The translations under genes were made by a program, and so were the position numbers. From positions 372,001 through 436,000 of the forward strand of contig NZ_CP102770.1 in assembly GCF_038561935.1 (NCBI RefSeq): a stretch of DNA of 64,000 nucleotides, in the 5' to 3' direction. A model generated the notes under the pieces. It searched no databases. It was not told the DNA's origin and saw nothing but the letters and a program-made list of their open reading frames with translations. Below, piece after piece: positions 1-64,000 of the stretch (its first letter is position 1; each line of letters starts with the position of its first letter). The stretch is from Myxococcus stipitatus. Its GTDB lineage: Bacteria; Myxococcota; Myxococcia; Myxococcales; Myxococcaceae.

Positions 1-2
1 TG

Positions 3-1862
3 CTCGGTGGGAACGAAAAGCCAGACATCCCGCTGGAGGCGTACTCCATCGTCACGGACTATGCCCCGTTCAATCGGCTGCCGGGCTCGGACCAGTACGT
101 GCTCATCGACCCGGTCGCGGGGCTCGGACGCCTCGGCGTGGTGGGGGACCGGAATTTCGCGGGGGCGAGCTTCGAGATGGAGCATCGCTTCGCCCAGCGC
201 TTCCGCCGCTTCTCGCAAGGCGTCATGTTCGAAGAGGTCTTCGCCGGGCGCTTGAGCATCCCCGTGGACCGGGACATGTACGCGGAGTACAGCCTCACGC
301 GCTTCGTGGGGACGGTGGTGGTGTCGCTGAGCAGGTACCAGGAGGGTGTCGGGTACACCCGAACGCCTCCGCCGGAGCGGCCGTACTACTTCATCAACAC
401 GGGGCGCCTGGTGCCCACCACGGGCGAGCGGCAGCGGGAGGTCGTCAAGTGGAACATCCACCGAGGGATGCAGCCCATCCGCTGGTACGTGACTCGCAAT
501 CTGCTGGAGCTGAAGAAGGACCCTCGCTACCAGGACCTCGATTTGTTGGGCGCCATCGAGCGAGGCATCGAGAGCTGGAACGAGGCCTTCGGCTTTCCTG
601 TCTTCGAGGCGCTCCTCGCGGACGAATCGATGGACTTCGGGGAGCACGACAAGAACTTCGCTGTCTTCGACCCGTACATCGAGAATCTCGGCGCGTTCGC
701 GGACATGGATGAGAACCCGAACACGGGCGAGCTGCGCCGAGCCATCTTCGTGTTCGGCGCGGGCAAGCTTGCCCAAGCGGATCGACTCTTCTCGGATGAC
801 GCCTCGGCGAGAGCGCCTGTCGCCGCGCCAGCCGCGCGCTTGCCTCGCCCCAGGTTGACGTGGGGCGGGCCCGCCAAGGAGGCCTACTGCGAACAGGAAG
901 GCGCCGACGACTTCGCGTCAGGGGGCCTGGGCGGACTGACGGATGAGGACCGCGTCGCGCTGGGCTCGCTCTCCCGGAAGGAGAAGATGGAGCGGTACGT
1001 CACGCGCCTCGCGATGCATGAGATAGGGCACACGCTGGGGCTCGCGCACAACCTCGCCGGCTCGCTGGCGTACGACGGAACACCCGCGACACCTCGTACG
1101 AGCTCGGTCATGGACCATACGCATGACCTGGACGCCATCCATGTACTGCGGCCCGGCCCCTTCGACGTGGAGGCCGTGCGCTACTTGTATGGACTGTCAC
1201 CGGACTTGCCCACGGGCCTGTTCTGCTCGGAACCGAATCGGGACCCGGCGGGGCGGAACCCGAAGTGCAGGAGCAAGGACCGCTTCAATGACCCGCTGAC
1301 ACGCTTCTACATCCCACAGGTTCGCGAAGCGCTCGCGCGCTTCCTGCGGGGAGAAGGTCGCGACCCCTTCTTCGACTTGCTGCTCGCCGGTCCCGAGGAC
1401 TTCGTGCGAGGAGGGACGGAAGAGGAGCAGGTGCGGGCCTATGACCTCCTGATGGAGCAGCTCCGGCCGCCGCTCCAGGTGCCCGCGGGGCAGGGGGCCG
1501 CGTACGTGGCGCGCGTCAACGCGATGGCCCTGCAAGTCCTGGAGGGCTTCTACTTCGACGAGCTGTCCCCGTACTACGACCCCTTCCCGAACCCTCCTCC
1601 CGCCACCCCCGCCTATACCCAGGCCGTGCTCGCGGATGTGAAGGGCATCCTGCTCGACGCGGATGGCCTGCGGGACTTCGCCACGCGTCGGCGGATGGTG
1701 GAGGTGCTGAAGGCCCACCAGACGCTCACCGCCTATGGCGTGCTCCGAGACACCCATGCCGAGCTGACGGCTCGACTCCCGCAACTCAGTGGCGAGACGC
1801 GGTTGGGGACCTTGGAGCTGATTGAGCGCATCGAGGTGGCGAACTCTCCCTACTTCCGCTGA
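3..1862 (+). CDS. Zinc-dependent metalloprotease, 5' end cut by window
   Basis: The reading frame is open from the first bases of the window, so the true start lies upstream; about 619 residues are visible. A zinc-protease signature HEIGHTLGLAHN lies near nt 1017-1052 (HExxHxxGxxH, the metzincin pattern: three zinc-binding His and a catalytic Glu). It is followed by a Met-turn-like SSVMDH. This arrangement fits the large bacterial zinc-dependent metalloproteases with an EcxA-like zinc-binding region (family knowledge). Signal peptide and N-terminal domain are not visible, so export is inferred. The next gene faces it only 13 bp away, so this gene ends its transcript here. The peptidase call is firm, the subfamily less so. 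Confidence 0.87.
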   Translation, partial: LGGNEKPDIPLEAYSIVTDYAPFNRLPGSDQYVLIDPVAGLGRLGVVGDRNFAGASFEMEHRFAQRFRRFSQGVMFEEVFAGRLSIPVDRDMYAEYSLTRFVGTVVVSLSRYQEGVGYTRTPPPERPYYFINTGRLVPTTGERQREVVKWNIHRGMQPIRWYVTRNLLELKKDPRYQDLDLLGAIERGIESWNEAFGFPVFEALLADESMDFGEHDKNFAVFDPYIENLGAFADMDENPNTGELRRAIFVFGAGKLAQADRLFSDDASARAPVAAPAARLPRPRLTWGGPAKEAYCEQEGADDFASGGLGGLTDEDRVALGSLSRKEKMERYVTRLAMHEIGHTLGLAHNLAGSLAYDGTPATPRTSSVMDHTHDLDAIHVLRPGPFDVEAVRYLYGLSPDLPTGLFCSEPNRDPAGRNPKCRSKDRFNDPLTRFYIPQVREALARFLRGEGRDPFFDLLLAGPEDFVRGGTEEEQVRAYDLLMEQLRPPLQVPAGQGAAYVARVNAMALQVLEGFYFDELSPYYDPFPNPPPATPAYTQAVLADVKGILLDADGLRDFATRRRMVEVLKAHQTLTAYGVLRDTHAELTARLPQLSGETRLGTLELIERIEVANSPYFR

Positions 1863-1875
1863 GCCGCCACATCGC

Positions 1876-3342
1876 TCACGCGTGCGCGGGCCGCTTCACC
1901 CGAGGCGGCTCCGCGCGCCGTGGGGGGCCTTGCTCCACCCGCCCCACGCCCTTGGGCAGGAGCAGGTACGAGCACAGCGCTCCCAACACGCACAGGCCCG
2001 CGGAGATCCACAGGGCCTCGCGGGTCCCCGTGAGGAACGCCTCTCCGGTCTTGTTCGTGAGCCCGCCCAGGAGCGGCAGCAGCGCCACCGCCAGGAGCCC
2101 CGCGATGCGCGCCACCGCGTTGTTCACCCCCGAGGCGATGCCCGCGTGACGGTCCTCCACCGCGCCCAGTACCACCGCCGTCAGCGGCCCCACCGTGAGG
2201 CTCAAGCCCAGCCCGAGCACCAGCACTCCAGGCAACACCGTGCCCGCGTAGCTCCCGTCCTTGTGCAACCTCGTGAGCAGCGCCATGCCCACGCCCGCGA
2301 GCAGCGGGCCCAGCGTCATCAGCGGCCTCGCGCCGATGCGCCCCGCGAGCCTCCCCACCCACGGTGACAACACCAGCAACAACAGCGTGATGGGCAACAG
2401 CGACGCTCCCGCCGCGAGCGCGGAGTAGCCCAATTGCTGCTGCAATGCGAGGACGAGCAGGAAGCTCACGCCGCCCAGCGCGAAGTACACCGCGAGCGTC
2501 GTGAGGTTCGCGCCCGAGAACGTCCGCGAGCGGAACAGCCCCAGGGGCAGCATGGGGTTCCGGGCCCGCGCCTCGATGAGGAGGAACGCGGCCAGCAACA
2601 TCGCCCCTCCCACCGCTGCGAGGAGGGACACCGTCGTCCAGCCCCGCGCGGGTCCTTCGATGAGCGCGTAGATGATGCAGCCCAACCCGAGCGCCGCCGT
2701 CACCGAGCCCGCCACGTCCAGCTTGCGCGCATCCCCCGTGGGCCGGTCCTCCGGGACGTGTCTCAGCGCCGCCCAGCCCGCGAGCACCGCCATGGGCACG
2801 TTGAGGAAGAACACCCAGCGCCAGGAGCCCACGTCCACGAGCCACCCTCCCAGGAGCGGCCCCAGCGCCGTGGTGACACCCGACAGTCCCGCCCACGCGG
2901 CCACCGCGCGCTGCCGGTCCGCTTCGGGGAAGGACGTGCGCAGGAGGGCGAGGCTCGCGGGCACCAGCAGCGCCGCGCCCATCCCCTGGCCCGCGCGGAA
3001 GAGGGCGAGCGTCCAGGCGTTCGGCGCCAGGCCACACAACACGGACAGGAGGGTGAAGGCCACCATGCCGGACAGGAAGACGCGCCGCTGTCCCCAGGCG
3101 TCGCCCAGCGCGCCACCCGTCAGCACCAGCGAGCCGAGCGTGAGCAGGTACGCATCCACGGCCCACTGGAGTCCGGCCAGGCCCGTGTGGAGCTCTCGCC
3201 CCAGCGCGGGCAGCGCCACGTTCACCGCCGTCGAGTCCAGGAAGGCCATGCCGCTGCCGAGCACACTCGCCAGCAGGACGCCGCGCCCTCGTGGGCTGTC
3301 GTAGGAGACGAAGCCGCCGCCAGCGGAAGTGTCGGAAGGCAT
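1876..3342 (-). CDS. MFS multidrug exporter, DHA2 (EmrB/QacA) family
   Basis: The 488-residue polytopic membrane protein has the length and probable 14-helix layout of DHA2 drug:H+ antiporters. The first helix carries the D-S-T-A-V-N-V-A-L-P motif diagnostic of that group. It is followed by W-x-x-x-Y-L-L and the loop motif GGALGDAWGQRR (motif A, G-D-x-x-G-R-R). A further motif, GPLLGGWL, matches the antiporter motif C region. I chose the Met at 3342 (MPSDTSAGG) because the upstream 18 codons are Arg-rich and not membrane-like. No MFP or TolC partner lies next to it, so it probably works alone in the inner membrane. The substrate cannot be told from sequence. Confidence 0.9.
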   Translation of the reverse strand: MPSDTSAGGGFVSYDSPRGRGVLLASVLGSGMAFLDSTAVNVALPALGRELHTGLAGLQWAVDAYLLTLGSLVLTGGALGDAWGQRRVFLSGMVAFTLLSVLCGLAPNAWTLALFRAGQGMGAALLVPASLALLRTSFPEADRQRAVAAWAGLSGVTTALGPLLGGWLVDVGSWRWVFFLNVPMAVLAGWAALRHVPEDRPTGDARKLDVAGSVTAALGLGCIIYALIEGPARGWTTVSLLAAVGGAMLLAAFLLIEARARNPMLPLGLFRSRTFSGANLTTLAVYFALGGVSFLLVLALQQQLGYSALAAGASLLPITLLLLVLSPWVGRLAGRIGARPLMTLGPLLAGVGMALLTRLHKDGSYAGTVLPGVLVLGLGLSLTVGPLTAVVLGAVEDRHAGIASGVNNAVARIAGLLAVALLPLLGGLTNKTGEAFLTGTREALWISAGLCVLGALCSYLLLPKGVGRVEQGPPRRAEPPRVKRPAHA

Positions 3343-3505
3343 ACGGCTCAACCGTGGGACGTGCGCCTCCGTCGCGCCACTCCCACGCCCGGGCACGTCC
3401 TGACTCGCGAGGGCCCGGTCGCTCGTCCGCGCGATTCATGGATGCGCGCGGCGCGGATGCACACCCTGTCCGCGGACGATGGGTCCTCTTTCCAGGAGCA
3501 GGACG

Positions 3506-3799
3506 ATGGCGACCGAGTGCAAGCACATCGAGCAGGCGGGGAACCCCGAGCCACGCACCAATGGCTGTGAGGAGTGTCTGAAGATGGGCGCGCAGTGGGT
3601 CCATCTCCGGCGCTGTCTCGAGTGCGGCCACGTCGGGTGCTGTGACTCGTCTCCCAACAAACACGCCACCAAGCACTTCCACCAGACGAAGCACCCCGTC
3701 GTTCAGTCCTTCGAGCCCGGGGAGACGTGGGTGTGGTGCTTCGAGGACCGCATCTTCATGGAGGACCGCCCCGGGCAGGAGGATTCGGCTCGCATCTGA
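3506..3799 (+). CDS. UBP-type zinc finger protein
   Basis: A 97-residue protein that is essentially one UBP-type zinc finger. Cys and His pairs in CKHI, CEECL, CLECGHVGCCD and HATKHFHQTKHP match the zf-UBP pattern that binds zinc. In eukaryotic deubiquitinases and HDAC6 this fold binds the C-terminus of ubiquitin; in bacteria its role is unknown (family knowledge). The start at 3506 has an AGGAGCAGG ribosome binding site just upstream. Its 3' end overlaps the convergent pseudopilin-like gene by 44 bp. Function beyond zinc binding is not inferable. Confidence 0.88.
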   Translation: MATECKHIEQAGNPEPRTNGCEECLKMGAQWVHLRRCLECGHVGCCDSSPNKHATKHFHQTKHPVVQSFEPGETWVWCFEDRIFMEDRPGQEDSARI

Positions 3800-4214
3800 G
3801 CAGGGCCTGGGTGACAGGGGCGACGTCACATCGGAGGACGATGTCCTCGTCGTCCCCGTCACCTCCCGGAGTCCCGTCCGCTCCCAGGGACAGCAGCTCC
3901 AGCGTCCCGTTTCGGAGTGAGTACCCGTAGTCCTGCCCCCAGGGGTCCCGAGGCAGGGCCTCCAGGGCTCCCTGTTCGACGAGGTGCCCGAGTCCCTCCT
4001 CGCTCGTGGGGAGTCGTCCCATGCGCTCCTGATACAGCCGCAGGGCACCTCGGAGATTCTGGAGGTCGAGGCGGGCGACGTCCGCCCTCGTCACATCGAT
4101 GCAGGGCACGAAGCCGAGCCCGAGAAGGAACAGGGGCGGGGTGACGACGAGCAACGCAATCAAGGCTTGCTTGAGCGCTGGAACCAACGGCCTTCGGGCG
4201 GGATTCGCATTCAT
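3756..4214 (-). CDS. GspG-like pseudopilin-type protein
   Basis: A 152-residue protein with one N-terminal membrane segment (about residues 15-38), then a helix and the C-terminal pattern LPTSEEGL, PRDPWGQDYGY and a D-G-x-x-G-G-D-G-D-D-E-D acidic loop. These are hallmarks of the type II secretion major pseudopilin GspG, where the acidic loop binds calcium. Unlike a true GspG it lacks a recognisable prepilin peptidase site (G-F-T-L-x-E) before the membrane helix, so it may not be processed and assembled as a pilin. No other secretion genes are nearby. The ribosome binding site is weak. Confidence 0.75.
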   Translation of the reverse strand: MNANPARRPLVPALKQALIALLVVTPPLFLLGLGFVPCIDVTRADVARLDLQNLRGALRLYQERMGRLPTSEEGLGHLVEQGALEALPRDPWGQDYGYSLRNGTLELLSLGADGTPGGDGDDEDIVLRCDVAPVTQALLRCEPNPPARGGPP

Positions 4215-4374
4215 GCGCGACGCCGCTTCTTCAAGCCGAGTGCCTGTCTTGCCTCACAGGGGCGCGGCCTCGCGCGTCGCCTCGGTCGCGTGTCATCCCG
4301 TCACACGCGAGTCATCACTCCCGCCTCAATGACACACCCGGCTCCGGGCCGCTCGAGCCCGGAGCCGGAACTCT

Positions 4375-5289
4375 TCATGCCGCGACGGGCTCGTTGCGCG
4401 GGCGGGTGCGCGCGGAGACCTGCTTGCGGCGGCTCTTGCGCATCACGTCCAGCGACACCTCTTCGTCCGTGGCCAGGGCCATCAGGCGCTGGAGGTCATC
4501 CACGCTGCCCACCGGGCGACGGTTGATGGCGAGGAGCAGGTCGTCCGGCTGGAGACCCGCGTCGTCCGCGGGAGTGCCGCTCTGCACGCGGATGACTCGC
4601 ACCGCTCTCGGCTGACCCGCCTCGCGCGCTTGCTCGGTGTCCAGGTTCACCGCCACCGCCGCGATGCCGAGGAACCGCCGTTCCACCTTCCCGCGCTGGA
4701 TGAGCAGGCTGGCCACCCACGCCGCCGTGGTGGCGCTCACCGCGAAGCCGATGCCCTGCGCATACGGCAGCACCAGCGTGTTGAGCCCCACCACCTCGCC
4801 GCGCGTGTTGATGAGCGGCCCGCCGGAGTTGCCGGGGTTGATGGCCGCGTCCGTCTGGAGCATGCCCTCCAGGATGACGCCGTCGGGCAGCGTGACGCTG
4901 CGGTTGACCGCGCTCACCACGCCCATCGCCACCGACTGCTCCAGCCGGAAGGGATTGCCGATGGCCATGACGAGCTGGCCCACGCGCACCGTCTCCGGCG
5001 CCGCCAGCGGCAGCGTGGGGAAGCTCGTCCCCTCCGCGCGCACCACCGCGAGGTCCGTGGGGGCATCTCCGCCCACCAGCGAGCCTCGGAGCTCCTCGCC
5101 GTTGGACAGCTGCACCGTCAGCTTGCGCGTGCCCCGCATGACGACGTGGCGGTTGGTGAGGATGTAGCCATCCGGTGTGAGGAAGAGGCCGGTGCCATGG
5201 CCTCGCGCGTGCTCCACGCCCACCACCGCGGGCGCGGCGCGTGCGACGAGGGTCTCCAGGTCGTCCGAGAACTGTTGCAGCAACTTCAT
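4375..5289 (-). CDS. Trypsin-like serine protease with PDZ domain (Deg/HtrA-like), second of pair
   Basis: A 304-residue S1C-type protease. The catalytic triad is visible: His in TNRHVV, Asp in TDLAVV and Ser in GNSGGPL. It is followed by a PDZ domain (about residues 200-285) with SGTPADDAGLQPDDLLLAINRRPV. The start MKLLQQFSDDLE at 5289 has GGAGA upstream and lies 16 bp after the stop of the sister protease, so the two form an operon. There is no signal peptide or membrane anchor, unlike classical periplasmic DegP/DegS, so the protein is probably cytoplasmic or exported another way. The C-terminus is basic (KSRRKQVSARTR). Substrate unknown. Confidence 0.9.
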   Translation of the reverse strand: MKLLQQFSDDLETLVARAAPAVVGVEHARGHGTGLFLTPDGYILTNRHVVMRGTRKLTVQLSNGEELRGSLVGGDAPTDLAVVRAEGTSFPTLPLAAPETVRVGQLVMAIGNPFRLEQSVAMGVVSAVNRSVTLPDGVILEGMLQTDAAINPGNSGGPLINTRGEVVGLNTLVLPYAQGIGFAVSATTAAWVASLLIQRGKVERRFLGIAAVAVNLDTEQAREAGQPRAVRVIRVQSGTPADDAGLQPDDLLLAINRRPVGSVDDLQRLMALATDEEVSLDVMRKSRRKQVSARTRPRNEPVAA

Positions 5290-5305
5290 GGTGTCTCCTC
5301 GCTCC

Positions 5306-6205
5306 TCACGAACGCTTGCCGACGGTGATGGAGACCTCGCGCACCTCGCCGGCGCGCAGCACGCGGGCCTGGACGGTGGTGCCCACCTTCTCGTCACCGA
5401 GGTAGCCGAGCAGGTCCTCCACGCCGTGCAGTTGCTGCCCGCCCAGGCTCACCAGCACATCCCCGAGCAACAGCCCGGCCCGCTGCGCGGGGCCCTCCGG
5501 GTCCACGGAGACGAAGATGAGCCCCGCCTCCGTGCCGGCCGCCGCCCACTGGTGCTGGGGCAGCTTCACGGGATAGGCGCCCACGCCCAGGTAGCCTCGG
5601 CGGATGCCTCCGTGCTCGCGCAGCGAGGAGGTGACACGCGTCAGCGTGTCGTGCGGGATGACCACGGCCGCGGTGCGGGAGAAGGCCGCGGTGAGCAGGC
5701 CCACCAGGCGTCCCTCCGCGTCCACCAGCGCGCCACCGGAGAAGCCCGGGGGCAGGTCCGCGTCGGTTTCGAGATACCGGTCCACGCGTCCACCCTCGTG
5801 CGTGCGCCAGCCCTCGCCATGGGTGCTCACCATGCCGAGCGTCGCGCGAGCGGTGCGCCCCGGCCGCGCCACCGCGACGACGAGGTGCCCCACCTTCACC
5901 CCATCGAGCGGGGCCTGGGACAGCGGGACGAGCCCCGACACCTCGACCTTGAGCAGGGCGACGTCGGTGCTGGTGTCGCGGCCGACGAGCTCGGCGGACA
6001 CGGTGCGGCCGTCGGACAGGCCCACCTGGAGGTGGCCCTCATGCTCGACGGCGTGGCTGGTGGTGAGGATGAGCCCGTCCGCGCTCCAGACGAGCCCGGT
6101 GGTGCCGTGACGTCGGCGGGCATCGACGCGGACGACGCTCGGTGAGGTGCGCTCCACCACGGAGGCGAGAGACTGCGAGAGAGCGGAGAGAAGGTCGGCG
6201 GACAT
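5306..6205 (-). CDS. Trypsin-like serine protease with PDZ domain (Deg/HtrA-like), first of pair
   Basis: A 299-residue relative of the gene that follows it. His in TTSHAVE, Asp in TDVALL and Ser in GFSGGALV form the triad; the active-site motif is GFSGG rather than GNSGG. A PDZ domain occupies the last 90 residues (DPEGPAQRAGLLLGDVLVSLGG). I chose MSADLLSALSQSL at 6205 because AAAGGAAC precedes it and the longer frame begins with unrelated residues. Both proteases start with a short amphipathic helix and neither has a signal peptide. The tandem arrangement suggests a mixed oligomer or divided labour, but that is inference. Confidence 0.88.
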   Translation of the reverse strand: MSADLLSALSQSLASVVERTSPSVVRVDARRRHGTTGLVWSADGLILTTSHAVEHEGHLQVGLSDGRTVSAELVGRDTSTDVALLKVEVSGLVPLSQAPLDGVKVGHLVVAVARPGRTARATLGMVSTHGEGWRTHEGGRVDRYLETDADLPPGFSGGALVDAEGRLVGLLTAAFSRTAAVVIPHDTLTRVTSSLREHGGIRRGYLGVGAYPVKLPQHQWAAAGTEAGLIFVSVDPEGPAQRAGLLLGDVLVSLGGQQLHGVEDLLGYLGDEKVGTTVQARVLRAGEVREVSITVGKRS

Positions 6206-6279
6206 GGGCGTGTTCCTTTCGAGGGGGAAGCTAAAGACCTCGAAGGCGCGCCACATCGGCGGATCGGGCAGGGAGCGCA

Positions 6280-6330
6280 CCTGCCCGTTCGGGTAGGCAG
6301 GGCTACTCCACGACGACCCGAACGGGCAGG
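6280..6330. terminator. 15-bp perfect inverted repeat across the stop of the IPT lipoprotein gene
   Basis: Bases 6280-6294 and 6316-6330 are exact reverse complements, separated by a 21-nt loop that contains the lipoprotein stop codon (6303-6305). RNA read leftward would form a 15-bp GC-rich stem at the gene end, just before the protease operon. No T-run follows on either strand, so it is not a textbook intrinsic terminator. It could act as a factor-dependent terminator or a 3'-end stabiliser. Confidence 0.5.
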
Positions 6331-9062
6331 GACGTGCCGCCCCCCGGTTGCCGTGTCTCGATGATGACCTCTACCACTCCAGGCTCCGCGAGCGCGGAGG
6401 CGGGGAGGTCGACCTCGAAGTGGTCGCCCTCGTCACCGGTGCCCGCCACGGGCTTGAGGCTCATGCGCAATCCCTTCCAGTGCAGCAGGCTGGTGGGGTG
6501 GAACCTCTTGCCGTGGACCCGCAGCTTCAGGAGCGGGGCTCCCACGGTGGCGGTCATGGGCTCGAGCTTCGTCAGCAGCGGAACCGGGCGCTCGGGGACC
6601 ACGTTGAGGAGCGCGGGGAGGGAGGCCCCACCTCCTTCCGCGATGCGCGACACCGTGACGTTGCGGACTCCCGGCTCATCCACCGTGAGGAGCAGGGCGC
6701 TGACCCTTCCGTCCGATGAAGGCGGGCTCTGCCGGAGCGGGAGGGAGTAGGGCCCCAGGCCCACTGTCGCGCGGGAGGCTCGCTCCGATTCGGGTGCCCA
6801 GAAGAAGTCCTGTCCCTGGAGCTGGAAGCCCTGCTGGGAGTCCCGAGTCCAGGCGGAGCCCTGGGAGAGGACTCCCGGACTCAGCGCGAGGAGTCGCGGA
6901 ATCCGTGCCGCGTGGATGTACAGGTAGACGGGGGCCGTCTTGCCGCGTCCCGGGACATAGCCGTGGACCTCGAGGATGCCTTCCGTGTTCCGCTCCGCCG
7001 GGCTCAGCAGGAAGGTGTTGCCGCCGAGGATGGGGCGCTCCACGCCGTTCACGAAGAGCGAGGAGAGGGCGGCCTCGCCCGCGTTCGCCAGCGTGAAGCG
7101 GACCACGCCGTCCCGCGTCGCGGAGCTCGCGCCAACGTCCAGGTTGCCGGGCTGGAGCGAGAGCGTGGGCTCCAGTCCCGAGGTGAGGACGAGGCTCCTC
7201 GCGCGACTCTCTCCGCCGCCCGGGCCCGGTGTGAAGACCGTCACCCGCACGGCGCCGCGGGTCCGCGCCAGCTCCGCGGGGATGACGGCCTCCAGCACGG
7301 ACCGCTCCCCGGCGCCCGCCAGGCAGGGGGTGCTGGCGCACAGCCATTGAGTGGGCATGGCCTGTCCACCCCAGCGGACGACCGACGCGGGGCTGAAGCC
7401 TTGTCCCAGGAGCTTGATGCGCACGGGGGCCTCGCGGACCGGGAAGGTCTCGCCTCCCTCGGGGCCCTGGATTGCTTCGATGGACGGCATGGGGCGCTGC
7501 ACGTGCACCGCGAGCAACAACGGAAGCGACGTGCCTCCTCCGGGCGCGGGGGTTCGCACGGTGATGGTGCGGACGCCCGCGCGCTCCACGTCCCAGGGGA
7601 TGAGGTCCGTGCTCAGCTTCGAGGCGCTGAGGACTCGGGTGGGGCGCACCTCTCCGTCGACGAGGACGACGGACTGGGCCGTGAAGGAGTCCCCCTCGAT
7701 GTGGAGCTCGCCCGGCGCGTCACCGACGGACAGCACCGACGGCTTGAGCGAGGAGGCGAAGGGCGCGGGGGACTCCTCGACCACCTGGACGAAGAACGGC
7801 GTGGACTCGGCGCCGTCGTAGGTGCGCTTCACCTGGAGGGCGATGACTCCGGGCTGCGTCAGCAGCGCATCGGGGACCTGGAGGGTCCAGACGCCCGCGG
7901 CCCCCGCGTCGGTCCTCTCGCTGAAGAGCTCGGGGCCCAGGGGCGTGCCATTCCACAGCAGGAGCTGCTGCCCGCGCTCGCCGAACCCTTCTCCGCGCAG
8001 CTCCAGGGTGGTGTTCGTCGAGCGGACGCGCACCCAGGTGGGAGACAGGGTGTACAGCACCGGCGCGGCCTTCACGGGAAGCGGGTGGCTCTCGGAGGTC
8101 ATGGGACCCTGGAGGCTGGGGCTCTCCAGCGTCAGGGAGACGGTGGTGACCGCTTGTCGTGCGTCGGGGGGCAGCTCCGCGCGGAGGTGCTTCCCATCGG
8201 CCTGCCGGGTCGTGGCGAGGGGCTTGCCGTTCCACTTCACCACGGTGTTGGCGCGCAGGTGGGCGCCCCTCACCAGGAGGACGTCGGTCTTGGCCGGCCC
8301 CGCCTTGCCCTGGTGCAGGTCCACGGCGTTCAGGGAGGGCGGCCACACCCCGAAGAGCGTTGGCGTGGGCGACGACACCGTGAGGGGGAATGCCGCCGTC
8401 GTGAGGTCAGGACGCCCGCGGAGCTCGACGTGGAGCAGGGTCTGTTCCGTGGTGGCCCCCAGGGCGGCGGGCGGCAGCTCCACCGTGCCCTCGAAGGGCG
8501 TGGTCAGCATGAGCGGATAGCGGCCGCCTCGGAAGACGACCTCGCTGCCGTTGACCAGGTTCTCACCGCTCACGGTGACGCGGACGGGCCCCGGGGGCTC
8601 CGACTCGAGCGTCCGTGGATGGAGGGCGAGGATGGCGGGCATGGGGTCGATGACCCGCGCGAACGGAGACCGGGCTCCTCCCGGGAAGCCAGGAGTGCCC
8701 GGTGGAATCCTCACTTCGAGCAGGGACGGCGTCGGCTGGGAGCGGAGCATGCGAGGGATGGTCACCCGCAGCTCGGTGTCGCTGACGAACCGGGTCTGGA
8801 GGGCCTGGTTGTCCAGGTAGGCGACGCATCCGAAGGCGAAGCCCGAGCCGAGCACCTGGACGGACAGCTCCGCGGAGATGGCGTCCACCACCGCGACCTC
8901 GCCCACGGAGATGGGCGGCAGCATTACCGGGGGAATGAGGGGCGGCGGCACTTCCGTGTCCGGGTTCTCGGGTTGCGGCGGGGGTGGATGGCTGAGGCCT
9001 GGCCCGCATGCGCACAGCACGGACAGCAAGCAGAACCCGAGTCTCATCCACCCCTGTCGCAT
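6303..9062 (-). CDS. IPT/TIG-repeat lipoprotein, copy B
   Basis: A 919-residue exported lipoprotein. The N-terminus MRQGWMRLGFCLLSVLCAC has a basic start, a hydrophobic core and a Cys at the end of LCAC as probable lipidation site. A proline-rich linker follows (PPPPQPENPDTEVPPP). The rest is a chain of beta-sandwich repeats of IPT/TIG type, each with patterns such as LSVQVLGSGF, VTVSGENL and LHIEGDSF. The end is GGTSLPVRVVVE. These domains usually serve adhesion or scaffolding on the cell surface (family knowledge). The next gene upstream is a full-length paralog 75 bp away, showing local duplication. GGGGAG precedes the start. No catalytic domain is seen. Confidence 0.85.
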   Translation of the reverse strand: MRQGWMRLGFCLLSVLCACGPGLSHPPPPQPENPDTEVPPPLIPPVMLPPISVGEVAVVDAISAELSVQVLGSGFAFGCVAYLDNQALQTRFVSDTELRVTIPRMLRSQPTPSLLEVRIPPGTPGFPGGARSPFARVIDPMPAILALHPRTLESEPPGPVRVTVSGENLVNGSEVVFRGGRYPLMLTTPFEGTVELPPAALGATTEQTLLHVELRGRPDLTTAAFPLTVSSPTPTLFGVWPPSLNAVDLHQGKAGPAKTDVLLVRGAHLRANTVVKWNGKPLATTRQADGKHLRAELPPDARQAVTTVSLTLESPSLQGPMTSESHPLPVKAAPVLYTLSPTWVRVRSTNTTLELRGEGFGERGQQLLLWNGTPLGPELFSERTDAGAAGVWTLQVPDALLTQPGVIALQVKRTYDGAESTPFFVQVVEESPAPFASSLKPSVLSVGDAPGELHIEGDSFTAQSVVLVDGEVRPTRVLSASKLSTDLIPWDVERAGVRTITVRTPAPGGGTSLPLLLAVHVQRPMPSIEAIQGPEGGETFPVREAPVRIKLLGQGFSPASVVRWGGQAMPTQWLCASTPCLAGAGERSVLEAVIPAELARTRGAVRVTVFTPGPGGGESRARSLVLTSGLEPTLSLQPGNLDVGASSATRDGVVRFTLANAGEAALSSLFVNGVERPILGGNTFLLSPAERNTEGILEVHGYVPGRGKTAPVYLYIHAARIPRLLALSPGVLSQGSAWTRDSQQGFQLQGQDFFWAPESERASRATVGLGPYSLPLRQSPPSSDGRVSALLLTVDEPGVRNVTVSRIAEGGGASLPALLNVVPERPVPLLTKLEPMTATVGAPLLKLRVHGKRFHPTSLLHWKGLRMSLKPVAGTGDEGDHFEVDLPASALAEPGVVEVIIETRQPGGGTSLPVRVVVE

Positions 9063-9137
9063 CCGGTGCTCCCCTTGGTGTGCCGTTTCCCGCCCCCCTA
9101 CACACCTGAGCCTGGGGACTTGCGCAATCGCCGGGCG

Positions 9138-11918
9138 CTACTCCACGACGACGCGGATGGGCAGCGAGGTGCCTCCTCCGGGGCCGGGCGTCTCGAGCGT
9201 GACGTCCACCACTCCTGGCGTCGCGAGCGCCGCGGCGGGGAGCTCCGCCTCGTAGTTGTTGGCGTCACCCGAGAAGAAGCGCACGGGCCGGACGCTGGAG
9301 CGGAAGTCCCTCCAGCGCAGCTGGCTGTCGGAGTGGAGCCCCGCGCCCCAGATGCGCATTCGCAGGCGCGGCGCGCCCGCCGTCGCGGTCATGGGCTCGA
9401 GCTTCGTCAGCAGCGGAGCGGGCCGCTCGGAGACGACGTTGAGGAACGCGGGGAGGGACGTCCCTCCTCCTTCCGAGACGCGCGACAGGGTGACGGTGCG
9501 GACGCCCGGAGACTCGAGCCAGAGCTGCGCGAAGGAGATGCCGCTGCCCATGGTCGAGGCCGACCGCACGGGCGGCTGGGGCGGTGTCCTCACGTCGAGC
9601 TGGAGCCGAGACATCCGCGTGGGCTCGCCGGTCCACAGGAGGTCCTGTCCCTTCACCCAGAGGGTGTTGGGGACGAGGTCTGTCCCCAGCGGCTCTTGCG
9701 AGAGGACTCCGGGCTCCAGTGTGCGGATTCGCGGCGTCCTGGCGCCATTGAGATACAGATGTGTCGGAGCACTCAGTCCCCGCCCCAGGACCTGGACGCG
9801 GACCTCGAGGACACCCGCGGTGGCGGTCTCCTGAGCGTTCAGGAGGAATGAGCCGTCCTGGCTGTTGAAGGGCCGCTCGCTGCCGTTCACGAAGAGCTTG
9901 GAGACCTGCGCGCCGCTCGCGCCGGAGACCGCGAAGGACAGGCGCGTCTCCACGCCCTCTTCGATGGCCCGGACGTTCATCTCCTGGGGGTCGAGCGAGA
10001 GCCGAGGCTCCAGCTCCGAGGTGATGACGAGATACCGCTCGCGACTCTCTCCACCTCCGGGGCCGGACGTGAAGACGGTGACCTTGGCGGGGCCGGGCGT
10101 GCGTGCCTGCGCCGCGGGGATGACGGCTGTCAGCTCGGACCTCGTCCCGGGCCCCGCCATGCACGGATTGTCCAGGCAGTGCCACTGCGTGGGCATGGGC
10201 ACGCCCTGCCAGCGCACCTCCGAGTCCTTGGTGAAGCCTTGCCCCACGACATGGAGGGTCATGGGGTCATCGCGAGCCATGAGCGGGTTCTCTCCGCCGG
10301 GGCCCGTGACGGCTTCGATGACGGGCACGGCGCGCTGCGCGTGGACAGCGAGCAGCAGCGGAGGCGACAGGCCTCCTCCAGGGGGCGGCGTCCGCACGGT
10401 GATGGCGAGGACTCCGTTCTGCTCCAGGTCCGAATCGATGAGGTTCGTGGTCAGATACCCCGAGGTATCGAAGCGCGTGGGCCGCTCCTGTCCGTTGACC
10501 TGGATGACGGAGCGGGGCGTGAAGCCCGCGCCGCTGATGGCGATGGCCCCTGATGCGTCACCGACGGACAGCACCGACGGGGTGAGCGAGTCGACGACGG
10601 GCGCGGGCGACTCCCTCACGACCTGGACGAAGAGGGGGGCGGACTCGGCGCCGTCGTGGGTGCGCCGCACCGTCACGGAGAACGCCCCGGTCTGGTCCAG
10701 CAGGTGGGAGGGGACCCTGAAGGTCCACCGGTCATACGGCGGGCCCGCCGGTGTTTCGTTGAAGGACTCGGGAGGCAGGGGCGTGCCATTCCACAGCAGG
10801 ACCTGCTGTCTGTATTCACCCAATCCCTCTCCTCGAAGCTCGAAGGTGGTGCCCGGGTCGTTGACGTTCACCCGGGCGGGAGACACGGCGTACACCACCG
10901 GCTCGGTCTTCACGGCGAGGGGGTAGTTCCCCGACACGAGGGGGCCCTGGGGGCTGGGCGTCTCCAGGCTCACCTGGATGGTGGTGGCATTCACGCGCGC
11001 GTCGGCGGGGAGGTCCGCCCGGATTCTTCCCGCGGAGGAGGACGAGTACGTGTTCAGGGGCTTGCCGTTCCACTTCACCACGGTGTTGGCGCGCAGCTTC
11101 GTTCCGCTGACCTCGATGGAGTAGCTCTTGGCCGAGCCCGCCCGTCCCTGGAGCGTGTCCACCGCGCTCAAGGTGGGAGGCCATATCCCCGCGATGGTGG
11201 GCGTCGGGGGCCTCACCGGGAGCAGGCGGGTCTCCGTCATGACGGGGGTGGTCGTGTAGCCCCGGGGCCAGGGGACCTCGACCTGGAACACGTCCGTCTC
11301 CGAAGGCATGGACAGCAGGCCGGGGGGCAGCTCCACCCTGCCCTCCGTGGGGCTCGTCACGATGAGCGGAAAGCGGCCTCCCCGGAAGAGGGCCACGCTG
11401 CCCTGGACGAGGTTCTTCCCCTTCACCGTGACTCGCACGGACTCCGTGGGCCCTGAGTCGAGGACCTCCGGGGTGAGCGAGTGAAGCTCGGGCGTGGGCT
11501 CGACGAAGGCCGTGAACGGAGACGTGGCGCCGCCGGGGTAGCCCGGGGCACCCGGGGGCGTCCTCACCCAGAGGAGGAAGTCCCTGGGCTGCCAGAGGAG
11601 CTCGCGAGGGACGCGGGCCCACAGCTCCGTGCTGCTGACGAACCGGGTCTCGAGGGGCTGCTGAATCAAGTAGACGATGCTGCTGGGGTCGAAGCCCGAG
11701 CCGAGCACCTGGACGTCCAGCTCCACGGTGGTCGCGTTCACCACCACCCTGTCACCCAGGGAGATGGGAGGCAGCGTCGCCGAGGGAGGAGGCTGCACCG
11801 GCGGGACTTCGACGTCGGGGTTCTCTGGAGTCAGCGGGGGCGGATTGCCGAGCCCGGGGCCGCACGCCCCCAGCACCCACACCAGGAAGACCCCACCACT
11901 CATCAACCCCAGGCGCAT
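9138..11918 (-). CDS. IPT/TIG-repeat lipoprotein, copy A
   Basis: A 926-residue paralog of the downstream gene, with the same architecture: lipoprotein signal ending in VLGAC, the linker NPPPLTPENPDVEVPP, then tandem IPT/TIG-like beta domains. Shared landmarks include LDVQVLGSGF, NTVVKWNGKPL, SVGDASG and the C-terminal GGTSLPIRVVVE. I chose MRLGLMSGG at 11918 because it places the basic residue and hydrophobic core of the signal correctly and has AAGGA upstream; the longer frame adds 21 charged residues. Probably anchored in the outer membrane (inference). The pair may be co-transcribed; only 75 bp separates them. Confidence 0.85.
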   Translation of the reverse strand: MRLGLMSGGVFLVWVLGACGPGLGNPPPLTPENPDVEVPPVQPPPSATLPPISLGDRVVVNATTVELDVQVLGSGFDPSSIVYLIQQPLETRFVSSTELWARVPRELLWQPRDFLLWVRTPPGAPGYPGGATSPFTAFVEPTPELHSLTPEVLDSGPTESVRVTVKGKNLVQGSVALFRGGRFPLIVTSPTEGRVELPPGLLSMPSETDVFQVEVPWPRGYTTTPVMTETRLLPVRPPTPTIAGIWPPTLSAVDTLQGRAGSAKSYSIEVSGTKLRANTVVKWNGKPLNTYSSSSAGRIRADLPADARVNATTIQVSLETPSPQGPLVSGNYPLAVKTEPVVYAVSPARVNVNDPGTTFELRGEGLGEYRQQVLLWNGTPLPPESFNETPAGPPYDRWTFRVPSHLLDQTGAFSVTVRRTHDGAESAPLFVQVVRESPAPVVDSLTPSVLSVGDASGAIAISGAGFTPRSVIQVNGQERPTRFDTSGYLTTNLIDSDLEQNGVLAITVRTPPPGGGLSPPLLLAVHAQRAVPVIEAVTGPGGENPLMARDDPMTLHVVGQGFTKDSEVRWQGVPMPTQWHCLDNPCMAGPGTRSELTAVIPAAQARTPGPAKVTVFTSGPGGGESRERYLVITSELEPRLSLDPQEMNVRAIEEGVETRLSFAVSGASGAQVSKLFVNGSERPFNSQDGSFLLNAQETATAGVLEVRVQVLGRGLSAPTHLYLNGARTPRIRTLEPGVLSQEPLGTDLVPNTLWVKGQDLLWTGEPTRMSRLQLDVRTPPQPPVRSASTMGSGISFAQLWLESPGVRTVTLSRVSEGGGTSLPAFLNVVSERPAPLLTKLEPMTATAGAPRLRMRIWGAGLHSDSQLRWRDFRSSVRPVRFFSGDANNYEAELPAAALATPGVVDVTLETPGPGGGTSLPIRVVVE

Positions 11919-12011
11919 CTGGACATCCTTCCGCGAGCGGTCTCGCGCTCCCTTCACACCCGAGACGTGTTTCTTGCGCAAGCCTTCGACGCGAAAGCCG
12001 CCAGGCGGGGC

Positions 12012-12872
12012 TCAGCCCCCGGGGGCTGCCCGCTCGAGGAGCGCGCCGCCGGGACCGAAGCCCAGGGTGAGGCACAGGATTCGCGCGTGTCCCGCGAGTC
12101 GAGGCTCCCCGCGCGCGGCTTCCGCGGAGAGCTCCGCGTCGTTGAGTACGAGCACGTCGCCGCACTCCGGCAACCCGGCGTGCGCGAGCAGCTCATGCAC
12201 GAGGGGCGCGTGTCCCTCCCAGCCGTAGGTGCAGCCTCCTGGGAGGAGCGCATCATCCAGGGGACAGGGAAGCGCCAGGCACAGTCCATCGGAGGCCGTG
12301 GCGCCCGCGTCCTGGGCGAAGCTCCGCAGCGCCCCCGCGATGAAGTGGATGGCCGCTGGGATGTGGTGCCCATCCGCGGGCCGAGGCATGCCGATGAAGA
12401 GGCGCGGGAGCGCGGTGACATCCCGCTCGAAGACTCGTGGGGGGGCTCCAGGGCTCACGCACTTGACGCTCGTCTGCCCGACATCGAGCGCCAGGGGCTT
12501 CGCGGCGGAGGCCGAGAGCAGCCGGAGTCCCGCGAGCACCGGCGCGAAGCGTGGCGCCTCCGCGAGGTGGATGGGACAGCGAAGTCCCTGGGCTGCTTCA
12601 GCGAGCGCGGGCTGGAAGTCCTCCAGACACAGCAAGCCCCCCGTGAGCCACACCGCGTCCACCGCGTGTCGATGGACCAGCACCTCCACGGCGGCGAGGA
12701 GGCCGGGCATCAGGCGCCGCGCGAGCCCGGCTTCGGGGACTCCCGCGAGCCGGTCCGCCTCCACGCGAGGGGCGCTCAAGAGCTCCCACAGCTCGCGCCC
12801 GAGCACCGAGAGGTTCCAGACCTCCAGCGGTGTCACGCCCGGGGCCCGATAGCGGCGAGGACGGTGGCTCAT
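12012..12872 (-). CDS. ROK/ASKHA-like protein with apparently permuted lobes
   Basis: A 286-residue protein starting at an ATGA overlap (12869-12872) with the glycosyltransferase. It carries sugar-kinase-type motifs in an unusual order. A glycine-rich LTGGL at residues 76-80, resembling the adenosine motif of the C-terminal lobe, comes first. It is followed by a phosphate-1-like LALDVGQTSVK (127-137), then ALPCPLDD, VLNDAE (242-247, like the ROK N-D-A segment) and finally a phosphate-2-like LTLGFGPGG (268-276). In normal ROK kinases the DxGxT motif is at the N-terminus and the adenosine motif last. The ROK Cys-zinc motif is absent. It may phosphorylate a sugar or act as a binding subunit in the ligase/glycosyltransferase unit. 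Assignment is by motif only. Confidence 0.6.
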   Translation of the reverse strand: MSHRPRRYRAPGVTPLEVWNLSVLGRELWELLSAPRVEADRLAGVPEAGLARRLMPGLLAAVEVLVHRHAVDAVWLTGGLLCLEDFQPALAEAAQGLRCPIHLAEAPRFAPVLAGLRLLSASAAKPLALDVGQTSVKCVSPGAPPRVFERDVTALPRLFIGMPRPADGHHIPAAIHFIAGALRSFAQDAGATASDGLCLALPCPLDDALLPGGCTYGWEGHAPLVHELLAHAGLPECGDVLVLNDAELSAEAARGEPRLAGHARILCLTLGFGPGGALLERAAPGG

Positions 12873-14062
12873 GTGACGAGCCGGACGATGCGCTCGGCGA
12901 CTTCCTTCGCGCCGTCGCGGGCGCGGTACGACGCGGAGACGGTGGCGAGCTTCGCGCGCAGCGGCGTGCCCGGCTCCAGGAGCTGGCGAAGCGCGTCGCG
13001 GCAGCCCTCCACCGTCAACGTGTCGAGCTCCCGCGTGAGGCCCGCGCCCGAGGCCTGGAGGAAGTGCGCCTGGATGGGCTGGTCGTTGCAGACGGGCAGC
13101 AGCAGCAGCGGGACCCCCGCCGTCAGCGCCTCCATCACCGAGTTGGCGCCGCCGTGCGAGACGAAGACGGAGGCCTTGGGGAGGAGCTGGCGCTGCGGCG
13201 TGTACGGGACGGCCACCACGTCGCCCGGCAGCGAGCGCGAGAACTCCGTGTCGGCCAGCTCTCCGGCGCTGAGGACCAGCGTGACGCCCAGGGGCGCGGC
13301 GGCCTCGGCGAGGGTGCGGAACAGCGTGGGCTGCCACGAAATCTGGCTGCCGAAGGACACATAGACCACGGGCTTCGAGCCCAGCCGCTCCCAGGGGAAG
13401 TCCACCTCGTCGCCTCGGGGCTCCGGTGGAATGGAGGGGCCGACCAGCACCGTGTCGGGAGGCAGGCCCGCGTCGGGGCCGAGGAAGGCCTCGGTGGCGA
13501 AAATCGTGTTGAGGTGCGGAGAGAGGCACTCACAGTTGCGGAAGCGCGCCTCGAAGCCGTGCTTCGCGAACAGCGCCGCGCGCTCCTGTGCCAGCGCGCG
13601 CACGTTGCGGCGCAGGCCGTAGTCCTCCATCGGCTCCAGCAGCGAGAGCGCGGAGGACACGCCCACCCACGGGAGCTTCTCCCGGTGCGCGGCCAGCACG
13701 GCGGCGTACTGCATCCCATCCAGCGCGAGGACGTCGGGGCGGAAGCTCCGGACGACCTGGCGCACGGGCTCCAGCAGCGCGGGCACCGCGTCGATGAGCA
13801 GTCCCCGAATCCACTTCCCCAGCGCCACCTCGTCGCGCACCAGGCGCGCCAGGGCCTCGCCTCCGGTCTCGATGGCGGGGGCCTCCTGTGTGAGCGGGGG
13901 CAGGTGGAGCACCTCGACACCCAGGTTCGCCAACTGCGGCGAGGGCTCCGGGATGCAGAGCCAGCCCACGGTGTGGCCCATGCGGCGCAGCCACTGCGCC
14001 ACGCCCATCATCGGGTTGATGTGGCCCTTCTCGGGAGACGTGCCAATCAGGATTCGGGACAT
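12869..14062 (-). CDS. MGT-type glycosyltransferase (GT1 family)
   Basis: A 397-residue GT-B enzyme. The N-terminal acceptor domain begins MSRILIGTSPEKGHINPMMG, matching the G-H-x-x-P loop of macrolide and UDP-glucuronosyl transferases. The C-terminal donor domain shows VVYVSFGSQ, the nucleotide-sugar motif FVSHGGANSVMEAL and GVPLLLLPVCNDQ. These features point to transfer of a sugar to a small hydrophobic acceptor such as a polyketide, macrolide or lipid (family knowledge). Its start overlaps the end of the ligase gene by 16 bp and its stop overlaps the next start by 4 bp, so the three genes are translationally coupled. The acceptor and sugar are unknown. Confidence 0.88.
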   Translation of the reverse strand: MSRILIGTSPEKGHINPMMGVAQWLRRMGHTVGWLCIPEPSPQLANLGVEVLHLPPLTQEAPAIETGGEALARLVRDEVALGKWIRGLLIDAVPALLEPVRQVVRSFRPDVLALDGMQYAAVLAAHREKLPWVGVSSALSLLEPMEDYGLRRNVRALAQERAALFAKHGFEARFRNCECLSPHLNTIFATEAFLGPDAGLPPDTVLVGPSIPPEPRGDEVDFPWERLGSKPVVYVSFGSQISWQPTLFRTLAEAAAPLGVTLVLSAGELADTEFSRSLPGDVVAVPYTPQRQLLPKASVFVSHGGANSVMEALTAGVPLLLLPVCNDQPIQAHFLQASGAGLTRELDTLTVEGCRDALRQLLEPGTPLRAKLATVSASYRARDGAKEVAERIVRLVT

Positions 14063-15447
14063 GAGGAGCCTCGTGCCGCGTGCGCGTGGAGCATGGCGAG
14101 GGAACACAACCGCATCAACAGGCGATCCACCGCGCTGGCCTCGGGCGCGTCGGGCGCCATGCGCGTGGAGTGCTCCAGCAGCGCCAGCGCGGCCTTCGGG
14201 TCGATGACCTCCAGCGGCTCCAGGCGAGAGGGGGACAGCCACGCGCGGTACAGCTCCAGCCAGCGGGCGCGCATGGGGCTGGAGAGCGCGGTGTGGCCGT
14301 AGCGCGGCGTCTTGCGCGCGAGCCGCACCTCGTCCGGGACGAGGCCGCGCACGCCCTGGCGGAACAGCCACTTGCCGACGCCTTCGCGCGACAGGGAGGA
14401 CTCCGGCAGCGCGAGCGCCACGTCCGCGAAGCGCGTGTCGAGGTAGGGCGTGTGGACGGTGAGCCGGTGGGTTCGCGCGCCGCGCAGCTCCGGGGGCAAC
14501 ACGAGCTCACGCAGCACCCACGCGGCATGGCGCACCTCTTCGGTGGCCTCCGCGTCCGCGAGCGACCAGGGCATCTCGTCGCGTGTGTCCCCCAAGTTGT
14601 CCACAGGAGGGCGCAGCACCGCGCGCGCGAGCCGCCGGTCCTCCTCGATGCGCGCCGCCGTCGCGGCCATCGCATTCGGATTCCCCCTGAGCACCTCGTC
14701 GGCGCCGGCCCCGCTGAGCATCACCGACGCGCCCAGCAGCCGGGCCGCCGCGTAGAAGGCGAAGCTCGCGATGACCCGCGCGTTGAGGAGCGGGGTCTCC
14801 GTGGCGATGACGGTGGGCTCGAACAGGTCGGGCAGCACGGCGTCCGGGATGGGCACGTCCACCAGGTCCACGCCCGTGAGGCGCGCGACGGTCCTGGCGT
14901 TGCGCCGCTCCGTCTCGTCGGCGAAGTGGACCTCCATGCTCCAGGCGCGGACCCGGCCGGGCGCGTGGCGGGCCGCCAAGGCACAGAGCACGGCGCTGTC
15001 CACGCCGCCGCTCAGGCTCACGTCCCGCGCCCCCGCGGCGACGCGTGCGCCCACCACGTCGGAGCACGCGGCCACGAGCCGCCGTGCCTGCTCGTCGTGG
15101 AGCTGGGCTTGGGCCTCGGTCGAGAGGGATGGCGCTGGCGCGGCTTCGCGATGGACGCGGGGAAGGGCTGGTGCCACGCGGTCCACGCCTCGGAACAGGC
15201 TCTGGTGCGGCGGCAGGGCGTGGAGCAGGAACGCGGCGGTGCACAGGGGCTCCAGCCCCATGAGCGGCGAGCTGGCGCCGTGTGTCTCCGAGGGCTCGGC
15301 GCGGGACTTCTCGTCGGGTGTCGTGGCTCTCGCTCGGAGCGGGGGCGGGAGCAACCGCCACACGGACTCCTGGGGCTCACCGGAGGGGGACTGGTAGGAC
15401 GGCAGGATGGCGAGCGGGCTGCTCGCGTCGCCAGAGGACGCTGACAC
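14047..15447 (-). CDS. Asparagine-synthetase-like ATP-dependent ligase lacking the glutaminase domain
   Basis: A 466-residue protein whose C-terminal three quarters is the PP-ATPase synthetase domain of asparagine synthetase B. The pyrophosphate loop SLSGGVDSAVLC is at about residues 144-155. Further motifs are LSGAGADEVLRGNP, HTPYLDTRFADVALALP and a C-terminal K-T-P-R-Y-G-H. The normal N-terminal glutamine amidotransferase domain with Cys2 is absent; only about 100 unrelated residues precede the linker-like FRGVDRVAPALP. Similar glutaminase-free members make amide or lactam bonds in antibiotic and peptide pathways (family knowledge). The start is GTG, 54 bp from the divergent radical SAM start. 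It leads the operon with the glycosyltransferase. Confidence 0.82.
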   Translation of the reverse strand: MSASSGDASSPLAILPSYQSPSGEPQESVWRLLPPPLRARATTPDEKSRAEPSETHGASSPLMGLEPLCTAAFLLHALPPHQSLFRGVDRVAPALPRVHREAAPAPSLSTEAQAQLHDEQARRLVAACSDVVGARVAAGARDVSLSGGVDSAVLCALAARHAPGRVRAWSMEVHFADETERRNARTVARLTGVDLVDVPIPDAVLPDLFEPTVIATETPLLNARVIASFAFYAAARLLGASVMLSGAGADEVLRGNPNAMAATAARIEEDRRLARAVLRPPVDNLGDTRDEMPWSLADAEATEEVRHAAWVLRELVLPPELRGARTHRLTVHTPYLDTRFADVALALPESSLSREGVGKWLFRQGVRGLVPDEVRLARKTPRYGHTALSSPMRARWLELYRAWLSPSRLEPLEVIDPKAALALLEHSTRMAPDAPEASAVDRLLMRLCSLAMLHAHAARGSSCPES

Positions 15448-15489
15448 GCGGTGACTGTCTCAAGGCCTGGGGGGACCCGGCAACCCCGC

Positions 15490-15495
15490 TATAGT
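15490..15495 (+). promoter_or_regulatory. Probable -10 element for a leaderless radical SAM transcript
   Basis: TATAGT lies 6 bases before the GTG at 15502. This is the usual distance from a -10 box to a transcription start, so the mRNA may begin at the start codon itself. There is no Shine-Dalgarno sequence before this GTG. No convincing -35 box is visible in the GC-rich stretch upstream. Confidence 0.45.
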
Positions 15496-15501
15496 CAGCG
15501 G

Positions 15502-16293
15502 GTGCGTTACGAGCTGCACGACGGCCGAATCCTCACTTGGTCCCTGGAGACGCACGTCGTCACCCACTGCAACCTGCGCTGCGTGCAGTGCTGCCCCATG
15601 TCGCCGCACCTGCCCGCGTGGGCCGTGGACCCCGCCGCGCTCCAGGCCGACCTCACCCGCCTGGCGCGAGTCCTCAAGCCCGACATCTTCAAGCTCACCG
15701 GGGGCGAGCCCTTCCTCCATCCGAATCTTCCCGCCGTGCTGGACGCTGTCCGAGCGTCCGGTCTCTGCGAGCAGGTCTCCGTCACCACCAACGGGCTGCT
15801 CGCCGCGAGCGCGCCGGAGGCCGTGTACGAGCGCCTGGACCGGATGACCCTGTCCGTCTACTCCTCCGCGCCGCTGCCGGAGAAGTCCCTGGCGCGCATC
15901 ACCGAGCGCTGTGAGCGCCACGGTGTCCACCTCTCGGTGAAGAACATCGACGCCTTCCAGCAGATCACACCGGACGCGCCGCTGGGCTCGGACGCGGAGG
16001 TGCGCGACGTCTACGCACGCTGCTGGTTGAAGGTCCGCTGCCACCTGGTCCACCAGGGGCGCTTCTACTCCTGCACCCGTCCACCGCATGTGGCCACGGT
16101 GCTGGGGCCCACGTATCCAGACATGCCCGCGCTCGCGGAGGTGGACGGCGTGCGGCTGGACGCGCCGGACCTGCTGGAGCGGATGCTGGGCCTCTTGGAG
16201 CGGGACACGCCGCTGGCCACGTGCCGCTACTGCCTGGGGGCCAGTGGCCCGTGGAAGCCACACGCGCAGCTGCCACGGGCACCTCGCGCCTAG
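15502..16293 (+). CDS. Radical SAM enzyme
   Basis: About 263 residues. The N-terminal motif CNLRCVQC (Cys 23, 27, 30 from the GTG at 15502) is the CxxxCxxC cluster that binds the 4Fe-4S and S-adenosylmethionine. [14 protein letters not shown] is the GGE motif that contacts SAM. Extra cysteines near the C-terminus (CWLKVRC, SCTRPP, CRYCLG) suggest a second cluster of SPASM or twitch type. An in-frame GTG at 15451 would add 17 residues, but a -10-like box before 15502 favours the shorter form. Divergent from the ligase operon with a shared 54-bp promoter region; it probably modifies the same product (inference). The stop overlaps the convergent reductase by 4 bp. Confidence 0.85.
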
Positions 16294-17297
16294 CGCTTCT
16301 CCTGGCCGGACTTCGGCACCGCGCCCTGCATCGACGGCGGGTAGCGCTCTCCCGCCGCGACGCCTCGAGGCGCGACTTCGTCGATGTCCTTCAGGTCCTT
16401 GGGCGTGAGCTTCACCGCGAGCGCCCCCAGGTTCTCATCCAGGTACTTGCGCCGCTTGGTGCCGGGAATCGGGACCAGGTCCGGCCCCTGCGCCATCACC
16501 CACGCGAGCGCGAGCTGCGCGGGCGTGCAGCCCTTGTCCTTCGCCAGCCGCTCCACCTTCGCCACCAGCTCCAGGTTGCGCGTGAAGTTCTCCCCCTGGA
16601 AGCGCGGGGAGTTGCGGCGGTAGTCGTCCGCGGCCAGGTCCTCGAAGCGCTTGAGCTGCCCCGTCAGGAAGCCGCGCCCCAGCGGGCTGTAGGGCACGAA
16701 GCCGATGCCCAGCTCGCGGCACACCTGGAGCACCTCGTCCTCCGGGTCCCGGCTCCACAGCGAGTACTCACTCTGGAGCGCGGCGATGGGGTGCACCTTG
16801 GACGCGCGGCGCAGCGAGTCCCCGTCCACCTCCGACAGCCCCAGGTGCCGCACCTTGCCCTCGCGCACCAGCTCCGCCATGGCGCCCACCGTCTCCTCGA
16901 TGGGCGTGTTGGGGTCCTTGCGGTGCTGGTAGTACAGGTCGATGACGTCCACGCCCAACCGGCGGAGGCTGGCCTCACACGCCTGCTTCACGTACTCCGG
17001 ACGACCGTTGATGCCGCGCGCCTGCGGGTTGTTCGGGTCCCGGACGATGCCGAACTTCGTCGCCAGCACCACCTTCGCCCGGTGGGGCCTGAGCACCCGG
17101 CCCACCAGCTCCTCGTTCGCCCCGGAGCCGTACATGTCCGCGGTGTCGAAGAAGGTGATGCCCTTCTCCAGCGCGTGGAGCAGCGTGGCCTCCGACTCCG
17201 CGTCGTCGCGTCCCGCATAGAAGTCAGACATCCCCATGCAGCCCAGGCCCATGGCGGAAACCTTCAGGCCCTGCTTGCCGAGCGTCCGCGTCTCCAT
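16290..17297 (-). CDS. Aldo/keto reductase
   Basis: A 335-residue NAD(P)H-dependent oxidoreductase of the AKR superfamily, probably a cytosolic TIM barrel. The catalytic tetrad is recognisable: Asp and Tyr in FFDTADMYG, Lys in VVLATKFG and His in [18 protein letters not shown] near the N-terminus and [14 protein letters not shown] near the C-terminus are typical of the YakC/AKR13-like group that reduces aldehydes and ketones. I chose [10 protein letters not shown] at 17297 because GAGGGAGGG lies upstream. It stands alone between convergent and co-directional neighbours and is probably a housekeeping detoxification enzyme; the natural substrate is unknown. Confidence 0.92.
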
Positions 17298-17351
17298 CTG
17301 TCCCTCCCTCGCTGTGGCCACCGCCGTGGCATTCCGTTCGTCGCGCGCCCT

Positions 17352-19553
17352 TTACTGCGGCGGGGCCGCCGGGACGTCAACTGGAACGACCCGCTCCCGA
17401 GGCAGGTCCACGGTGAAGATGGAGCCTCGGCCCTGCTCGCTCTCCACGCGCACCCGCCCCCCCATGGCCTCCACCAGGGTCCGGGTGATGTAGAGGCCCA
17501 GGCCCAGGCCACCGTAGTGCCGCTCCGACACCGCCCGCTCGAAGCGGCCGAAGAGGCGGGGCAGGTGCTCCGGCGCGATGCCGATGCCCTGGTCCCTCAC
17601 CCGCAGCCGCGCGCGCGAGGGCGCCTGCTCCAGGCTCAGCAGGATGGGCTTGCCCGCGCCGTACTTCACCGCGTTGTCGATGAGGTTGGTGACGACCTGC
17701 TCCAGGCGCAGCCGGTCCCATCGGCCGACGAGTCCTCCCTCGCCCCCCTCCACCTGGAGCGTGGAGCCAGCGCGGGCCGCGTGCGGCTCGTAGCGCGACG
17801 CCACCTCGCGGATGAGCGCGCCCAGGTCCACGTCCTCCAGCTCCAGCGCGAGCCGTCCCGCCGCGATGCGCGACACGTCGAGCAGGTCCCCCACCAGCTC
17901 CGCCAGCTTCTTCACCTGCCGGGCACCCGTGTCCACGTACCCCTTCACCACCGAGTAGGGGATGGTGTCCGGGTGCCGCTCCAGCTCGCGCGCCAGCGCC
18001 TGGAGCTTGAGGCTCAGCGGCGTGAGCGGCGTCTTCAGCTCGTGGCTGGCGATGGAGAGGAACTCGTCGCGCAGGCGGATGGCCTCCTGCGCTTCCCGGT
18101 ACAGCCGCGCGTTCTCCATGGAGAGCGCGGCGCGGTACGCCAGCTCCAGCCCGAAGGCGAGGTCCGCCTGGGTGTAGCGGCGGTTGGAGAAGGACGTGAA
18201 GAAGCTGAAGACGCCCAGCGTGTGCCCGCGCACCACCAGCGGCACGGCGATGAAGGAGCGCAGCCCCGTGGCCAGCATCACCCGGGCGTGGTTCTCGTTG
18301 TGGGCGCTGCGCTTGATGTGCGCGGGCGTCATCTCCTCCAGGAGGATGGCCTCGCCCCGCAGCAGTGCCGCGGTGGGCGGGTGGCGCGGGTTGCCCTCCG
18401 GCATGAGCTGGAAGTTGAGCACCTCCGCGGCGGTGGGCGCGTCCTCGGGCCGCGCGTGGGCGACCTCCAGCCGTCGGAAGTTGCCGTCCGGCTGGGCCAG
18501 GTCCACGAAGCACCAGTCCGCCAGCGCCGGCACCACCAGCTTGGCCAGGTTGCGCATCGTCATCTCGTAGTCGAGCGACGACGCGAGCACGGTGCTCACC
18601 TCGGCGAGCACGCGGGTGCGGAACTCCGCCTGCCGCAGCTCCGTGGCCAGCGCCTCCGCGCGCTGCCGCGCGTGCACCAGGTCCGTCACGTCGAAGCCGA
18701 AGCCCGCGATGCCGTCCACCTGCCCCTGCGCGTCGCGCGTGGGCTGGTAGACGAGGTTGTGGAAGGTCTCCTTCTCCATGCCGTCCGCCTGGACGAAGCG
18801 CAGCGGGATGGCGTTGCCCACGAAGGGCTCCCCCGTGGCGTAGACGCGGTCCAGCACGCCGCGCGCGTCCTGGTCCGCCACCTTCACCAGCCCCTCCTCG
18901 AAGGACTGGCCCAGCAGGTCGCGGTTCTTCAAGAGCGCGCTGTTGCGCGCGTTGGAGAAGTCGAACGCCTGGGTGGCGCCCCGCAGGAAGAAAATCTGCG
19001 CGGGGGCCTGCATGAAGATGGTGTGCAGGCGGGAGCGGGCGGCCTCGGACGCGGCGCGGGCCCGGTGCTCGCGGTCCAGCAGCGTGGCGCGCTCCTCCAG
19101 GGCCCGGTTGAGCGTCACGTTCAGCTTGGTGATGAAGATGGCGAGCAGACCGAAGATGCCCAGCGAGAGGATGTCCGCGGAGCGCATCTGGAGCGTCAGC
19201 CGCGGCGGCAGGAAGTGGTGGTCCACGGACACCAGCGACAGCGCCGTGACGAGCATCGCGGGTCCCCAGCCTCCCCACCACCCCGCCACCATCACCGCGC
19301 CATAGAAGAAGAGGAACGGGCTGGTGGACATGAGCGGACGCAGCTCCAGCTGGAGCAGCAGCGCGATGCCATAGAAGGCGAGGGCGACGCCATAGCGGCC
19401 CGGCCACGACTTCTTCATCCAACGCCAGAACCGGCGCGGGTCCGGCGCCGGCCGAGGCTCGAGTGACGCCGCCGCCAGGGAGTGCGAGGTCCCCGACGGG
19501 TGCGAGGTTTCCAGATGAGAGATGGGCGTGGGCAAGGCGGTTGGCCTCCTCAC
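17352..19553 (-). CDS. Membrane sensor histidine kinase (DUF4118-PAS-GAF-HisKA-HATPase)
   Basis: Up to 733 residues. Order: basic N-terminus; a membrane module at about 50-150 with closely spaced helices (KdpD-like DUF4118, including FFYGAVMVAGWWGGWGPA); a PAS domain (about 170-285); a GAF domain (about 310-475); HisKA with the phospho-acceptor His in SHELKTPLTPL; then HATPase with DNAVKYG (N box), DQGIGIAPE and GGLGLGLYI (G boxes). It should autophosphorylate in response to an unknown signal. No response regulator lies beside it, so it is an orphan. The GTG at 19553 gives the longest form; an ATG at 19418, just before the first helix, is also possible. Confidence 0.88.
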   Translation of the reverse strand: MRRPTALPTPISHLETSHPSGTSHSLAAASLEPRPAPDPRRFWRWMKKSWPGRYGVALAFYGIALLLQLELRPLMSTSPFLFFYGAVMVAGWWGGWGPAMLVTALSLVSVDHHFLPPRLTLQMRSADILSLGIFGLLAIFITKLNVTLNRALEERATLLDREHRARAASEAARSRLHTIFMQAPAQIFFLRGATQAFDFSNARNSALLKNRDLLGQSFEEGLVKVADQDARGVLDRVYATGEPFVGNAIPLRFVQADGMEKETFHNLVYQPTRDAQGQVDGIAGFGFDVTDLVHARQRAEALATELRQAEFRTRVLAEVSTVLASSLDYEMTMRNLAKLVVPALADWCFVDLAQPDGNFRRLEVAHARPEDAPTAAEVLNFQLMPEGNPRHPPTAALLRGEAILLEEMTPAHIKRSAHNENHARVMLATGLRSFIAVPLVVRGHTLGVFSFFTSFSNRRYTQADLAFGLELAYRAALSMENARLYREAQEAIRLRDEFLSIASHELKTPLTPLSLKLQALARELERHPDTIPYSVVKGYVDTGARQVKKLAELVGDLLDVSRIAAGRLALELEDVDLGALIREVASRYEPHAARAGSTLQVEGGEGGLVGRWDRLRLEQVVTNLIDNAVKYGAGKPILLSLEQAPSRARLRVRDQGIGIAPEHLPRLFGRFERAVSERHYGGLGLGLYITRTLVEAMGGRVRVESEQGRGSIFTVDLPRERVVPVDVPAAPPQ

Positions 19554-19847
19554 GACGAGATGGCGCCGCGACCATCCGAGTCGAGTTGCCCAGGAGGACA
19601 GCGCGGCAGCCGCATGATGGTCCTACTCAAGGCCTGTCCGCGCCCTTCCCGCATGCAAGTGATTGAAGGAATACGCTCCGAGGGAGAACGTGTGTCTTTT
19701 CGTTTCCACTTGTTGCGTGGTTACCGCTTGCTCGGCGCACGGGGCTTGGAAGACCCAGCCAGGCCTGACGCTGCCGATGAAGACTTTCAGGGGTGTTGTT
19801 TTGGTATGGCGAACGAGGATTCGCCAGGCGCGGCCAGGTGCGTCACT
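19554..19847. other. Gap between two co-directional genes; no gene seen
   Basis: The stretch is less GC-rich around 19665-19805. I find no RNA gene and no convincing ORF. It must carry the histidine kinase promoter on the minus strand and holds a hairpin (19807-19826) just after the ligase stop. Confidence 0.5.
19807..19826 (-). terminator. Hairpin after the six-gene MoxR/VWA unit
   Basis: TGGCGAA (19807-19813) and TTCGCCA (19820-19826) form a perfect 7-bp stem with a 6-nt loop, 21 bp after the last stop of the unit. No clear T-run follows on the minus strand, so it is at best a weak or Rho-assisted terminator. Confidence 0.35.
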
Positions 19848-21197
19848 TCACCCGGTGCGGGAGCGCGGAGATGTTGGTGCGGCAACATGATTGCGGAAGG
19901 GGAGGGGCTTGCTCCCCGAGGACAGGGACGCCTCGCTCACGGCGCGCACGAGGAGCCGGGGCGGCTCGCTCCAGCCCAGGTTGCGCAGCGCGGAGGTGAG
20001 CCGCTCGCACAGCGGGGCCACGTCGGAGTCCACCGCGCCGGCCAGCTCCAGCTCGAAGCGCGAGGGCTCCACCTGGGTGAGTCGAAAGGCTCTCAGCGCA
20101 TGGTGCTTGAACACCCACGCCAGGGCCCAGGCATCCACGGTGCGTCCAGAAGGCAGAGTGTAATGGCAGGCGCCTCGGCCGCCGAATTGCCCCAGCGTCC
20201 ATCCGTGGAAACCGCAGGTGCACACCTCCCTGCATGTCCTTCCCGCGTCGCCCGGGAGGTAGCGGAGCAGGGGCAGCACGCTGGGGCGCAGGCGCGTCAC
20301 CACCACTTCGTCCGTGTCCGGCTCCAGCCACACGTCGGGCGCGAGGACATGGAAGCGGCCCGGGGTCTGGAGGCACTCCCACGCGAGGGGGCCGGTCTCC
20401 GTCGTCGCGTAATAGTTGAGGAGCGGGGCGGGCAGCACGCGCGCGAGCGCCGCGCGGGTGTCGTCGGGCAGGTGCTGCGCGGAGGTGAGCACCAGTGCGG
20501 GCAGCGGAAGGTCGCGCTGCTCGGCGAGCCAGCGCAGTCCCACCGGGTCCGAGAAGAGGATGGCGGGGCGCACGCGGCACAGGCGCTCCCGGGCGTCGTC
20601 GCGCAGCACGGAGATGCGGTGCAGCGCGCCGTCGTGGAGGATGGGCAGGCGCACCGAGTACTCCAGCCCTCCCGGCAGCGCGTCCAGCAGCACCACGCGG
20701 GGGCGCGGGGGCGGGGTGACACCCGCGCGCTCCAGCCAGAACCGCAGCACCGCCCACATGTGCAGGCAGTCGAGCCTGTCGCGCACCACCTTCACGGGCT
20801 CCCCTGTGGAGCCGGAGCTGCGCACCACCACGCCCTCGTCGTCGGCCGACAGCGGCGCGGGGACCTGGTCCCAGTGCCGGGCGAGGACGCTCCGCTCCAG
20901 CGTGGGGAAGTGGCGCAGGTCCTCGAGTGTCTGGAGGTCCCCGGGGTGCAGGCCCGCCTCGCGCAGGCGCCGGGTGTAGTAGGGCGAGGCGAGCAGCGCG
21001 TCCCGCAAGGGGCCGAGCCGGGACTCGAGCCGGGCGCGGGCCTGGGCTTCGTCCGTGAGCGAGGTGAAGTGGGACAGCGCGTGGGCGATGGACCGGGCCC
21101 ACGGGATGTGGCGGCGCTGGGTACCGGTGTCCCGGCGGATGTTCGCGCGGGGGGCCACGCGCACCTCCGGCGAGAGGCCGTGTGTCACTCGCGCCAT
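19848..21197 (-). CDS. Adenylate-forming ligase, phenylacetate-CoA ligase / F390-synthetase-like
   Basis: A 449-residue AMP-binding enzyme. VVRSSGSTGEPVKVV is the phosphate-binding P-loop of the ANL superfamily. LNYYATTETGPLAWEC is the adenine and Mg-binding core motif. LLRYLPGDAGRTC contains the Y-x-x-G-D motif. The C-terminal small domain is shortened. A CTCGFHG segment suggests a structural metal site, as seen in phenylacetate-CoA-ligase-like proteins. It should activate a carboxylate as an acyl-adenylate (family knowledge); the acceptor is unknown. The start at 21197 overlaps the preceding gene by 13 bp, coupling it to the MoxR/VWA unit, an unusual partner for this enzyme class. Confidence 0.82.
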   Translation of the reverse strand: MARVTHGLSPEVRVAPRANIRRDTGTQRRHIPWARSIAHALSHFTSLTDEAQARARLESRLGPLRDALLASPYYTRRLREAGLHPGDLQTLEDLRHFPTLERSVLARHWDQVPAPLSADDEGVVVRSSGSTGEPVKVVRDRLDCLHMWAVLRFWLERAGVTPPPRPRVVLLDALPGGLEYSVRLPILHDGALHRISVLRDDARERLCRVRPAILFSDPVGLRWLAEQRDLPLPALVLTSAQHLPDDTRAALARVLPAPLLNYYATTETGPLAWECLQTPGRFHVLAPDVWLEPDTDEVVVTRLRPSVLPLLRYLPGDAGRTCREVCTCGFHGWTLGQFGGRGACHYTLPSGRTVDAWALAWVFKHHALRAFRLTQVEPSRFELELAGAVDSDVAPLCERLTSALRNLGWSEPPRLLVRAVSEASLSSGSKPLPFRNHVAAPTSPRSRTG

Positions 21198-21751
21198 CCT
21201 CTCGCGTCGGCGGCGCGCTTCTCCGCCTCCTGAAGCTCCTTGAGGCGCTTGTCGGCCTCCCTGCGCCGGGCCTCCTCCGCGCGCTCCATCTCCTTGAGGG
21301 CGGCGCGGTAGTCGAGCTTCTTCAGCCGCGCGTCGGACTCCATCGCCGTCTCGCCCTTCACCTGGCCCTGCACCGCGTGCACCCACTTGCGCAGGAACTC
21401 CTCCTGACGGAAGGCGTTGGAGCGCACCATCTCCGCCGTCAGCGGCTCCACCCGCGTGAAGAAGAGGGCCAGCAGGACCCTGGGGTCGGCGTCCTTGCGC
21501 AGCGCCTGGGACGAGTCCTCGCCCAGCGTCGACGACGTCAGCACGTGCGCGAGCATCCCCACCTGCTCCTTCCAGAGGCCGGCGGCCTTCGAGGCGTGCT
21601 CGAGGCCGGCCCAGTCCGCGCGCGAGGGAGGGCGCAGGCCCGCCACGCGGAAGACGTCGCAGATGATGGCCACCGACAGGTCGTGCGGATACGGCGACAC
21701 GAGCGGGACGGCGGAGAGCTGCTTCTGGATGTCCTTGATGTCGAAGACCAT
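21185..21751 (-). CDS. Unknown charged protein of the MoxR/VWA unit
   Basis: A 188-residue protein with no domain I recognise. The N-terminal two thirds is mixed helical sequence (MVFDIKDIQKQLSAVPL, then ADWAGLEHASKAAGL). The last 45 residues are an almost continuous Glu/Lys/Arg/Ala helix (KEMERAEEARRREADKRL), a likely coiled coil or single alpha-helix. The start forms a TGATG overlap with the VWA gene stop, so translation is coupled. It may be an adaptor that links the VWA or AAA+ protein to a target (inference). No signal peptide; probably cytoplasmic. Confidence 0.8.
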   Translation of the reverse strand: MVFDIKDIQKQLSAVPLVSPYPHDLSVAIICDVFRVAGLRPPSRADWAGLEHASKAAGLWKEQVGMLAHVLTSSTLGEDSSQALRKDADPRVLLALFFTRVEPLTAEMVRSNAFRQEEFLRKWVHAVQGQVKGETAMESDARLKKLDYRAALKEMERAEEARRREADKRLKELQEAEKRAADARGWRE

Positions 21752-23412
21752 CACTTCTCCAGCAAAGCCTGGGACAGGGCCGCCGCGGCGGGGCCGAAGT
21801 CCGACAGCCATTTCACCACGACCAGGCGGAAGCCGCGCTCCCGCACCACGGGGGCCAGCGTCTGCCGCGCGTGGACATCATCCGCGAGCGAGAGCAGCGC
21901 GACGAGCATCCGCGAGCCCCTCACCGCCTCCACCAGCATGTCCATGTGGTCGTCGGTCGTCGCGTTCGCCAGGAAGTCGCTGTCGGAGATGATGACGCGC
22001 AGCACGTCCCGCTTCTCCCGCGCGGACTGGCGGAGCACGTCGAAGGGCAGCTGCGTGCCTCCGCCGATGTAGTGCAGGAAGAAGTCGCGGGCGTGCTCCT
22101 CGTCGTACATCCAGGGCGAGACGAGCGGCGAGCCGTGCGAGTAGATGATGCCGCGCACCCGGGCCTGCTTGCGCAGCGCGGAGGCGGACAGCACCTGCGC
22201 GGCCAGCGTCATGGCGTTGAGCTGCAGCTCCGGGTTCGGCATGGAGCCGCTGGTGTCCAGGTAGATTTCCAGCTCGGGCACGCCGGGCTCGGTGCCGGGG
22301 GGCTCCTCCGCTTCCAGCTCGCGGCGCAGCGGGGACACGGCGGCCAGGTGTCCCCGCGAGAGCACCGTCAGCGTCCAGTCGATGGCGGACGGGTCATCGC
22401 CATACTCCCAGGCCTCGGGCGTGGTGCGCAGGTAGGGCTCGACGCGGTTGGGTGCGGCGGGGAGCTTCAGGAGGTGCTTGTCGACCTCGCGCCGGTAGTG
22501 CCGGGACACCAGCGCGCGGCGCAGCTTGCCGTCGCCGGTGCCGGGCAGGCTCCGGGTGATGCGGTCAATGTTGGCGAGTGCGTCGGGCGCGGACGAGACC
22601 TGGTCCGCGCTCAGCCAGCCGCGCTCGCGGGCCTCGCCCAGCGCGTCCTCCCAGCGTCCGCCGCTCTGGAGCGCGGAGTCCCAGTCATCCACGTCCGGCG
22701 TGGGCACGTCGCTGGCCATGGGCATGGCGCCCGTGCCGTCGTCGGGGCCGGAGAGGTAGCGCAGGAAGGTGGCGCAGAAGTAGAGGAACTGGAGGCGCGG
22801 GTCGGGCAGCGCGTAGAAGGTCTGCGCGAAGACGCGCGCCTCCACGCGCAGGCCCGGGAAGCGCTCCTCCATGGCGCGCAGCTCCGTCCGAGGCACCAGC
22901 GTCCCGGGCTCGCAGCCCCACAGCTCCTCGTGGATGGACAGGTAGAAGAAGAACAGCGGGGACATCTCGCGGCGGGCGTAGACGCGCTGGAAGTTCCGGT
23001 ACACCCGGCACAGGTCTTCCCAGTGGGTGCGGCCCACCACTTCGTTGACCTGGAGGTCGTAGAAGAAGTTGGTCAGGGACTGCTTCAGGCCGGGGAGCAG
23101 CCGCTGCTCCATGACCTTCAGCTCCGCGTCCCAGCCCAGCGTGTGGGGGAAGCGGGCGTGGTGGCCGATTTCGTGGGCCAGCACGGCCATGAGGCTGGCC
23201 TCCGCGCTCATGGACTCCAGCAGGTGGAAGTTCACGAAGACCTGCCGCTTCACCATGTTGATGTAGGCGAGCGGCTCGTTCGCGGGGTCCGCGTCCGCGC
23301 GAAAGGGGACATGGGGCTCCGGAGGGCTCAGGCGCACCTGCACGTCCCACAGCGCCAGCGCGTCCCGCCAGCACTTCGCGATGAGCTCCGGTGTGAAGCG
23401 GGACGGGCTCAT
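21751..23412 (-). CDS. HEXXH-motif peptidase-like protein with C-terminal VWA domain
   Basis: A 553-residue protein. The N-terminal part carries VLAHEIGHHARFPH (HEIGH at residues 80-84), a zinc-peptidase HExxH motif. The C-terminal 175 residues form a von Willebrand A domain with the metal-dependent adhesion motif DTSGS at 386-390 (EIYLDTSGSM) and a further GGGTQLPFDVL. In MoxR-coupled systems, VWA proteins are remodelled by the AAA+ partner (family knowledge); fusion to a zinc-peptidase-like domain is less usual. No signal peptide or membrane segment, so it is probably cytosolic. Its ATG overlaps the upstream stop by 4 bp and its stop overlaps the next start by 1 bp. Proteolytic activity is not proven. 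Confidence 0.85.
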   Translation of the reverse strand: MSPSRFTPELIAKCWRDALALWDVQVRLSPPEPHVPFRADADPANEPLAYINMVKRQVFVNFHLLESMSAEASLMAVLAHEIGHHARFPHTLGWDAELKVMEQRLLPGLKQSLTNFFYDLQVNEVVGRTHWEDLCRVYRNFQRVYARREMSPLFFFYLSIHEELWGCEPGTLVPRTELRAMEERFPGLRVEARVFAQTFYALPDPRLQFLYFCATFLRYLSGPDDGTGAMPMASDVPTPDVDDWDSALQSGGRWEDALGEARERGWLSADQVSSAPDALANIDRITRSLPGTGDGKLRRALVSRHYRREVDKHLLKLPAAPNRVEPYLRTTPEAWEYGDDPSAIDWTLTVLSRGHLAAVSPLRRELEAEEPPGTEPGVPELEIYLDTSGSMPNPELQLNAMTLAAQVLSASALRKQARVRGIIYSHGSPLVSPWMYDEEHARDFFLHYIGGGTQLPFDVLRQSAREKRDVLRVIISDSDFLANATTDDHMDMLVEAVRGSRMLVALLSLADDVHARQTLAPVVRERGFRLVVVKWLSDFGPAAAALSQALLEK

Positions 23413-24242
23413 GCGGGCGCGAGCACCAGCACGAAGCGCGAGGTGTCCAGCGTGCCGGCGGCGCGCCAGTCATTGGCCGCGGTGGCGAAGAAGGCATCCA
23501 CGCGCGGGTCGTGCTCCTCCATGGCCGTCAGGTGCGGCGTCTTCACGTGAGTGACTTCGGGCGTCTCGCGGCAGCCCATGGCGCCGAGCGGAAGGGGCGG
23601 GTCTCCGACGAGGAGGAGGCCCTGCGTCGCGGCCTCGCGTCCGGCCACGGCGTGGCGGTGGCGGTCGTGCACGCACAGCACGGTGGGCGCGAGGAAGTGG
23701 ATGGCGCCCGGGAGGAAGCGGCTGTCCTCGCGGGACATGTCGATGAGGTAGGGCTGGGCGCGGTCGCCCAGCTTCTCGGTGGGCGGCTCCATCGCGAGGG
23801 AGGCGGTCTCTCGCAGGCGCTCCTCGATGCCGGAGAGGGACTCGAGCCGCTGGCCCACGCGGTGGAAGATGCGCTGCACCCAGGGCGGCGCGGACTCCAG
23901 GTTCTCGCCCACGTTCCACAGCTGCGCGAGCACGTTGGCGCGCGCGGACTCGGGGACGCCGGCGAGGAGGCGGGGCACCAGGTCCGACCACGCGAGGGTG
24001 AAGAAGTTCTGCCGGCCCGCGGTGGACGGGTAGAGGTAGCCCAGGCCGATGGCCTCCGAGCCCAGGCGCAGGTAGGCGCGCATCAGCTCCGCGGCGCTGG
24101 TGCTGGAGGCGCCGGACCTGGACAGGGCTTCACCCAGGCGCTGCGCGGGGCCCTCGCGCAGCTCTCGCCAGAGGTCCGCGTCCCAGCGCACGTAGCGGCC
24201 CTGGGCCTGGGCTTCGAGCTCGTCCTCGAAGGAGGTGCTCAC
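23409..24242 (-). CDS. Unknown protein between MoxR ATPase and VWA protein
   Basis: A 277-residue cytoplasmic-looking protein with no family I recognise. It starts at a GTGA overlap with the ATPase gene (VSTSFEDELEAQAQG) and ends in an ATGA overlap with the VWA gene. The first half is helical (YPSTAGRQNFFTLAW, then WVQRIFHRVGQRLESL). The second half has beta-like segments such as GAIHFLAPTVLCVHD and HRHAVAGREA, with many His and Asp residues. Its position between the AAA+ motor and the VWA partner is where ternary MoxR systems keep their third component, so an adaptor or effector role is plausible (inference). Confidence 0.82.
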   Translation of the reverse strand: MSTSFEDELEAQAQGRYVRWDADLWRELREGPAQRLGEALSRSGASSTSAAELMRAYLRLGSEAIGLGYLYPSTAGRQNFFTLAWSDLVPRLLAGVPESARANVLAQLWNVGENLESAPPWVQRIFHRVGQRLESLSGIEERLRETASLAMEPPTEKLGDRAQPYLIDMSREDSRFLPGAIHFLAPTVLCVHDRHRHAVAGREAATQGLLLVGDPPLPLGAMGCRETPEVTHVKTPHLTAMEEHDPRVDAFFATAANDWRAAGTLDTSRFVLVLAPA

Positions 24243-25774
24243 GGCCGGCCTCCGGGGTTGTCCTTCAGCCACGTCGCGTAGTTGCGGTAGCGGCTGTACA
24301 TGGACTTGAGGTGGATGAGGTCCTCGTAGACGGGGCCGGAGAGCTCCTGTCTGGTGAGCAGCTCGTTCATCAGCGCGGTGACGGAGGCCATGCGCTTCTC
24401 GGTGGTGCGCAGGTCGATGCCGGACAGGCCCTTGTCGAGCTCCTCGCGCAGCACGGCCACCTTGCGGCGGATGGGCTGGTGGCGCTCGTGGTGCTCCATG
24501 GCCATGTCGAACATGTGGCGAATCCACGCGACGCGGTCCTGGAGGAGGACCTTGTGGCCCTTGGCCTCGAAGAAGGCGCTGCGGGTGTTGGGGACCAGCT
24601 TCTCGTGCAGCACCCACGGGGCGATTTGACGGAAGTCCTCCAGCTCCACCGTCTTGTGTCCGCGGAAGAAGGCGAGCGCCTTCGCGTAGTGGAGGATGGT
24701 CTGGTAGGCGCGCACGCTGACGCCGTTCTCCGTCTGCGTGCAGAGGTGCACCTTCTTGTCGAGCGGGCACTGCTCGTTGCACACGGCGGAGACGGACTGC
24801 CCGGCGAGCTTGAGGGTGTCCTTGTGCTTGAACTCGAAGCGGGGCGAGGCCATGCGGCAGAAGTCGAGCTGGCCCAGGAAGAAGGCCACGCGCTCGAGGA
24901 CGTCCTTGGGGACATCGACCTCGAGGATGGAGGCGTAGGCGCGCTCCAGCTCTCCGTCGGTGAAGATGATGTCCTTGGGGAGCATCTCCTCGGGGGACTT
25001 GTCGGCTTCGATGCGCTGGAGGAGGGTGTCGATGAAGTTCGAGTTGAAGGGGACGGCGCGGACGACGACGTCAAGGCGGTCCTTGAGGGCCTCGATGACC
25101 TGGAAGGTGCCGCCGCCCTGGTCGTCATTGGCGGTGAGGAACCAGGAGGAGCGTCCCGCGTAGACGTACTGGTCCATCATCTCCGCGTAGCCCTCGGCCA
25201 TGAGGGAGAGGAGGGCGGACTGCGTCTTGGTGGGGATGCGGTTGTACTCGTCGATGATTTTGACGCGCTGGGTGATCCACTTGCGCCAGCTCACCTTCAC
25301 GGCGGAGAGGTCATCCGCCTTGAGCATGTCGGAGGGGAGGGGGGCGCCGAGCAGGTCCGCGATGGAGAGCTGGGGGTGGCCGCGCTGGATGGAGCGGCGG
25401 ATGTCCTCGCGGGACATGCCGGACAGGAGGGCCATGAGGATGGCGGAGGTCGTCTTGCCCCGGCCGGGGCCGCCGATGAGGAGGGCGCGGCGGCAGGTGA
25501 AGAGGGTGAGCAGGGGGATGAGGACGAAGGAGCTGTAGCTCATGTCCTCGGGGAGGTGGACCTCGTCCCCGGCGGAGTTCTTGAGGGAGGCGGAGCCTCC
25601 GAACTCGATGTCGTAGTAGGGGCAGATGACGGCGTTGTTGGTGATCCACCAGTACGCCTGCCGCATCTTGTCGTGGAGGCTGCCCCCGTCACGCTCCGAG
25701 AGGTGGACGTTGAGTCCCTTGTCCACCGAAGCCCGCCCCGTGAGCAGGCGCGACACCCAGTCCTGATTGGCCAT
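24239..25774 (-). CDS. MoxR-type AAA+ ATPase
   Basis: A 511-residue AAA+ ATPase of the MoxR branch. Walker A is GGPGRGKT at residues 101-108 and Walker B is VKIIDEYNRI at 171-180. A sensor-1-like stretch, SSWFLTANDDQGGGTF, follows at about 209-224. A Cys-rich insertion (VCNEQCPLDKKVHLC) suggests a metal site. MoxR ATPases act as chaperone-like remodellers that load metals or activate VWA partner proteins; the partner here lies two genes downstream. No Shine-Dalgarno precedes the ATG. It starts 30 bp after the LuxR-type gene stop, so the regulator is probably part of the same transcript. Confidence 0.88.
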   Translation of the reverse strand: MANQDWVSRLLTGRASVDKGLNVHLSERDGGSLHDKMRQAYWWITNNAVICPYYDIEFGGSASLKNSAGDEVHLPEDMSYSSFVLIPLLTLFTCRRALLIGGPGRGKTTSAILMALLSGMSREDIRRSIQRGHPQLSIADLLGAPLPSDMLKADDLSAVKVSWRKWITQRVKIIDEYNRIPTKTQSALLSLMAEGYAEMMDQYVYAGRSSWFLTANDDQGGGTFQVIEALKDRLDVVVRAVPFNSNFIDTLLQRIEADKSPEEMLPKDIIFTDGELERAYASILEVDVPKDVLERVAFFLGQLDFCRMASPRFEFKHKDTLKLAGQSVSAVCNEQCPLDKKVHLCTQTENGVSVRAYQTILHYAKALAFFRGHKTVELEDFRQIAPWVLHEKLVPNTRSAFFEAKGHKVLLQDRVAWIRHMFDMAMEHHERHQPIRRKVAVLREELDKGLSGIDLRTTEKRMASVTALMNELLTRQELSGPVYEDLIHLKSMYSRYRNYATWLKDNPGGRP

Positions 25775-25804
25775 GTGCGAGGGAGCGTAGCAAATGGCAT
25801 GGGG

Positions 25805-26452
25805 CTACAGGGTGACGAGTCCCAGGCGCGCCGCGCGCACCACGGCCTCGGTGCGGCGCTGCACGCCGAGCTTGGCGAGCACCGCGTTCACATGGAACTT
25901 CGCGGTGTGCTCGCTGATGGCGAGCCGGTCCGCGATGGCCTTGTTCGACAGCCCCTCCGCCAACAAGGCGAGCACCTCGCGCTCCCTGGGCGTGAGCGCC
26001 TCGGGGCCGGGTGAGTGAGGGGCCTGGACAGGCGCGCTCCTCGGCGCCGCGCGCACGTCCGCGAGCCCCGCGTCGAACACCGCGAGCCCTTGCGACACCG
26101 CGGACAGCGCCGACGTGAGCGGACCTGGGCCGACGTCCCGGAACAACAACCCCCGCGCCCCCGCGCCCAACGCGAGCTCGCCCGCGGCCTCGTCCGCCAC
26201 CAGGGCCAACACCGGCGCGCCCAGGTCCGGCAGCTCCACGCGCCCGTCCGCCTCCTGTAACCGCATTCCCGTGTCCCAGAGCACCACGTCGGGTGCCTCG
26301 CCCCGGGTCGACTCCAGCTCCACCTGCGTCCCGGCGCCCATCAACAACAGCTCGCCCCCGCGGTCGCCCAGCACCCGTGACAGCGCACCCCGCGCCAGCG
26401 GGTCTTCCGCGACGAGCACGAGACGAATCGGAGGGAGGGAGGCATCCAACAC
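25805..26452 (-). CDS. LuxR-family response regulator-like protein
   Basis: A 215-residue protein with an N-terminal receiver-like domain (about 8-120) and a C-terminal LuxR/FixJ helix-turn-helix (about 150-210: [21 protein letters not shown], with [17 protein letters not shown] as recognition part). The expected phospho-acceptor is Asp60 in PDVVLWDTG. The conserved receiver lysine near position 108 is missing: the usual G-x-L-x-K reads GLLFRD. The domain may therefore be degenerate and work without phosphorylation. It is the first gene of the MoxR/VWA unit, with 30 bp to the ATPase start, and is probably its own regulator (inference). Confidence 0.85.
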
Positions 26453-26624
26453 GGAATCCCTCTCCTAACGCGCTGCTCCTTCCACCGCTCGCGCCAGCTC
26501 TTCCGCCATGTATCGGCGGTTGTGTGGAGGAGACAGACAACTTTTTCACTGACCGTCCGATAAGTTCATCAATGCTTGGATGACACGCCCCCGGTCATCA
26601 CCCCTCTCTCCCCGGAGTCCCCTC

Positions 26625-27578
26625 ATGGCCGTCGGTGGCGCGGGTTCGTCCCGCAGCAGCACCAGTTCGTCCCGAAGCACCTCTTCCTCCTCCCGCAGCA
26701 CCTCCACGGGAAGCATGGCCGCTGGCCGTGCGGCGGACCGAGCGAGCGTCAGCGGTTACTCAGCTGACAGCCGCTCCTCGAAGTCCTCCACCTCGAGGTC
26801 CTCGACGACGTCCGGCTCGATGGCCGCTGGCCGTGCGGCGGACCGCGCGAGCGTGAGCGGTTACTCCGCCGACAGCCGCACGTCGAAGTCGACGTCGAAC
26901 AGGTCGGGCTCCATGGCGCAGGGCCGCGCGGCGGACCGCGCGAGCGTGAGCGGTTACTCCGCCGACAGCAGCTTCTCCCGCTCCGGCTCCATGGCCGCCG
27001 CCCGCGCCGCCGACAGGCAGAGCGTGCTGGGCTACACCAGCGGCACGCAGCGCAGGGGCGCGACGAACGACACCGTGAGGGGCCTGCAGGACCGCCTGCG
27101 CTCCGCGGGCTTCAACCCCGGCACCACGGATGGCAAGTTCGGCCCCGCGACGCAGCGCGCCGTCCGCGACTTCCAGCGCGCGATGGGGCTCAAGGTCGAC
27201 GGGGTGGTGGGCCAGCGGACCTTCAATGCCCTCAACGGCCTGTCGAGCTTCACCGCCGCGAGGAGGCCCGCCACCACGACCCAGACCACCCAGCAGGTCA
27301 CCCAGGCGCGCCCGGGTGAGCGCCCCTACCAGGCCATGTCCCGGCTCGCCGCGCAGCACGGCCTGCATGTGACGTCGACCACGGGCGGACGGCACAACCC
27401 CGGCTCGCTGCACCCGCTGGGTCGCGCCATCGACGTGCGGACCCGAGGTGTCTCCGCGGCGCGCATCGACGCGTTCATCGCGGATGCCCGCGCCGCCGGC
27501 TACCGGGTTCGCGACGAGCGCACACGCCCCAGGGGCCAGGCGGAGTGGAGCGGCCCGCACCTCCACATCTCGCAGTAG
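26625..27578 (+). CDS. Ser-rich repeat protein with peptidoglycan-binding and M15-like peptidase domains
   Basis: A 317-residue protein from MAVGGAGSSRS. The first 45% is a low-complexity Ser/Arg/Thr region with four copies of a unit whose core is SMAAGRAADRASVSGYS. A peptidoglycan-binding 1 domain follows (LQDRLRSAGFNPGTTDGKFG, then AVRDFQRAMGLKVDGVVG). The C-terminal 90 residues resemble the D-Ala-D-Ala carboxypeptidase M15 fold, with GRHNPGSLHPLGRAIDVRT and a final GPHLHI supplying His and Asp zinc ligands. No signal peptide is visible, so export would need another route; phage-type endolysins have similar layouts. It starts divergently from the LuxR-type gene. Confidence 0.82.
   Translation: MAVGGAGSSRSSTSSSRSTSSSSRSTSTGSMAAGRAADRASVSGYSADSRSSKSSTSRSSTTSGSMAAGRAADRASVSGYSADSRTSKSTSNRSGSMAQGRAADRASVSGYSADSSFSRSGSMAAARAADRQSVLGYTSGTQRRGATNDTVRGLQDRLRSAGFNPGTTDGKFGPATQRAVRDFQRAMGLKVDGVVGQRTFNALNGLSSFTAARRPATTTQTTQQVTQARPGERPYQAMSRLAAQHGLHVTSTTGGRHNPGSLHPLGRAIDVRTRGVSAARIDAFIADARAAGYRVRDERTRPRGQAEWSGPHLHISQ
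26709..27050 (+). repeat. Four imperfect repeats of about 66 bp within the Ser-rich gene
   Basis: Units begin at 26709, 26814, 26907 and 26985, so the spacing shrinks from 105 to 93 to 78 bp. Each encodes a variant of GSMAAGRAADRASVSGYSAD. The first three are nearly identical in DNA; the fourth has diverged. The variable Ser/Arg-rich spacers account for the changing period. Confidence 0.9.
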
Positions 27579-27599
27579 CCCGCGAGGGGAGGGCGCGCT

Positions 27600-27968
27600 T
27601 CAGCTCCTCCAGCGCAGATACAGGAACGCCGCCGCCGCGCCGAGCGTGAGCATCATCCCGAGCAGGCTCCACGTCAGGATGGAGCAGCCCGGCGCGGCAC
27701 GCGAAATCGTGGGGAGCTTCTGCGTCTTCAGCTCCTCCACGAGCTGCGCGAGCATCCCCGTGTCGTAGCCCACGGGCTCGCCCTCGCGAATCCTCCGTCC
27801 GAGCTCCGTCAGCATCTCCTCGGCGAAGAACCGCGAGGACAGCCACACGCTGCGCGCCTGGAGCATCCGGTCCGTCCCGCCGCGAGCGGGGTCCAATCCG
27901 CATCCGTCACAGGGCTCGAAGGGGCCCTCCTTCGTCTCGCCACATCCCACACAGACGGCCACGTTCAT
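27600..27968 (-). CDS. Small zinc-ribbon membrane protein, unknown function
   Basis: A 122-residue protein. The N-terminus has two CxxC pairs (CVGCGETKEG and PCDGCGLDP), a zinc-ribbon-like knuckle. The middle is helical and charged. The C-terminal 28 residues form one membrane helix (ILTWSLLGMMLTLGAAAAFLYL) ending in RWRS, so it is a tail-anchored protein with the zinc ribbon in the cytoplasm (inference). I do not recognise a named family. The preceding gene converges and the next lies 39 bp away on the same strand, so it may follow the epimerase in an operon. Confidence 0.75.
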   Translation of the reverse strand: MNVAVCVGCGETKEGPFEPCDGCGLDPARGGTDRMLQARSVWLSSRFFAEEMLTELGRRIREGEPVGYDTGMLAQLVEELKTQKLPTISRAAPGCSILTWSLLGMMLTLGAAAAFLYLRWRS

Positions 27969-28007
27969 GCGCCCATCCTAGCGCGAGCCCGGGGCCCCTC
28001 CGCCCCG

Positions 28008-29084
28008 TCATGCGAGCGTGACCCCGTGGCCGGGGGCTCGTGCATCCAGCCACAGCCGCGAGCCCTCGTAGCGGAGTCCGCCGTGGAAGGGATGCCGCGC
28101 GATGAACAGCGGCGTGTCCAGGTCCGCGTACGTGAAGCCGCCGAGCCCCGCCGCCAGATGCGCGGACGCGCTCATCGCCAGCACGCTCTCCACCATCCCC
28201 CCCACCATCAGCTCCAGCCCCGCCGCGCGCGCCAGGCTCCACATCGTCAGCGCCTCCACCACGCCGCACTTCATCGTCTTGATGTTGATGCCGTGCGCGG
28301 CGCCCTCACGGATGAGCCGCAGCACGTCCTTCGCCGAGCGCGCGGACTCATCCGCGCACACCCGCACGCGCGCGCGTCCCGCCACCTCCGCCATGCCGGC
28401 GAAGTCCGACGCGGGCACCGGCTGCTCGAGCAGCGCCAGGGGCACCTCCGCCCGCTCCAGCTCCCTCACGAAGGCCAGCGCCTCCGCCACGTCGTAACCC
28501 CCATTCGCATCCGCGAAGAGCCGCGCGTGGGGCGCGACCTCGTGAATCGCCACCATCCGCGCGGCGTCCTCGTCCGGTGACAAGGCCCCCACCTTCACCT
28601 TCAGCGTGGTGATGCCCCGCTTCAGGATGGCGCGCGCGGACTCCGCGGCGTGGGCCACGTCTCCCGCCGTCACCGTCATGTCGATGTCCAGCGACGTCCC
28701 CGCGCCGCCCAGCATCACGTACAGCGGCACGCGGTGGTGCCGCGCCAGCGCGTCCAGCACCGCCATCTCCACCCCCGCCCGTCCCGCGGGCGCCAGCGCC
28801 AGCCCATCCCCCAGCCACTCCGACAGCGGGCGCCAGGCCCGGACATCCTGGCCCAGCAGCCCCGCGCGCACCGCCTCCAGCGCCGCCAGCGTGCTGCCCT
28901 GCGTCTCCCCGCTCACGGCGGGGAAGGGCGCCGCCTCGCCCAGGCCCACCGTGCCGTCCGCCAGCGTCACCTGCACCAGGACGTTCTCGGCCACGTGCTG
29001 CGCCCCCGTGGCGATGGCGAACGGCTCCGTCAGCGGCAGGTCCAGGGACTCGAAGGAGACGGCGGTGATGAGCGTGGGCGTCAT
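28008..29084 (-). CDS. Dipeptide epimerase (enolase superfamily)
   Basis: A 358-residue enzyme of the mandelate racemase/muconate cycloisomerase subgroup. A capping domain (about 1-115) precedes the barrel. TLKVKVG carries the KxK general-base motif. Metal ligands are Asp in FADANGGYD, Glu in LLEQPVP and Asp in CADESA, and a second catalytic Lys lies in NIKTMKCGV. This set is typical of L-Ala-D/L-Glu and related dipeptide epimerases that recycle cell-wall peptides (family knowledge). I placed the start at MTPTLITAVSF, 29084; the frame runs far upstream but that part is the shadow of the hybrid kinase. Related cycloisomerase activities cannot be ruled out. Confidence 0.85.
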   Translation of the reverse strand: MTPTLITAVSFESLDLPLTEPFAIATGAQHVAENVLVQVTLADGTVGLGEAAPFPAVSGETQGSTLAALEAVRAGLLGQDVRAWRPLSEWLGDGLALAPAGRAGVEMAVLDALARHHRVPLYVMLGGAGTSLDIDMTVTAGDVAHAAESARAILKRGITTLKVKVGALSPDEDAARMVAIHEVAPHARLFADANGGYDVAEALAFVRELERAEVPLALLEQPVPASDFAGMAEVAGRARVRVCADESARSAKDVLRLIREGAAHGINIKTMKCGVVEALTMWSLARAAGLELMVGGMVESVLAMSASAHLAAGLGGFTYADLDTPLFIARHPFHGGLRYEGSRLWLDARAPGHGVTLA

Positions 29085-29330
29085 GTCTGGAAACACATCC
29101 TGGGCCCCTCCTGGAAAAGAAGGGGACACGCGATAGGTAGGTTCATCGTATTCAACCCGGTGCTCCGAGGTGTCAGGGAGTCGGATGTGTGCCTCGCATC
29201 CTCGGCTTGTGCCTGCCGCCCTTTCATGGCGACATGCGGGCCCTTCGGACGTTTTCTGGAATTGAGGCCCTTTAGTGGGGTTCCGGAGATTTTGCCTCCG
29301 GGTGACGCGGATGCCCGGGGCGGGCGGGGC

Positions 29331-31358
29331 ATGTCGGCGACGGACACGAGACAGGACGTCCCCGCCTCGAGCGCGGACGCACTGCTGGAAGCGCTGGATG
29401 AGGCGGAGCGCCATGACTCGGAAGGGTGCATGGTGTTGCGAGCCGTGCGCGATGCGTCTGGCGCCATCATCGACTTCGAGTGGCTCTGGGCCAATCCCGC
29501 GGCCACCCGGGCCCTGGGCCAGGGCGCCGACACGCTGCGGGGCCGCCGGCTGAGGGACCTCTCTCCGGACGCGGGGCTGGGCACCCGGCTGGAGGTGCTG
29601 CGGCAGGTGGTGGAGTCGGGCCGGCCCGCGGCGGACAACTTCTCGGAGGGCGACGCGTGGCTGCTCGGCACCGCGGTGCCCCTGCGCGACGGAGTGCTCC
29701 TGCGCGTGCGCGACGTCACCAGCGCGCTGCGCGTGGAGGAGGGCCTGCGCGACACCCTCGACTGGGTGCGCGACGTGCTGGAGAGCACCCCGGAGGCGTT
29801 CTTCACCGTCGACGCCGAGTGGCGCATCACCTACGTCAACCGGCAGGCGGCGGAAATCACCGGCCGCACGCAGGAGCAGGTCTTCCGCCGCGTGCTGTGG
29901 CAGGCGTGTCCGGAGTTGATCGGCACGCTGTTCGAGCGGGAGCTGCGCCGCGTCGCCGGCGAGGGCTCGTCCACCATCTTCGAGGTGCGCACCGCCCCCG
30001 AGCGCTGGCACGAGGTGCACGCCTGGTGCTCCGGGCAGAACGTCTCCGTCTTCTCGCGCGACATCACCGGCAAGAAGCGCGCGGAGGCGGAGCGGGACGC
30101 GCTCCTGACGCGTGAGCACTCCGGGCGCTTGGAAGCGGAGGCCCTGGTGCGCGAGCGCACCGAGGAGCTGGTGGCCGCGCGCGAGCGCCTGGTGCAGTCG
30201 GAGAAGCTGGCCATGGCGGGGCAGCTCGCCGAGGGCGTGGGTCACGAAATCAACAACCCGCTCTCCTACGTGAGCGGCAACCTCCAGTTCGCGCTGGAGC
30301 AGTTGGAGCAGCTGGAGCAGCTGCACCCCGTGAAGGACGCGCAGGCGGTCCCGCTGAGCGAGGCGCTGGAGGCGCTGCGAGAGGCCCGCGAGGGCGCCGA
30401 GCGCATCCGCGTCATCGTGCGCGACCTGCAGATGTTCGCCCGCGCGGATGAGCCGCACCTGTCCGCGGTGGACGTCCACGCGGCGCTGGAGTTCGGGCTG
30501 GCCATGGCGATGCCGCACCTGCGCTACCGCGCGGAGGTGGTGCGGCGCTACGCGCAGGTGCCCACGGTGATGGCGCATGAAGCGCGGCTGGGGCAGGTGT
30601 TCCTGCACCTGCTCGTCAACGCGGCGCAGGCGATTCCCGAGGGCGACTTCAACCGGCACCGCGTCACCCTCTCCACGCGGGTCGAGGGCGCGTGGGTGGT
30701 GGCGGAGGTGGCCGACACGGGCCACGGCATGACGCCCGAGGTGGCCGAGCGCGCCTTCGAGCCGTTCTTCACCACGCGAGGCGTGGGCGAGGGCAGCGGG
30801 CTGGGGCTGTCCACCAGCCTGGGCATGGTGCGCAGCATGCGCGGGGAGCTGACGGTGACGAGCACGCCGGGAGCGGGGACGACGTTCCGCGTGCGGCTGC
30901 CGGTGACGAAGGCGCTGCCGGACGCGGTGTCGACGGGGGCGCTGGCGGACGTCCCCGCGCGCAAGCGGGTGCTGGTGGTGGACGACGAGCCTCAGCTCGC
31001 GTCGCTGCTGCGTCGGCTGCTGGGGCGCCAGCACGAGGTGGTGGTGACCCACAGCGGGCGCGAGGCGCTGGCGTTGTTGGAGCGGGACGCCGACTTCGAC
31101 CGCGTGTTCTGCGACCTGATGATGGCGGACGTGACGGGGATGGACCTGCACGCGGAGCTGTCCGCGCGGGGGCCGGAGCTCCTGTCGCGCTTCGTCTTCA
31201 TGACGGGCGGCGCGTTCACGGAGCGGGCTCGGGCGTTCCTCCAGTCGGTGCCGCTGCCTCGAATCGAGAAGCCGTTCGACCCGGGCACGCTGCGGGCGCT
31301 GGTGGAGGGGGCACCGCCGCGCGCCAGGGCCGTGGAGCCGCTGGCGCGCGGAGGGTGA
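29331..31358 (+). CDS. Hybrid histidine kinase: PAS-HisKA-HATPase-receiver
   Basis: A 675-residue soluble kinase. The N-terminus has two PAS-like regions, about 25-130 and 140-260 (ESTPEAFFTVDAEWRITYVN). A coiled-coil linker precedes the H box MAGQLAEGVGHEINNPLSY. The HATPase shows VNAAQAIPEG, ADTGHGM and GSGLGLSTSL. A C-terminal receiver (about 545-660) carries VLVVDDEP, the phospho-acceptor Asp in VFCDLMMADVTGMDLH, and the Lys in RIEKPFDPG. No membrane helices, so it senses an intracellular signal or works with partners. The stop lies 4 bp from a convergent gene. The upstream 246-bp gap holds its promoter; I see no clear -35/-10. Confidence 0.9.
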   Translation: MSATDTRQDVPASSADALLEALDEAERHDSEGCMVLRAVRDASGAIIDFEWLWANPAATRALGQGADTLRGRRLRDLSPDAGLGTRLEVLRQVVESGRPAADNFSEGDAWLLGTAVPLRDGVLLRVRDVTSALRVEEGLRDTLDWVRDVLESTPEAFFTVDAEWRITYVNRQAAEITGRTQEQVFRRVLWQACPELIGTLFERELRRVAGEGSSTIFEVRTAPERWHEVHAWCSGQNVSVFSRDITGKKRAEAERDALLTREHSGRLEAEALVRERTEELVAARERLVQSEKLAMAGQLAEGVGHEINNPLSYVSGNLQFALEQLEQLEQLHPVKDAQAVPLSEALEALREAREGAERIRVIVRDLQMFARADEPHLSAVDVHAALEFGLAMAMPHLRYRAEVVRRYAQVPTVMAHEARLGQVFLHLLVNAAQAIPEGDFNRHRVTLSTRVEGAWVVAEVADTGHGMTPEVAERAFEPFFTTRGVGEGSGLGLSTSLGMVRSMRGELTVTSTPGAGTTFRVRLPVTKALPDAVSTGALADVPARKRVLVVDDEPQLASLLRRLLGRQHEVVVTHSGREALALLERDADFDRVFCDLMMADVTGMDLHAELSARGPELLSRFVFMTGGAFTERARAFLQSVPLPRIEKPFDPGTLRALVEGAPPRARAVEPLARGG

Positions 31359-31362
31359 GGGG

Positions 31363-32052
31363 TTACAGCTTCACTTCGTCGCGGTCCGGGTGGGTGATGT
31401 AGCCGGAGCCCGCGGCGACCAGCTTCTCCATCAGCTTGTCCATGCCGTTGGAGCGGGCGAAGGCCATCTCGTTCTTGGTGACGCCGACGAGGGTGAGCAG
31501 CTGCACCTTGCCGCTGGGCAGGGCGAAGTGGTCGGGGCGGGACGGGTCCCGGACGAAGACGAAGCCGCTGAGCTTGGAGTCTCCGCCGTCGAGGGTGCCC
31601 TCCACGGGGTAGCGGTGGCCCATGGCGAAGGCCCGCATGCACACGAGGTTGTAGGCCATCATGTCCAGCAGTCGGAAGACGGGCCACTTGGCCTCTTCCT
31701 TCGTGTGGATGACCATCTCGTAGCCGATGCCGCTGGGGGCATCGTCGGGGAACTCCTCTCCGGGCGCGATGGTGAAGGGGTTGGACAGTCCACTGGTGAC
31801 GTAGGTCCAGTAGGGGTAGTCCGTGCTCGGCGGGGCCACGCGCACGCCCATGGGTCCCCAGTTGGGGTCCGGGTCGCCTTCTACTTGCGCGATGTCGCTC
31901 TCCATCCACGCCTGAATCGCGTCGGTCTGGTCGAGCGTGAAGACGCCTTCGTCGATGGCGCCGAACATCTTGGGGTACTCGACTTCATCGCGGTCCGCCC
32001 AGCAGTCCTCGTACCACTGGATGAAGTCTTCGTCCGTCTCCGGGGCTTTCAT
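31363..32052 (-). CDS. Suppressor of fused (SUFU) domain protein
   Basis: A 229-residue protein matching the bacterial suppressor-of-fused family. Typical landmarks are the aromatic Y-W-T-Y-V-T-S-G-L-S segment, EMVIHTKEEAKWPVFRLLDMMAYNL and the late KVQLLTLVGVTKNE. The eukaryotic homolog binds Gli factors in Hedgehog signalling. In bacteria the domain often appears as an immunity protein or adaptor (family knowledge). No toxin gene is adjacent, so an immunity role is not supported here. Acidic, soluble, no signal peptide. Transcribed alone. Confidence 0.88.
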   Translation of the reverse strand: MKAPETDEDFIQWYEDCWADRDEVEYPKMFGAIDEGVFTLDQTDAIQAWMESDIAQVEGDPDPNWGPMGVRVAPPSTDYPYWTYVTSGLSNPFTIAPGEEFPDDAPSGIGYEMVIHTKEEAKWPVFRLLDMMAYNLVCMRAFAMGHRYPVEGTLDGGDSKLSGFVFVRDPSRPDHFALPSGKVQLLTLVGVTKNEMAFARSNGMDKLMEKLVAAGSGYITHPDRDEVKL

Positions 32053-32192
32053 GACGGTTCTACTCTAGAGGCTCACCCCGGTTTCTCAACTTCCCTGAGG
32101 GGGCTCCCCGGACGTCCTACGGGTGGGGAACAGGGGCCTGCCCCCTGGGTCGGTTCGCATGACTCTTGGAAAGCGGGATTCGGGCGGGTGGG

Positions 32193-33374
32193 TCAGGGCC
32201 CCCTGGACCCGGGGAGGGGCCAGGGCTTGAGGCCGCAGATCTGCTCGGCTTCCTCCACGGCCAGGTTGAGCCGGGCCCGCTCCCGGCGCACGTGGTCTCT
32301 CACCGCGCCGTCCAGCCGCCGGTCGAAAATCACGTGGGCGCTGTGCACCGCCGTGGGCTCGAAGCCCCGAGACACCTTGTGCTCACCGCCCGCACCCGGC
32401 TCGAACACCTTGCGGCCCGCGCGGATGCAGTCGTCGACCGAGTGATACAGGCAGACATGGAAGTGCAGGAAGGGGTGCTCCTCGATGCTGCCCCAGTAGC
32501 GGCCATAGAGCCGCTCCTTCGTCGCGAGGTTGAACGCCCCCGCGATGACCCGGCCCTCGCGCACCGCCTCCACCATCTCCACCGTGTCCGGCATCGCCTG
32601 GAACACGCGCGAGAAGAACCCCGGCGTGAGCTGCACCTGTCCCCACGCATGCCGCTCACACGTGGCCGTGTAGAACTCATACGCGCGCTTCGCATGCGCC
32701 GCCGTCAACTCCTCGCTCCGCACCGTGCGCAGCTGGATGCCCTGCGTGGCCGCCGCCGCGCGCTCGCGCTTGAGCTGGTTGCGGCGCTTGGAGTCGAAGC
32801 GCGAGAGGTAGTCGTCGTAGCTGCCGTACCCCGGGTTCTTCCAATGGAACTGGAGCGTCACCCGCCGCGCCAGCCCCTCCTCCTCCAGGAAGTCCGCCTC
32901 ATCGTCCGTCGGGTAGAGGAAGTGCACCGACGAGCACCCCGACTCCCGCGCGCTCTGCACCGCCGCGGACAGCAGCGCCTTGCGCAACAGCGGCACGTCC
33001 TCGCCCTCCGCGATGAGCAGGCGCGGCACCGTGGCCGGCGACAGCGGCCCGCCGACGAGGAGCTTCGGGTAGTACTCCACGCCCGCGCGAGCGGCGGCAT
33101 CCGCCCAGCCGAAGTCGTAGATGTACTCGCCCATGCTGTGGAACTTGCGGTACGCGGGCGCGGCGGCCACCAGCCTGGGGCCTCGCCACAGCGTCAGGTG
33201 GTGCGGCGCCCACCCGGTCTCCTCGGTGGCGCTGCCGCTCTCCTCCATCGCCGCCAGCCAGGCGTGCCGGATGAAGGGGGGCGCCTCCGGCCCCGTCAAG
33301 GAGTCCCAGTCAGCGGCCGGGACGTCCGTCACTGCGTCGAGGATGCGAAGGCGGAGCGGGGTGTCGGTGGGCAC
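32193..33374 (-). CDS. FemAB-like / GNAT-fold acyltransferase (DUF482)
   Basis: A 393-residue protein of the FemAB-like family annotated as peptidoglycan biosynthesis/recognition. Key segments are PPFIRHAWLAAMEESGSA near the N-terminus, YIYDFGWADAAARAGVEYYPKLL, the basic FDSKRRNQLKRERAAA and YGRYWGS followed by CLYHSVDDCI. These occur in the two-lobed GNAT folds that transfer aminoacyl groups from tRNA or act on small amines (family knowledge). No signal peptide. The start lies in a 180-bp gap and it is probably monocistronic. Substrate unknown. Confidence 0.88.
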   Translation of the reverse strand: MPTDTPLRLRILDAVTDVPAADWDSLTGPEAPPFIRHAWLAAMEESGSATEETGWAPHHLTLWRGPRLVAAAPAYRKFHSMGEYIYDFGWADAAARAGVEYYPKLLVGGPLSPATVPRLLIAEGEDVPLLRKALLSAAVQSARESGCSSVHFLYPTDDEADFLEEEGLARRVTLQFHWKNPGYGSYDDYLSRFDSKRRNQLKRERAAAATQGIQLRTVRSEELTAAHAKRAYEFYTATCERHAWGQVQLTPGFFSRVFQAMPDTVEMVEAVREGRVIAGAFNLATKERLYGRYWGSIEEHPFLHFHVCLYHSVDDCIRAGRKVFEPGAGGEHKVSRGFEPTAVHSAHVIFDRRLDGAVRDHVRRERARLNLAVEEAEQICGLKPWPLPGSRGP

Positions 33375-33555
33375 GGGAGGGCAGTTCTAACGCGCCCACG
33401 ACCTCCGCGCCGCTTGGCCCAGGAGGAGAAGGCGGGGGAACGGGCCCCGGGCGGCCCGTCACCTGCCTCATGCCCCAGGGGTGGACCTGCTCGGGCCCTC
33501 TCCCCTGGGTCTCCTTCCACCGGACCCGAGTCCAGCGTTCAGCGCAGCCGCGGCT

Positions 33556-34350
33556 TCAGGCGGCCCGAGCGGCCCCCGCCTCGCGAGCGGCCTCGCGCGG
33601 CTCCGGCCACACGGCCCGCTGCGGCGTGGCGATGCGGATGACGCCCAGCTTCGCCAGCACGCGCATCACCTGCCACGTGGGGTCCACCTCGAACTTGCGC
33701 GCCGCGAAGTTCGGGCTGCTGCCGTACTTGTGGTGGTTGTTCTGGAACAGCTCGCCCATGCACAGCACCTCGACGGGGAGCGTGTTGCGCGACTTGTCCG
33801 TGCTGTCGAAGTTCCGGTAGCCGTACTTGTGGCCGCACCAGTTCACGATGGCCCCATGCACCGGCCCCATCAGAAAGTGGATGGGCAGGAGCAGGAACTG
33901 CCAGGGCGACGTGGCGAACGCGATGTAGAACGACGAGTACGCCGCCACCCAGAAGAGCGTCGCCACCCACGAGGTGCGCAGGGTGTCATCCACCAGCGGC
34001 CACTCGGGGTAGCCACCCAGGAACCGAGGCTCCGGCTGGCCCTTGCCGTTCGTGTAGTCGTCGTAGCGCTTCTTCGTGTGCAGCATCATCCGGAACACGT
34101 CCGTGAAGAAGTGCGGCGAGTGCGGGTCCTTCTCCGTGTCCGAGAAGGCATGGTGCTCGCGGTGCAGGATGGCGTAGGCCTTGGGCGACAGGTACGACGA
34201 GCCCTGCACCAGGTAGGTGAGCAGGTGCATCACCCGCTCCGTGCGCGGCCCCATGGTGTACATGCGGTGCGCGGAGTACCGGTGCTGGAAGAAGCTCTGG
34301 AAGAAGACGCAGAGCAGCCAGTGCGAGACGAAGAAGGCAAGGACGGCCAT
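33556..34350 (-). CDS. Fatty acid desaturase (acyl-CoA desaturase type)
   Basis: A 264-residue membrane di-iron enzyme with the three histidine boxes: HRYSAH, HREHHAFSD and NNHHKYG. Hydrophobic stretches flank them (AVLAFFVSHWLLCVFFQSFF and WVATLFWVAAYSSFYIAF). It introduces a cis double bond into an acyl chain using O2 and an electron donor; position specificity is not readable. I chose MAVLAFF at 34350 because it begins the first helix, while the longer frame starts with polar residues. No electron carrier gene is adjacent. A second, more divergent desaturase lies at 51.5-52.6 kb. Confidence 0.9.
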   Translation of the reverse strand: MAVLAFFVSHWLLCVFFQSFFQHRYSAHRMYTMGPRTERVMHLLTYLVQGSSYLSPKAYAILHREHHAFSDTEKDPHSPHFFTDVFRMMLHTKKRYDDYTNGKGQPEPRFLGGYPEWPLVDDTLRTSWVATLFWVAAYSSFYIAFATSPWQFLLLPIHFLMGPVHGAIVNWCGHKYGYRNFDSTDKSRNTLPVEVLCMGELFQNNHHKYGSSPNFAARKFEVDPTWQVMRVLAKLGVIRIATPQRAVWPEPREAAREAGAARAA

Positions 34351-34571
34351 GGCGGGTTCCCGGTTCGGTAGTGGTGTCCGGGTAACACCGGCCATGTCAT
34401 GGCTTCGTCAGCCGCGGCCGAAAGACAGGGCCTCCAGGCGGTGGAACGGGCCCTGGCTACAGGCCCCTATCAGCAAGACGCACCGCGTCCTCACATGACG
34501 CGCGCCGCCAGGGGCTCGATTTCCGGTACCAAGCCCTCGCACCCCACACGCATCGAGACAGGAGCACCCAC

Positions 34572-35903
34572 ATGGAGCGGGCCGACATCGTCAAGCTGGA
34601 CAAGGCGCACGTCTGGCATCCGTACACGGCCATGGAGGCCTACATCGCGGGGACCCACCCCCTGGTCATCGACCGCGCGGAGGGGTGCTACTTCTTCGAC
34701 GTCGACGGTCAGCGCTACCTCGATGCGAACGGCTCCTGGTGGGTCTCCACCCTGGGGCACCGCCACCCCCGGCTGCTGCGCGCGCTCACGGAGCAGGCGG
34801 GACGGGTGCCGCATGTCTCGCTCGCGGGCATCACCCATGAGCCCGCCGCCGCGCTCGCCTCGGAGCTGGCCGCCATCGCGCCGGGCTCGGACCGCCCGGA
34901 GCTGCCCTCGGGGGAGAAGCTGACGCGCGTCTTCTACTCCGACAACGGCAGCACCGCCGTCGAGGTGGCCATCAAGATGGTGGCCCAGTACTGGGCGCAG
35001 AACGGCCATCCCCGCCGCACGCGCTTCATCACGCTCTCGGGCGCGTTCCACGGAGAGACCATCGGCTCCACCAGCGTGGGCGGCGTGCCGCTGTTCCGCG
35101 AGGTGTTCGGCCCGCTCCTCTTCGACGTGGTGCACGTGCCGTCGCCCGCGGAGGAGGGCGGCTGGGAGCGCGCCTTCAACCAGGTGCGGGCCGCGCTGCG
35201 CGAGCATCCCGAGGAGATTGCCGGCGTCATCGTGGAGCCCGTGATTCAGGGCGCGTCGGGCATGCAGATGTACTCGCCGGACTTCCTGCGCGCGGTGCGC
35301 GAGGCCACGCGCGCGGTGGATACGTTCCTCATCGCGGACGAGGTCTTCACGGGCCTGGGCCGCACCGGCGCGCGCTTCGCGGTGGACCTGGCGGGCGTGG
35401 TGCCCGACGTGCTCTGCCTGGCCAAGGCGCTGTCGGGCGGGTTGATGCCGTTCGCGGTGACGCTGGCCTCGGAGCGCATCTTCTCGGGCTTCCTGGGGGC
35501 GTCGTCGCGGGCGCTGTATTACGGGCACTCCTACTGCGGCAACCCGCTGGGCGCGGCCGTCGCTCGCGAGGTGCTCGCCGTGTATCGCGACGAGGACATC
35601 CTGGGGCAGGTGGCGCGCAAGGCGCCGCGCGTGAAGGCCGCCTTCGAGCGCATGGCCGCCTCCATTCCGGGCCTGGTGCGTCCGCGCGCCGTGGGCATGG
35701 TGGGCGCGGTGGACCTGGGGGGCGGAGGGTATCTGGCGAGCGGGGGCTGGCGTGTGTACGAGGCCGCGAAGCGGCGGGGGCTCTACCTGCGCCCGCTCGG
35801 GGACACGGTCTACATCGCGCCCGCGCTCAACATCCCGGACGCGACGCTCGACGAGCTGCTGTCGGGCGTGGAGGACTCGCTGCGAGAGGTCGCCGGGAGC
35901 TGA
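34572..35903 (+). CDS. bioA: Adenosylmethionine-8-amino-7-oxononanoate aminotransferase
   Basis: A 443-residue PLP enzyme of the class III aminotransferases. DKAHVWHPYTAMEAY near the N-terminus and NGSWWVSTLGHRHP are characteristic of BioA. FYSDNGSTAVEVAIKM contacts the cofactor phosphate, LIADEVFTGLGRTG supplies the Asp, and CLAKALSGGLMPFAVTL carries the PLP lysine. It converts 8-amino-7-oxononanoate to 7,8-diaminononanoate in biotin synthesis. GGAGCACC precedes the ATG. No other bio genes are in the window and I see no clear BirA operator, so it is a solitary bioA here. Confidence 0.92.
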   Translation: MERADIVKLDKAHVWHPYTAMEAYIAGTHPLVIDRAEGCYFFDVDGQRYLDANGSWWVSTLGHRHPRLLRALTEQAGRVPHVSLAGITHEPAAALASELAAIAPGSDRPELPSGEKLTRVFYSDNGSTAVEVAIKMVAQYWAQNGHPRRTRFITLSGAFHGETIGSTSVGGVPLFREVFGPLLFDVVHVPSPAEEGGWERAFNQVRAALREHPEEIAGVIVEPVIQGASGMQMYSPDFLRAVREATRAVDTFLIADEVFTGLGRTGARFAVDLAGVVPDVLCLAKALSGGLMPFAVTLASERIFSGFLGASSRALYYGHSYCGNPLGAAVAREVLAVYRDEDILGQVARKAPRVKAAFERMAASIPGLVRPRAVGMVGAVDLGGGGYLASGGWRVYEAAKRRGLYLRPLGDTVYIAPALNIPDATLDELLSGVEDSLREVAGS

Positions 35904-35918
35904 GCGCTCGCGGGCCCG

Positions 35919-37010
35919 TCAAGGCGCCGACGGGGAGGAGGGGGGCCGCGCGACCAGGCGCTCCTGCCGGAACAGGAGCACCTCCCGGATGATGATTTGC
36001 GCCGACGCCGCGACGGGCACCGCCACCACCGCGCCGACGATGCCCGCAAGCTCCGCGCAGAACAGCACCGCCAGCAGGACGACCAGCGGGTTGACGTGCA
36101 CGGTGCGCCGGAACACGAGCGGCGCCAGCACGTTGCCCTCCAGCTGCCCGTACAGCGCGAAGTACGCCAGCACGCCGAGCGCCAGCCACATGCCCCCTGT
36201 CGCCCACGTCAGCAGGGTGATGAAGCCTCCGGCCACCACGGGCCCCGCGTAGGGCACCATGCTGGAGAAGCCGCTGAGGATGCCTAGCGGCAGGAAGTAC
36301 GGCACGCCGAGCACCGCCAGCACCGTGGAGGTGAGCAGCGCGTTGAAGGAGCAGATGAGCGTGAGGCCAATCAGATAGCCGCCCGTGGCCTCGTACACGT
36401 TGCGCAGCACGCGCACGTAGTGCTGCCGGTGCTCCGGCCGGGGCAGCTCCAGGAGCCGCCGCAGCAGCCCCCCGCCGAACACCAGCATGAACACGACGAG
36501 GAAGAAGACGCTGAGCGCGCCGCCGAAGAGTCCCACCACGCTGCCGATGGCATGCATCACCAGCGTCGGCACCGTGCCCCCCGTGAGCTCCGGCGTCGAG
36601 ATGTCGAGCTTCGGCGTCCAGCCCAGGTTGTGGATGCGCTGGACGAAGACCCGGCTGAGCCTCGACTCGCGCACCTCCTGCCAGAGCTGGGGCCACTGCA
36701 CCATCAGCGCGTCGACCTGCGCCGCGGCGGCGGGGATGACGAGCAGGGCCAGCGCCGCCAGCGCCGTCAGCGCCCCTGTCAGCATCAGCGCGATGGCCAG
36801 CGGCCGAGGCACCTTCTTGTGCTCCAGGAACGACACCCCGTGCTCCAGCGCCAGGGCCAGCAGCGCGGCGAGCCCCGTCAGCGTGAGCGCGACGCGCGTG
36901 CGCACCACCAGCACCACGAGCGCCATCACCGCCAGCACCGCGAAGCACACGGTGAACACTGTCTTCGGTGTCACCTGGGAGTGCTGCACCACCCGCCGCT
37001 CGTCCTCCAC
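35919..37010 (-). CDS. AI-2E family transporter (PerM-type membrane protein)
   Basis: A 363-residue polytopic inner-membrane protein with about eight helices. It has a family signature region, SGFSSMVPYAGPVVAGG, followed by GNVLAPLVFRRTVHVNPLVV, typical of the AI-2 exporter/permease family. The central periplasmic loop (about 95-150) is amphipathic. Members have been linked to AI-2 export, Na+/H+ exchange and permease roles (family knowledge); the substrate here is unknown. Convergent with bioA, 15 bp apart. Starts at MEDERRVVQHSQ. Confidence 0.88.
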   Translation of the reverse strand: MEDERRVVQHSQVTPKTVFTVCFAVLAVMALVVLVVRTRVALTLTGLAALLALALEHGVSFLEHKKVPRPLAIALMLTGALTALAALALLVIPAAAAQVDALMVQWPQLWQEVRESRLSRVFVQRIHNLGWTPKLDISTPELTGGTVPTLVMHAIGSVVGLFGGALSVFFLVVFMLVFGGGLLRRLLELPRPEHRQHYVRVLRNVYEATGGYLIGLTLICSFNALLTSTVLAVLGVPYFLPLGILSGFSSMVPYAGPVVAGGFITLLTWATGGMWLALGVLAYFALYGQLEGNVLAPLVFRRTVHVNPLVVLLAVLFCAELAGIVGAVVAVPVAASAQIIIREVLLFRQERLVARPPSSPSAP

Positions 37011-37172
37011 CGTTCCCCCACGCCTGGTCGACGCACGCCTCGTCGCGTGGGGTATGCAGTCCTCCGGCCCGAAGGGAGTCTCACCGCCGCGTTGCCTGGG
37101 CGAGTGTCACGTCCCGCCCACTCCGGCCGCGAGGCCCCCCGCGTGAGTGTCCGCGCCACGACACGCCGGACC

Positions 37173-37697
37173 CTAGCCTCGCGAGGGGAACACACCTTCC
37201 AGGGCGATGATGAAGTTGAGGACCAGGAACGGGCACATGTTCTGGTGCGGCTGGGTTCCACCCGCGATGCCGATGGCCATGGCGTTCATGGTCCCGTCGA
37301 TGGGCGCGGACCGGTAGTTGGTGGTGGTGGCGGTGGTGTCCGCCGCGAGCACCGTCCCCACGGGCGTCTCCGTGTCTCCGTCCTGCGAGCTGACGTTGAG
37401 CGAGTGGGTGTGCGCCGGCATCTGGGTCGAAATCAGCGTCACCGTCTCCACGCCGCCCTGCTCACCCAAGGTGCGCGGGGAGAGCCCAGGCCCCTGGCCT
37501 GCCTGCATGGGATAGCGACCGCGCAGGTCCGGCAGCGCGAACGTTGTCTGTCCATTGCCGCCATATGTGGTGCCGAGGATGGCGAAGAGCGCCTGGTTCT
37601 GCGCGATGGGGAGGATCTGCCCCTCGCAGAACGCCCACCCCAGCGGTGCGAAGTTCCCCGCGAACATCCTGATCTCACCGATGAACTGATCTGACAC
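37173..37697 (-). CDS. Phage tail collar domain protein (microcystin-dependent protein-like)
   Basis: A 174-residue protein of the tail-collar (MdpB-like) family. It starts VSDQFIGEIRMFAGNFAPLGW, then CEGQILPIAQNQALFAILGTTYGG and FALPDLRGRYPMQAGQGPG, the conserved collar knot. MPAHTHSL in the middle and a C-terminal hydrophobic NFIIALEGVFPSRG complete the pattern. Such proteins form trimers in phage tails and also occur as stand-alone bacterial proteins, often in threes; here only one copy is present and no phage genes surround it. The start is GTG at 37697, with a second GTG two codons upstream. Confidence 0.88.
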   Translation of the reverse strand: MSDQFIGEIRMFAGNFAPLGWAFCEGQILPIAQNQALFAILGTTYGGNGQTTFALPDLRGRYPMQAGQGPGLSPRTLGEQGGVETVTLISTQMPAHTHSLNVSSQDGDTETPVGTVLAADTTATTTNYRSAPIDGTMNAMAIGIAGGTQPHQNMCPFLVLNFIIALEGVFPSRG

Positions 37698-38123
37698 GGG
37701 CACGCCTTTCGAAGTCTGGGTGATGTGGAGTCGGCCCAGAGCAAACTGTCGGCCAGCGCACGTGGCAGGGCGGTTTCCCCTCTGTCGGGGCGTGCCGGCG
37801 CGAGGGCCGTCCCGACGCGTCATGCGTCGGGGGTCGACGCGGGGTGCGTTCCAGGTGAACGCATTCCGTCGCCGACGGAGCCGGGGATTGCCGCGCAATG
37901 GCCGCGAGGCCCGTTCGTGCTTCCCAGGCATGTCGCGCTCCATTCCAGAGGGCCCCTCCCCTCCCTGGCTCGCCGCCCCCGTCCACTGACGGACACCCGC
38001 CGCCCACCCCGTTCAACACCCAACGCCCATTGAAGCAACCGCGACGGCTTACGTCCGTGGTGACGCGAAGCACACGTCAGACCCGGATGAGAGCTTCGGG
38101 GGCATTCCCGACAGGAGCACGAG
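37698..38123. other. Intergenic region with one strong hairpin
   Basis: A 426-bp gap between divergent genes, so it holds both promoters. CCCGACGC (37811-37818) and GCGTCGGG (37824-37831) form a perfect 8-bp stem with loop GTCAT. This could be an operator or a structured leader of the tail-collar mRNA. No ORF with coding character and no RNA gene recognised. Confidence 0.6.
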
Positions 38124-38648
38124 ATGAAGAAGACGCGCGACCCCGAACTGGCCCAGGCCCTCCAGGAGGCACGAGAGACGGAGGACCGGTGGCGTGGGCT
38201 CGCCACACGACTCTTGGAGCTGGGCGATGACGCGATGGACGCGCAGCTCCTCGTCGCCTTCCGTGCCGCGCGAGAGGAGGGCGTGGTGCCTCCCGACGCC
38301 GGCTTCTTCCTGGTGGCCCACATCCTCACCACCATGGCGGATGAGGCCCTGACGGAGATGCCGCGCGTCCAGCGCCTGGCGCTCGAGCTGGACCTGATGG
38401 AGCGCGAGTACGGCATGCTCGACGGCGACTGGAGCGATGACGAGGAGTCGGCCCCCGAGGACTGGGAGGCCCTCTGCGCCGAGTACGAGGCCGCGTGCGA
38501 CGAGGCCCGCGCCGCCTTCTTCAGCGCCTACGGCGAGGAGGACATGGCCCGCCTGTACCTGGAGGACCGCGTCTGCTTCCACCGCCGCTTCGAGAGCGGC
38601 CGCCGCTTCTTCCACGGCCTGCCCATGCTCCCCGAGCACCTCCACTGA
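38124..38648 (+). CDS. Hypothetical acidic protein
   Basis: A 174-residue soluble protein with no family I recognise. It is highly acidic in the middle (DGDWSDDEESAPEDWEAL) and helical overall, and ends in an Arg/Phe/His-rich segment (FHRRFESGRRFFHGLPML). CAGGAGCACGAG precedes the ATG, an excellent ribosome binding site, and third-position GC is high throughout, so I consider it real. It starts divergently from the tail-collar gene across a 426-bp gap. No signal peptide. Confidence 0.82.
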   Translation: MKKTRDPELAQALQEARETEDRWRGLATRLLELGDDAMDAQLLVAFRAAREEGVVPPDAGFFLVAHILTTMADEALTEMPRVQRLALELDLMEREYGMLDGDWSDDEESAPEDWEALCAEYEAACDEARAAFFSAYGEEDMARLYLEDRVCFHRRFESGRRFFHGLPMLPEHLH

Positions 38649-39098
38649 GCGGCCAGCCCTCTCCCGGGCCCTGTACTTATTCTCGTGGGTTGATGAAGCC
38701 CCGCTTTCGCCCCCCGAGAATCCGAGAGCAGGCATTGGAGAAGGGGCAGGCGGCCGGGCGGTGCGGGCAAGCGCCCGGGGATGCCGCGGCACAGCAATGG
38801 CGAAACTTTATGTTCACAATTGTGTCAATTAGCCGGGCTACAGGGTGGCGCAATGCGCCTTTGATGCTCACGCTTGCGTAGCGCTGGCGTTTTCCAACGT
38901 CACACCCTATTTGGCCGCACGACTTCGGGGTGGCGCGGCGTGGGCCGGAACGGAAGTCAATGCATACCAAGGACACAGAGACTCGAAACTCCAAGGCGAG
39001 TCTCTAAGCGGGCGGCGCGCGTCTCCGAACGAAGTCCCCTCCAAGGGCTCGGGGCCGCGCGCCGCCGCACTTTTTCGGGCGGACTAGAGTGCGCGGCC
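38649..39098. other. Intergenic region with several palindromes
   Basis: A 450-bp gap between two rightward genes. Bases 38800-38835 are unusually AT-rich for this window and contain the palindrome CACAATTGTG (38815-38824). A 9-bp perfect inverted repeat, AGAGACTCG (38977-38985) with CGAGTCTCT (38997-39005) and an 11-nt loop, lies 93 bp before the next start. A weaker 7-bp pair is at 38679-38685 and 38715-38721. It may hold a regulated promoter or a small RNA; I cannot name a family. Confidence 0.5.
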
Positions 39099-39848
39099 AT
39101 GACGACCGCACAAGCCACCCGGCTCTTGGACCTGCTTTGGGAGCGCTATGCCGCGGAGGTGCCGTACGCGCGCACCTTCGTGGAGCTCTCCGGGGGCAGC
39201 TTTCGCAATGACCATGTCGCGCTGCGCTCGCTGGCGAGGCCCGGAGGCGGCATCGCGCTCTTCTCGCGTCCCTTCGAGCGGCTGGGCTGGAAGCCCGCGG
39301 GGGCGTACACGTTCCCGGACGCGCACCTCTCCGCCATCTACCTGTCGCACCCCGCGGGACTGCCGCGTGTCTTCATCTCCGAGCTGAAGTCGGAGGAGCT
39401 GTCGCCGCGCGCGCGGGAGCTGCTCTCCACGCTGCCGGACGACTCGCCGCCGCCCGAGGACGTGGAGGCGCTGGCGGCGTGGTTCTGCTCGCCGCCGCCC
39501 CCGTCGGAGGCCGCGCTGCTGGAGCTGGAGAAGGAGTCGCAGTACGGCGCGTGGCTGCTGGCCTTCGGCCGCAAGGTGAACCACTTCACGGGCTCGGTGG
39601 ACGACGTGGAGGCGTGGCAGCGGCGCATGCGCGACGCGGGCGTGCCCATGAAGGCGGACATCGAGGGCGAGCCGGGCACGAAGCTGCGGCAGACCGCCAC
39701 GCAGGCGGCGCCGCTGTCGGTGACGCTGCGCGAGGGCGGCCGTCGTCCGTGGCCCTACGCGTACTTCGAAATCGCGCAGCGCGCGCCGGACTTCGACGGC
39801 TTCCTGGGGCCGCAGGCCCGCGCGCTGTTCGACATGACGAAGCGCTGA
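39099..39848 (+). CDS. DUF1338 family protein (2-oxoadipate dioxygenase/decarboxylase-like)
   Basis: A 249-residue protein of the DUF1338 family. NDHVALRSLA and FGRKVNHFTGSVDDV contain the His residues that bind iron in this glyoxalase-like fold, and PRVFISEL matches the conserved V-x-x-S-E-L segment. The characterised relative HglS converts 2-oxoadipate to 2-hydroxyglutarate in lysine catabolism (family knowledge), but it is much longer, so this short form may act on something else. Starts at MTTAQATRLLD with no strong ribosome binding site. Stands alone after a 450-bp gap; convergent with the acetyltransferase. Confidence 0.82.
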   Translation: MTTAQATRLLDLLWERYAAEVPYARTFVELSGGSFRNDHVALRSLARPGGGIALFSRPFERLGWKPAGAYTFPDAHLSAIYLSHPAGLPRVFISELKSEELSPRARELLSTLPDDSPPPEDVEALAAWFCSPPPPSEAALLELEKESQYGAWLLAFGRKVNHFTGSVDDVEAWQRRMRDAGVPMKADIEGEPGTKLRQTATQAAPLSVTLREGGRRPWPYAYFEIAQRAPDFDGFLGPQARALFDMTKR

Positions 39849-39863
39849 AAGCGCGCGCGCCCG

Positions 39864-40424
39864 TCAGCGCAGGGCGCGGATGACGCGACAGGGATTGCCC
39901 GCCGCGAGGACATACGGCGGGATGTCCTTCGTCACCACGCTGCCCGCGCCGATGGTGACCCCCTCGCCGATGGTGACCCCCGGCACGATGATGGAGCCGC
40001 CGCCCACCCACGTCTTCGCGCCGATGGTGACGGGCTTCGCCAGCTCCGGCCCCTTGATGCGCTCATCCGCGTCCAAGGGATGCGTGGCCGCGTAGACGTG
40101 GACGTTGGGCCCGAAGGCCACGTCGTCGCCAATCGTCACGTGGGTGCAATCCAGGATGACGCATTGGAAGTTCATGTAGACGCGGTCGCCCAGGCTGATG
40201 AAGGTGCCGTAGTCGCAGTGGAAGGGCGGCTCGATGTACACGCCCTTGCCCAGCTTCCCGATGAGCTGTCCCAGCAATTGCTGTCGGGTGGCCGCGTCCT
40301 CCATCTCCGTGTCGTTGTAGAGGCGCACGAGCTTGCGCGCGCGAGACCTCCCCGCGACGAGCTCCGCGTCCATGGCGTTGTACATCTCCCCCGCCAGCAT
40401 CTTCTCCAGCTCGGTTCGTGCCAT
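39864..40424 (-). CDS. Sugar O-acetyltransferase (maltose/galactoside type)
   Basis: A 186-residue left-handed beta-helix acetyltransferase. The N-terminal MARTELEKMLAGEMYNAMD followed by ARKLVRLYN is the family's conserved helical cap. The barrel shows hexapeptide repeats such as ITIGAKTWVGGGSIIVPGVT. YAATHPLD contains the catalytic His (THP). It transfers acetyl from acetyl-CoA to sugars such as maltose or galactosides, often as detoxification (family knowledge). Length matches Maa/LacA. Stands between convergent and divergent neighbours. Confidence 0.92.
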   Translation of the reverse strand: MARTELEKMLAGEMYNAMDAELVAGRSRARKLVRLYNDTEMEDAATRQQLLGQLIGKLGKGVYIEPPFHCDYGTFISLGDRVYMNFQCVILDCTHVTIGDDVAFGPNVHVYAATHPLDADERIKGPELAKPVTIGAKTWVGGGSIIVPGVTIGEGVTIGAGSVVTKDIPPYVLAAGNPCRVIRALR

Positions 40425-40607
40425 GGGCGGCAGTCTTCACCGGATGCACGGGGGCTCGCCACGAAGTTGGGATTCTGTCTGGAGATGGACGCCGCTTTCC
40501 TCGCACATTCTCCGAGGTCCAACGAAGTGGCTGTAACAAGTGGGTAGGCGCGGAAACGTCTCACTCATGTAGTGTGGTGGTCTCTTCCTGACTCGTGGGG
40601 GGACGTG

Positions 40608-42728
40608 TTGATTCGGATGGTGGCGAGAAGTGTCGGTCTGGTCGTGTTGCTGGGGTGGATGACCCCGGCCTTCGCGCAGGCGGGGACGCCCGCACAGGCG
40701 ATGCCGCTGGTGGACTTCGCGGCGGGCGCGGAGCTGCTGCGCGGCGGCATGACGGCGAAGACCGGCGCCACGAAGACGGGCAAGCCGGCGGTGGAGGCCA
40801 TCCTGGGCGCGGTGGCGCGTGCGTCGCGCTTCCGCCAGGTGGTGATGTCTCCGGACGGCAAGCGCGTGGCGTGGGTGGAGCCGGCCCTGGCGGGCGGCAG
40901 CCACATCTACGTGTTCGAGCCCGGAGGCAGCGGGCCCGTGGCCGAGCGCGTGTGGGCCTGTCCCGAGTCGCGCGCCTGTGACGAGGACTCCCTCGCCTGG
41001 AGTCCGGACAGCCGGCGCCTGGCCTTCCTCTCCGACGCGCAGCAGGCGGGGCAGCAGCAGCTGTATGTCTCCGACATCAAGGCCAACGTCGCCAGGAAGC
41101 TGACGTCCTTCGAGGGGCCGCTGGCCTCGCCCCGCTGGTCGCCGGATGGCGAGTCGCTGTCGGTGCTGGTGATGCAGGGCGCGGGGGCCGCCGAGGCCAG
41201 GGGGCCGCAGGGCCCCGGCGCGCGCGAGACGGGCGTGGTGCGGGAGACGAGCCCCGTGCGGCGCGTGGCGCTGGTGTCCGTGGCGGACGGCGCGCACCGC
41301 GTGCTGACGCCGGACTCGCTCTACGTCTACGAATACGCCTGGAGCCCGGATGGGGCGCGGGTGGCCTTCATCGCCGCGGCGCCTCCAGGGGATGCGAACT
41401 GGTGGGTGGCGAAGCTGCACGTGCAGGAGCTGGCGGCGAACGCCCGCGCGCGCGTCCTGTACGCGCCCAAGTGGCAGCTCGCCGAGCCGGTGTGGAGCCC
41501 GGATGGGAAGAACGTCGCGGTCATCGAAGGGCTGATGAGCGACCAAGGCTCCAACGGGGGCGACGTCATGGTGGTGCCGCTGGACGGCGGCAAGGTGCGC
41601 AACCTCACGCCGAAGCTGAAGGCGACGGTGACGTCGCTCGACTGGGTGGCGCCGCGCAAGCTGGTGTTCGGCGCGCAGCAGGGCGGCGAGTCGGCGGTGT
41701 CCTCGGTGGACCCGGTGAAGGGGGAGCTGTCGCCGCTGTGGAAGGGCGCGGAGCGCATCAGCGCGGGCGGGCCGGTGGGGGTGTCGCTGTCGCGGGACGG
41801 CAAGACGAGCGCGGTGGTGCGGGAGTCCTATGCGCGGTCGCCCAACGTGTGGGTGGGGCCGGTGGGGGAGTGGGCGCAGGTCACCCGCCGCGAGGACGAC
41901 TTCCGCGCGCTGGTGGGCGAGACGCGGGAGGTGACGTGGAAGGGCGACGGCATGGAGATGCAGGGGTGGCTGGTGGCGCCCGCTCCGGCGCTGGCGCCCT
42001 CCGGGGGCGCGCGCGCGCCCATGGTGACCATGATTCACGGTGGGCCGGCGGCGGGCGCGGTGCCGTCCTTCAAGCCCGACGTGGTGCTGTTCACCTCGCG
42101 CGGCTACTTCGTCTTCCTGCCCAACTACCGGGGCAGCTTCGGCCAGGGCGAGGACTTCGTGCAGGCCAACCGGCGCGACTTCGGCTTCGGCGACCTGCGG
42201 GACATCGTCGCGGGCGTGGACGCGGTGCTGGCGAAGGCGCCGGTGGACCCCTATCGGCTGGGGGTGATGGGGTGGAGCTACGGCGGCTTCATGTCGATGT
42301 GGGCCGTGACGCAGACGCAGCGCTTCCGCGCGGCGGTGGCGGGCGCGGGCATCTCCAACTGGCAGAGCTACTACGGCACCAACCGCATCGACACGTGGAT
42401 GCGGCCGTACTTCGGCGCGTCGGTGTACGACGAGCCGGAGGTGTACACGCGCAGCTCGCCCATCAACTACGTGAAGCTGGCGCGCACGCCCACGCTGGTG
42501 CTGCACGGCGAGCGGGACCTGGAGGTCCCCGTGACGCAGAGCCTCGAGTTCCACCGCGCGCTGAAGGAGCTGGGGGTGAAGACGCAGCTGGTGGTCTACG
42601 CGGACGAAGGCCACAACCTGAGCCGGCTGGAGCACATCGTCGACCGGATGCGGCGCACGGTGGAGTGGCTGGACACGCACCTGACCTCCAGCTCCAACGG
42701 CGGCGCCCGGGCATCCGCGCCGCGCTGA
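40608..42728 (+). CDS. S9 family peptidase, exported
   Basis: About 706 residues. A signal peptide is visible (VARSVGLVVLLGWMTPAFAQA). The N-terminal half is a seven-bladed beta-propeller with WD40-like repeats (VMSPDGKRVAWVE, AWSPDSRRLAFLS, YAWSPDGARVAFI). The C-terminal alpha/beta-hydrolase domain has the nucleophile Ser in MGWSYGGFMSM, the oxyanion region MIHGGPAAG, and Asp and His in ERDLEVP and DEGHNLS. It should cleave peptides in the periplasm or outside. The start is unsettled: GTG 40605, TTG 40608 or ATG 40617; a GGGGGG stretch at 40597-40602 favours the TTG. Confidence 0.88.
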   Translation: MIRMVARSVGLVVLLGWMTPAFAQAGTPAQAMPLVDFAAGAELLRGGMTAKTGATKTGKPAVEAILGAVARASRFRQVVMSPDGKRVAWVEPALAGGSHIYVFEPGGSGPVAERVWACPESRACDEDSLAWSPDSRRLAFLSDAQQAGQQQLYVSDIKANVARKLTSFEGPLASPRWSPDGESLSVLVMQGAGAAEARGPQGPGARETGVVRETSPVRRVALVSVADGAHRVLTPDSLYVYEYAWSPDGARVAFIAAAPPGDANWWVAKLHVQELAANARARVLYAPKWQLAEPVWSPDGKNVAVIEGLMSDQGSNGGDVMVVPLDGGKVRNLTPKLKATVTSLDWVAPRKLVFGAQQGGESAVSSVDPVKGELSPLWKGAERISAGGPVGVSLSRDGKTSAVVRESYARSPNVWVGPVGEWAQVTRREDDFRALVGETREVTWKGDGMEMQGWLVAPAPALAPSGGARAPMVTMIHGGPAAGAVPSFKPDVVLFTSRGYFVFLPNYRGSFGQGEDFVQANRRDFGFGDLRDIVAGVDAVLAKAPVDPYRLGVMGWSYGGFMSMWAVTQTQRFRAAVAGAGISNWQSYYGTNRIDTWMRPYFGASVYDEPEVYTRSSPINYVKLARTPTLVLHGERDLEVPVTQSLEFHRALKELGVKTQLVVYADEGHNLSRLEHIVDRMRRTVEWLDTHLTSSSNGGARASAPR

Positions 42729-42737
42729 GCGCGAGGC

Positions 42738-43064
42738 TCAGTGGGCGCCGCCTCCGCCCAGGTTGAGCAGGATGACGCCGCCGATGATGAGCCCCATCCC
42801 CACCAGCTTCACGGGGCTCAGGGACTCGCCGAAGAAGACGACGCCGATGGTGACGATGGCGGCCGTCCCCAGCCCGGACCACAGGGCATAGGCCACGCCC
42901 ACGGGCACCTGCTTCACGGCCTGCGCCAGGAGCGCGAAGGCCACGGCGTACGCGCCAAGACAGCCCACGGTGGGCCACGGCCGCGTGAAGCCCTGCGTGG
43001 ACTTCAGCAGGCTGGTGCCCACGACCTCGCTGGCGATGGCGGCCAGCAGGAACAGATACGCCAC
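42738..43064 (-). CDS. SMR family small multidrug resistance transporter
   Basis: A 108-residue four-helix membrane protein of QacE/SugE size. It starts at GTG 43064 (VAYLFLLAAIASEVVGTSLLKST), where the Glu in helix 1 (A-x-x-S-E-V-V-G-T) is the essential proton and drug-binding residue of the family. GVAYALWSGLGTAAIV in helix 3 is also typical. CAGGAGGTGGAA is a strong ribosome binding site. The pattern suits EmrE/QacE-type export of quaternary cations or guanidinium; which one cannot be decided. It follows the acetyltransferase gene by 59 bp and may be co-transcribed. Confidence 0.9.
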   Translation of the reverse strand: MAYLFLLAAIASEVVGTSLLKSTQGFTRPWPTVGCLGAYAVAFALLAQAVKQVPVGVAYALWSGLGTAAIVTIGVVFFGESLSPVKLVGMGLIIGGVILLNLGGGGAH

Positions 43065-43123
43065 GGTTCCACCTCCTGGCTTCCTCTGTAGGCGCAAGGC
43101 CCCGGCCACCGCCAGGGGCTCCT

Positions 43124-43705
43124 TCATCCGGCGCGCTCGGGGGCGGTGAGGGACGTCAGCACGTGGTCCCTCCAGCGGCCGTCGATGCGCAGGAAGTCGC
43201 GCGCGTAGCCCTCCACCGTGAAGCCCAGCCGGCGCAGCACCGCGGCGCTGCGGAGGTTCTCCGGGAGGTGGTTGGCCTGGATGCGGTGCAGGCCCATGGT
43301 GGTGAAGGCATGCGCGCAGACGGCGCGAAGGCCCTCCGTCATGAGGCCGTGGCCCTCATGGCGGTAGTCCAGGCCGTAGCCCAGGTCCGCGGCCTGCAAG
43401 GGGCCTCGGCGGATGTGCGTGAGGGTGATGTTGCCGATGACGGGCGCGGAGGAGGGCGGCTCCGAGCGGGGGAGCATCACCAGCCGCAGCGCGAGGTCCC
43501 GGCGCGAGTCCTCCAGGTCCTGGGCCAGTCGGGTGCGCCAGTACGTCGTGGTGTGGAAGTGGGCGGGGCGCGTGGGCGACACCGGGTCCAGGTGGGCCCG
43601 GTTGTCCTCGTAGTAGGCCACGACCCGGGCGGCGCCATCGGGGGGCAGCTGGGTGATGCGCAGCCGTTCGGTGAGGAGCAGGACGATGGGGGTTTCGGAG
43701 TCCAT
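43124..43705 (-). CDS. GNAT acetyltransferase, RimJ/RimL type
   Basis: A 193-residue acetyltransferase. It opens with LLTERLRITQLPPDGAARV, as in ribosomal-protein N-acetyltransferases RimJ/RimL. The acetyl-CoA-binding motif is in LGYGLDYRHEGHGLMTEGL and NHLPENLRSAAVLRRLGFTVEGYARDFLRIDGRW gives the conserved Asn and the GF-x-x-E-G-x-x-R-D. It acetylates an N-terminus or a small molecule (family knowledge). It precedes the SMR exporter, a plausible two-gene detoxification operon. Confidence 0.88.
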   Translation of the reverse strand: MDSETPIVLLLTERLRITQLPPDGAARVVAYYEDNRAHLDPVSPTRPAHFHTTTYWRTRLAQDLEDSRRDLALRLVMLPRSEPPSSAPVIGNITLTHIRRGPLQAADLGYGLDYRHEGHGLMTEGLRAVCAHAFTTMGLHRIQANHLPENLRSAAVLRRLGFTVEGYARDFLRIDGRWRDHVLTSLTAPERAG

Positions 43706-43820
43706 GGCGGGAGCGGGGCCTCAAGGCTAGCGCGTCCTGGCCGGACGCCCCCACCTGTCATTGCGTCCCGCATGCACGCGGCCGGTATCCCGCGCGGGCG
43801 CGGCCGCTCGGACTGTCGCG

Positions 43821-43836
43821 TGGTGCACTGCTTGCA
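43821..43836 (+). promoter_or_regulatory. Sigma-54 (-24/-12) promoter match
   Basis: TGGTGCACTGCTTGCA fits the sigma-54 consensus TGGCAC-N5-TTGCA with perfect TGG and TTGCA blocks and the required 10 bases between the GG and GC pairs. Transcription would begin near 43847, 31 bp before the ATG of the GDPD-like gene. Activation would need an enhancer-binding protein, common in myxobacteria; no activator site is identified. Confidence 0.65.
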
Positions 43837-43877
43837 AACACGCACCGGCTCGACCTGCGAACGAGAGAGGTGCATCC

Positions 43878-45506
43878 ATGGCCGACGTGTGGGACCCGGC
43901 GAAGCTCGACGTGAAGATCGCGGAGAACCCGACGCTCTGGGCCTCGCTCGACAACCAGTGGCGGGCCGGCGTGGCGAGCACCTTGTTGGCCAACCAGGAG
44001 CTGCGCAAGCTCAACCGCATCAGTGGCCGGCTCAAGCGGGGCGCGGTGGCGCAGTTCCCGAATGCCCCCGCCATCGCCGCGTCGCTCGACCAGGCCATCC
44101 TCGGGTGCTTCTCGCTGCTGAGTCAGTGGTGCACCGCGCCGAAGCCCAATGAGCAGCAGTTCTATCTCAACAATCAAATCTATACGGCGCTGAGCGCGGT
44201 CCATCCGGACGACGCCATCACCCAGCAGCTCGGTGAGCGCCTCACCGCGCAATGGAAGAAGCGCAACCTGCGCTCCAAGGTCGTCGTCATCGCGCACCGC
44301 GGAGACGGGGCGACCTTCGAGAAGGTCCGCAAGGTCTTCGAGCGACAGGCCTTCGACAGCATCTTCATCTACAAGCACGAGGACGAGAACAGCGAGGCCG
44401 CGCTCCTGAAGGCGCTCGATGCCTGGAGGCGCAAGGAGCTGAGCGGCGTCGAGTGTGATGTCTGGTTCAGCCAGGACGCGGTGCCCATCGTCACGCACAC
44501 CCAGCACATCGTGGCCCTGCACCATCAGGAGCAGACCCGGAACGTGGCCCCGCCCCTGAGCGGCGCGAAGGTCAAGGAGGTGGCGTCAGGCGACCTGCCG
44601 GCCAGGTTCATGACCCTCGACCGCTGGCTCCAGATTGTCGAGGCCTACCTCGCGCACCACGGGCTGACCCAGGGCGAGGAGCGACAGCTCCGGCTGGAAA
44701 TCGAGATGAAGGACACGAACCTCGCCTTCAACACCAACACCCTTCAGCCCGAGAAGGACCAGGTGCTGGGCCGGTGGCGGTCCGTCGAGCGGGTCGTCAG
44801 CCGGTTCCTGAAGTCGTGTCAGCGCCCCAGCATCTACCAGGTGGCCCTCTTCAACGGGTCGGCCGCGCCCAAGGATGCGTACGACAAGGCCTGGAACCAG
44901 AACAAGACCCTGCTCTCGAGCGTCGTCTATGGCGGGAGCCCGGACGCCCCCGAGACGTCCGACCTGCTGGAGGTCCGCTACGGCCTGCATTTCCCCGGGC
45001 TGCTCCAGATGATGTACAGCGGGAAGTTCAAGGGGAAGATCGTCACGCTCGCGCCGGGCGTCGAGGCCTACCCGCTGGACTCGCCCATCCAGCTCAACAC
45101 GCTCGGCGAATGGATTGAGACCCGACAGGCCTTGACCGTCGAGCAGTCCATCCAGTGCGCGAGGTTGCGAAGGCTCCTGTGGCTCTTCGATGAGATGAAG
45201 GCCGGCCGGCTGCCCAAGGAGCGCAAGCCGCTTCGCATCCAGGTCCTGACGGACTTCTGCGGACTCGGCGCCAAGTTCATCGTCTCGAAGCAGGCGACGC
45301 CCATCGGCCCGCGGGGCTTCCTGGACCAGCCGTTCAGCGAGGTGAACCTGGACTGCGTCTGGCGCAAGTACAACCTCACCGGAGCGCCCCTGGAGACCAA
45401 GCGGAACATCTGTCAGCGGTTGAATGACTGCGGCACGGACCAGGCCAAGTTCATCGAGTTCGGGAACGACTTCCTCCAGCTCATCGACGACTGGTACCAC
45501 GACTAG
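43878..45506 (+). CDS. GDPD-like (glycerophosphodiester phosphodiesterase-related) protein
   Basis: A 542-residue protein from MADVWDPAKLDVKIAENP. The central part resembles the GDPD barrel: KVVVIAHRGDGATFEKV carries the HR-G motif, and GVECDVWFSQDAVPIVTHTQ matches the E-x-D-V-x-x-T-x-D-x-x-P-V-x-x-H-D signature with the usual HD changed to HT. Later motifs (RLEIEMKD) also fit. The N-terminal 130 and C-terminal 120 residues are not recognised, and the protein is about twice the usual GDPD length. No signal peptide. It lies behind a sigma-54-type promoter, suggesting conditional expression. Confidence 0.75.
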   Translation: MADVWDPAKLDVKIAENPTLWASLDNQWRAGVASTLLANQELRKLNRISGRLKRGAVAQFPNAPAIAASLDQAILGCFSLLSQWCTAPKPNEQQFYLNNQIYTALSAVHPDDAITQQLGERLTAQWKKRNLRSKVVVIAHRGDGATFEKVRKVFERQAFDSIFIYKHEDENSEAALLKALDAWRRKELSGVECDVWFSQDAVPIVTHTQHIVALHHQEQTRNVAPPLSGAKVKEVASGDLPARFMTLDRWLQIVEAYLAHHGLTQGEERQLRLEIEMKDTNLAFNTNTLQPEKDQVLGRWRSVERVVSRFLKSCQRPSIYQVALFNGSAAPKDAYDKAWNQNKTLLSSVVYGGSPDAPETSDLLEVRYGLHFPGLLQMMYSGKFKGKIVTLAPGVEAYPLDSPIQLNTLGEWIETRQALTVEQSIQCARLRRLLWLFDEMKAGRLPKERKPLRIQVLTDFCGLGAKFIVSKQATPIGPRGFLDQPFSEVNLDCVWRKYNLTGAPLETKRNICQRLNDCGTDQAKFIEFGNDFLQLIDDWYHD

Positions 45507-45591
45507 CGCGGATGTGACCGTGCTCCGGACCCTCGGGCGATGAAGCCACCCGAAGGCCCAGAGCACGTTGCCATGGAGAACCTGCGCTGGG

Positions 45592-46683
45592 TTACTGCGG
45601 CACGTCCTGGCCCGGGTCATGCGACTCGTGCGGCTGCTGCTCCTGCTGCTGCTGCGCATCCGGGTTCGAGTCGGGGGCCTGCTGCTGCGGCTGTCCGCTC
45701 GAGTCCTGCTGACCGCTGCCGCCGACGGCGCGCTGGCCCCCGCGCTCGACGATGATTTCGACGCGGCGGTTGTTGGCGCGGCCCTCGGCCGTGGCGTTGG
45801 TGGCCACCGGCTGGTACTCACCCAGGCCGCGCACGTCGATGCGCTCGGCGGGCACGCCGCGGGTGACGAGGAAGTCCTTCACGCGCTCGGCGCGCTGATA
45901 GGACAGCCGCTCGTTGAGCGAGTCGGAGCCCGTCGAGTCCGTGTGTCCCTCGATGAGCAGGGGCTTGTCTCCCTCCTTCAGCACGTCCGCCACGTCGGAC
46001 AGCCTGTCGCGCGCGGAGGGGAGCAGCTCCGAGGAGCCCGAGGCGAAGAGGACGCTGCCCGACAGCGTCAGCACGGTGCCGCGGGCCTCCTCGCGGACCT
46101 TCAGGTCCTTGTTGGCCTTGTCCAGCTCCGCCAGGGCCGCGGCGGCCTTCTGCTCGGCCTCCTCGCGCGCCTTGCGCTCGGCCTCGAGCTGGGCGGTGGA
46201 CTGCTGCTCGGCCTGGCTTCGCGCGAGCTCCTCGGCCTGACGCCGCTCGGCCTCCCGCTGAATCTCCGCGTTCTGCTGCGCCAGCCGCTGCGCCTCCGCG
46301 TCGAGCTGCTGCCGACGCTGGCCCTCCGCCTGCTGGGCCTGGGCCTGCTGCAGGGCCGCCTGGGCCTCGGACTGCTGACGCGCGGCGAGGCTCGCGTTGC
46401 CCCAGGTGCCCGCGGTCTCAATCCTTCGCAAGGCCACGTAGGACAGGACGCGCGTGCGCGTGGAGTCCTTCTCGTGCTGGTAGGACGTCTCGGCCGCCTT
46501 CAGCGCGGCCTTCGCCGCATGCACCTCCCGAGGGCTCTCCCGTCCCTGGGGGCTGGCGGCCAGCTGCTTGTAGGCGGAGCGCGCCTCCTCGAGTTCCTTG
46601 GGAGGACCGGCACTCGCGCTCCCCGCGGCCAGGAGCATCGTGGCTCCGGCGAGGGCTTTCCATCCACGCTTGCTTCGCACCAT
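45592..46683 (-). CDS. OmpA-family protein with DUF4398 and coiled coil
   Basis: A 363-residue exported protein. A signal peptide ends at ASAGPP. A DUF4398-like helical region (about 30-95) precedes a Gln/Glu/Ala-rich coiled coil (about 100-190). The OmpA/MotB peptidoglycan-binding domain (about 200-315) shows VLFASGSSELLPSARDRL, IEGHTDSTGS and LSYQRAERV...GRANNRRVEI. A Gln/Pro-rich tail ends the protein. It should tether the outer membrane or periplasm to peptidoglycan. It starts 23 bp after the small DUF4398 lipoprotein, so the two form an operon. Confidence 0.9.
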   Translation of the reverse strand: MVRSKRGWKALAGATMLLAAGSASAGPPKELEEARSAYKQLAASPQGRESPREVHAAKAALKAAETSYQHEKDSTRTRVLSYVALRRIETAGTWGNASLAARQQSEAQAALQQAQAQQAEGQRRQQLDAEAQRLAQQNAEIQREAERRQAEELARSQAEQQSTAQLEAERKAREEAEQKAAAALAELDKANKDLKVREEARGTVLTLSGSVLFASGSSELLPSARDRLSDVADVLKEGDKPLLIEGHTDSTGSDSLNERLSYQRAERVKDFLVTRGVPAERIDVRGLGEYQPVATNATAEGRANNRRVEIIVERGGQRAVGGSGQQDSSGQPQQQAPDSNPDAQQQQEQQPHESHDPGQDVPQ

Positions 46684-46706
46684 GACTGTCTCCTTGGGAT
46701 GGGGGC

Positions 46707-47066
46707 TCACCGCGGGCTCTGCCGCATCGACTCGAGCTGTTGGGTGGTCTGCTGGGCCTGTTGCTCCAAGGGCACCGCGCGGGCGAGTGCCTGCGCGAGG
46801 TCCGCGTCCGCGTCCGCCTGCAGGTAGCTCAGGTCCGCGCGGTCGGGGTCCTTCGCCGACAGCAGCTGGTCACCGTTGGTGATTTGCTGTCGCGCGAACT
46901 CGAGATGGCGCGCGGCCTGGGGAACGCTCGCGGCGCCGGCGCTCTCCGCGGCGCGCATGGAGGCGACCGCCTCTGTTCGTCGCGAGTTCTTGGTGGGGGT
47001 CACGCTTTGACTGGCGCACCCGAACAGCGGAACGCACAGCATCGCGGCAAGCAGCTTCGGGCGCAC
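46707..47066 (-). CDS. DUF4398 lipoprotein
   Basis: A 119-residue lipoprotein. The signal MRPKLLAAMLCVPLFGC ends in LFGC, a clear lipobox. The rest is helical and matches the DUF4398 pattern (VPQAARHLEFARQQI, then LSYLQADADADLAQALA). The start is GTG at 47066 with GGAGGT upstream. It sits directly before the OmpA-family gene, which carries a related helical region; both probably act together in the envelope (inference). Confidence 0.88.
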   Translation of the reverse strand: MRPKLLAAMLCVPLFGCASQSVTPTKNSRRTEAVASMRAAESAGAASVPQAARHLEFARQQITNGDQLLSAKDPDRADLSYLQADADADLAQALARAVPLEQQAQQTTQQLESMRQSPR

Positions 47067-47281
47067 GGTCTACCTCCAGCCGGAGTCCAGGGAGCGCGGG
47101 TGTCGCGTCCCAGGTCCAGAAGTGTGCTCGGGCCGACAGCCCGGCAATCCTCAGGGGCACAAGCCGACTGGAGAGGAGCCGGGCGGCCTCGGGTGAAGGC
47201 AGACACGCCTTGCGCGCGGCGCGGGGCGTGACGGGGCAGGCGGTGCTGGCCGCGAGCCGCGGGGAAGGGTAGGACGTCGGC

Positions 47282-48166
47282 ATGCGCCTGCACCTGGTGG
47301 ATGGCACCTATGAGCTGTACCGCGCCCACTTCTCGCGCCGGCCCGGCCACACCTCGCCGGACGGGCAGGACGTGAAGGCGACGGTGGGGGTGATGTCCTC
47401 GCTGCTCATGCTGCTGCACGACGGCGAGGAGGCGGTGACGCACGTGGCGGTGGCGTTCGACAACCCCATCCGCTCGTTCCGCAACGCGCTGTTCGACGGC
47501 TACAAGAGCGACGAGGGAGTGCCCCCGGAGCTGCGCGCGCAGTTCGACCTGGTCGAGAAGGCTGTCGCGGCGCTGGGCGTGCGGGTGTGGTCGATGAGGG
47601 AGCACGAGGCGGACGACGCGCTGTCCACCGCGGCGGCGAAGTGGGCCGGAGAGGTGGAGCAGGTGCGGCTGCTCACGCCGGACAAGGACCTGGGCCAGTG
47701 CGTGCGGGGCCAGCGCGTGGTGCAGGTGGACCGGCGTCAGGAGAAGGTGCTGGACGAGGACGCCGTGCGCGCGAAGCTGGGCGTGCCTCCCGCGAGCGTG
47801 CCGGACCTGCTGGCGCTGATGGGAGACGACGCGGACGGCATCCCCGGGCTGCCGGGCTTCGGGGAGAAGGGCGCGTCGGCGCTCCTGTCCGCGTACGGAA
47901 AGCTGGAGGCGATTCCGGAGGAGGCCTCCACGTGGACGGTGCGCCCGCGCGGCGCGGACAAGCTCGCGGCGACGCTGCGCGCGCACCGCGAGGACGCGCT
48001 CCTGTATCGCCGGCTCGCCACGCTGGTGACGGATGCGCCGCTGCCCGGCACGCGGACGCTGGAGGACGTGGCCTGGCGCGGCGTGCCTCGGAGCGTGTTC
48101 GAGCCCTTCTGCGACACGCTGGGCGTCAACACCCTCAAGCGCAGGCCGAAGCGCTGGGTGGACTGA
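47282..48166 (+). CDS. 5'-3' exonuclease / flap endonuclease (PolA N-terminal-like)
   Basis: A 294-residue stand-alone 5' nuclease. Metal-binding acidic residues are in HLVDGTYELYRA, VAFDNPIRSFRN, EHEADDALSTAA, TPDKDLGQ and MGDDADGIPG; GLPGFGEKGASALL is the helix-hairpin-helix DNA-binding motif. It resembles the exonuclease domain of DNA polymerase I and the flap endonuclease Xni, without the polymerase part. It likely removes flaps or RNA primers. No neighbour is functionally linked. Confidence 0.9.
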   Translation: MRLHLVDGTYELYRAHFSRRPGHTSPDGQDVKATVGVMSSLLMLLHDGEEAVTHVAVAFDNPIRSFRNALFDGYKSDEGVPPELRAQFDLVEKAVAALGVRVWSMREHEADDALSTAAAKWAGEVEQVRLLTPDKDLGQCVRGQRVVQVDRRQEKVLDEDAVRAKLGVPPASVPDLLALMGDDADGIPGLPGFGEKGASALLSAYGKLEAIPEEASTWTVRPRGADKLAATLRAHREDALLYRRLATLVTDAPLPGTRTLEDVAWRGVPRSVFEPFCDTLGVNTLKRRPKRWVD

Positions 48167-48310
48167 GTCTCCGCCGGGGTGATTCTCCGGTGGGCAACGG
48201 ATGGACCTCCTGCCAACCTGTCGACCTCCTGCTTCCCCGCGTGGCGCGTCGGGGCGAGCCTCCCGAGCGGGAGAGGAAGTCCTCGCGCCCACGGGATGTT
48301 GAAGGAAGCC

Positions 48311-48751
48311 ATGCTCGTAGACCTCAAGGTTCCCCCCTCGGATGATTGGGTCCCCACGCTGGAGGACACGCCGTACCAGCGCATCGGCGGCGACGACGCG
48401 GTGATGGCGCTGGCCGGCGCCTTCTACGACGCGATGGACGAGCACGAGCCCGCGCTCGCGAAGCTGCACGAGCTGGATGAGCGGGGCCGGGTGAACCAGG
48501 GCACACGCGAGCGCTTCGGCCTGTTCCTCATCGGCTGGCTGGGAGGCCCGCAGCACTACTCCGCCCAGCACGGCCACCCGCGCCTGCGGATGCGCCACGC
48601 CCACGTGCCGGTGGACCTGGCCATGCGCGACGCGTGGCTGCGCGCCATGGGACGGGCCCTGGACGGCCGGGGCGTCACCGGCGGCCTGCGCCGCTTCCTG
48701 GACGAGCGCTTCGCCCAAGTGGCTGATTTCCTTCGCAACCAGGAGGGCTGA
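48311..48751 (+). CDS. Group II truncated hemoglobin
   Basis: A 146-residue heme protein. TPYQRIGGDDAVMALAGAFYDAMD begins the globin fold, and FGLFLIGWLGGPQHYSAQHGHPRLRMRHAHVPVD contains the G-G-P-x-x-Y motif and the proximal His of group II (GlbO-type). It binds O2 and may detoxify NO or peroxide (family knowledge). I chose ATG 48311 with GAAGGA upstream; ATG 48296 would add five residues. It precedes the TetR gene by 56 bp. Confidence 0.9.
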   Translation: MLVDLKVPPSDDWVPTLEDTPYQRIGGDDAVMALAGAFYDAMDEHEPALAKLHELDERGRVNQGTRERFGLFLIGWLGGPQHYSAQHGHPRLRMRHAHVPVDLAMRDAWLRAMGRALDGRGVTGGLRRFLDERFAQVADFLRNQEG

Positions 48752-48783
48752 GTCCGCCCTCGTCAGGTCGGCTTGCGCAAAAA

Positions 48784-48805
48784 AGCACGAGCGTTTAGAA
48801 AACGC
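48784..48805. promoter_or_regulatory. Operator-like site before the TetR gene
   Basis: AGCACGAGCGTTT (48784-48796) resembles AGCACGAACGTTC at 49460-49472, differing at two of 13 bases. It contains a perfect inverted repeat, GCGTTT-AGA-AAACGC (48791-48805), ending 2 bp before the TetR start codon. The placement suits autorepression (inference). Confidence 0.45.
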
Positions 48806-48807
48806 CC

Positions 48808-49407
48808 ATGCGCAAGGGAGAGCTCACCCATCAGGCGATTCTGGAGCGGGCCATCCAGCTCGCCAGCCGGCTGGGGCTCCAGGGGCTGAGCATCGGCGGG
48901 CTGGCGGATGAGCTCCAGCTCTCCAAGAGCGGCCTGTTCGCGCACTTCCGTTCCAAGACCTCGCTGCAGGTCGAAATCCTGAACGCGGCGACGGCGCTGT
49001 TCACCGAGCGGGTCATCCGCCCGGCGCTCCTGCAGCCCCGAGGCGAGCCCCGGCTGTGGGCCCTCTTCGAGGGGTGGCTGGCCTGGGAGAAGGAGCTGGT
49101 TCCGGAGGGCGGCTGCATCTTCGTCGCGGCGGCCACGGAGCTGGATGACGTGCCCGGGCCCGCGCGGGACAGGCTGGTGCAGACGCAGCGGGACTGGCTG
49201 GACTGCCTGGCCCAGGGCGCGCGCATCGCCATCGCCGAGAAGCACTTCCGCGACACCCTGGACGTGGAGCAGTTCGCCCACGAGATGTACGCGATGTTCC
49301 TGGGCTTCCATCACTCGGCGCGGTTGATGAAGGACCCCCGCGCGGAGCAGCGGACCCGCAGGGCCTTCGAGACCCTGATGCGCGACTCCCGCCGCTCGGA
49401 CTGCTGA
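48808..49407 (+). CDS. TetR/AcrR family transcriptional regulator
   Basis: A 199-residue repressor. The N-terminal DNA-binding domain reads ILERAIQLASRLGLQGLSIGGLADELQLSKSGLFAHFRSK, the standard TetR helix-turn-helix. The C-terminal ligand domain includes a cysteine in VPEGGCIFVAAATELDD, as in a TetR C-terminal family found beside hydrolases. The alpha/beta hydrolase gene follows by 40 bp, and both genes carry a similar site at their start, so it probably controls both (inference). The ligand is unknown. Confidence 0.9.
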   Translation: MRKGELTHQAILERAIQLASRLGLQGLSIGGLADELQLSKSGLFAHFRSKTSLQVEILNAATALFTERVIRPALLQPRGEPRLWALFEGWLAWEKELVPEGGCIFVAAATELDDVPGPARDRLVQTQRDWLDCLAQGARIAIAEKHFRDTLDVEQFAHEMYAMFLGFHHSARLMKDPRAEQRTRRAFETLMRDSRRSDC

Positions 49408-49447
49408 GCTTTCTGCTGACTGGTGTCTCTCCTGGGAGGACCTCTTC

Positions 49448-50401
49448 ATGGCTGAAAATAGCACGAACGTTCGAGCGAAACTGGCGCTCATGGGCCTGCG
49501 CACGCTGGCGATGAGCGCCGGGGCGGTGGCGCCAGGGCTGACGGCGGTGTGGGCGGACGGGCTGTTCCGCAAGCCCCTGCGTCCGCGCCGTTCGAAGACG
49601 GCGGAGGGGGTGCTGGCGCGAGCGCAGCCGAAGCGGCTGCGGTGGGCGGGGGAGGAGGTGGCGGTGTGGAGCTGGGGTGAGGGGCCCCGGGTGCTGCTGG
49701 TGCACGGGTGGAGCGGGTACGGCGGGCAGCTCACGGCCTTCGTGGAGCCGCTGGTGGCCGCGGGGTTCTCGGTCGTGACGTACGACGCGCCGGCGCATGG
49801 GCGGTCCACGGGGCGCACCAGCTCGCTGCCGGAGATGGCGGAGGTGGTGGCCGAGGTGGCGGAGTCCGTGGGCGGGGTGCGCGCGGTGGTGGGGCACTCG
49901 CTGGGCGCGGCGGCGACGGCGGTGGCGATGCGGGACGGGCTGCGCGTGGAGCGCGCGGTGTTCGTGTCGCCGCCCTCGGACCCGCGTCACGGCATCCAGG
50001 CCTTCGCCCGGGAGCTGGGGTTCTCGGATGAGGTGTGGATGCGGATGGAGCAGCGCCTCGAGCAGAAGTTCAGCATGAAGATGGCGGACCTGGCGCTGCC
50101 GAACTTCGTGCCGTCCCTGGGGCATGTGCCGCTGCAGGTGTTCCACGACGTGGAGGACCGCGAGGTGTCCGTGGCGGACGGCGAGGCGGTGGCCCAGGCG
50201 TGGCCCGGCGCGCGGCTGACGCTCACGGAAGGGCTGGGGCACAACCGCATCCTGTACGCGCCGCAGGTGGTGTCGCAGGCGGTGGCGTTCCTCACGGAGG
50301 CGCCGCGCGCGGCCGAGGTGGCGCCTCACGTGGAGGCGCTGGCGCCGGTGGCGCATGCCTCCGCCGAGCGCGCGCCGCTGCGGCTGGTGCACAACCGCTG
50401 A
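49448..50401 (+). CDS. Alpha/beta hydrolase
   Basis: A 317-residue hydrolase. The oxyanion segment is LLVHGWSGYGGQL. The nucleophile elbow is VVGHSLGAAAT, followed by HDVEDREVSV (Asp) and GLGHNRILY (His). The N-terminal 60 residues include a hydrophobic stretch (ALMGLRTLAMSAGAVAPGLTAVW) that may associate with the membrane. GGGAGGACC precedes the ATG. An operator-like palindrome lies inside the first codons. It likely cleaves an ester or thioester whose presence is sensed by the TetR regulator upstream (inference). Confidence 0.9.
   Translation: MAENSTNVRAKLALMGLRTLAMSAGAVAPGLTAVWADGLFRKPLRPRRSKTAEGVLARAQPKRLRWAGEEVAVWSWGEGPRVLLVHGWSGYGGQLTAFVEPLVAAGFSVVTYDAPAHGRSTGRTSSLPEMAEVVAEVAESVGGVRAVVGHSLGAAATAVAMRDGLRVERAVFVSPPSDPRHGIQAFARELGFSDEVWMRMEQRLEQKFSMKMADLALPNFVPSLGHVPLQVFHDVEDREVSVADGEAVAQAWPGARLTLTEGLGHNRILYAPQVVSQAVAFLTEAPRAAEVAPHVEALAPVAHASAERAPLRLVHNR
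49460..49473. promoter_or_regulatory. Palindromic operator-like site inside the hydrolase start
   Basis: The perfect palindrome CGAACGTTCG (49464-49473) lies within AGCACGAACGTTCG, over codons 5 to 9 of the hydrolase. It shares 11 of 13 bases with the site before the TetR gene. A repressor bound here would block transcription elongation or initiation. Confidence 0.45.
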
Positions 50402-50413
50402 GCGGCAGGTCTC

Positions 50414-50935
50414 CTAGCGCGTGCCCGTGAGGTCCAGGGTGAACTGGCCCGAGACGGGGAACAGGAAGCACGTCGTGGAGAAGTCGCCCTGCAGCGAGAG
50501 GCGCAGGGGGCCCGAGGCCGCGCGGCTGCCCTGGCCCGAGGCGACGGTGAGCTTGACGACGCAGTTCTTGCCGTCCTGGACGCGCGCAATCTCACAGGCG
50601 CCCTGGCCCACGGAGAACGTGGTCTCCCCCGTCATGCTGGCGGGGAGGGCCCGGTCGCAGCTCAAGGTCTCGGAGCGGATGCTCAGGCTGCTCACGGAGC
50701 TCTCCGCCGCCTGGATGTGGACGGTGTCCTGGACGTCCATCGACTGCGTCTGGCCCAGGGCGACGGCCTGGATGTTGCCGGTGCTCGCGTAGGAGCCGGT
50801 GACGTTGGGGCGGAGGTCTTTCGGCGGCGGGTTGTTGCCTCCGCCTCCACCTCCGTCGTCATCCCCGCCCGAGTCACCGCCACAGCCAGCGAGCCCCCAC
50901 AGCAGTGCCGCCATCACCACGCGCAGGCGTGTCAT
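50414..50935 (-). CDS. Small lipoprotein, unknown function (copy 1)
   Basis: A 173-residue lipoprotein. The signal MTRLRVVMAALLWGLAGC ends in the lipobox LAGC, followed by a low-complexity linker (GGDDDGGGGGG). The mature part starts NVTGSYASTGNIQAV and is beta-rich with two internal cysteine pairs, ending VSGQFTLDLTGTR. It resembles the next gene upstream in its NVTG-x-Y-x-x-x-G start and its late hydrophobic strand, so the two are distant paralogs. No known family. Confidence 0.82.
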   Translation of the reverse strand: MTRLRVVMAALLWGLAGCGGDSGGDDDGGGGGGNNPPPKDLRPNVTGSYASTGNIQAVALGQTQSMDVQDTVHIQAAESSVSSLSIRSETLSCDRALPASMTGETTFSVGQGACEIARVQDGKNCVVKLTVASGQGSRAASGPLRLSLQGDFSTTCFLFPVSGQFTLDLTGTR

Positions 50936-51074
50936 GTGAGATTCCTCCACGCTCCATCGGGAGCCTGGCCCCGGAGTATTCCGGTGCGGTTTCTCACGTG
51001 CAATTCGTTGTTCGGTGGGCGTCCGATTTCGGCCGGGAGGGGGCGCGCGGCCCGGCGCGAGGCGGAGGTGAGCG

Positions 51075-51674
51075 TCACTCCCGCGACAGGGCGGAGAGCG
51101 TCTGCACGAGGGTGGACAGGTCCGGATGCTCCGCGAGCGAGTCGACCACCGTGTCCGGGAGCGCGGCGCCCGTGTGGGTGCCGTTGAGCGTCACGGTGAC
51201 GGGGAGCACGGCGGGGGTGGCGCCACACGTCACCGTGAGCGTTCCCTTGAGCGAGAGCTCGACGCGGTTGCCCTCGGTTTCACGCGTCCCCCATCCGTCG
51301 TTCAGCTCGAGCAGGGAGGCGCAGCTCGGTGAGTCGGTCGGAACAGGGCAGCTCGCGCGGATGACCTTGAAGGTGTGCCCACTGGCCAGCCTCGCCTCGA
51401 TGCCGCCCGGGCAGTTGAGCGCTCCGACCTGGAGGTTCAGGGCCTTGATGTCGCGGGAGGGGCTGGAGATTCGGAGCGTGGCGGAGGAGATGAGGGCTGT
51501 CTGGGGGACGCCGTCAACGAGCGAGGTCATCGAGCCCGAGGTGAGGTAGGTCCCCGTGACGTTGCCTCGATGGTCCTTGGGCACGTACGGCGGCGGCTCG
51601 GGCTCCGTGAAGTCCTCGCCACACGCACCCAACGACAGGAGCGCGACGGCGCACAGCACACGTGAAAGGTCCAT
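51075..51674 (-). CDS. Small lipoprotein, unknown function (copy 2)
   Basis: A 199-residue lipoprotein with signal MDLSRVLCAVALLSLGAC (lipobox SLGAC). The mature part begins after a Pro/Glu linker at HRGNVTGTYLTSGSM and is beta-rich, with cysteines in LNCPGG, RASCPVP, PSCASL and TVTCGA. It parallels the downstream lipoprotein. I chose 51674 because only that Met gives a proper signal peptide. The desaturase reading frame overlaps its first 161 bp in another frame. Confidence 0.82.
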   Translation of the reverse strand: MDLSRVLCAVALLSLGACGEDFTEPEPPPYVPKDHRGNVTGTYLTSGSMTSLVDGVPQTALISSATLRISSPSRDIKALNLQVGALNCPGGIEARLASGHTFKVIRASCPVPTDSPSCASLLELNDGWGTRETEGNRVELSLKGTLTVTCGATPAVLPVTVTLNGTHTGAALPDTVVDSLAEHPDLSTLVQTLSALSRE

Positions 51675-52572
51675 TGAGAAGGCCTTGTTGAAAGGGATGA
51701 GTGCCGAGAGAACCCCTGGCATCCCTTTTCTGGGCAAAGGCTGTCTTCACTTCCGTCACGAGTCCCAGCGCCTCGAGTCCTCGCACCATCCACCAGCCCG
51801 GGTCCGGCTGCCGCCAGCCGAATCCCATGCGCGCCGAGCCCGGATGGGCGTGGTGGTTGTTGTGCCACGACTCGCCCATGCTCAAGAGCGCGAGCCAGCC
51901 CACGTTGCGTCCTTGCTCCGCGCGGCCCTCCAGCGCATGCGGCTGCTCGCCCTCGACGTGGCTCACGTAGTGGACGAACCAGAAGCCGTCCTGCGTGAGC
52001 GCCAGCCGCACGAAGATGCCCCACGCCACCCACGACGGCCCGCCCACCGCGTACAGCACGAGGCCCAGCGGCACCTGGAGCCACGGGCCCGCGCGCTCCA
52101 GGGCGCGGAAGAACGCATCCTCGGTGACGTCCTGGGCGACGGGCGGGTAGAGCCGCTCGTCGCGCACGTGCCAGGTGCGGAAGAGGGCGTGGCTCATCGC
52201 GCGCGTGAAGCCCTCGCGGTAGCCGAAGTACCCGGGGCACTCCGACTCGGGCTGGTTCTGGTGGAAGTCGCGCAGCTGGTGCATCCGGTTCATGCCGATG
52301 ACCCCGCCCAGTCCCGCGAGGGTGCCGATGAGCCCCAGGGTTCGCTCCACGCCGCGCGAGGCACGGAAGGCCCGGTGGATGAGGCCGCGATGGATGCCCA
52401 CCGACACGCCCAGGCCGAGCGTCACGATGAGCAGCCCGGCGAACACGGCCACCGCGCTCCACGAGAAGCACCGCGCTCCGCCCACCGCGGCGCCCAGGTG
52501 GAGCAGGCTCCACCGCGCCACCTTGCCTGTGTCCCAACGTGCCTCGCCCCATCGCGTGCCGCTCGCGTCCAT
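51514..52572 (-). CDS. Fatty acid desaturase-like protein with overlapping 3' end
   Basis: A 352-residue membrane desaturase. His boxes: HRGLIH, then MHQLRDFHQNQP in place of the usual HxxHH, and ESWHNNHHAHP. This divergent second box occurs in a separate acyl-CoA-desaturase-like group. The core ends around GLEALGLVTEVKTAF. The last 70 or so residues (KRDARGSLGTHPF onward) are Arg-rich, unlike desaturases, and read through the start of the next lipoprotein gene by 161 bp. This suggests a lost stop codon or frameshift near 51730. Start at MDASGTRWG, 52572. Confidence 0.78.
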   Translation of the reverse strand: MDASGTRWGEARWDTGKVARWSLLHLGAAVGGARCFSWSAVAVFAGLLIVTLGLGVSVGIHRGLIHRAFRASRGVERTLGLIGTLAGLGGVIGMNRMHQLRDFHQNQPESECPGYFGYREGFTRAMSHALFRTWHVRDERLYPPVAQDVTEDAFFRALERAGPWLQVPLGLVLYAVGGPSWVAWGIFVRLALTQDGFWFVHYVSHVEGEQPHALEGRAEQGRNVGWLALLSMGESWHNNHHAHPGSARMGFGWRQPDPGWWMVRGLEALGLVTEVKTAFAQKRDARGSLGTHPFQQGLLNGPFTCAVRRRAPVVGCVWRGLHGARAAAVRAQGPSRQRHGDLPHLGLDDLAR

Positions 52573-52712
52573 GACCCGTCCCTTTCGGAAGGGGTCCATC
52601 GCAAGGGCCCTGCCAGCGCGGGCGCGACCTGATTCCAGGGGCTTGCGTCGCCGCGAGGCCCCCGGTGTCAACGCCGTTCACGGGGCGCTGGCCACCGCGT
52701 GGACGGCGTCGC

Positions 52713-54452
52713 TCAGCGCTCCAGTCCCAGCTCCAGGCCGGGGGACAGGCGCGCACGGCGACGTCCGTCCTCGCGGGCCGCGTCCAGGTCCACACTGAGT
52801 CCGGCCCGCAGTCCGAAGTCTCCGGGCCTCCAGCGCAGGCCCGCGGCGGAGCGGGCGGTGAACCCCGCGGCGTCGCCTTGCCTGCTGTTGGAGCGGTCCA
52901 CCACGAGCATCAGCCACCCCGCGCCCACCTCGGCGAAGGGGGCCAGGTTGCCTCGGCCGCTCAGTCCGCCCACGGCGAGCGCGCTCACGCGCTGGAGCGA
53001 GGCGTTGTCCATCCAGGCATTCGGCGCCATCGCGTAGCTGACGCGCACGCCCCAGCGGACGAGTCCGGGGCCGGGCAGCCGCCAGGACAGGGCCAGTCCC
53101 CGGGCGACCCCTGTTCCACCCAGCGGCGCGGTGGAGAGCGTGAACCCGACCTCCAACCCCAGCGAGCGCGGAACCCGCGAGGGCTCCGCGGAGAGCACGG
53201 GCCCGCTGAAGTCCACGGCGGTGATGCCGGAGGAGGTGACATAGCCCTCGTAGAAGTCGCGCCCGAAGGGCAGGGCGAAGAGGCCCTGGAGCAGGCTCTC
53301 CTCGGTGGCGCCGCGCTGGGCCACCTCGGGCGTGGTGAAGTGGGGAGGCGTGTCCGCGCTCAGGTCGGCGCGTCGCACGCGCGCCTCGCCCCGGGGCGTG
53401 CGCAGCCAGTACACCTCGCGCTCGGGCAGCGCGAGCTCGAGGGTCTCTCCCGCGGCCTGATGTGCATCCGCGAGCCGCACGCCCGAGGCATCTTCCACGG
53501 AGATGCGCGCACCACCGGGTGACGCGGGCAGGTTGAGCCGAGGCCCCTCCGGCGGGTGTCCGATGAGGGGGCGGGAGGGACTGAGGGTGGGAGGGAAGGT
53601 CCGCACCGCGAGCCGGGCCTGGGGGGATTTGACGCCGCGAATCGCCGCGGCCACGAAGGCGTCGAGCTCGCTGTACTCCACGAACCCGTCATGGTTGACG
53701 TCCGCGCCGCCCAGCAGCGCCGAGCGTGCCGCGTGGCTGAAGACACCCGCGCGGATGCGCGACCACTCGTGGGTCTCGCCTTCGTTGCTCTCCGCGAAGA
53801 TGGCGCCCACGCGAGGGTGGCCCGCGAGCTGCTCCTGCTCCAGGGCGCGCCGCAGCCGCGTGAGCACCAGCGGGTCACCACCGCGACTGCCCACGACGCC
53901 TGCGGCATGACAGGCGTCCACCAGCAGGTGCACGTAGTCCGCGTCCAGCCGCTCCACCACGCGCGAGTAGAGGCTCTCCTGGTCCAGGCGTCCGTCGGCG
54001 AGCGTGAGGTAGGCGCGCGACGACTCATCGGTGCGGCCGTGGCCCACGTAGATGAAGAGGAAGTCCACCTCCTGGCCCGCGGCGCGGTCCGCCGAGTTGC
54101 GCCGGGCCAGCGTCGCCACGGCCTCGTCGAGTGCCTCGAGCGTGGGGGCGCGCACGTCCGTCAGGAGTGGACGTTCCACCTTCGCGGTGTCCGCATCGGG
54201 CACGGTGAGCAGCACGACGTCCACGCCCAGGCGTCGGAGGGTCTCCGCCCAGCGCACGCCATCGTCATCCGCGTAGCGCAGGGGCTCCATGCCGGGGGCA
54301 TCGCTGCCGTTGAAGGCGACCACCAGCGCGCGCCGCACGGAGAGCCGCGCCGAGGAGGGCGCCTCCGCCGACCCGGCGAGGCTCCCCGTCGCGGCGCACG
54401 CGAGCCAGAGGGCGCAGAGTCGAAGCAAGGCGCCGTCGCTCGCGGGTCTCAC
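52713..54452 (-). CDS. Exported caspase-like protein with EF-hand and probable beta-barrel tail
   Basis: A 579-residue protein starting at a GTGA overlap with the anti-sigma gene. The signal peptide is LLRLCALWLACAATGSLAGSAEA. A caspase-like (C14) domain (about 38-270) has the catalytic His138 in FIYVGHGR and Cys181 in LLVDACHAAG. An EF-hand-like DVNHDGFVEYSE at 251-262 suggests calcium binding. Residues 280-380 are beta-rich. The last 150 residues alternate in a way typical of an outer-membrane barrel (SLGLEVGFTLSTAPLGG, ending SPGLELGLER). The protease may act at or outside the outer membrane and is tied to a sigma/anti-sigma pair (inference). Confidence 0.85.
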   Translation of the reverse strand: MRPASDGALLRLCALWLACAATGSLAGSAEAPSSARLSVRRALVVAFNGSDAPGMEPLRYADDDGVRWAETLRRLGVDVVLLTVPDADTAKVERPLLTDVRAPTLEALDEAVATLARRNSADRAAGQEVDFLFIYVGHGRTDESSRAYLTLADGRLDQESLYSRVVERLDADYVHLLVDACHAAGVVGSRGGDPLVLTRLRRALEQEQLAGHPRVGAIFAESNEGETHEWSRIRAGVFSHAARSALLGGADVNHDGFVEYSELDAFVAAAIRGVKSPQARLAVRTFPPTLSPSRPLIGHPPEGPRLNLPASPGGARISVEDASGVRLADAHQAAGETLELALPEREVYWLRTPRGEARVRRADLSADTPPHFTTPEVAQRGATEESLLQGLFALPFGRDFYEGYVTSSGITAVDFSGPVLSAEPSRVPRSLGLEVGFTLSTAPLGGTGVARGLALSWRLPGPGLVRWGVRVSYAMAPNAWMDNASLQRVSALAVGGLSGRGNLAPFAEVGAGWLMLVVDRSNSRQGDAAGFTARSAAGLRWRPGDFGLRAGLSVDLDAAREDGRRRARLSPGLELGLER

Positions 54453-55348
54453 CGGGCGCCTCCCACGCGCACGCGGTGGTTGAACCGCACGGTGTCGCTC
54501 ACGGCTTCACCCTTCGCCGCGGCGAGCGCGGAGGCCGCGCTGTTCGCGAACGTGGTGGTGAGCTCGACCTCGCCCGTGGCGGGCATCCGAGGCGTCAGGT
54601 CCAGCACCGCCTCCGCGCCCGGCGGCGCCCGCACCACGAACGGCCCCTCCACGCTCACGCCCTCGCTCGTGCGAAGCGTCACGGCGACATGGGTGTACGG
54701 CGCCAGCGCTCCCGCGGCGAACGCCAGCGATGCCCCCGCCGGGCAGAGTCCGTCGTCGCGGACCTCGCGAAGCTCCGCCTGCTCCGGGGCGCAGAACAAG
54801 CGCACGGCCGCGGCCTGTCCCTGTCCTCGCACGCCCCACTCCGGCGTCTCCGAGGGGAGGCTCAGCCACAGGATTCCCCCGGCGGCCATCAGCGCCGCGA
54901 CCCAGGCGCCTCCCACGGGGCTCAGGCGAAGCGTGTCCAGGAAGGGGCGCGCCCACGTCCCGCGCTCGCGCGAAGACGGCTCCGTCGACGCCAGGCGCCG
55001 CGAGAGCATCCGCTGCAACCACCAGCGCCGTGCCCGCCGCACGCCCGTGTCGCTGCGCGCCTCTCCCGGTGTCCGCCCGGAGCCGCCGTGTCGGGATTCC
55101 CAGTCCACCGTGTCGAGCACACTCGCCAGTCGATGGGTCGCGAGCCACTCCAGCTCTCCGCCGGAGGGCTCCGTGACGGTGTCGCGCGCGAAGACGCGGC
55201 GCAGGTTCATCACCCGCTCGTAGCGCGCGCCGCATCGGGCGCAGGCCCGGGCGTGGCGCAGCACCCGACTCCACTGGCGCGGCGGCAGGACACCGTTGTT
55301 GGCGAGGTGGACGAGCTGTTGGTCCACGTGTGAGGAGAACAAGGCCAT
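54449..55348 (-). CDS. Zinc-type anti-sigma factor
   Basis: A 299-residue membrane protein. The N-terminal HARACARC (His32, Cys36, Cys39) is the HxxxCxxC zinc-binding anti-sigma motif. One membrane helix follows at about 145-165 (GGAWVAALMAAGGILWLSL). The C-terminal 130 residues are a periplasmic beta-rich domain with two cysteines (LFCAPEQ and GLCPAGA) that could sense a signal. It starts 16 bp after the sigma factor gene and overlaps the caspase-like gene by 4 bp. It should hold the sigma factor inactive at the inner membrane until a signal releases it (family knowledge). Confidence 0.85.
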   Translation of the reverse strand: MALFSSHVDQQLVHLANNGVLPPRQWSRVLRHARACARCGARYERVMNLRRVFARDTVTEPSGGELEWLATHRLASVLDTVDWESRHGGSGRTPGEARSDTGVRRARRWWLQRMLSRRLASTEPSSRERGTWARPFLDTLRLSPVGGAWVAALMAAGGILWLSLPSETPEWGVRGQGQAAAVRLFCAPEQAELREVRDDGLCPAGASLAFAAGALAPYTHVAVTLRTSEGVSVEGPFVVRAPPGAEAVLDLTPRMPATGEVELTTTFANSAASALAAAKGEAVSDTVRFNHRVRVGGAR

Positions 55349-55364
55349 GGGCAGGTTGCTCGAG

Positions 55365-56051
55365 TCAGGGCACGAAGTGGGGGAAGAGAAGGGCCAGCAC
55401 CGCGGCGGTGGCGGCGGCGGAGGGCACGGTGTCGGGCGACTCGGGGGTGAGCCAGCCCTCCTCCACGAGGAAGGTGGTCATCGCGCGGCGCAGCTTGTTC
55501 TCGCGAGTCCGCAGCTCCTGGCGGGACAGGCCCAGCACCTGTCCGGCGCGCTCCTGGGAGAGTCCCTGGACGAAGCGCAGGTCCGCCAACCGGCGCGTCG
55601 GCTCGTCGAGCCCCGCGAGGAAGCGCGTCACCAGCTCCCGCGTCTCCACCTCCAGCGCCCGGTCCTCCGGAGAAGGGGCGTTGCTCGCCAGCCGCTCCGC
55701 CATGAGCGTGTCATCCAAGGGCACCGCCTCGCGGGCGATGCGTCCGGCGGCGCGAAGCACGTCCACCGCGGCCTGTCGCGCCACCGCGTTCAGCCATGAG
55801 GAGAAGGGCCTCACGCCGTCGTAGGCCAGCCTCGCCTGCTCGCGGAAGGCGCGCACGAAGGTCTCCTGGTGCGCGGCCTCCAGGTCGAGAGGCCCCACGC
55901 GCGCCAGGCCCCCGGGGCCATGCGAGACGTAGGTGCGCGACAGGAAGCGCGCCACATGCGCGGAGTAGGCCTGGTACACGCGGGTGAGAGCCTCCGGTTC
56001 TCCCCGGCGAAAGGCCTCCAGCAACTTCGGGTTCTCCCTCAGCAGCGACAT
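55365..56051 (-). CDS. ECF-type RNA polymerase sigma factor
   Basis: A 228-residue sigma-70-family factor with region 2 (YSAHVARFLSR, then HQETFVRAFREQ) and region 4 (FVQGLSQERAGQVLGLSRQELRTRENKLRRAM). Between them lies an extended linker. A hydrophobic C-terminal tail (PSAAATAAVLALLFPHFVP) is unusual for a soluble sigma factor and may contact the membrane or the anti-sigma factor. Starts at MSLLRENPKLLEAF, 13 bp after the RCC1 gene stop, with AGGGAGAACGG upstream. The anti-sigma gene follows directly. Confidence 0.88.
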   Translation of the reverse strand: MSLLRENPKLLEAFRRGEPEALTRVYQAYSAHVARFLSRTYVSHGPGGLARVGPLDLEAAHQETFVRAFREQARLAYDGVRPFSSWLNAVARQAAVDVLRAAGRIAREAVPLDDTLMAERLASNAPSPEDRALEVETRELVTRFLAGLDEPTRRLADLRFVQGLSQERAGQVLGLSRQELRTRENKLRRAMTTFLVEEGWLTPESPDTVPSAAATAAVLALLFPHFVP

Positions 56052-56064
56052 TCCGTTCTCCCTC

Positions 56065-57303
56065 TCAGGGGGCCCCAAGCCCCTGCACCACCACGGGCGT
56101 CTTGCGGTCCGTCTGCGACCCGTCCCCCAGCTGGCCGGTGGCGTTGCCGCCCCAGCACTGCACGCGCCCGTCCTTCAGCACCGCGCACGTGTTCGACGCT
56201 CCCGAGTCCACATCCACGACTTCACCGCCCAGGTCCGACACGCTCACCGGCGCGGGCCGGTGGAGCAGGGTCCCGTCGCCCAGCTGACCCTCCCCATTGG
56301 CCCCCCAGCACCGGGCCCGGCCGTCCGGGCTCAGCGCGCAGGTGCTGCCGCCCCCCGCCCGCACCACCTGGATGTCCGAGGGCAGTCCCACGGGCCGCAC
56401 CGGGACGGCCCGGTTCAGCGCGGTGTCATCCCCCAGCTCTCCGGAGGCGTTGAGCCCCCAGCACTCGATGGTCCCCTCGCCCACGCGAGCGCAGGTGTGG
56501 CTGGCGCCCGCCGTCAACGCTCGCACCGGGCCGGAGAGGCCTTGCACCTGCACGGGCCCCGAGCGGACCCCGGGCCCCGACTTGCCATCCCCCAGCGCCC
56601 CGTACCTGTTGTCGCCCCAGCACCAGGCCTTGCCGTCGGACGAGGCGACACACGTGTGCCGGTCTCCCGCGGTGATGGAGGTGAGGTTGCTCGGCAGTCC
56701 CCTCACGGCGAGCGGCTTGGGGGACTTGTCGTTCGGGATGTCGATGCTGGGCAGGCCCAGCTGGATGTCGTCGTTGTTCCCCCAGCACATCACCGCGCCC
56801 GTCGCGTGGAGCGTGCAGGAGTGCTCGCCTCCCACGGCCAGGGCCACGACGTCGGTGTTCAGGTCGATGACGGGCTTGGGCTCGAGCGCGGGGTTCGCCG
56901 TGTCGGGGAGGCACAGCTGGAACCGGTTGTTGCTGCCCCAGCAGCGCACCTGGCCCCCCTCCAGGAGCGCACAGGTGTGCTCACCGCCGGCGGAGACCGC
57001 GAGCACGCCCTGGGTCAACCCGCGCACGTCCACGGCCGTGGCGCGCAGCGCGAGGGTGCCATCCCCCGCCAGCCCCGTGCCGCCCCAACACCTCACGCCG
57101 CCTGTCTCCAGCAGCGCGCAGGCGTGTTGCTTCCCCACCGTCACCTTCCGAGCCAGTCCCCGCGGCTGGGGCGGCGGACACGAAGGCGGCACGTCCGCCT
57201 GGCAGTCCGTCTCGGGGGGAGGCGTGGGGGTGCTCTGGATGGGGTCCAGACACGCGCTGGTCAGCGCGGTGCACACGAGAAAAACCCCGACGCGATGCTT
57301 CAT
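56065..57303 (-). CDS. RCC1-repeat lipoprotein
   Basis: A 412-residue lipoprotein. The signal MKHRVGVFLVCTALTSAC ends in TSAC. A Pro/Cys linker (TPPPETDCQADVPPSCPPP) leads to seven RCC1-type repeats with the recurring core AGxxHTCAL...GxVxCWG, such as AGGEHTCALLEGGQVRCWG. These form a seven-bladed propeller. In myxobacteria such secreted repeats are abundant and mostly of unknown function (family knowledge). It lies 13 bp before the sigma factor start, so it is likely first in that operon, perhaps as surface sensor or target. Confidence 0.88.
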   Translation of the reverse strand: MKHRVGVFLVCTALTSACLDPIQSTPTPPPETDCQADVPPSCPPPQPRGLARKVTVGKQHACALLETGGVRCWGGTGLAGDGTLALRATAVDVRGLTQGVLAVSAGGEHTCALLEGGQVRCWGSNNRFQLCLPDTANPALEPKPVIDLNTDVVALAVGGEHSCTLHATGAVMCWGNNDDIQLGLPSIDIPNDKSPKPLAVRGLPSNLTSITAGDRHTCVASSDGKAWCWGDNRYGALGDGKSGPGVRSGPVQVQGLSGPVRALTAGASHTCARVGEGTIECWGLNASGELGDDTALNRAVPVRPVGLPSDIQVVRAGGGSTCALSPDGRARCWGANGEGQLGDGTLLHRPAPVSVSDLGGEVVDVDSGASNTCAVLKDGRVQCWGGNATGQLGDGSQTDRKTPVVVQGLGAP

Positions 57304-57329
57304 GAGCGCCACTCCCACTGAACGAGCCA

Positions 57330-57365
57330 GCGGGCCCCGCGGATGGACTGCTCCGGGGGGCCCGC
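57330..57365. terminator. Hairpin between DUF4397 and RCC1 genes
   Basis: GCGGGCCCC (57330-57338) and GGGGCCCGC (57357-57365) are perfect 9-bp inverted repeats with an 18-nt loop, in the 105-bp gap between the two lipoprotein genes. No T-run follows on the minus strand. It may attenuate transcription between them or structure the RCC1 leader. Confidence 0.4.
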
Positions 57366-57408
57366 CAGATGACCTGGGTAATGATTGAACGGTCGCAACA
57401 AAAAGACG

Positions 57409-58875
57409 TTACGGCATGGGGTGGACACCTAATGCACCCCAAGGTGAAGTTCGCGTATCCACGAGCACCAACCGGAAGCCCTGCTCGTTTTCTCCGACAG
57501 TGGGAGTGAGGGCGCCCAGGGCGACGGCGAAGACGCCTCGGCCGATGAAGGGGGCGGTGTCGAGCGGGAACCGGGCCACGGGCGCGCGGTTCGACGCGGA
57601 GGCCGCCGCCACGCCGACCACGGCCTGCAGGGCGGGGAGCTCCAGGCCCCCGGGGGCGGAGGCCTGGCGGTAGGGCACGTCGTTGAAGGCCGCGCTGGCC
57701 GGGACGAGCCCCGCCTCCAGCGGAGCCACATCCACGACGGGCGCATCGGGCGAGGCGTGGATGACCCGCAGGCGCAGGCTGTCCGCATCGGAGACGAAGT
57801 CGTCGGAGAAGGCGAGGAGCTCGAAGGTGGAGTCCGCCGGGTCGTTCGCGGCGGGACTGAGGAAGCCTGACGCCAAGGCGAGGTAGCGCTGACCGGCCAT
57901 CAGCGACGGCGTGGCGCGCGAGGCGGCGGGAGCGCCCGCGGGGCGCGTGCTCCCGGAGACGTTGACGAAGAAGTCCAGGGTGTACGAGCCCGGGGGAACC
58001 TGGATGGGCGCGGACAGGTTGCCGAAGGTCAGGCCATCCACCAGCTCCGCGTTGCCCGCGAAGATGTCCACCGAGGGCGCGTCGGGGGACGCGTGCAGCG
58101 CGTAGACGACGGGGTTCTGCCGGACCAGGCCCACGCCCGCGGCCAGCAGTCCGAAGCCTCCGGGCGCGCCGGGCTTCTCGGAGAGCTGTCCGGTGGCGAT
58201 GACGAACAGCTCCCCGCGCGAGGGCAGTGCGGGGAGGGTGAAGGACGTCACCTTCGCGTGCGTGGCCGTGCGGATGCCCACCTGGAGGGCCTGTCCGGAG
58301 GGCAGCTCCACGCCGCCAGCGCCCGTGTCCTGGAAGCGCTGCAGCCCGGTGATTTCGGAGGTGCCATCGTCACCGACGTCCAGGGAGACGGCGGGAGCAT
58401 CCACGCCCGCATGGATGATGCGCACGCGCGTGCGTCCCTCCGCGGGAGGGTTGAAGCCCTCGGTGAGCGGCAGCACGCGGAAGGCCCGTGACGGCTCCGC
58501 GGAGGAGAGCAGTCCCGCGGCCACCGCGCTGAGCGTGTGCCCTTCGCCGAGCGTCAGCGGGCCCGTGGAATAGACGGGCGTGGACGTGGCCGTCGCGCCG
58601 ACCGGGCGCACCTGGACGTTGTACGTGCCCGTGGGGACCGACGCGTAGAGCGTGGTGTCTCCATACTTCACGTTGCTGAACAGCGGCGTGCTCTGTCCTT
58701 CCGCGTAGATGTCCACCGCGGGGGCATCCGGTGAGGCGTGGATGATGCGCAGCCGCGCCTTCGTGGCCGGCGGCTCGGTGGGATGCGAAGGCGCGTCTTC
58801 TCCGCACCCCACGAGTGAGGACACCGCGGTGAGCGCGACGACGGCACAGCGGGTTCTCCAGGAGTTGCTCGGCAT
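57409..58875 (-). CDS. DUF4397-repeat lipoprotein
   Basis: A 488-residue lipoprotein. The signal ends in SSLVGC. Four DUF4397-type beta domains start with near-identical motifs: RIIHASPDAPAVDIY, RIIHAGVDAPAVSL, ALHASPDAPSVDI and RVIHASPDAPVVDV. They are surface or periplasmic domains of unknown role, common in myxobacteria. GAGGAGCGG precedes the ATG. It lies 105 bp upstream of the RCC1 lipoprotein on the same strand, so the two may be co-regulated. Confidence 0.9.
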   Translation of the reverse strand: MPSNSWRTRCAVVALTAVSSLVGCGEDAPSHPTEPPATKARLRIIHASPDAPAVDIYAEGQSTPLFSNVKYGDTTLYASVPTGTYNVQVRPVGATATSTPVYSTGPLTLGEGHTLSAVAAGLLSSAEPSRAFRVLPLTEGFNPPAEGRTRVRIIHAGVDAPAVSLDVGDDGTSEITGLQRFQDTGAGGVELPSGQALQVGIRTATHAKVTSFTLPALPSRGELFVIATGQLSEKPGAPGGFGLLAAGVGLVRQNPVVYALHASPDAPSVDIFAGNAELVDGLTFGNLSAPIQVPPGSYTLDFFVNVSGSTRPAGAPAASRATPSLMAGQRYLALASGFLSPAANDPADSTFELLAFSDDFVSDADSLRLRVIHASPDAPVVDVAPLEAGLVPASAAFNDVPYRQASAPGGLELPALQAVVGVAAASASNRAPVARFPLDTAPFIGRGVFAVALGALTPTVGENEQGFRLVLVDTRTSPWGALGVHPMP

Positions 58876-59056
58876 GTTCCGCTCCTCGGGAAAGGGTCCG
58901 CGCCCTCACGGCGCGAGACCGGGTCCGTGGCGGGGCATTACGGGAAGAGCCCGCGCGTCTGGTTGATGCGCTGGGAATTTCAGAGGGCGCGCGACCTGTT
59001 GGGCGGCGCGATGCGGCGTGCATCCGGTCGGAGTGCTGCTGCTAGCGTGGAGCGTC

Positions 59057-61081
59057 ATGAACCCTGCACTGATTCCCCTCGTCGTGTCCTTGATGACCGG
59101 GCAGGTCGCGCCCGCCGCTCCGGCGCAGGTGCCTCGCGCCGCGACCCAGGCCCCGGAGAAGCCGTCCCAGGTGCCTGGAATCGCGCCGCTCCCGGGGCAG
59201 CCCAATCTCTGGGTGAGCAACGTGCCCGCCGTGCCGGAGGCGTTCCGCCGCAGGATGGAGCAATACCTGGAGGCTCGCTCCGCCGCGCTCACGGACATCC
59301 GGGAGGACGGCAAGGAGATGCTCATCGTCACGCGGTTCGCGGACACCAATCAGCTCCACGTCGTGGAGATGCCCATGGGCGCGCGCACGCAAATCACTTT
59401 CACGAAGGAGCCCATCAACCAGGCGCAATTCCAGCCCGGCAACGCGCGCGTCATCTACTACCTGCAGGACACGGGGGGCGGTGAGTTCTTCCAGGTGTTC
59501 CGCCTGAACCGGGACACGGGGCGCGCGGAGCTGCTGACGGACGGCAAGAGCCGGCATCAGAGCTTGCAGGTGTCGTCGGATGGCCGCTGGCTGACGTACT
59601 CCGGCACGGGTCGCAACGGGAAGGACACGGACGTGTACGTGGCCCCCACGTCGGACCCGAGGAATGCCCGCCGCGTCACGCAGGAGGAGGGCTCGTGGGG
59701 GGCCGTCGAGTTCTCCGCGGATGGCTCGAAGCTGCTGGTGTCCCAGTACCGCGCCATCGACGACGTGGACCTGTACGTGGTGGACGTGGAGACGGGGAAG
59801 CGCCGTCCGCTCACGCCCCAGGGACAGGGCAAGGGCGGTGTCACCACGGCCCGCTTCGCTCGCGACGGCAAGAGCGTGTACGTGGTGACGGACCGCTACA
59901 GCGACTTCTCGGAGCTGTACCAGGTGGACCTGGACAAGGCGCCCCCCGCGACGCCGCCGGAGTCCCTGACGAAGTCGGTGCGGTGGAACGTGTCGGACAT
60001 CTCGCTGTCGCCCGATGGGCGCCGGCTGGTGGTGTCCTTCAACGAGGACGGCTACTCGAAGGTGTCCTTGCTGGACACGCGCACGAAGAAGCTCTCGCCG
60101 GTGGACTCGCTGCCCCAGGGCCTGGTGTTCGGGGTGGAGTTCCCGAAGCAGCGCTCGGACATGCTGGCCCTCACGATGGGGGACGCGAAGAGCCCCATGG
60201 ACGCGTGGACCCTGGACCTGAAGACGCGCAAGCCCACGCGCTGGACGCGCTCCGAGGTGGGCGGGCTCAACCCCGACGCGTTCGCGGAGCCGACGCTCGT
60301 GCGCTATCCGTCCACGGACGGCGTCCAGGTGCCGGCGTTCCTGTACCTGCCGAAGAAGGCCACCGGGAAGGTGCCCGTGGTGGTCATCTTCCACGGCGGG
60401 CCGGAGGGGCAGAGCCTGCCCACGTTCAGCACCTTCGCGCAGTTCGCCGCCACGGAGCTGGGCATGGCGGTGCTGGTGCCCAACGTGCGGGGCTCGGAGG
60501 GATACGGCAAGGCGTACCGGGCCATGGATGATGGCGTGAAGCGCGAGCAGAGCCTCGCGGACATCGGCGCCACGCTGGACTTCATCGCCTCGCGCAAGGA
60601 GCTGGATGCCTCGCGCGTGGGCGTCTATGGCGGCTCCTACGGCGGCTACATGACGCTGGCCTCGGTGGCCTTCTATCCCGAGCGCGTGAAGGCGGCGGTG
60701 GACGTGGTGGGCATCTCCTCGCTGCCCAGCTTCCTGGAGAACACGCAGGCGTACCGCCGGGACCTGCGGCGCGCGGAGTACGGCGACGAGCGCATCCCCG
60801 AGGTGCGCAAGGTGCAGGAGCGCATCTCGCCCCTGGGCTCCGTGGACAAGATTCGCGCGGCGCTCTACGTGCAGCAGGGGGCCAATGACCCGCGCGTGCC
60901 GCAGTCGGAGGCGGAGCAGATTGTCCAGGCCGTGCGCAAGCGCTCGCCGGACGTCTGGTACATGCTGGCCACCGACGAGGGCCACGGCTTCCAGAAGAAG
61001 GCCAACCGCGACTTCGCCCAGCTCACCGCGCTGATGTTCTTCGAGCGCCAGCTGAGCGCCCCAGCCCAGCCCAAGCCCTGA
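59057..61081 (+). CDS. S9 family peptidase, exported
   Basis: A 674-residue enzyme with a beta-propeller half (QVSSDGRWLTYSGTG, VEFSADGSKLLVS, SLSPDGRRLVVSF) and an alpha/beta-hydrolase half. The nucleophile Ser is in VYGGSYGGYMTLAS, with VVIFHGGPEGQS for the oxyanion hole, Asp in NDPRVP and His in DEGHGF. The N-terminus MNPALIPLVVSLMTGQVAPAAPA looks like a weak signal peptide. A GTG at 59018 gives a longer hydrophobic lead, so the start is uncertain. It is a distant paralog of the S9 peptidase at 40.6-42.7 kb. Confidence 0.88.
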   Translation: MNPALIPLVVSLMTGQVAPAAPAQVPRAATQAPEKPSQVPGIAPLPGQPNLWVSNVPAVPEAFRRRMEQYLEARSAALTDIREDGKEMLIVTRFADTNQLHVVEMPMGARTQITFTKEPINQAQFQPGNARVIYYLQDTGGGEFFQVFRLNRDTGRAELLTDGKSRHQSLQVSSDGRWLTYSGTGRNGKDTDVYVAPTSDPRNARRVTQEEGSWGAVEFSADGSKLLVSQYRAIDDVDLYVVDVETGKRRPLTPQGQGKGGVTTARFARDGKSVYVVTDRYSDFSELYQVDLDKAPPATPPESLTKSVRWNVSDISLSPDGRRLVVSFNEDGYSKVSLLDTRTKKLSPVDSLPQGLVFGVEFPKQRSDMLALTMGDAKSPMDAWTLDLKTRKPTRWTRSEVGGLNPDAFAEPTLVRYPSTDGVQVPAFLYLPKKATGKVPVVVIFHGGPEGQSLPTFSTFAQFAATELGMAVLVPNVRGSEGYGKAYRAMDDGVKREQSLADIGATLDFIASRKELDASRVGVYGGSYGGYMTLASVAFYPERVKAAVDVVGISSLPSFLENTQAYRRDLRRAEYGDERIPEVRKVQERISPLGSVDKIRAALYVQQGANDPRVPQSEAEQIVQAVRKRSPDVWYMLATDEGHGFQKKANRDFAQLTALMFFERQLSAPAQPKP

Positions 61082-61102
61082 GCCCTCCGGCTGGAGATGT
61101 TT

Positions 61103-61204
61103 CCAGACATCCTTCGAGACATCTCACGATGTCTGTCAAGGCCAGGTGAGGTGATTCTGACACCTCGTCGGCCTCCGAGGGATGTCTGGGCTCTGGACGT
61201 CTGG
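61103..61204. repeat. Cluster of five GATGTCT-type motifs before vgrG
   Basis: AGACATC or its complement GATGTCT occurs at 61105-61111, 61117-61123, 61128-61134 and 61181-61187; GGACGTCTGG at 61195-61204 is a one-base variant. CCAGACATCC (61103-61112) is the exact complement of GGATGTCTGG (61180-61189). The pair at 61117-61134 makes a perfect 7-bp hairpin with loop TCAC. It looks like a multi-site operator. Confidence 0.55.
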
Positions 61205-61208
61205 CAAG

Positions 61209-61228
61209 CACACTTCGAAACAAGTGTG
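61209..61228. promoter_or_regulatory. Inverted repeat upstream of vgrG
   Basis: CACACTT (61209-61215) and AAGTGTG (61222-61228) form a perfect 7-bp inverted repeat with 6-nt loop CGAAAC, 54 bp before the VgrG start. It could be an operator half-site pair or a leader hairpin. Confidence 0.4.
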
Positions 61229-61281
61229 TCCTGCTACACTGTCGGCGTGTCTGTCGTCACGCGTTGTCCAGAGGGGGCTGC

Positions 61282-63489
61282 ATGCGCTTGTCCGCGACGA
61301 TTTCCCATGGGGGGCTCCCCGCGGAGGTGGGGGTGTCCCTCCTCCGGGTGGAAGAAGGCCTCTCCCAGCTCTTCGTCGCGGATGTGGAGTGCGTCAGCAC
61401 GGACCCCGACTGGGACCTGGGCTCGCTGCTAGGGACGGACGCGAGCGTGAGCGTGGTGGACCGGGACGCGGTCCGGCACTTCCACGGCGTGGTGGAGGAG
61501 GCGGAGTACCTCCAGCGGCGGGGTGACCTCTTCGTCTACCGGCTGCGGCTGCGGCCCCGGCTCCAGGGGCTCGCGCACCGGCTGCGCAGCCGCATCTTCC
61601 AGGACCAGAGCAGCGTGGCCGTCATCAAGGAGGTGCTCTCCGGCGCGGGACTCCCGGACGACGCGGTCTCCTGGGGCGTGGCCGAGGGCCCCGCGCGCGA
61701 GTACTGCACGCAGTGGCGGGAGAGTGAGCTCGCCTTCGTCCTGCGGTTGCTCGAGGACGCGGGCATGTTCTTCTGGTTCGAGCACTCGGCGTCGGGCCAC
61801 GTGATGCACGTGGCGGACTCACCCGCCGCGCACGCGCCCATGGAGGGCGCCGCCGGGCTCTCCTTCCGCACCCGGGAGGGGGGCGAGGCGCTGCGCGATA
61901 TCGTCACGCGCGTCACGTACACCGCTCGCGTCGTGCCGGACGCGGTGATGCTGCGCGACTGGAACTGGCTCACCCCACAGGTGCTGCCCGAGGCGAAGCT
62001 CTCGGCGCCCGAGGGGGGCGGGCTGGAGCAATACGAGTTCCCCTCGGGGTTCGTCAGCGCGGCGGCGGGCAAGCAGCGCGCGGCGGACCGGCTGACCGCG
62101 CTCCGGACGCGTCAGAAGGTCCTGCGCGGGACGACGCCGTGCCTGCGCCTGGCGCCGGGGCGCCGCTTCGAGCTGTTCGACGCCGAGCCCCCGCCCCTCA
62201 ATGGCGAGTACCTGTTGCTGGAGGTTCGCCACGTCTACGAGGACCCCACGGCGGGGACGATGGCGGACGGGGACGCGCGCTACCGCGCCGAGTTCACCGC
62301 CGTCCCGGGCGCGGTGGAGTTCCGCCCGCCTCGGGTGACGCCGCGCCCGCGCGTCAACGGCAAGGAGCTGGCCGTGGTGACGGGGCCTGCGGGCGAGGAG
62401 ATCCACGTCGACGAGTTCGGTCGCGTGAAGGTGCACTTCTACTGGGACCGCGAGGGGAAGGTGGACGACACCGCCTCGTGCTGGATGCGGGTGCAGCAGC
62501 AGAACACGGCGGGCAGCCAGATTCTCCCGCGCGTGGGCTGGGAGGTGGAGGTGGGCTTCCTCCACGGCGACCCGGACCGGCCGGTGGTGATGCAGAAGGT
62601 CTACAACGCGGAGACGATGCCGCCGTACGCCCTGCCGGACAACCTGATGCAGAGCGCGCTGCAGTCCTCGTCGACGCCGGGGGGCGGGGGCACCAACGAG
62701 GTGCGGCTCAACGACGGAAATGGCGCGATGGAGTTCTTCCTGCATGCGCAGAAGGACCTCTCGCTCCAGGCGGGCCACAACCTCACGGAGCAGATTGCCG
62801 TGGATGAGGCCGTGCAGGTCACCTCGGACAGCACGAGCAGCATCGGCGCCACCGAGGACGTCTCCATCGGAGGCAACCAGAGCGCCAGCGTCACCGGGAT
62901 GCTGGTGGAGGACACCGCGGGCACGAAGAAGGTCGTCGTGAGCGCGATGGACCAGTGGGGCGTGGGGGCGATGCATGCCACGAACGTGAAGGGCGCCCGG
63001 AAGGAGAACGTCGGCGGTCTGCGCAACGTGCTCGCGCAGAAGGTGTCGGAGACCTTCAACGCGGACCTCACCACGAGCGTGGGCGGCGTGCTGAGCATCA
63101 ACACCGTCGGCGCCATCGTCGAGGCGGTGGCGGGCAACAAGACCGAGATGGTGGCCGGCGCGAAGGTGGAGAAGATCACCGGGTCGAAGGCCGAGAACAT
63201 CGGCGCGGCGAAGGTGATGACCGCCGGCGCGGTGAACATCAAGACGGGGAAGGACCTCACGCTGGCGTCGGGCGGGGCCATGGCCATCACCACGGGCGGC
63301 CCCATGTCCATCCAGTGCGGCAAGGACTTCAACCTGTCGGGCACCACCGTCACCATCACGGTCGGCAAGGCCACCTTGAAGTCGGGCTCGAAGCTGGAGG
63401 CCTCTCCCGCCTCGATGAAGCTCAAGGGGAGCACCGTGGGCGGTGATGGCGCCAACGTGAAGCTCAAGGGCACCATCCAGTACAAGTAG
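61282..63489 (+). CDS. vgrG: Type VI secretion VgrG spike protein
   Basis: A 735-residue VgrG. The N-terminal gp27-like part (about 1-360) has FHGVVEEAEY and REYCTQWRESELAFVLRLLEDAGMFFWFEH, the conserved Y-x-E-S-D/E-L region. The gp5-like OB domain follows (about 370-450: EIHVDEFGRVKVHFYWDREG and QILPRVGWEVEVGFLHGDPDRP). From about 460 on, repetitive beta-helix sequence forms the spike needle. No extra effector domain is seen at the C-terminus, so cargo probably binds non-covalently. The start MRLSATISHGG at 61282 was chosen over the GTG at 61264. It is followed by a second VgrG-like gene after 13 bp. Confidence 0.92.
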   Translation: MRLSATISHGGLPAEVGVSLLRVEEGLSQLFVADVECVSTDPDWDLGSLLGTDASVSVVDRDAVRHFHGVVEEAEYLQRRGDLFVYRLRLRPRLQGLAHRLRSRIFQDQSSVAVIKEVLSGAGLPDDAVSWGVAEGPAREYCTQWRESELAFVLRLLEDAGMFFWFEHSASGHVMHVADSPAAHAPMEGAAGLSFRTREGGEALRDIVTRVTYTARVVPDAVMLRDWNWLTPQVLPEAKLSAPEGGGLEQYEFPSGFVSAAAGKQRAADRLTALRTRQKVLRGTTPCLRLAPGRRFELFDAEPPPLNGEYLLLEVRHVYEDPTAGTMADGDARYRAEFTAVPGAVEFRPPRVTPRPRVNGKELAVVTGPAGEEIHVDEFGRVKVHFYWDREGKVDDTASCWMRVQQQNTAGSQILPRVGWEVEVGFLHGDPDRPVVMQKVYNAETMPPYALPDNLMQSALQSSSTPGGGGTNEVRLNDGNGAMEFFLHAQKDLSLQAGHNLTEQIAVDEAVQVTSDSTSSIGATEDVSIGGNQSASVTGMLVEDTAGTKKVVVSAMDQWGVGAMHATNVKGARKENVGGLRNVLAQKVSETFNADLTTSVGGVLSINTVGAIVEAVAGNKTEMVAGAKVEKITGSKAENIGAAKVMTAGAVNIKTGKDLTLASGGAMAITTGGPMSIQCGKDFNLSGTTVTITVGKATLKSGSKLEASPASMKLKGSTVGGDGANVKLKGTIQYK

Positions 63490-63502
63490 CGCCGAGGGGG
63501 CC

Positions 63503-64000
63503 ATGAGCAACGGTCGCGTCCTGAAGTTCGCGCTGTCCATCGACGGAGGAGACGAGGCGATTCTCCGCGTCGTCCGCTTCGAGCTGGAAGAGGGCCTCTC
63601 CGAGGGCAGCCGAGGGTGGGTGGAGGCGGAGACGCAAGAGGCCGTGGACGCGACGTCCATGCCCGGCAAGCCGTACCGGCTGCGCATCCTCCAGGGCGAG
63701 GACGGGCAGGACCGGTGCTTCCACGGCCTCGTCTACGAGGCCAGCCTGGAGGCCTTCCAGCCCGAGCACTTCCGGCTGCGGCTGGAGGTGGGCTCGATGC
63801 TCCACCTGCTGGAGCTGGGGCAGGAGGTGCGGCTGTTCCAGGAGCAGTCCGTCCCCGACGTGGTGAAGACGCTGCTGGAGGAGGCGGGTGTCCCGGAGGA
63901 CGCGCAGTCGTGGACGCTCGAGGAGTCGACGCCCGCGCATGTGTCGCTGACGCAGTACAACGAGAGCGACTACGCCTTCTTGCGGCGCCTGCTGGCGGAG
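63503..64000 (+). CDS. Second VgrG-like protein, 3' end cut by window
   Basis: The frame is open from ATG 63503 to the window end, 166 residues. GAGGGGGCC precedes the start. The sequence matches a VgrG N-terminus: FELEEGLSEGSRGWVEAE, CFHGLVYEASLEAF, RLRLEVGSMLHLLELG and NESDYAFLRRLLAE. It is only distantly similar to the first VgrG, so it is not a recent duplicate. Domains after this region, including any effector, are outside the window. Confidence 0.85.
   Translation, partial: MSNGRVLKFALSIDGGDEAILRVVRFELEEGLSEGSRGWVEAETQEAVDATSMPGKPYRLRILQGEDGQDRCFHGLVYEASLEAFQPEHFRLRLEVGSMLHLLELGQEVRLFQEQSVPDVVKTLLEEAGVPEDAQSWTLEESTPAHVSLTQYNESDYAFLRRLLAE

Follow-up and report, generated by a model that had tools for sequence, protein, structure and literature searches.

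Machines built of a MoxR-type AAA+ ATPase and a VWA protein are widespread, and their known jobs are few, mostly metal insertion. NorD, the VWA protein of the NorQD machine, has to our knowledge no HEXXH region. Remodelling by NorQD is established (PMC13036017), as is metal insertion by this MoxR/VWA pair (PMC13036017, PMC9976466). Ternary MoxR-vWA systems, which have been proposed as conflict systems for multicellular bacteria including deltaproteobacteria, comprise VMAP, iSTAND, FtsH and beta-propeller classes (PMC7159879). The locus described here shares with NorQ/NorD and CoxD/CoxE a MoxR-type AAA+ ATPase with intact Walker motifs and a VWA protein with a MIDAS. Unlike those systems, it adds three further proteins, named g2, g4 and LIG, in an operon without a client gene. 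With the ternary systems it has in common the set of MoxR, vWA and a system-specific partner, and a distant branch (locus L048) encodes a WD40 protein upstream of MoxR. In contrast to them, its VWA domain ends the protein with no effector or beta-propeller domain behind it, neither g2 nor g4 belongs to a library family (Pfam, NCBIfam, PADLOC), and the classes of PMC7159879 name no such ligase, with neither 'adenylat' nor 'HEXXH' occurring in the main text of that paper.

The stretch of Myxococcus stipitatus DNA that was analysed (the window, 64,000 nucleotides) carries six ORFs on the minus strand, in the order LuxR-type regulator, MoxR, g2, HEVWA (HEXXH and VWA protein), g4 and LIG. The ORFs of the original prediction were re-found where it had placed them, together with a 30-bp gap between the regulator and MoxR and overlaps of 4, 4, 1 and 13 bp at MoxR/g2, g2/HEVWA, HEVWA/g4 and g4/LIG. 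Third-codon-position GC was 0.92-0.96 in each of the six genes, and promoter and terminator scans gave no signal above chance. That prediction had taken all six genes as one unit with its own LuxR-type regulator; five of them held together, their order recurring in other phyla, and the regulator did not. The LuxR/NarL-type gene (215 aa, GTG start, 25805..26452, minus strand; Pfam GerE 70.8 bits) is adjacent here and is not a conserved member: among 49 related loci, a LuxR gene was less than 200 bp from MoxR in only 24, at 253 bp in one and more than 1 kb away in 15, and was not found in nine. This variable distance rules out a six-gene unit that includes LuxR, and the regulator would provide local regulation only, if any. 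The conserved unit is thus MoxR, g2, HEVWA, g4 and LIG.

The arrangement exceeds chance, since further phyla show the same order of the five genes. When loci were found with HEVWA alone, LIG lay downstream in 28 of 33, a count obtained with profiles trained on Myxococcota only and with related Myxococcota members among the 33. Those loci span Myxococcota, Actinomycetota, Bacteroidota, Pseudomonadota, MAGs labelled Acidobacteria or Planctomycetota, and one Asgard-archaeal MAG; for four of the other five, the genome has LIG elsewhere. Genome samples (best three candidates per genome) gave eight further HEVWA loci, five with the whole module and three from genomes in which LIG and g4 were present, unlinked. 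The order MoxR-g2-HEVWA-g4-LIG was seen in relatives within the family, at one locus of another family and in far lineages, in the last also by a later locus scan for which several HMMs were partly trained on the loci scanned. PnuC-NadR genes (NAD salvage) adjoined 16 of 41 loci. Within the window's genus, each of the 27 genomes had the unit. The test set with the original prediction, that the ligase and small proteins might lack conservation beside MoxR/VWA in other genomes, was run and left the prediction standing, with the five genes together across phyla.

Co-occurrence did not depend on linkage. Among 195 Myxococcota genomes, 53 had a convincing HEVWA and 50 of these had LIG, and no genome without HEVWA had LIG when the best eight first-look LIG candidates per genome were scored. 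Two genomes in a tally of 55 were left out of the 53: G157, whose HEVWA fragments (57 bits) and stop-bearing LIG (110 bits) are on opposite strands, and G069, where HEVWA matched at 22 bits and in the VWA part only. In Bacteroidota (345 genomes; best three HEVWA and best four LIG candidates per genome), HEVWA and LIG occurred in the same six, the genes being unlinked in three. Full-length HEVWA matches were present in two of 396 Actinomycetota genomes, including the centre (best three candidates per genome); 16 weaker matches were not counted as module members, and the three of them examined (L209-L211) had no HEXXH and came from genomes without a strong LIG. HEVWA and LIG, and g4 where it was looked for, are thus inherited together even when unlinked, and this co-occurrence rules out a chance neighbourhood. 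Judged by cross-clade profile comparison, all four families tested are homologous between the two clades: HEVWA (E 2.8e-68), LIG (1.8e-39), g4 (2e-13, probability 98%) and, weakest of the four, g2 (2.4e-5, probability 76%), with a negative control at E 0.16. In three Myxococcota genomes a WD40-linked branch lacks LIG and g4 while having MoxR and HEVWA, and six genomes of the genus carry a second MoxR-g2-HEVWA-g4 set with no LIG beside it, so LIG is dispensable in some versions. A phage or plasmid origin was not adopted, as two HEVWA queries against plasmids and one against phages matched nothing.

The first core gene encodes the MoxR-type AAA+ ATPase (511 aa, 24239..25774, minus strand), which scored above cut-off for two Pfam families, AAA_3 (30.6 bits) and AAA_lid_2 (42.8 bits). 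Its Walker A GGPGRGKT (residues 101-108; 25451..25474, minus strand), kept in aligned relatives, and Walker B VKIIDEYNRI are both intact. A cysteine cluster in its lid (C332, C336, C345) is shared by 7 to 10 of the 31 proteins aligned; relatives without HEXXH have it too, and it is therefore no marker of the module. The second core gene, g2 (277 aa, GTG start, 23409..24242, minus strand), is conserved in position and homology and belongs to no family in Pfam, NCBIfam, PADLOC or PHROGs. Its AlphaFold2 model (mean pLDDT 90.7) has a helical N-terminal half and a beta-rich C-terminal half, of which residues 159-277 compared with beta-propellers at a borderline Z of up to 8.5. A Foldseek search of g2 against the PDB returned nothing at E <=0.001 (best 0.52), a result that does not by itself establish a new fold.

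HEVWA, the third core gene (553 aa, 21751..23412, minus strand), joins an N-terminal HEXXH zincin-like region to a C-terminal VWA domain. The former matches Pfam Peptidase_M48 above cut-off (26.6 bits against 20.3), although only about 50 residues match and, unlike in the M48 family, they are fused to VWA; a distant member (locus L108) falls below the cut-off. The motif HEIGH (residues 80-84; 23161..23175, minus strand), which reads HEIGHH in HEVWA, is invariant in 24 aligned sequences, as are N115, D119 and N123, among which the choice of a third metal ligand is a guess. All 28 module-type proteins that were examined have HEXXH, and none of three MoxR-linked VWA relatives does. The MIDAS motif DTSGS (residues 386-390; 22243..22257, minus strand) is intact as DxSxS-T-D, with D386, S388, S390 and D477 invariant in the same 24 sequences. 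The VWA domain covers about residues 377-552 of 553, so nothing follows it. Its predicted structure resembles the NorD VWA domain (Z 14.1-14.7) and the Rea1 MIDAS, NorD being the closest among the best fold-search rows; these rows were filled by the VWA domain, and no peptidase fold was matched for the HEXXH part.

The fourth core gene, g4 (21185..21751, minus strand), encodes a charged helical protein of 188 aa from a conserved family that reaches no cut-off in Pfam, NCBIfam or PADLOC, and it ends in a conserved C-terminal tail, GWRE (21188..21199, minus strand). LIG, the fifth (449 aa, 19848..21197, minus strand), is a PaaK-like adenylate-forming ligase. Alignments and a motif table, whose strict patterns miss some rows, gave the ANL set of a P-loop (SSGSTG, residues 127-132; 20802..20819, minus strand), ATTETG-type and YRTGD-type motifs and a C-terminal lysine. 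LIG shares fold family and motifs with PaaK-like and DVU_1553 ligases, and its best solved relatives are phenylacetate-CoA ligases. However, it scores 26.2 bits against Pfam AMP-binding, below the cut-off of 29.9, and its best NCBIfam match, the DVU_1553 ligase family (NF045666), gave 69.2 bits against a cut-off of 300, which other LIGs (L116, 93.6; L110, 99.8) also failed to reach. A tree branch separates 46 module ligases, as a clade with support of 100/98, from 11 other PaaK-like ligases, and in its own genome LIG is the sole match to the LIG profile.

The best reading is a remodelling machine of the MoxR/VWA kind that has a zincin domain built in and a carboxylate-activating enzyme of its own, and we put at about even the chance that the five proteins form a single ATP-driven protein-processing machine. 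The MoxR hexamer would grip the HEVWA VWA domain, as NorQ grips NorD, and would remodel at the expense of ATP a client recognised by the MIDAS and the g2 beta-domain. The HEXXH domain may then cut the client, or a leader off it; LIG would turn a carboxylic acid into an adenylate, the activated group may be placed on the client or on g4, and the conserved g4 tail may dock in the machine or be used by it. In the third of loci where PnuC and NadR adjoin the module, their presence suggests an NAD-tied substrate, cofactor or client. Speaking against the single machine are the versions without LIG or g4, the lack of a client gene conserved next to the module, the missing PnuC of the window's genome and the weak homology of g2 between the clades. 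The idea of the original prediction, that LIG might modify a molecule or protein on which the AAA+/VWA machine works, is plausible. The coupling of MoxR/VWA with a zinc-peptidase-like protein and a ligase, which the original prediction had called undescribed, had no description in the open-licence PubMed Central literature searched, and the five-gene machine is apparently undescribed there.

A maturation chaperone of the NorQD/CoxDE kind is possible, if on the unlikely side. MoxR/VWA would open a metalloenzyme for cofactor insertion, the HEXXH region would bind metal or cut a leader, and LIG would help to synthesise the cofactor or to attach it; a nicotinamide derivative that PnuC-NadR supplies may be this cofactor. 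The likeness to NorD and the established role of NorQD argue for it, as do the PnuC-NadR genes and the radical SAM genes beside some modules, the only extras that recurred across genera in neighbour clustering. However, PnuC-NadR and radical SAM genes each adjoin a minority of loci, the window's own genome lacks PnuC, and no conserved client gene or enzyme beside the module emerged from the clustering. Improbable in our view is protein tagging that follows Pup-proteasome logic with unrelated parts, in which LIG would activate the C-terminal glutamate of g4 and join g4 to targets for MoxR-HEVWA to unfold and cut. At 36 of 39 loci g4 terminates in E (at 24 in RE), whereas in each of the other six families tested even the most frequent final residue reached no more than 16 of 33; in this g4 resembles Pup-like modifiers, which end in glutamate or glutamine. 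Three unlinked g4 genes still end in MRE, so the tail does not arise from the way g4 overlaps the start of LIG. The six second-set g4 proteins, without an adjoining LIG, end in RGKW, and apart from LIG the set has no evident enzyme that would activate a carboxylate. Yet g4 ends in V at two loci and in H at one despite the presence of LIG, the RGKW sets are one clade and count as one event, and docking, on the MIDAS or in the MoxR pore, is an alternative role for the tail. Moreover, Pup has about 60 residues against the 188 of g4, and the ligase is PaaK-like, a type known for small acids, rather than PafA-type. The wider form is likewise a long shot: a ubiquitin- or Pup-like tagging and breakdown system of bacteria and an Asgard-archaeal MAG, in which LIG would adenylate the g4 glutamate, g2 would recognise tagged or g4-bound clients for unfolding and cutting by MoxR-HEVWA, and PnuC-NadR would be an NAD-linked supply arm in many lineages.

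The conflict-system reading, which the original prediction had raised, found no positive evidence, and we consider an immune system of the ternary MoxR-vWA kind very improbable. The published proposal for such systems and the patchy spread in Actinomycetota speak for it; against it, PADLOC had no match for MoxR, g2, g4 or LIG, there is no variable effector, the two plasmid queries and the one phage query with HEVWA were empty, and the unit is kept throughout the 27 genomes of the genus. Hardly credible is LIG as a housekeeping acyl-CoA ligase that merely shares the operon. PaaK-like enzymes are common, and weak LIG-like matches occur in at least 118 of 195 Myxococcota and at least 159 of 345 Bacteroidota genomes (best eight and best four candidates per genome). 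However, among the best candidates per genome in these two phyla, LIG matches of 198 bits or more occurred only in genomes with HEVWA, the next scores being 121 bits and the 110 bits of the degenerate locus; the module LIGs form one clade, and their unlinked co-occurrence with HEVWA contradicts mere sharing of an operon.

The MoxR/VWA branch proposed here as a protein-processing machine stays intact between very distant lineages. It is set apart by a zincin-like domain inside its VWA protein, by two protein families that match nothing in the libraries and by an enzyme dedicated to activating carboxylates. Should LIG act on g4, the chemistry of protein tagging would be new; should it serve a cofactor, the novelty would lie in a route of maturation connected with NAD salvage.

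Six genes occupy the minus strand of the window from 26452 to 19848, with the positions and overlaps that the original prediction had assigned to them: a LuxR/NarL-type regulator, a MoxR AAA+ ATPase, and the genes for g2 (277 aa), HEVWA (553 aa, bearing HEXXH and VWA), g4 (188 aa, charged and helical), and LIG, an adenylate-forming enzyme of 449 aa. Profile libraries named the ends of this gene set and left its middle without a name: MoxR matched AAA_3 and AAA_lid_2, HEVWA matched Peptidase_M48 over a 50-residue stretch, LIG matched AMP-binding below the cut-off, g2 fell into no family in these libraries, and g4 had no profile match over the cut-off. PADLOC gave no match for MoxR, g2, g4, or LIG. 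MoxR (24239-25774) has a cysteine cluster in its lid region (C332, C336, and C345), possibly a metal site, which some clades have and others have lost. Elsewhere in the window, an asparagine-synthase-domain gene (14050-15447, minus strand) diverges from a radical SAM gene (15451-16290, plus strand); the pair is possibly a peptide-modifying locus, and no test here ties it to the module.

Searched with HEVWA, 195 Myxococcota genomes yielded 55 matches, and all 27 genomes of the window's genus were among them. By tblastn over 60 fetched stretches, the gene order MoxR-g2-HEVWA-g4-LIG was shared by the family's main loci and by L039, a locus from another family. LIG reached at least 198 bits in 50 of the 195 genomes, all within the 53 that had a convincing HEVWA, and no genome of this sample without HEVWA had a LIG at that score. 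The three HEVWA genomes without a strong LIG are distant Myxococcota (L048-L050) with MoxR and HEVWA and a WD40 protein upstream of MoxR, where g2, g4, and LIG were not detected; Pfam was run on L048 only for this branch. Six genomes of the window's genus (L041-L046) carry a second, diverged MoxR-g2-HEVWA-g4 set with no LIG beside it, followed in L041 by a radical SAM gene. L049 also has a radical SAM gene nearby, together with a transglutaminase-like one, and in a genome from the same order a second LIG-type gene (G155:C1:113727-114971, 436 bits) stands apart from the module. The regulator had been predicted to belong to the unit as its own, which did not hold: among 49 loci with HEVWA and LIG, a LuxR-type regulator was within 200 bp of MoxR in only 24, at 253 bp in one, and over 1 kb distant in 15; in nine, none was found. 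The LuxR/NarL-type regulator is not bound to the five-gene set.

A single scan of 84,980 species genomes, using a HEVWA alignment with no ligase information in the query, gave at least 33 loci; some of the MAG labels may be mistaken, and closely related genomes enter the count repeatedly. LIG, searched with profiles trained on Myxococcota sequences only, was on the same strand as HEVWA in 28 of the 33 listed loci, about 7 kb downstream in L106. These 28 include Myxococcota, Pseudomonadota (Hahella, Panacagrimonas), Bacteroidota (three Flavobacterium), Actinomycetota (Microbacterium, Mycobacterium, Actinokineospora, and others), Acidobacteria- and Planctomycetota-labelled MAGs, and a Candidatus Sigynarchaeum MAG; myxobacterial relatives of the window's genome among the listed loci were Myxococcus, Pyxidicoccus, and Corallococcus. 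As for the other five, the contig stops inside HEVWA in L107, and L101, L109, L114, and L119 have LIG elsewhere in the genome, adjoined by g4 in three. Eight new HEVWA loci from the genome samples comprised five whole modules and three unlinked Bacteroidota ones. The mycobacterial L129 is a rearranged module in which HEVWA precedes MoxR and a second, partial HEVWA is present.

LIG was inherited together with HEVWA even where the genes were apart. Among 345 Bacteroidota genomes, HEVWA occurred in six and LIG (at least 365 bits) in the identical six, the next match scoring 121 bits. Since HEVWA, LIG, and g4 are on different contigs in three of these, the match is not explained by linkage; its chance is about 4e-13 with genomes treated as independent, which they are not: the six fall into two LIG-tree clades. 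Of 20 genomes that carry the loci, 16 had a LIG match of at least 388 bits and the best non-module match was 79 bits, and in the window's own genome (10.17 Mb) the module LIG was the sole match to the LIG profile. A branch of the LIG tree (100/98) parts 46 module sequences from 11 other PaaK-like sequences. Weak LIG-like matches (E 0.001) were found in 118 of 195 Myxococcota and 159 of 345 Bacteroidota genomes, as expected for a large enzyme family.

Profile-profile comparison of myxobacterial with distant alignments joined HEVWA (E 2.8e-68), LIG (E 1.8e-39), g4 (E 2e-13, 98%), and g2 (E 2.4e-5, 76%, 128 columns), and the negative control, g4 against g2, gave E 0.16. The ligase and the small proteins are kept with MoxR and VWA in other genomes, on which the original prediction had staked the unit. 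HEXXH and NxxxDxxxN were present in all 28 module-type HEVWA proteins examined and MIDAS in 27, the remaining one being truncated where its contig stops. Three actinobacterial MoxR-linked VWA relatives (L209-L211) have MIDAS and lack HEXXH, and no strong LIG was found in their genomes. The five genes are a conserved unit with its motifs present, and HEVWA and LIG, with g4 where it was sought, are co-inherited.

The predicted structure of HEVWA (mean pLDDT 82.2) has a clear VWA domain that matched the NorD VWA of NorQD complexes (Z 14.1-14.7) and the Rea1 MIDAS (14.5). Because Rea1, Rpn10, and others give similar Z, the likeness to NorD is one common to other VWA domains. The structural searches, taken up by VWA matches, gave none for the HEXXH half. 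The prediction for g2 (mean pLDDT 90.7) is helical in one half and beta in the other, and had no match in PDB by Foldseek at E 0.001; for residues 159-277 a structural aligner listed beta-propellers with Z up to 8.5, borderline by its own notes.

NorQ is described as driving NorD by twisting (PMC13036017). By analogy, MoxR would drive HEVWA, whose HEXXH may cleave, and LIG would activate an acid destined for a client or for g4; we give this joint mechanism an even chance of being right. A cofactor-maturation version is rather unlikely. Beside the module, PnuC and NadR, which stand for nicotinamide riboside uptake and NAD synthesis, were placed with profiles built from loci of the L116 and L120 type in 12 of the 33 listed loci (L112, L115-L118, L120-L122, L124, L126, L127, L131) and four of the eight new ones (L202, L203, L207, L208), in Actinomycetota, Bacteroidota, and Pseudomonadota. 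Most of these genes precede MoxR; those of L112, L207, and L208 follow LIG. The identification comes from L116, with PnuC (Pfam NMN_transporter, 182 bits) and NadR, the latter also in L120 (TIGR01526, 183-188 bits, below the 341 cut-off). Pfam also confirmed radical SAM genes next to the module, two of them in L110 and others in L112, L207, and the second set of L041. No PnuC was found in the window's genome.

Carboxylates are activated by enzymes of the LIG type, and the last residue of g4 is E in 83 of 92 loci. It is W in six, all of them second sets without LIG beside them (L041-L046), in which RGKW replaces the E, and V in two and H in one, all three actinobacterial with LIG present. Among 39 mostly distant loci, g4 ended in E in 36 and in RE in 24, and MRE ends the three unlinked Bacteroidota g4 proteins. 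The commonest last residue elsewhere was found in 9/33 (MoxR), 16/33 (g2), 8/37 (HEVWA), 8/38 (LIG), 4/16 (NadR), and 7/16 (PnuC). This pattern suggests that the extreme C-terminus of g4 is read by something, the candidate readers being LIG, the HEVWA MIDAS, or the MoxR pore; an acidic residue of the partner is the proposed ligand of the MIDAS metal in NorD (PMC9976466).

The MoxR-vWA systems of Kaur and colleagues fall into four classes, VMAP, iSTAND, FtsH, and beta-propeller (PMC7159879). The descriptions of these classes examined here (PMC7159879, PMC8195603) have, unlike the module, no LIG-like ligase or HEXXH-vWA fusion as core, and 'adenylat' and 'HEXXH' are absent from the main text of PMC7159879, which does have rare metallopeptidase effectors and a linked zincin peptide-processing system. 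Our search of open-licence PubMed Central found no description of the module, and within that literature the predicted novelty of coupling MoxR/VWA to HEXXH and a ligase stands. We therefore take the module to be an apparently undescribed variant of the MoxR-VWA kind. Protein tagging through g4 we regard as improbable; if true, it would make the module categorically new.
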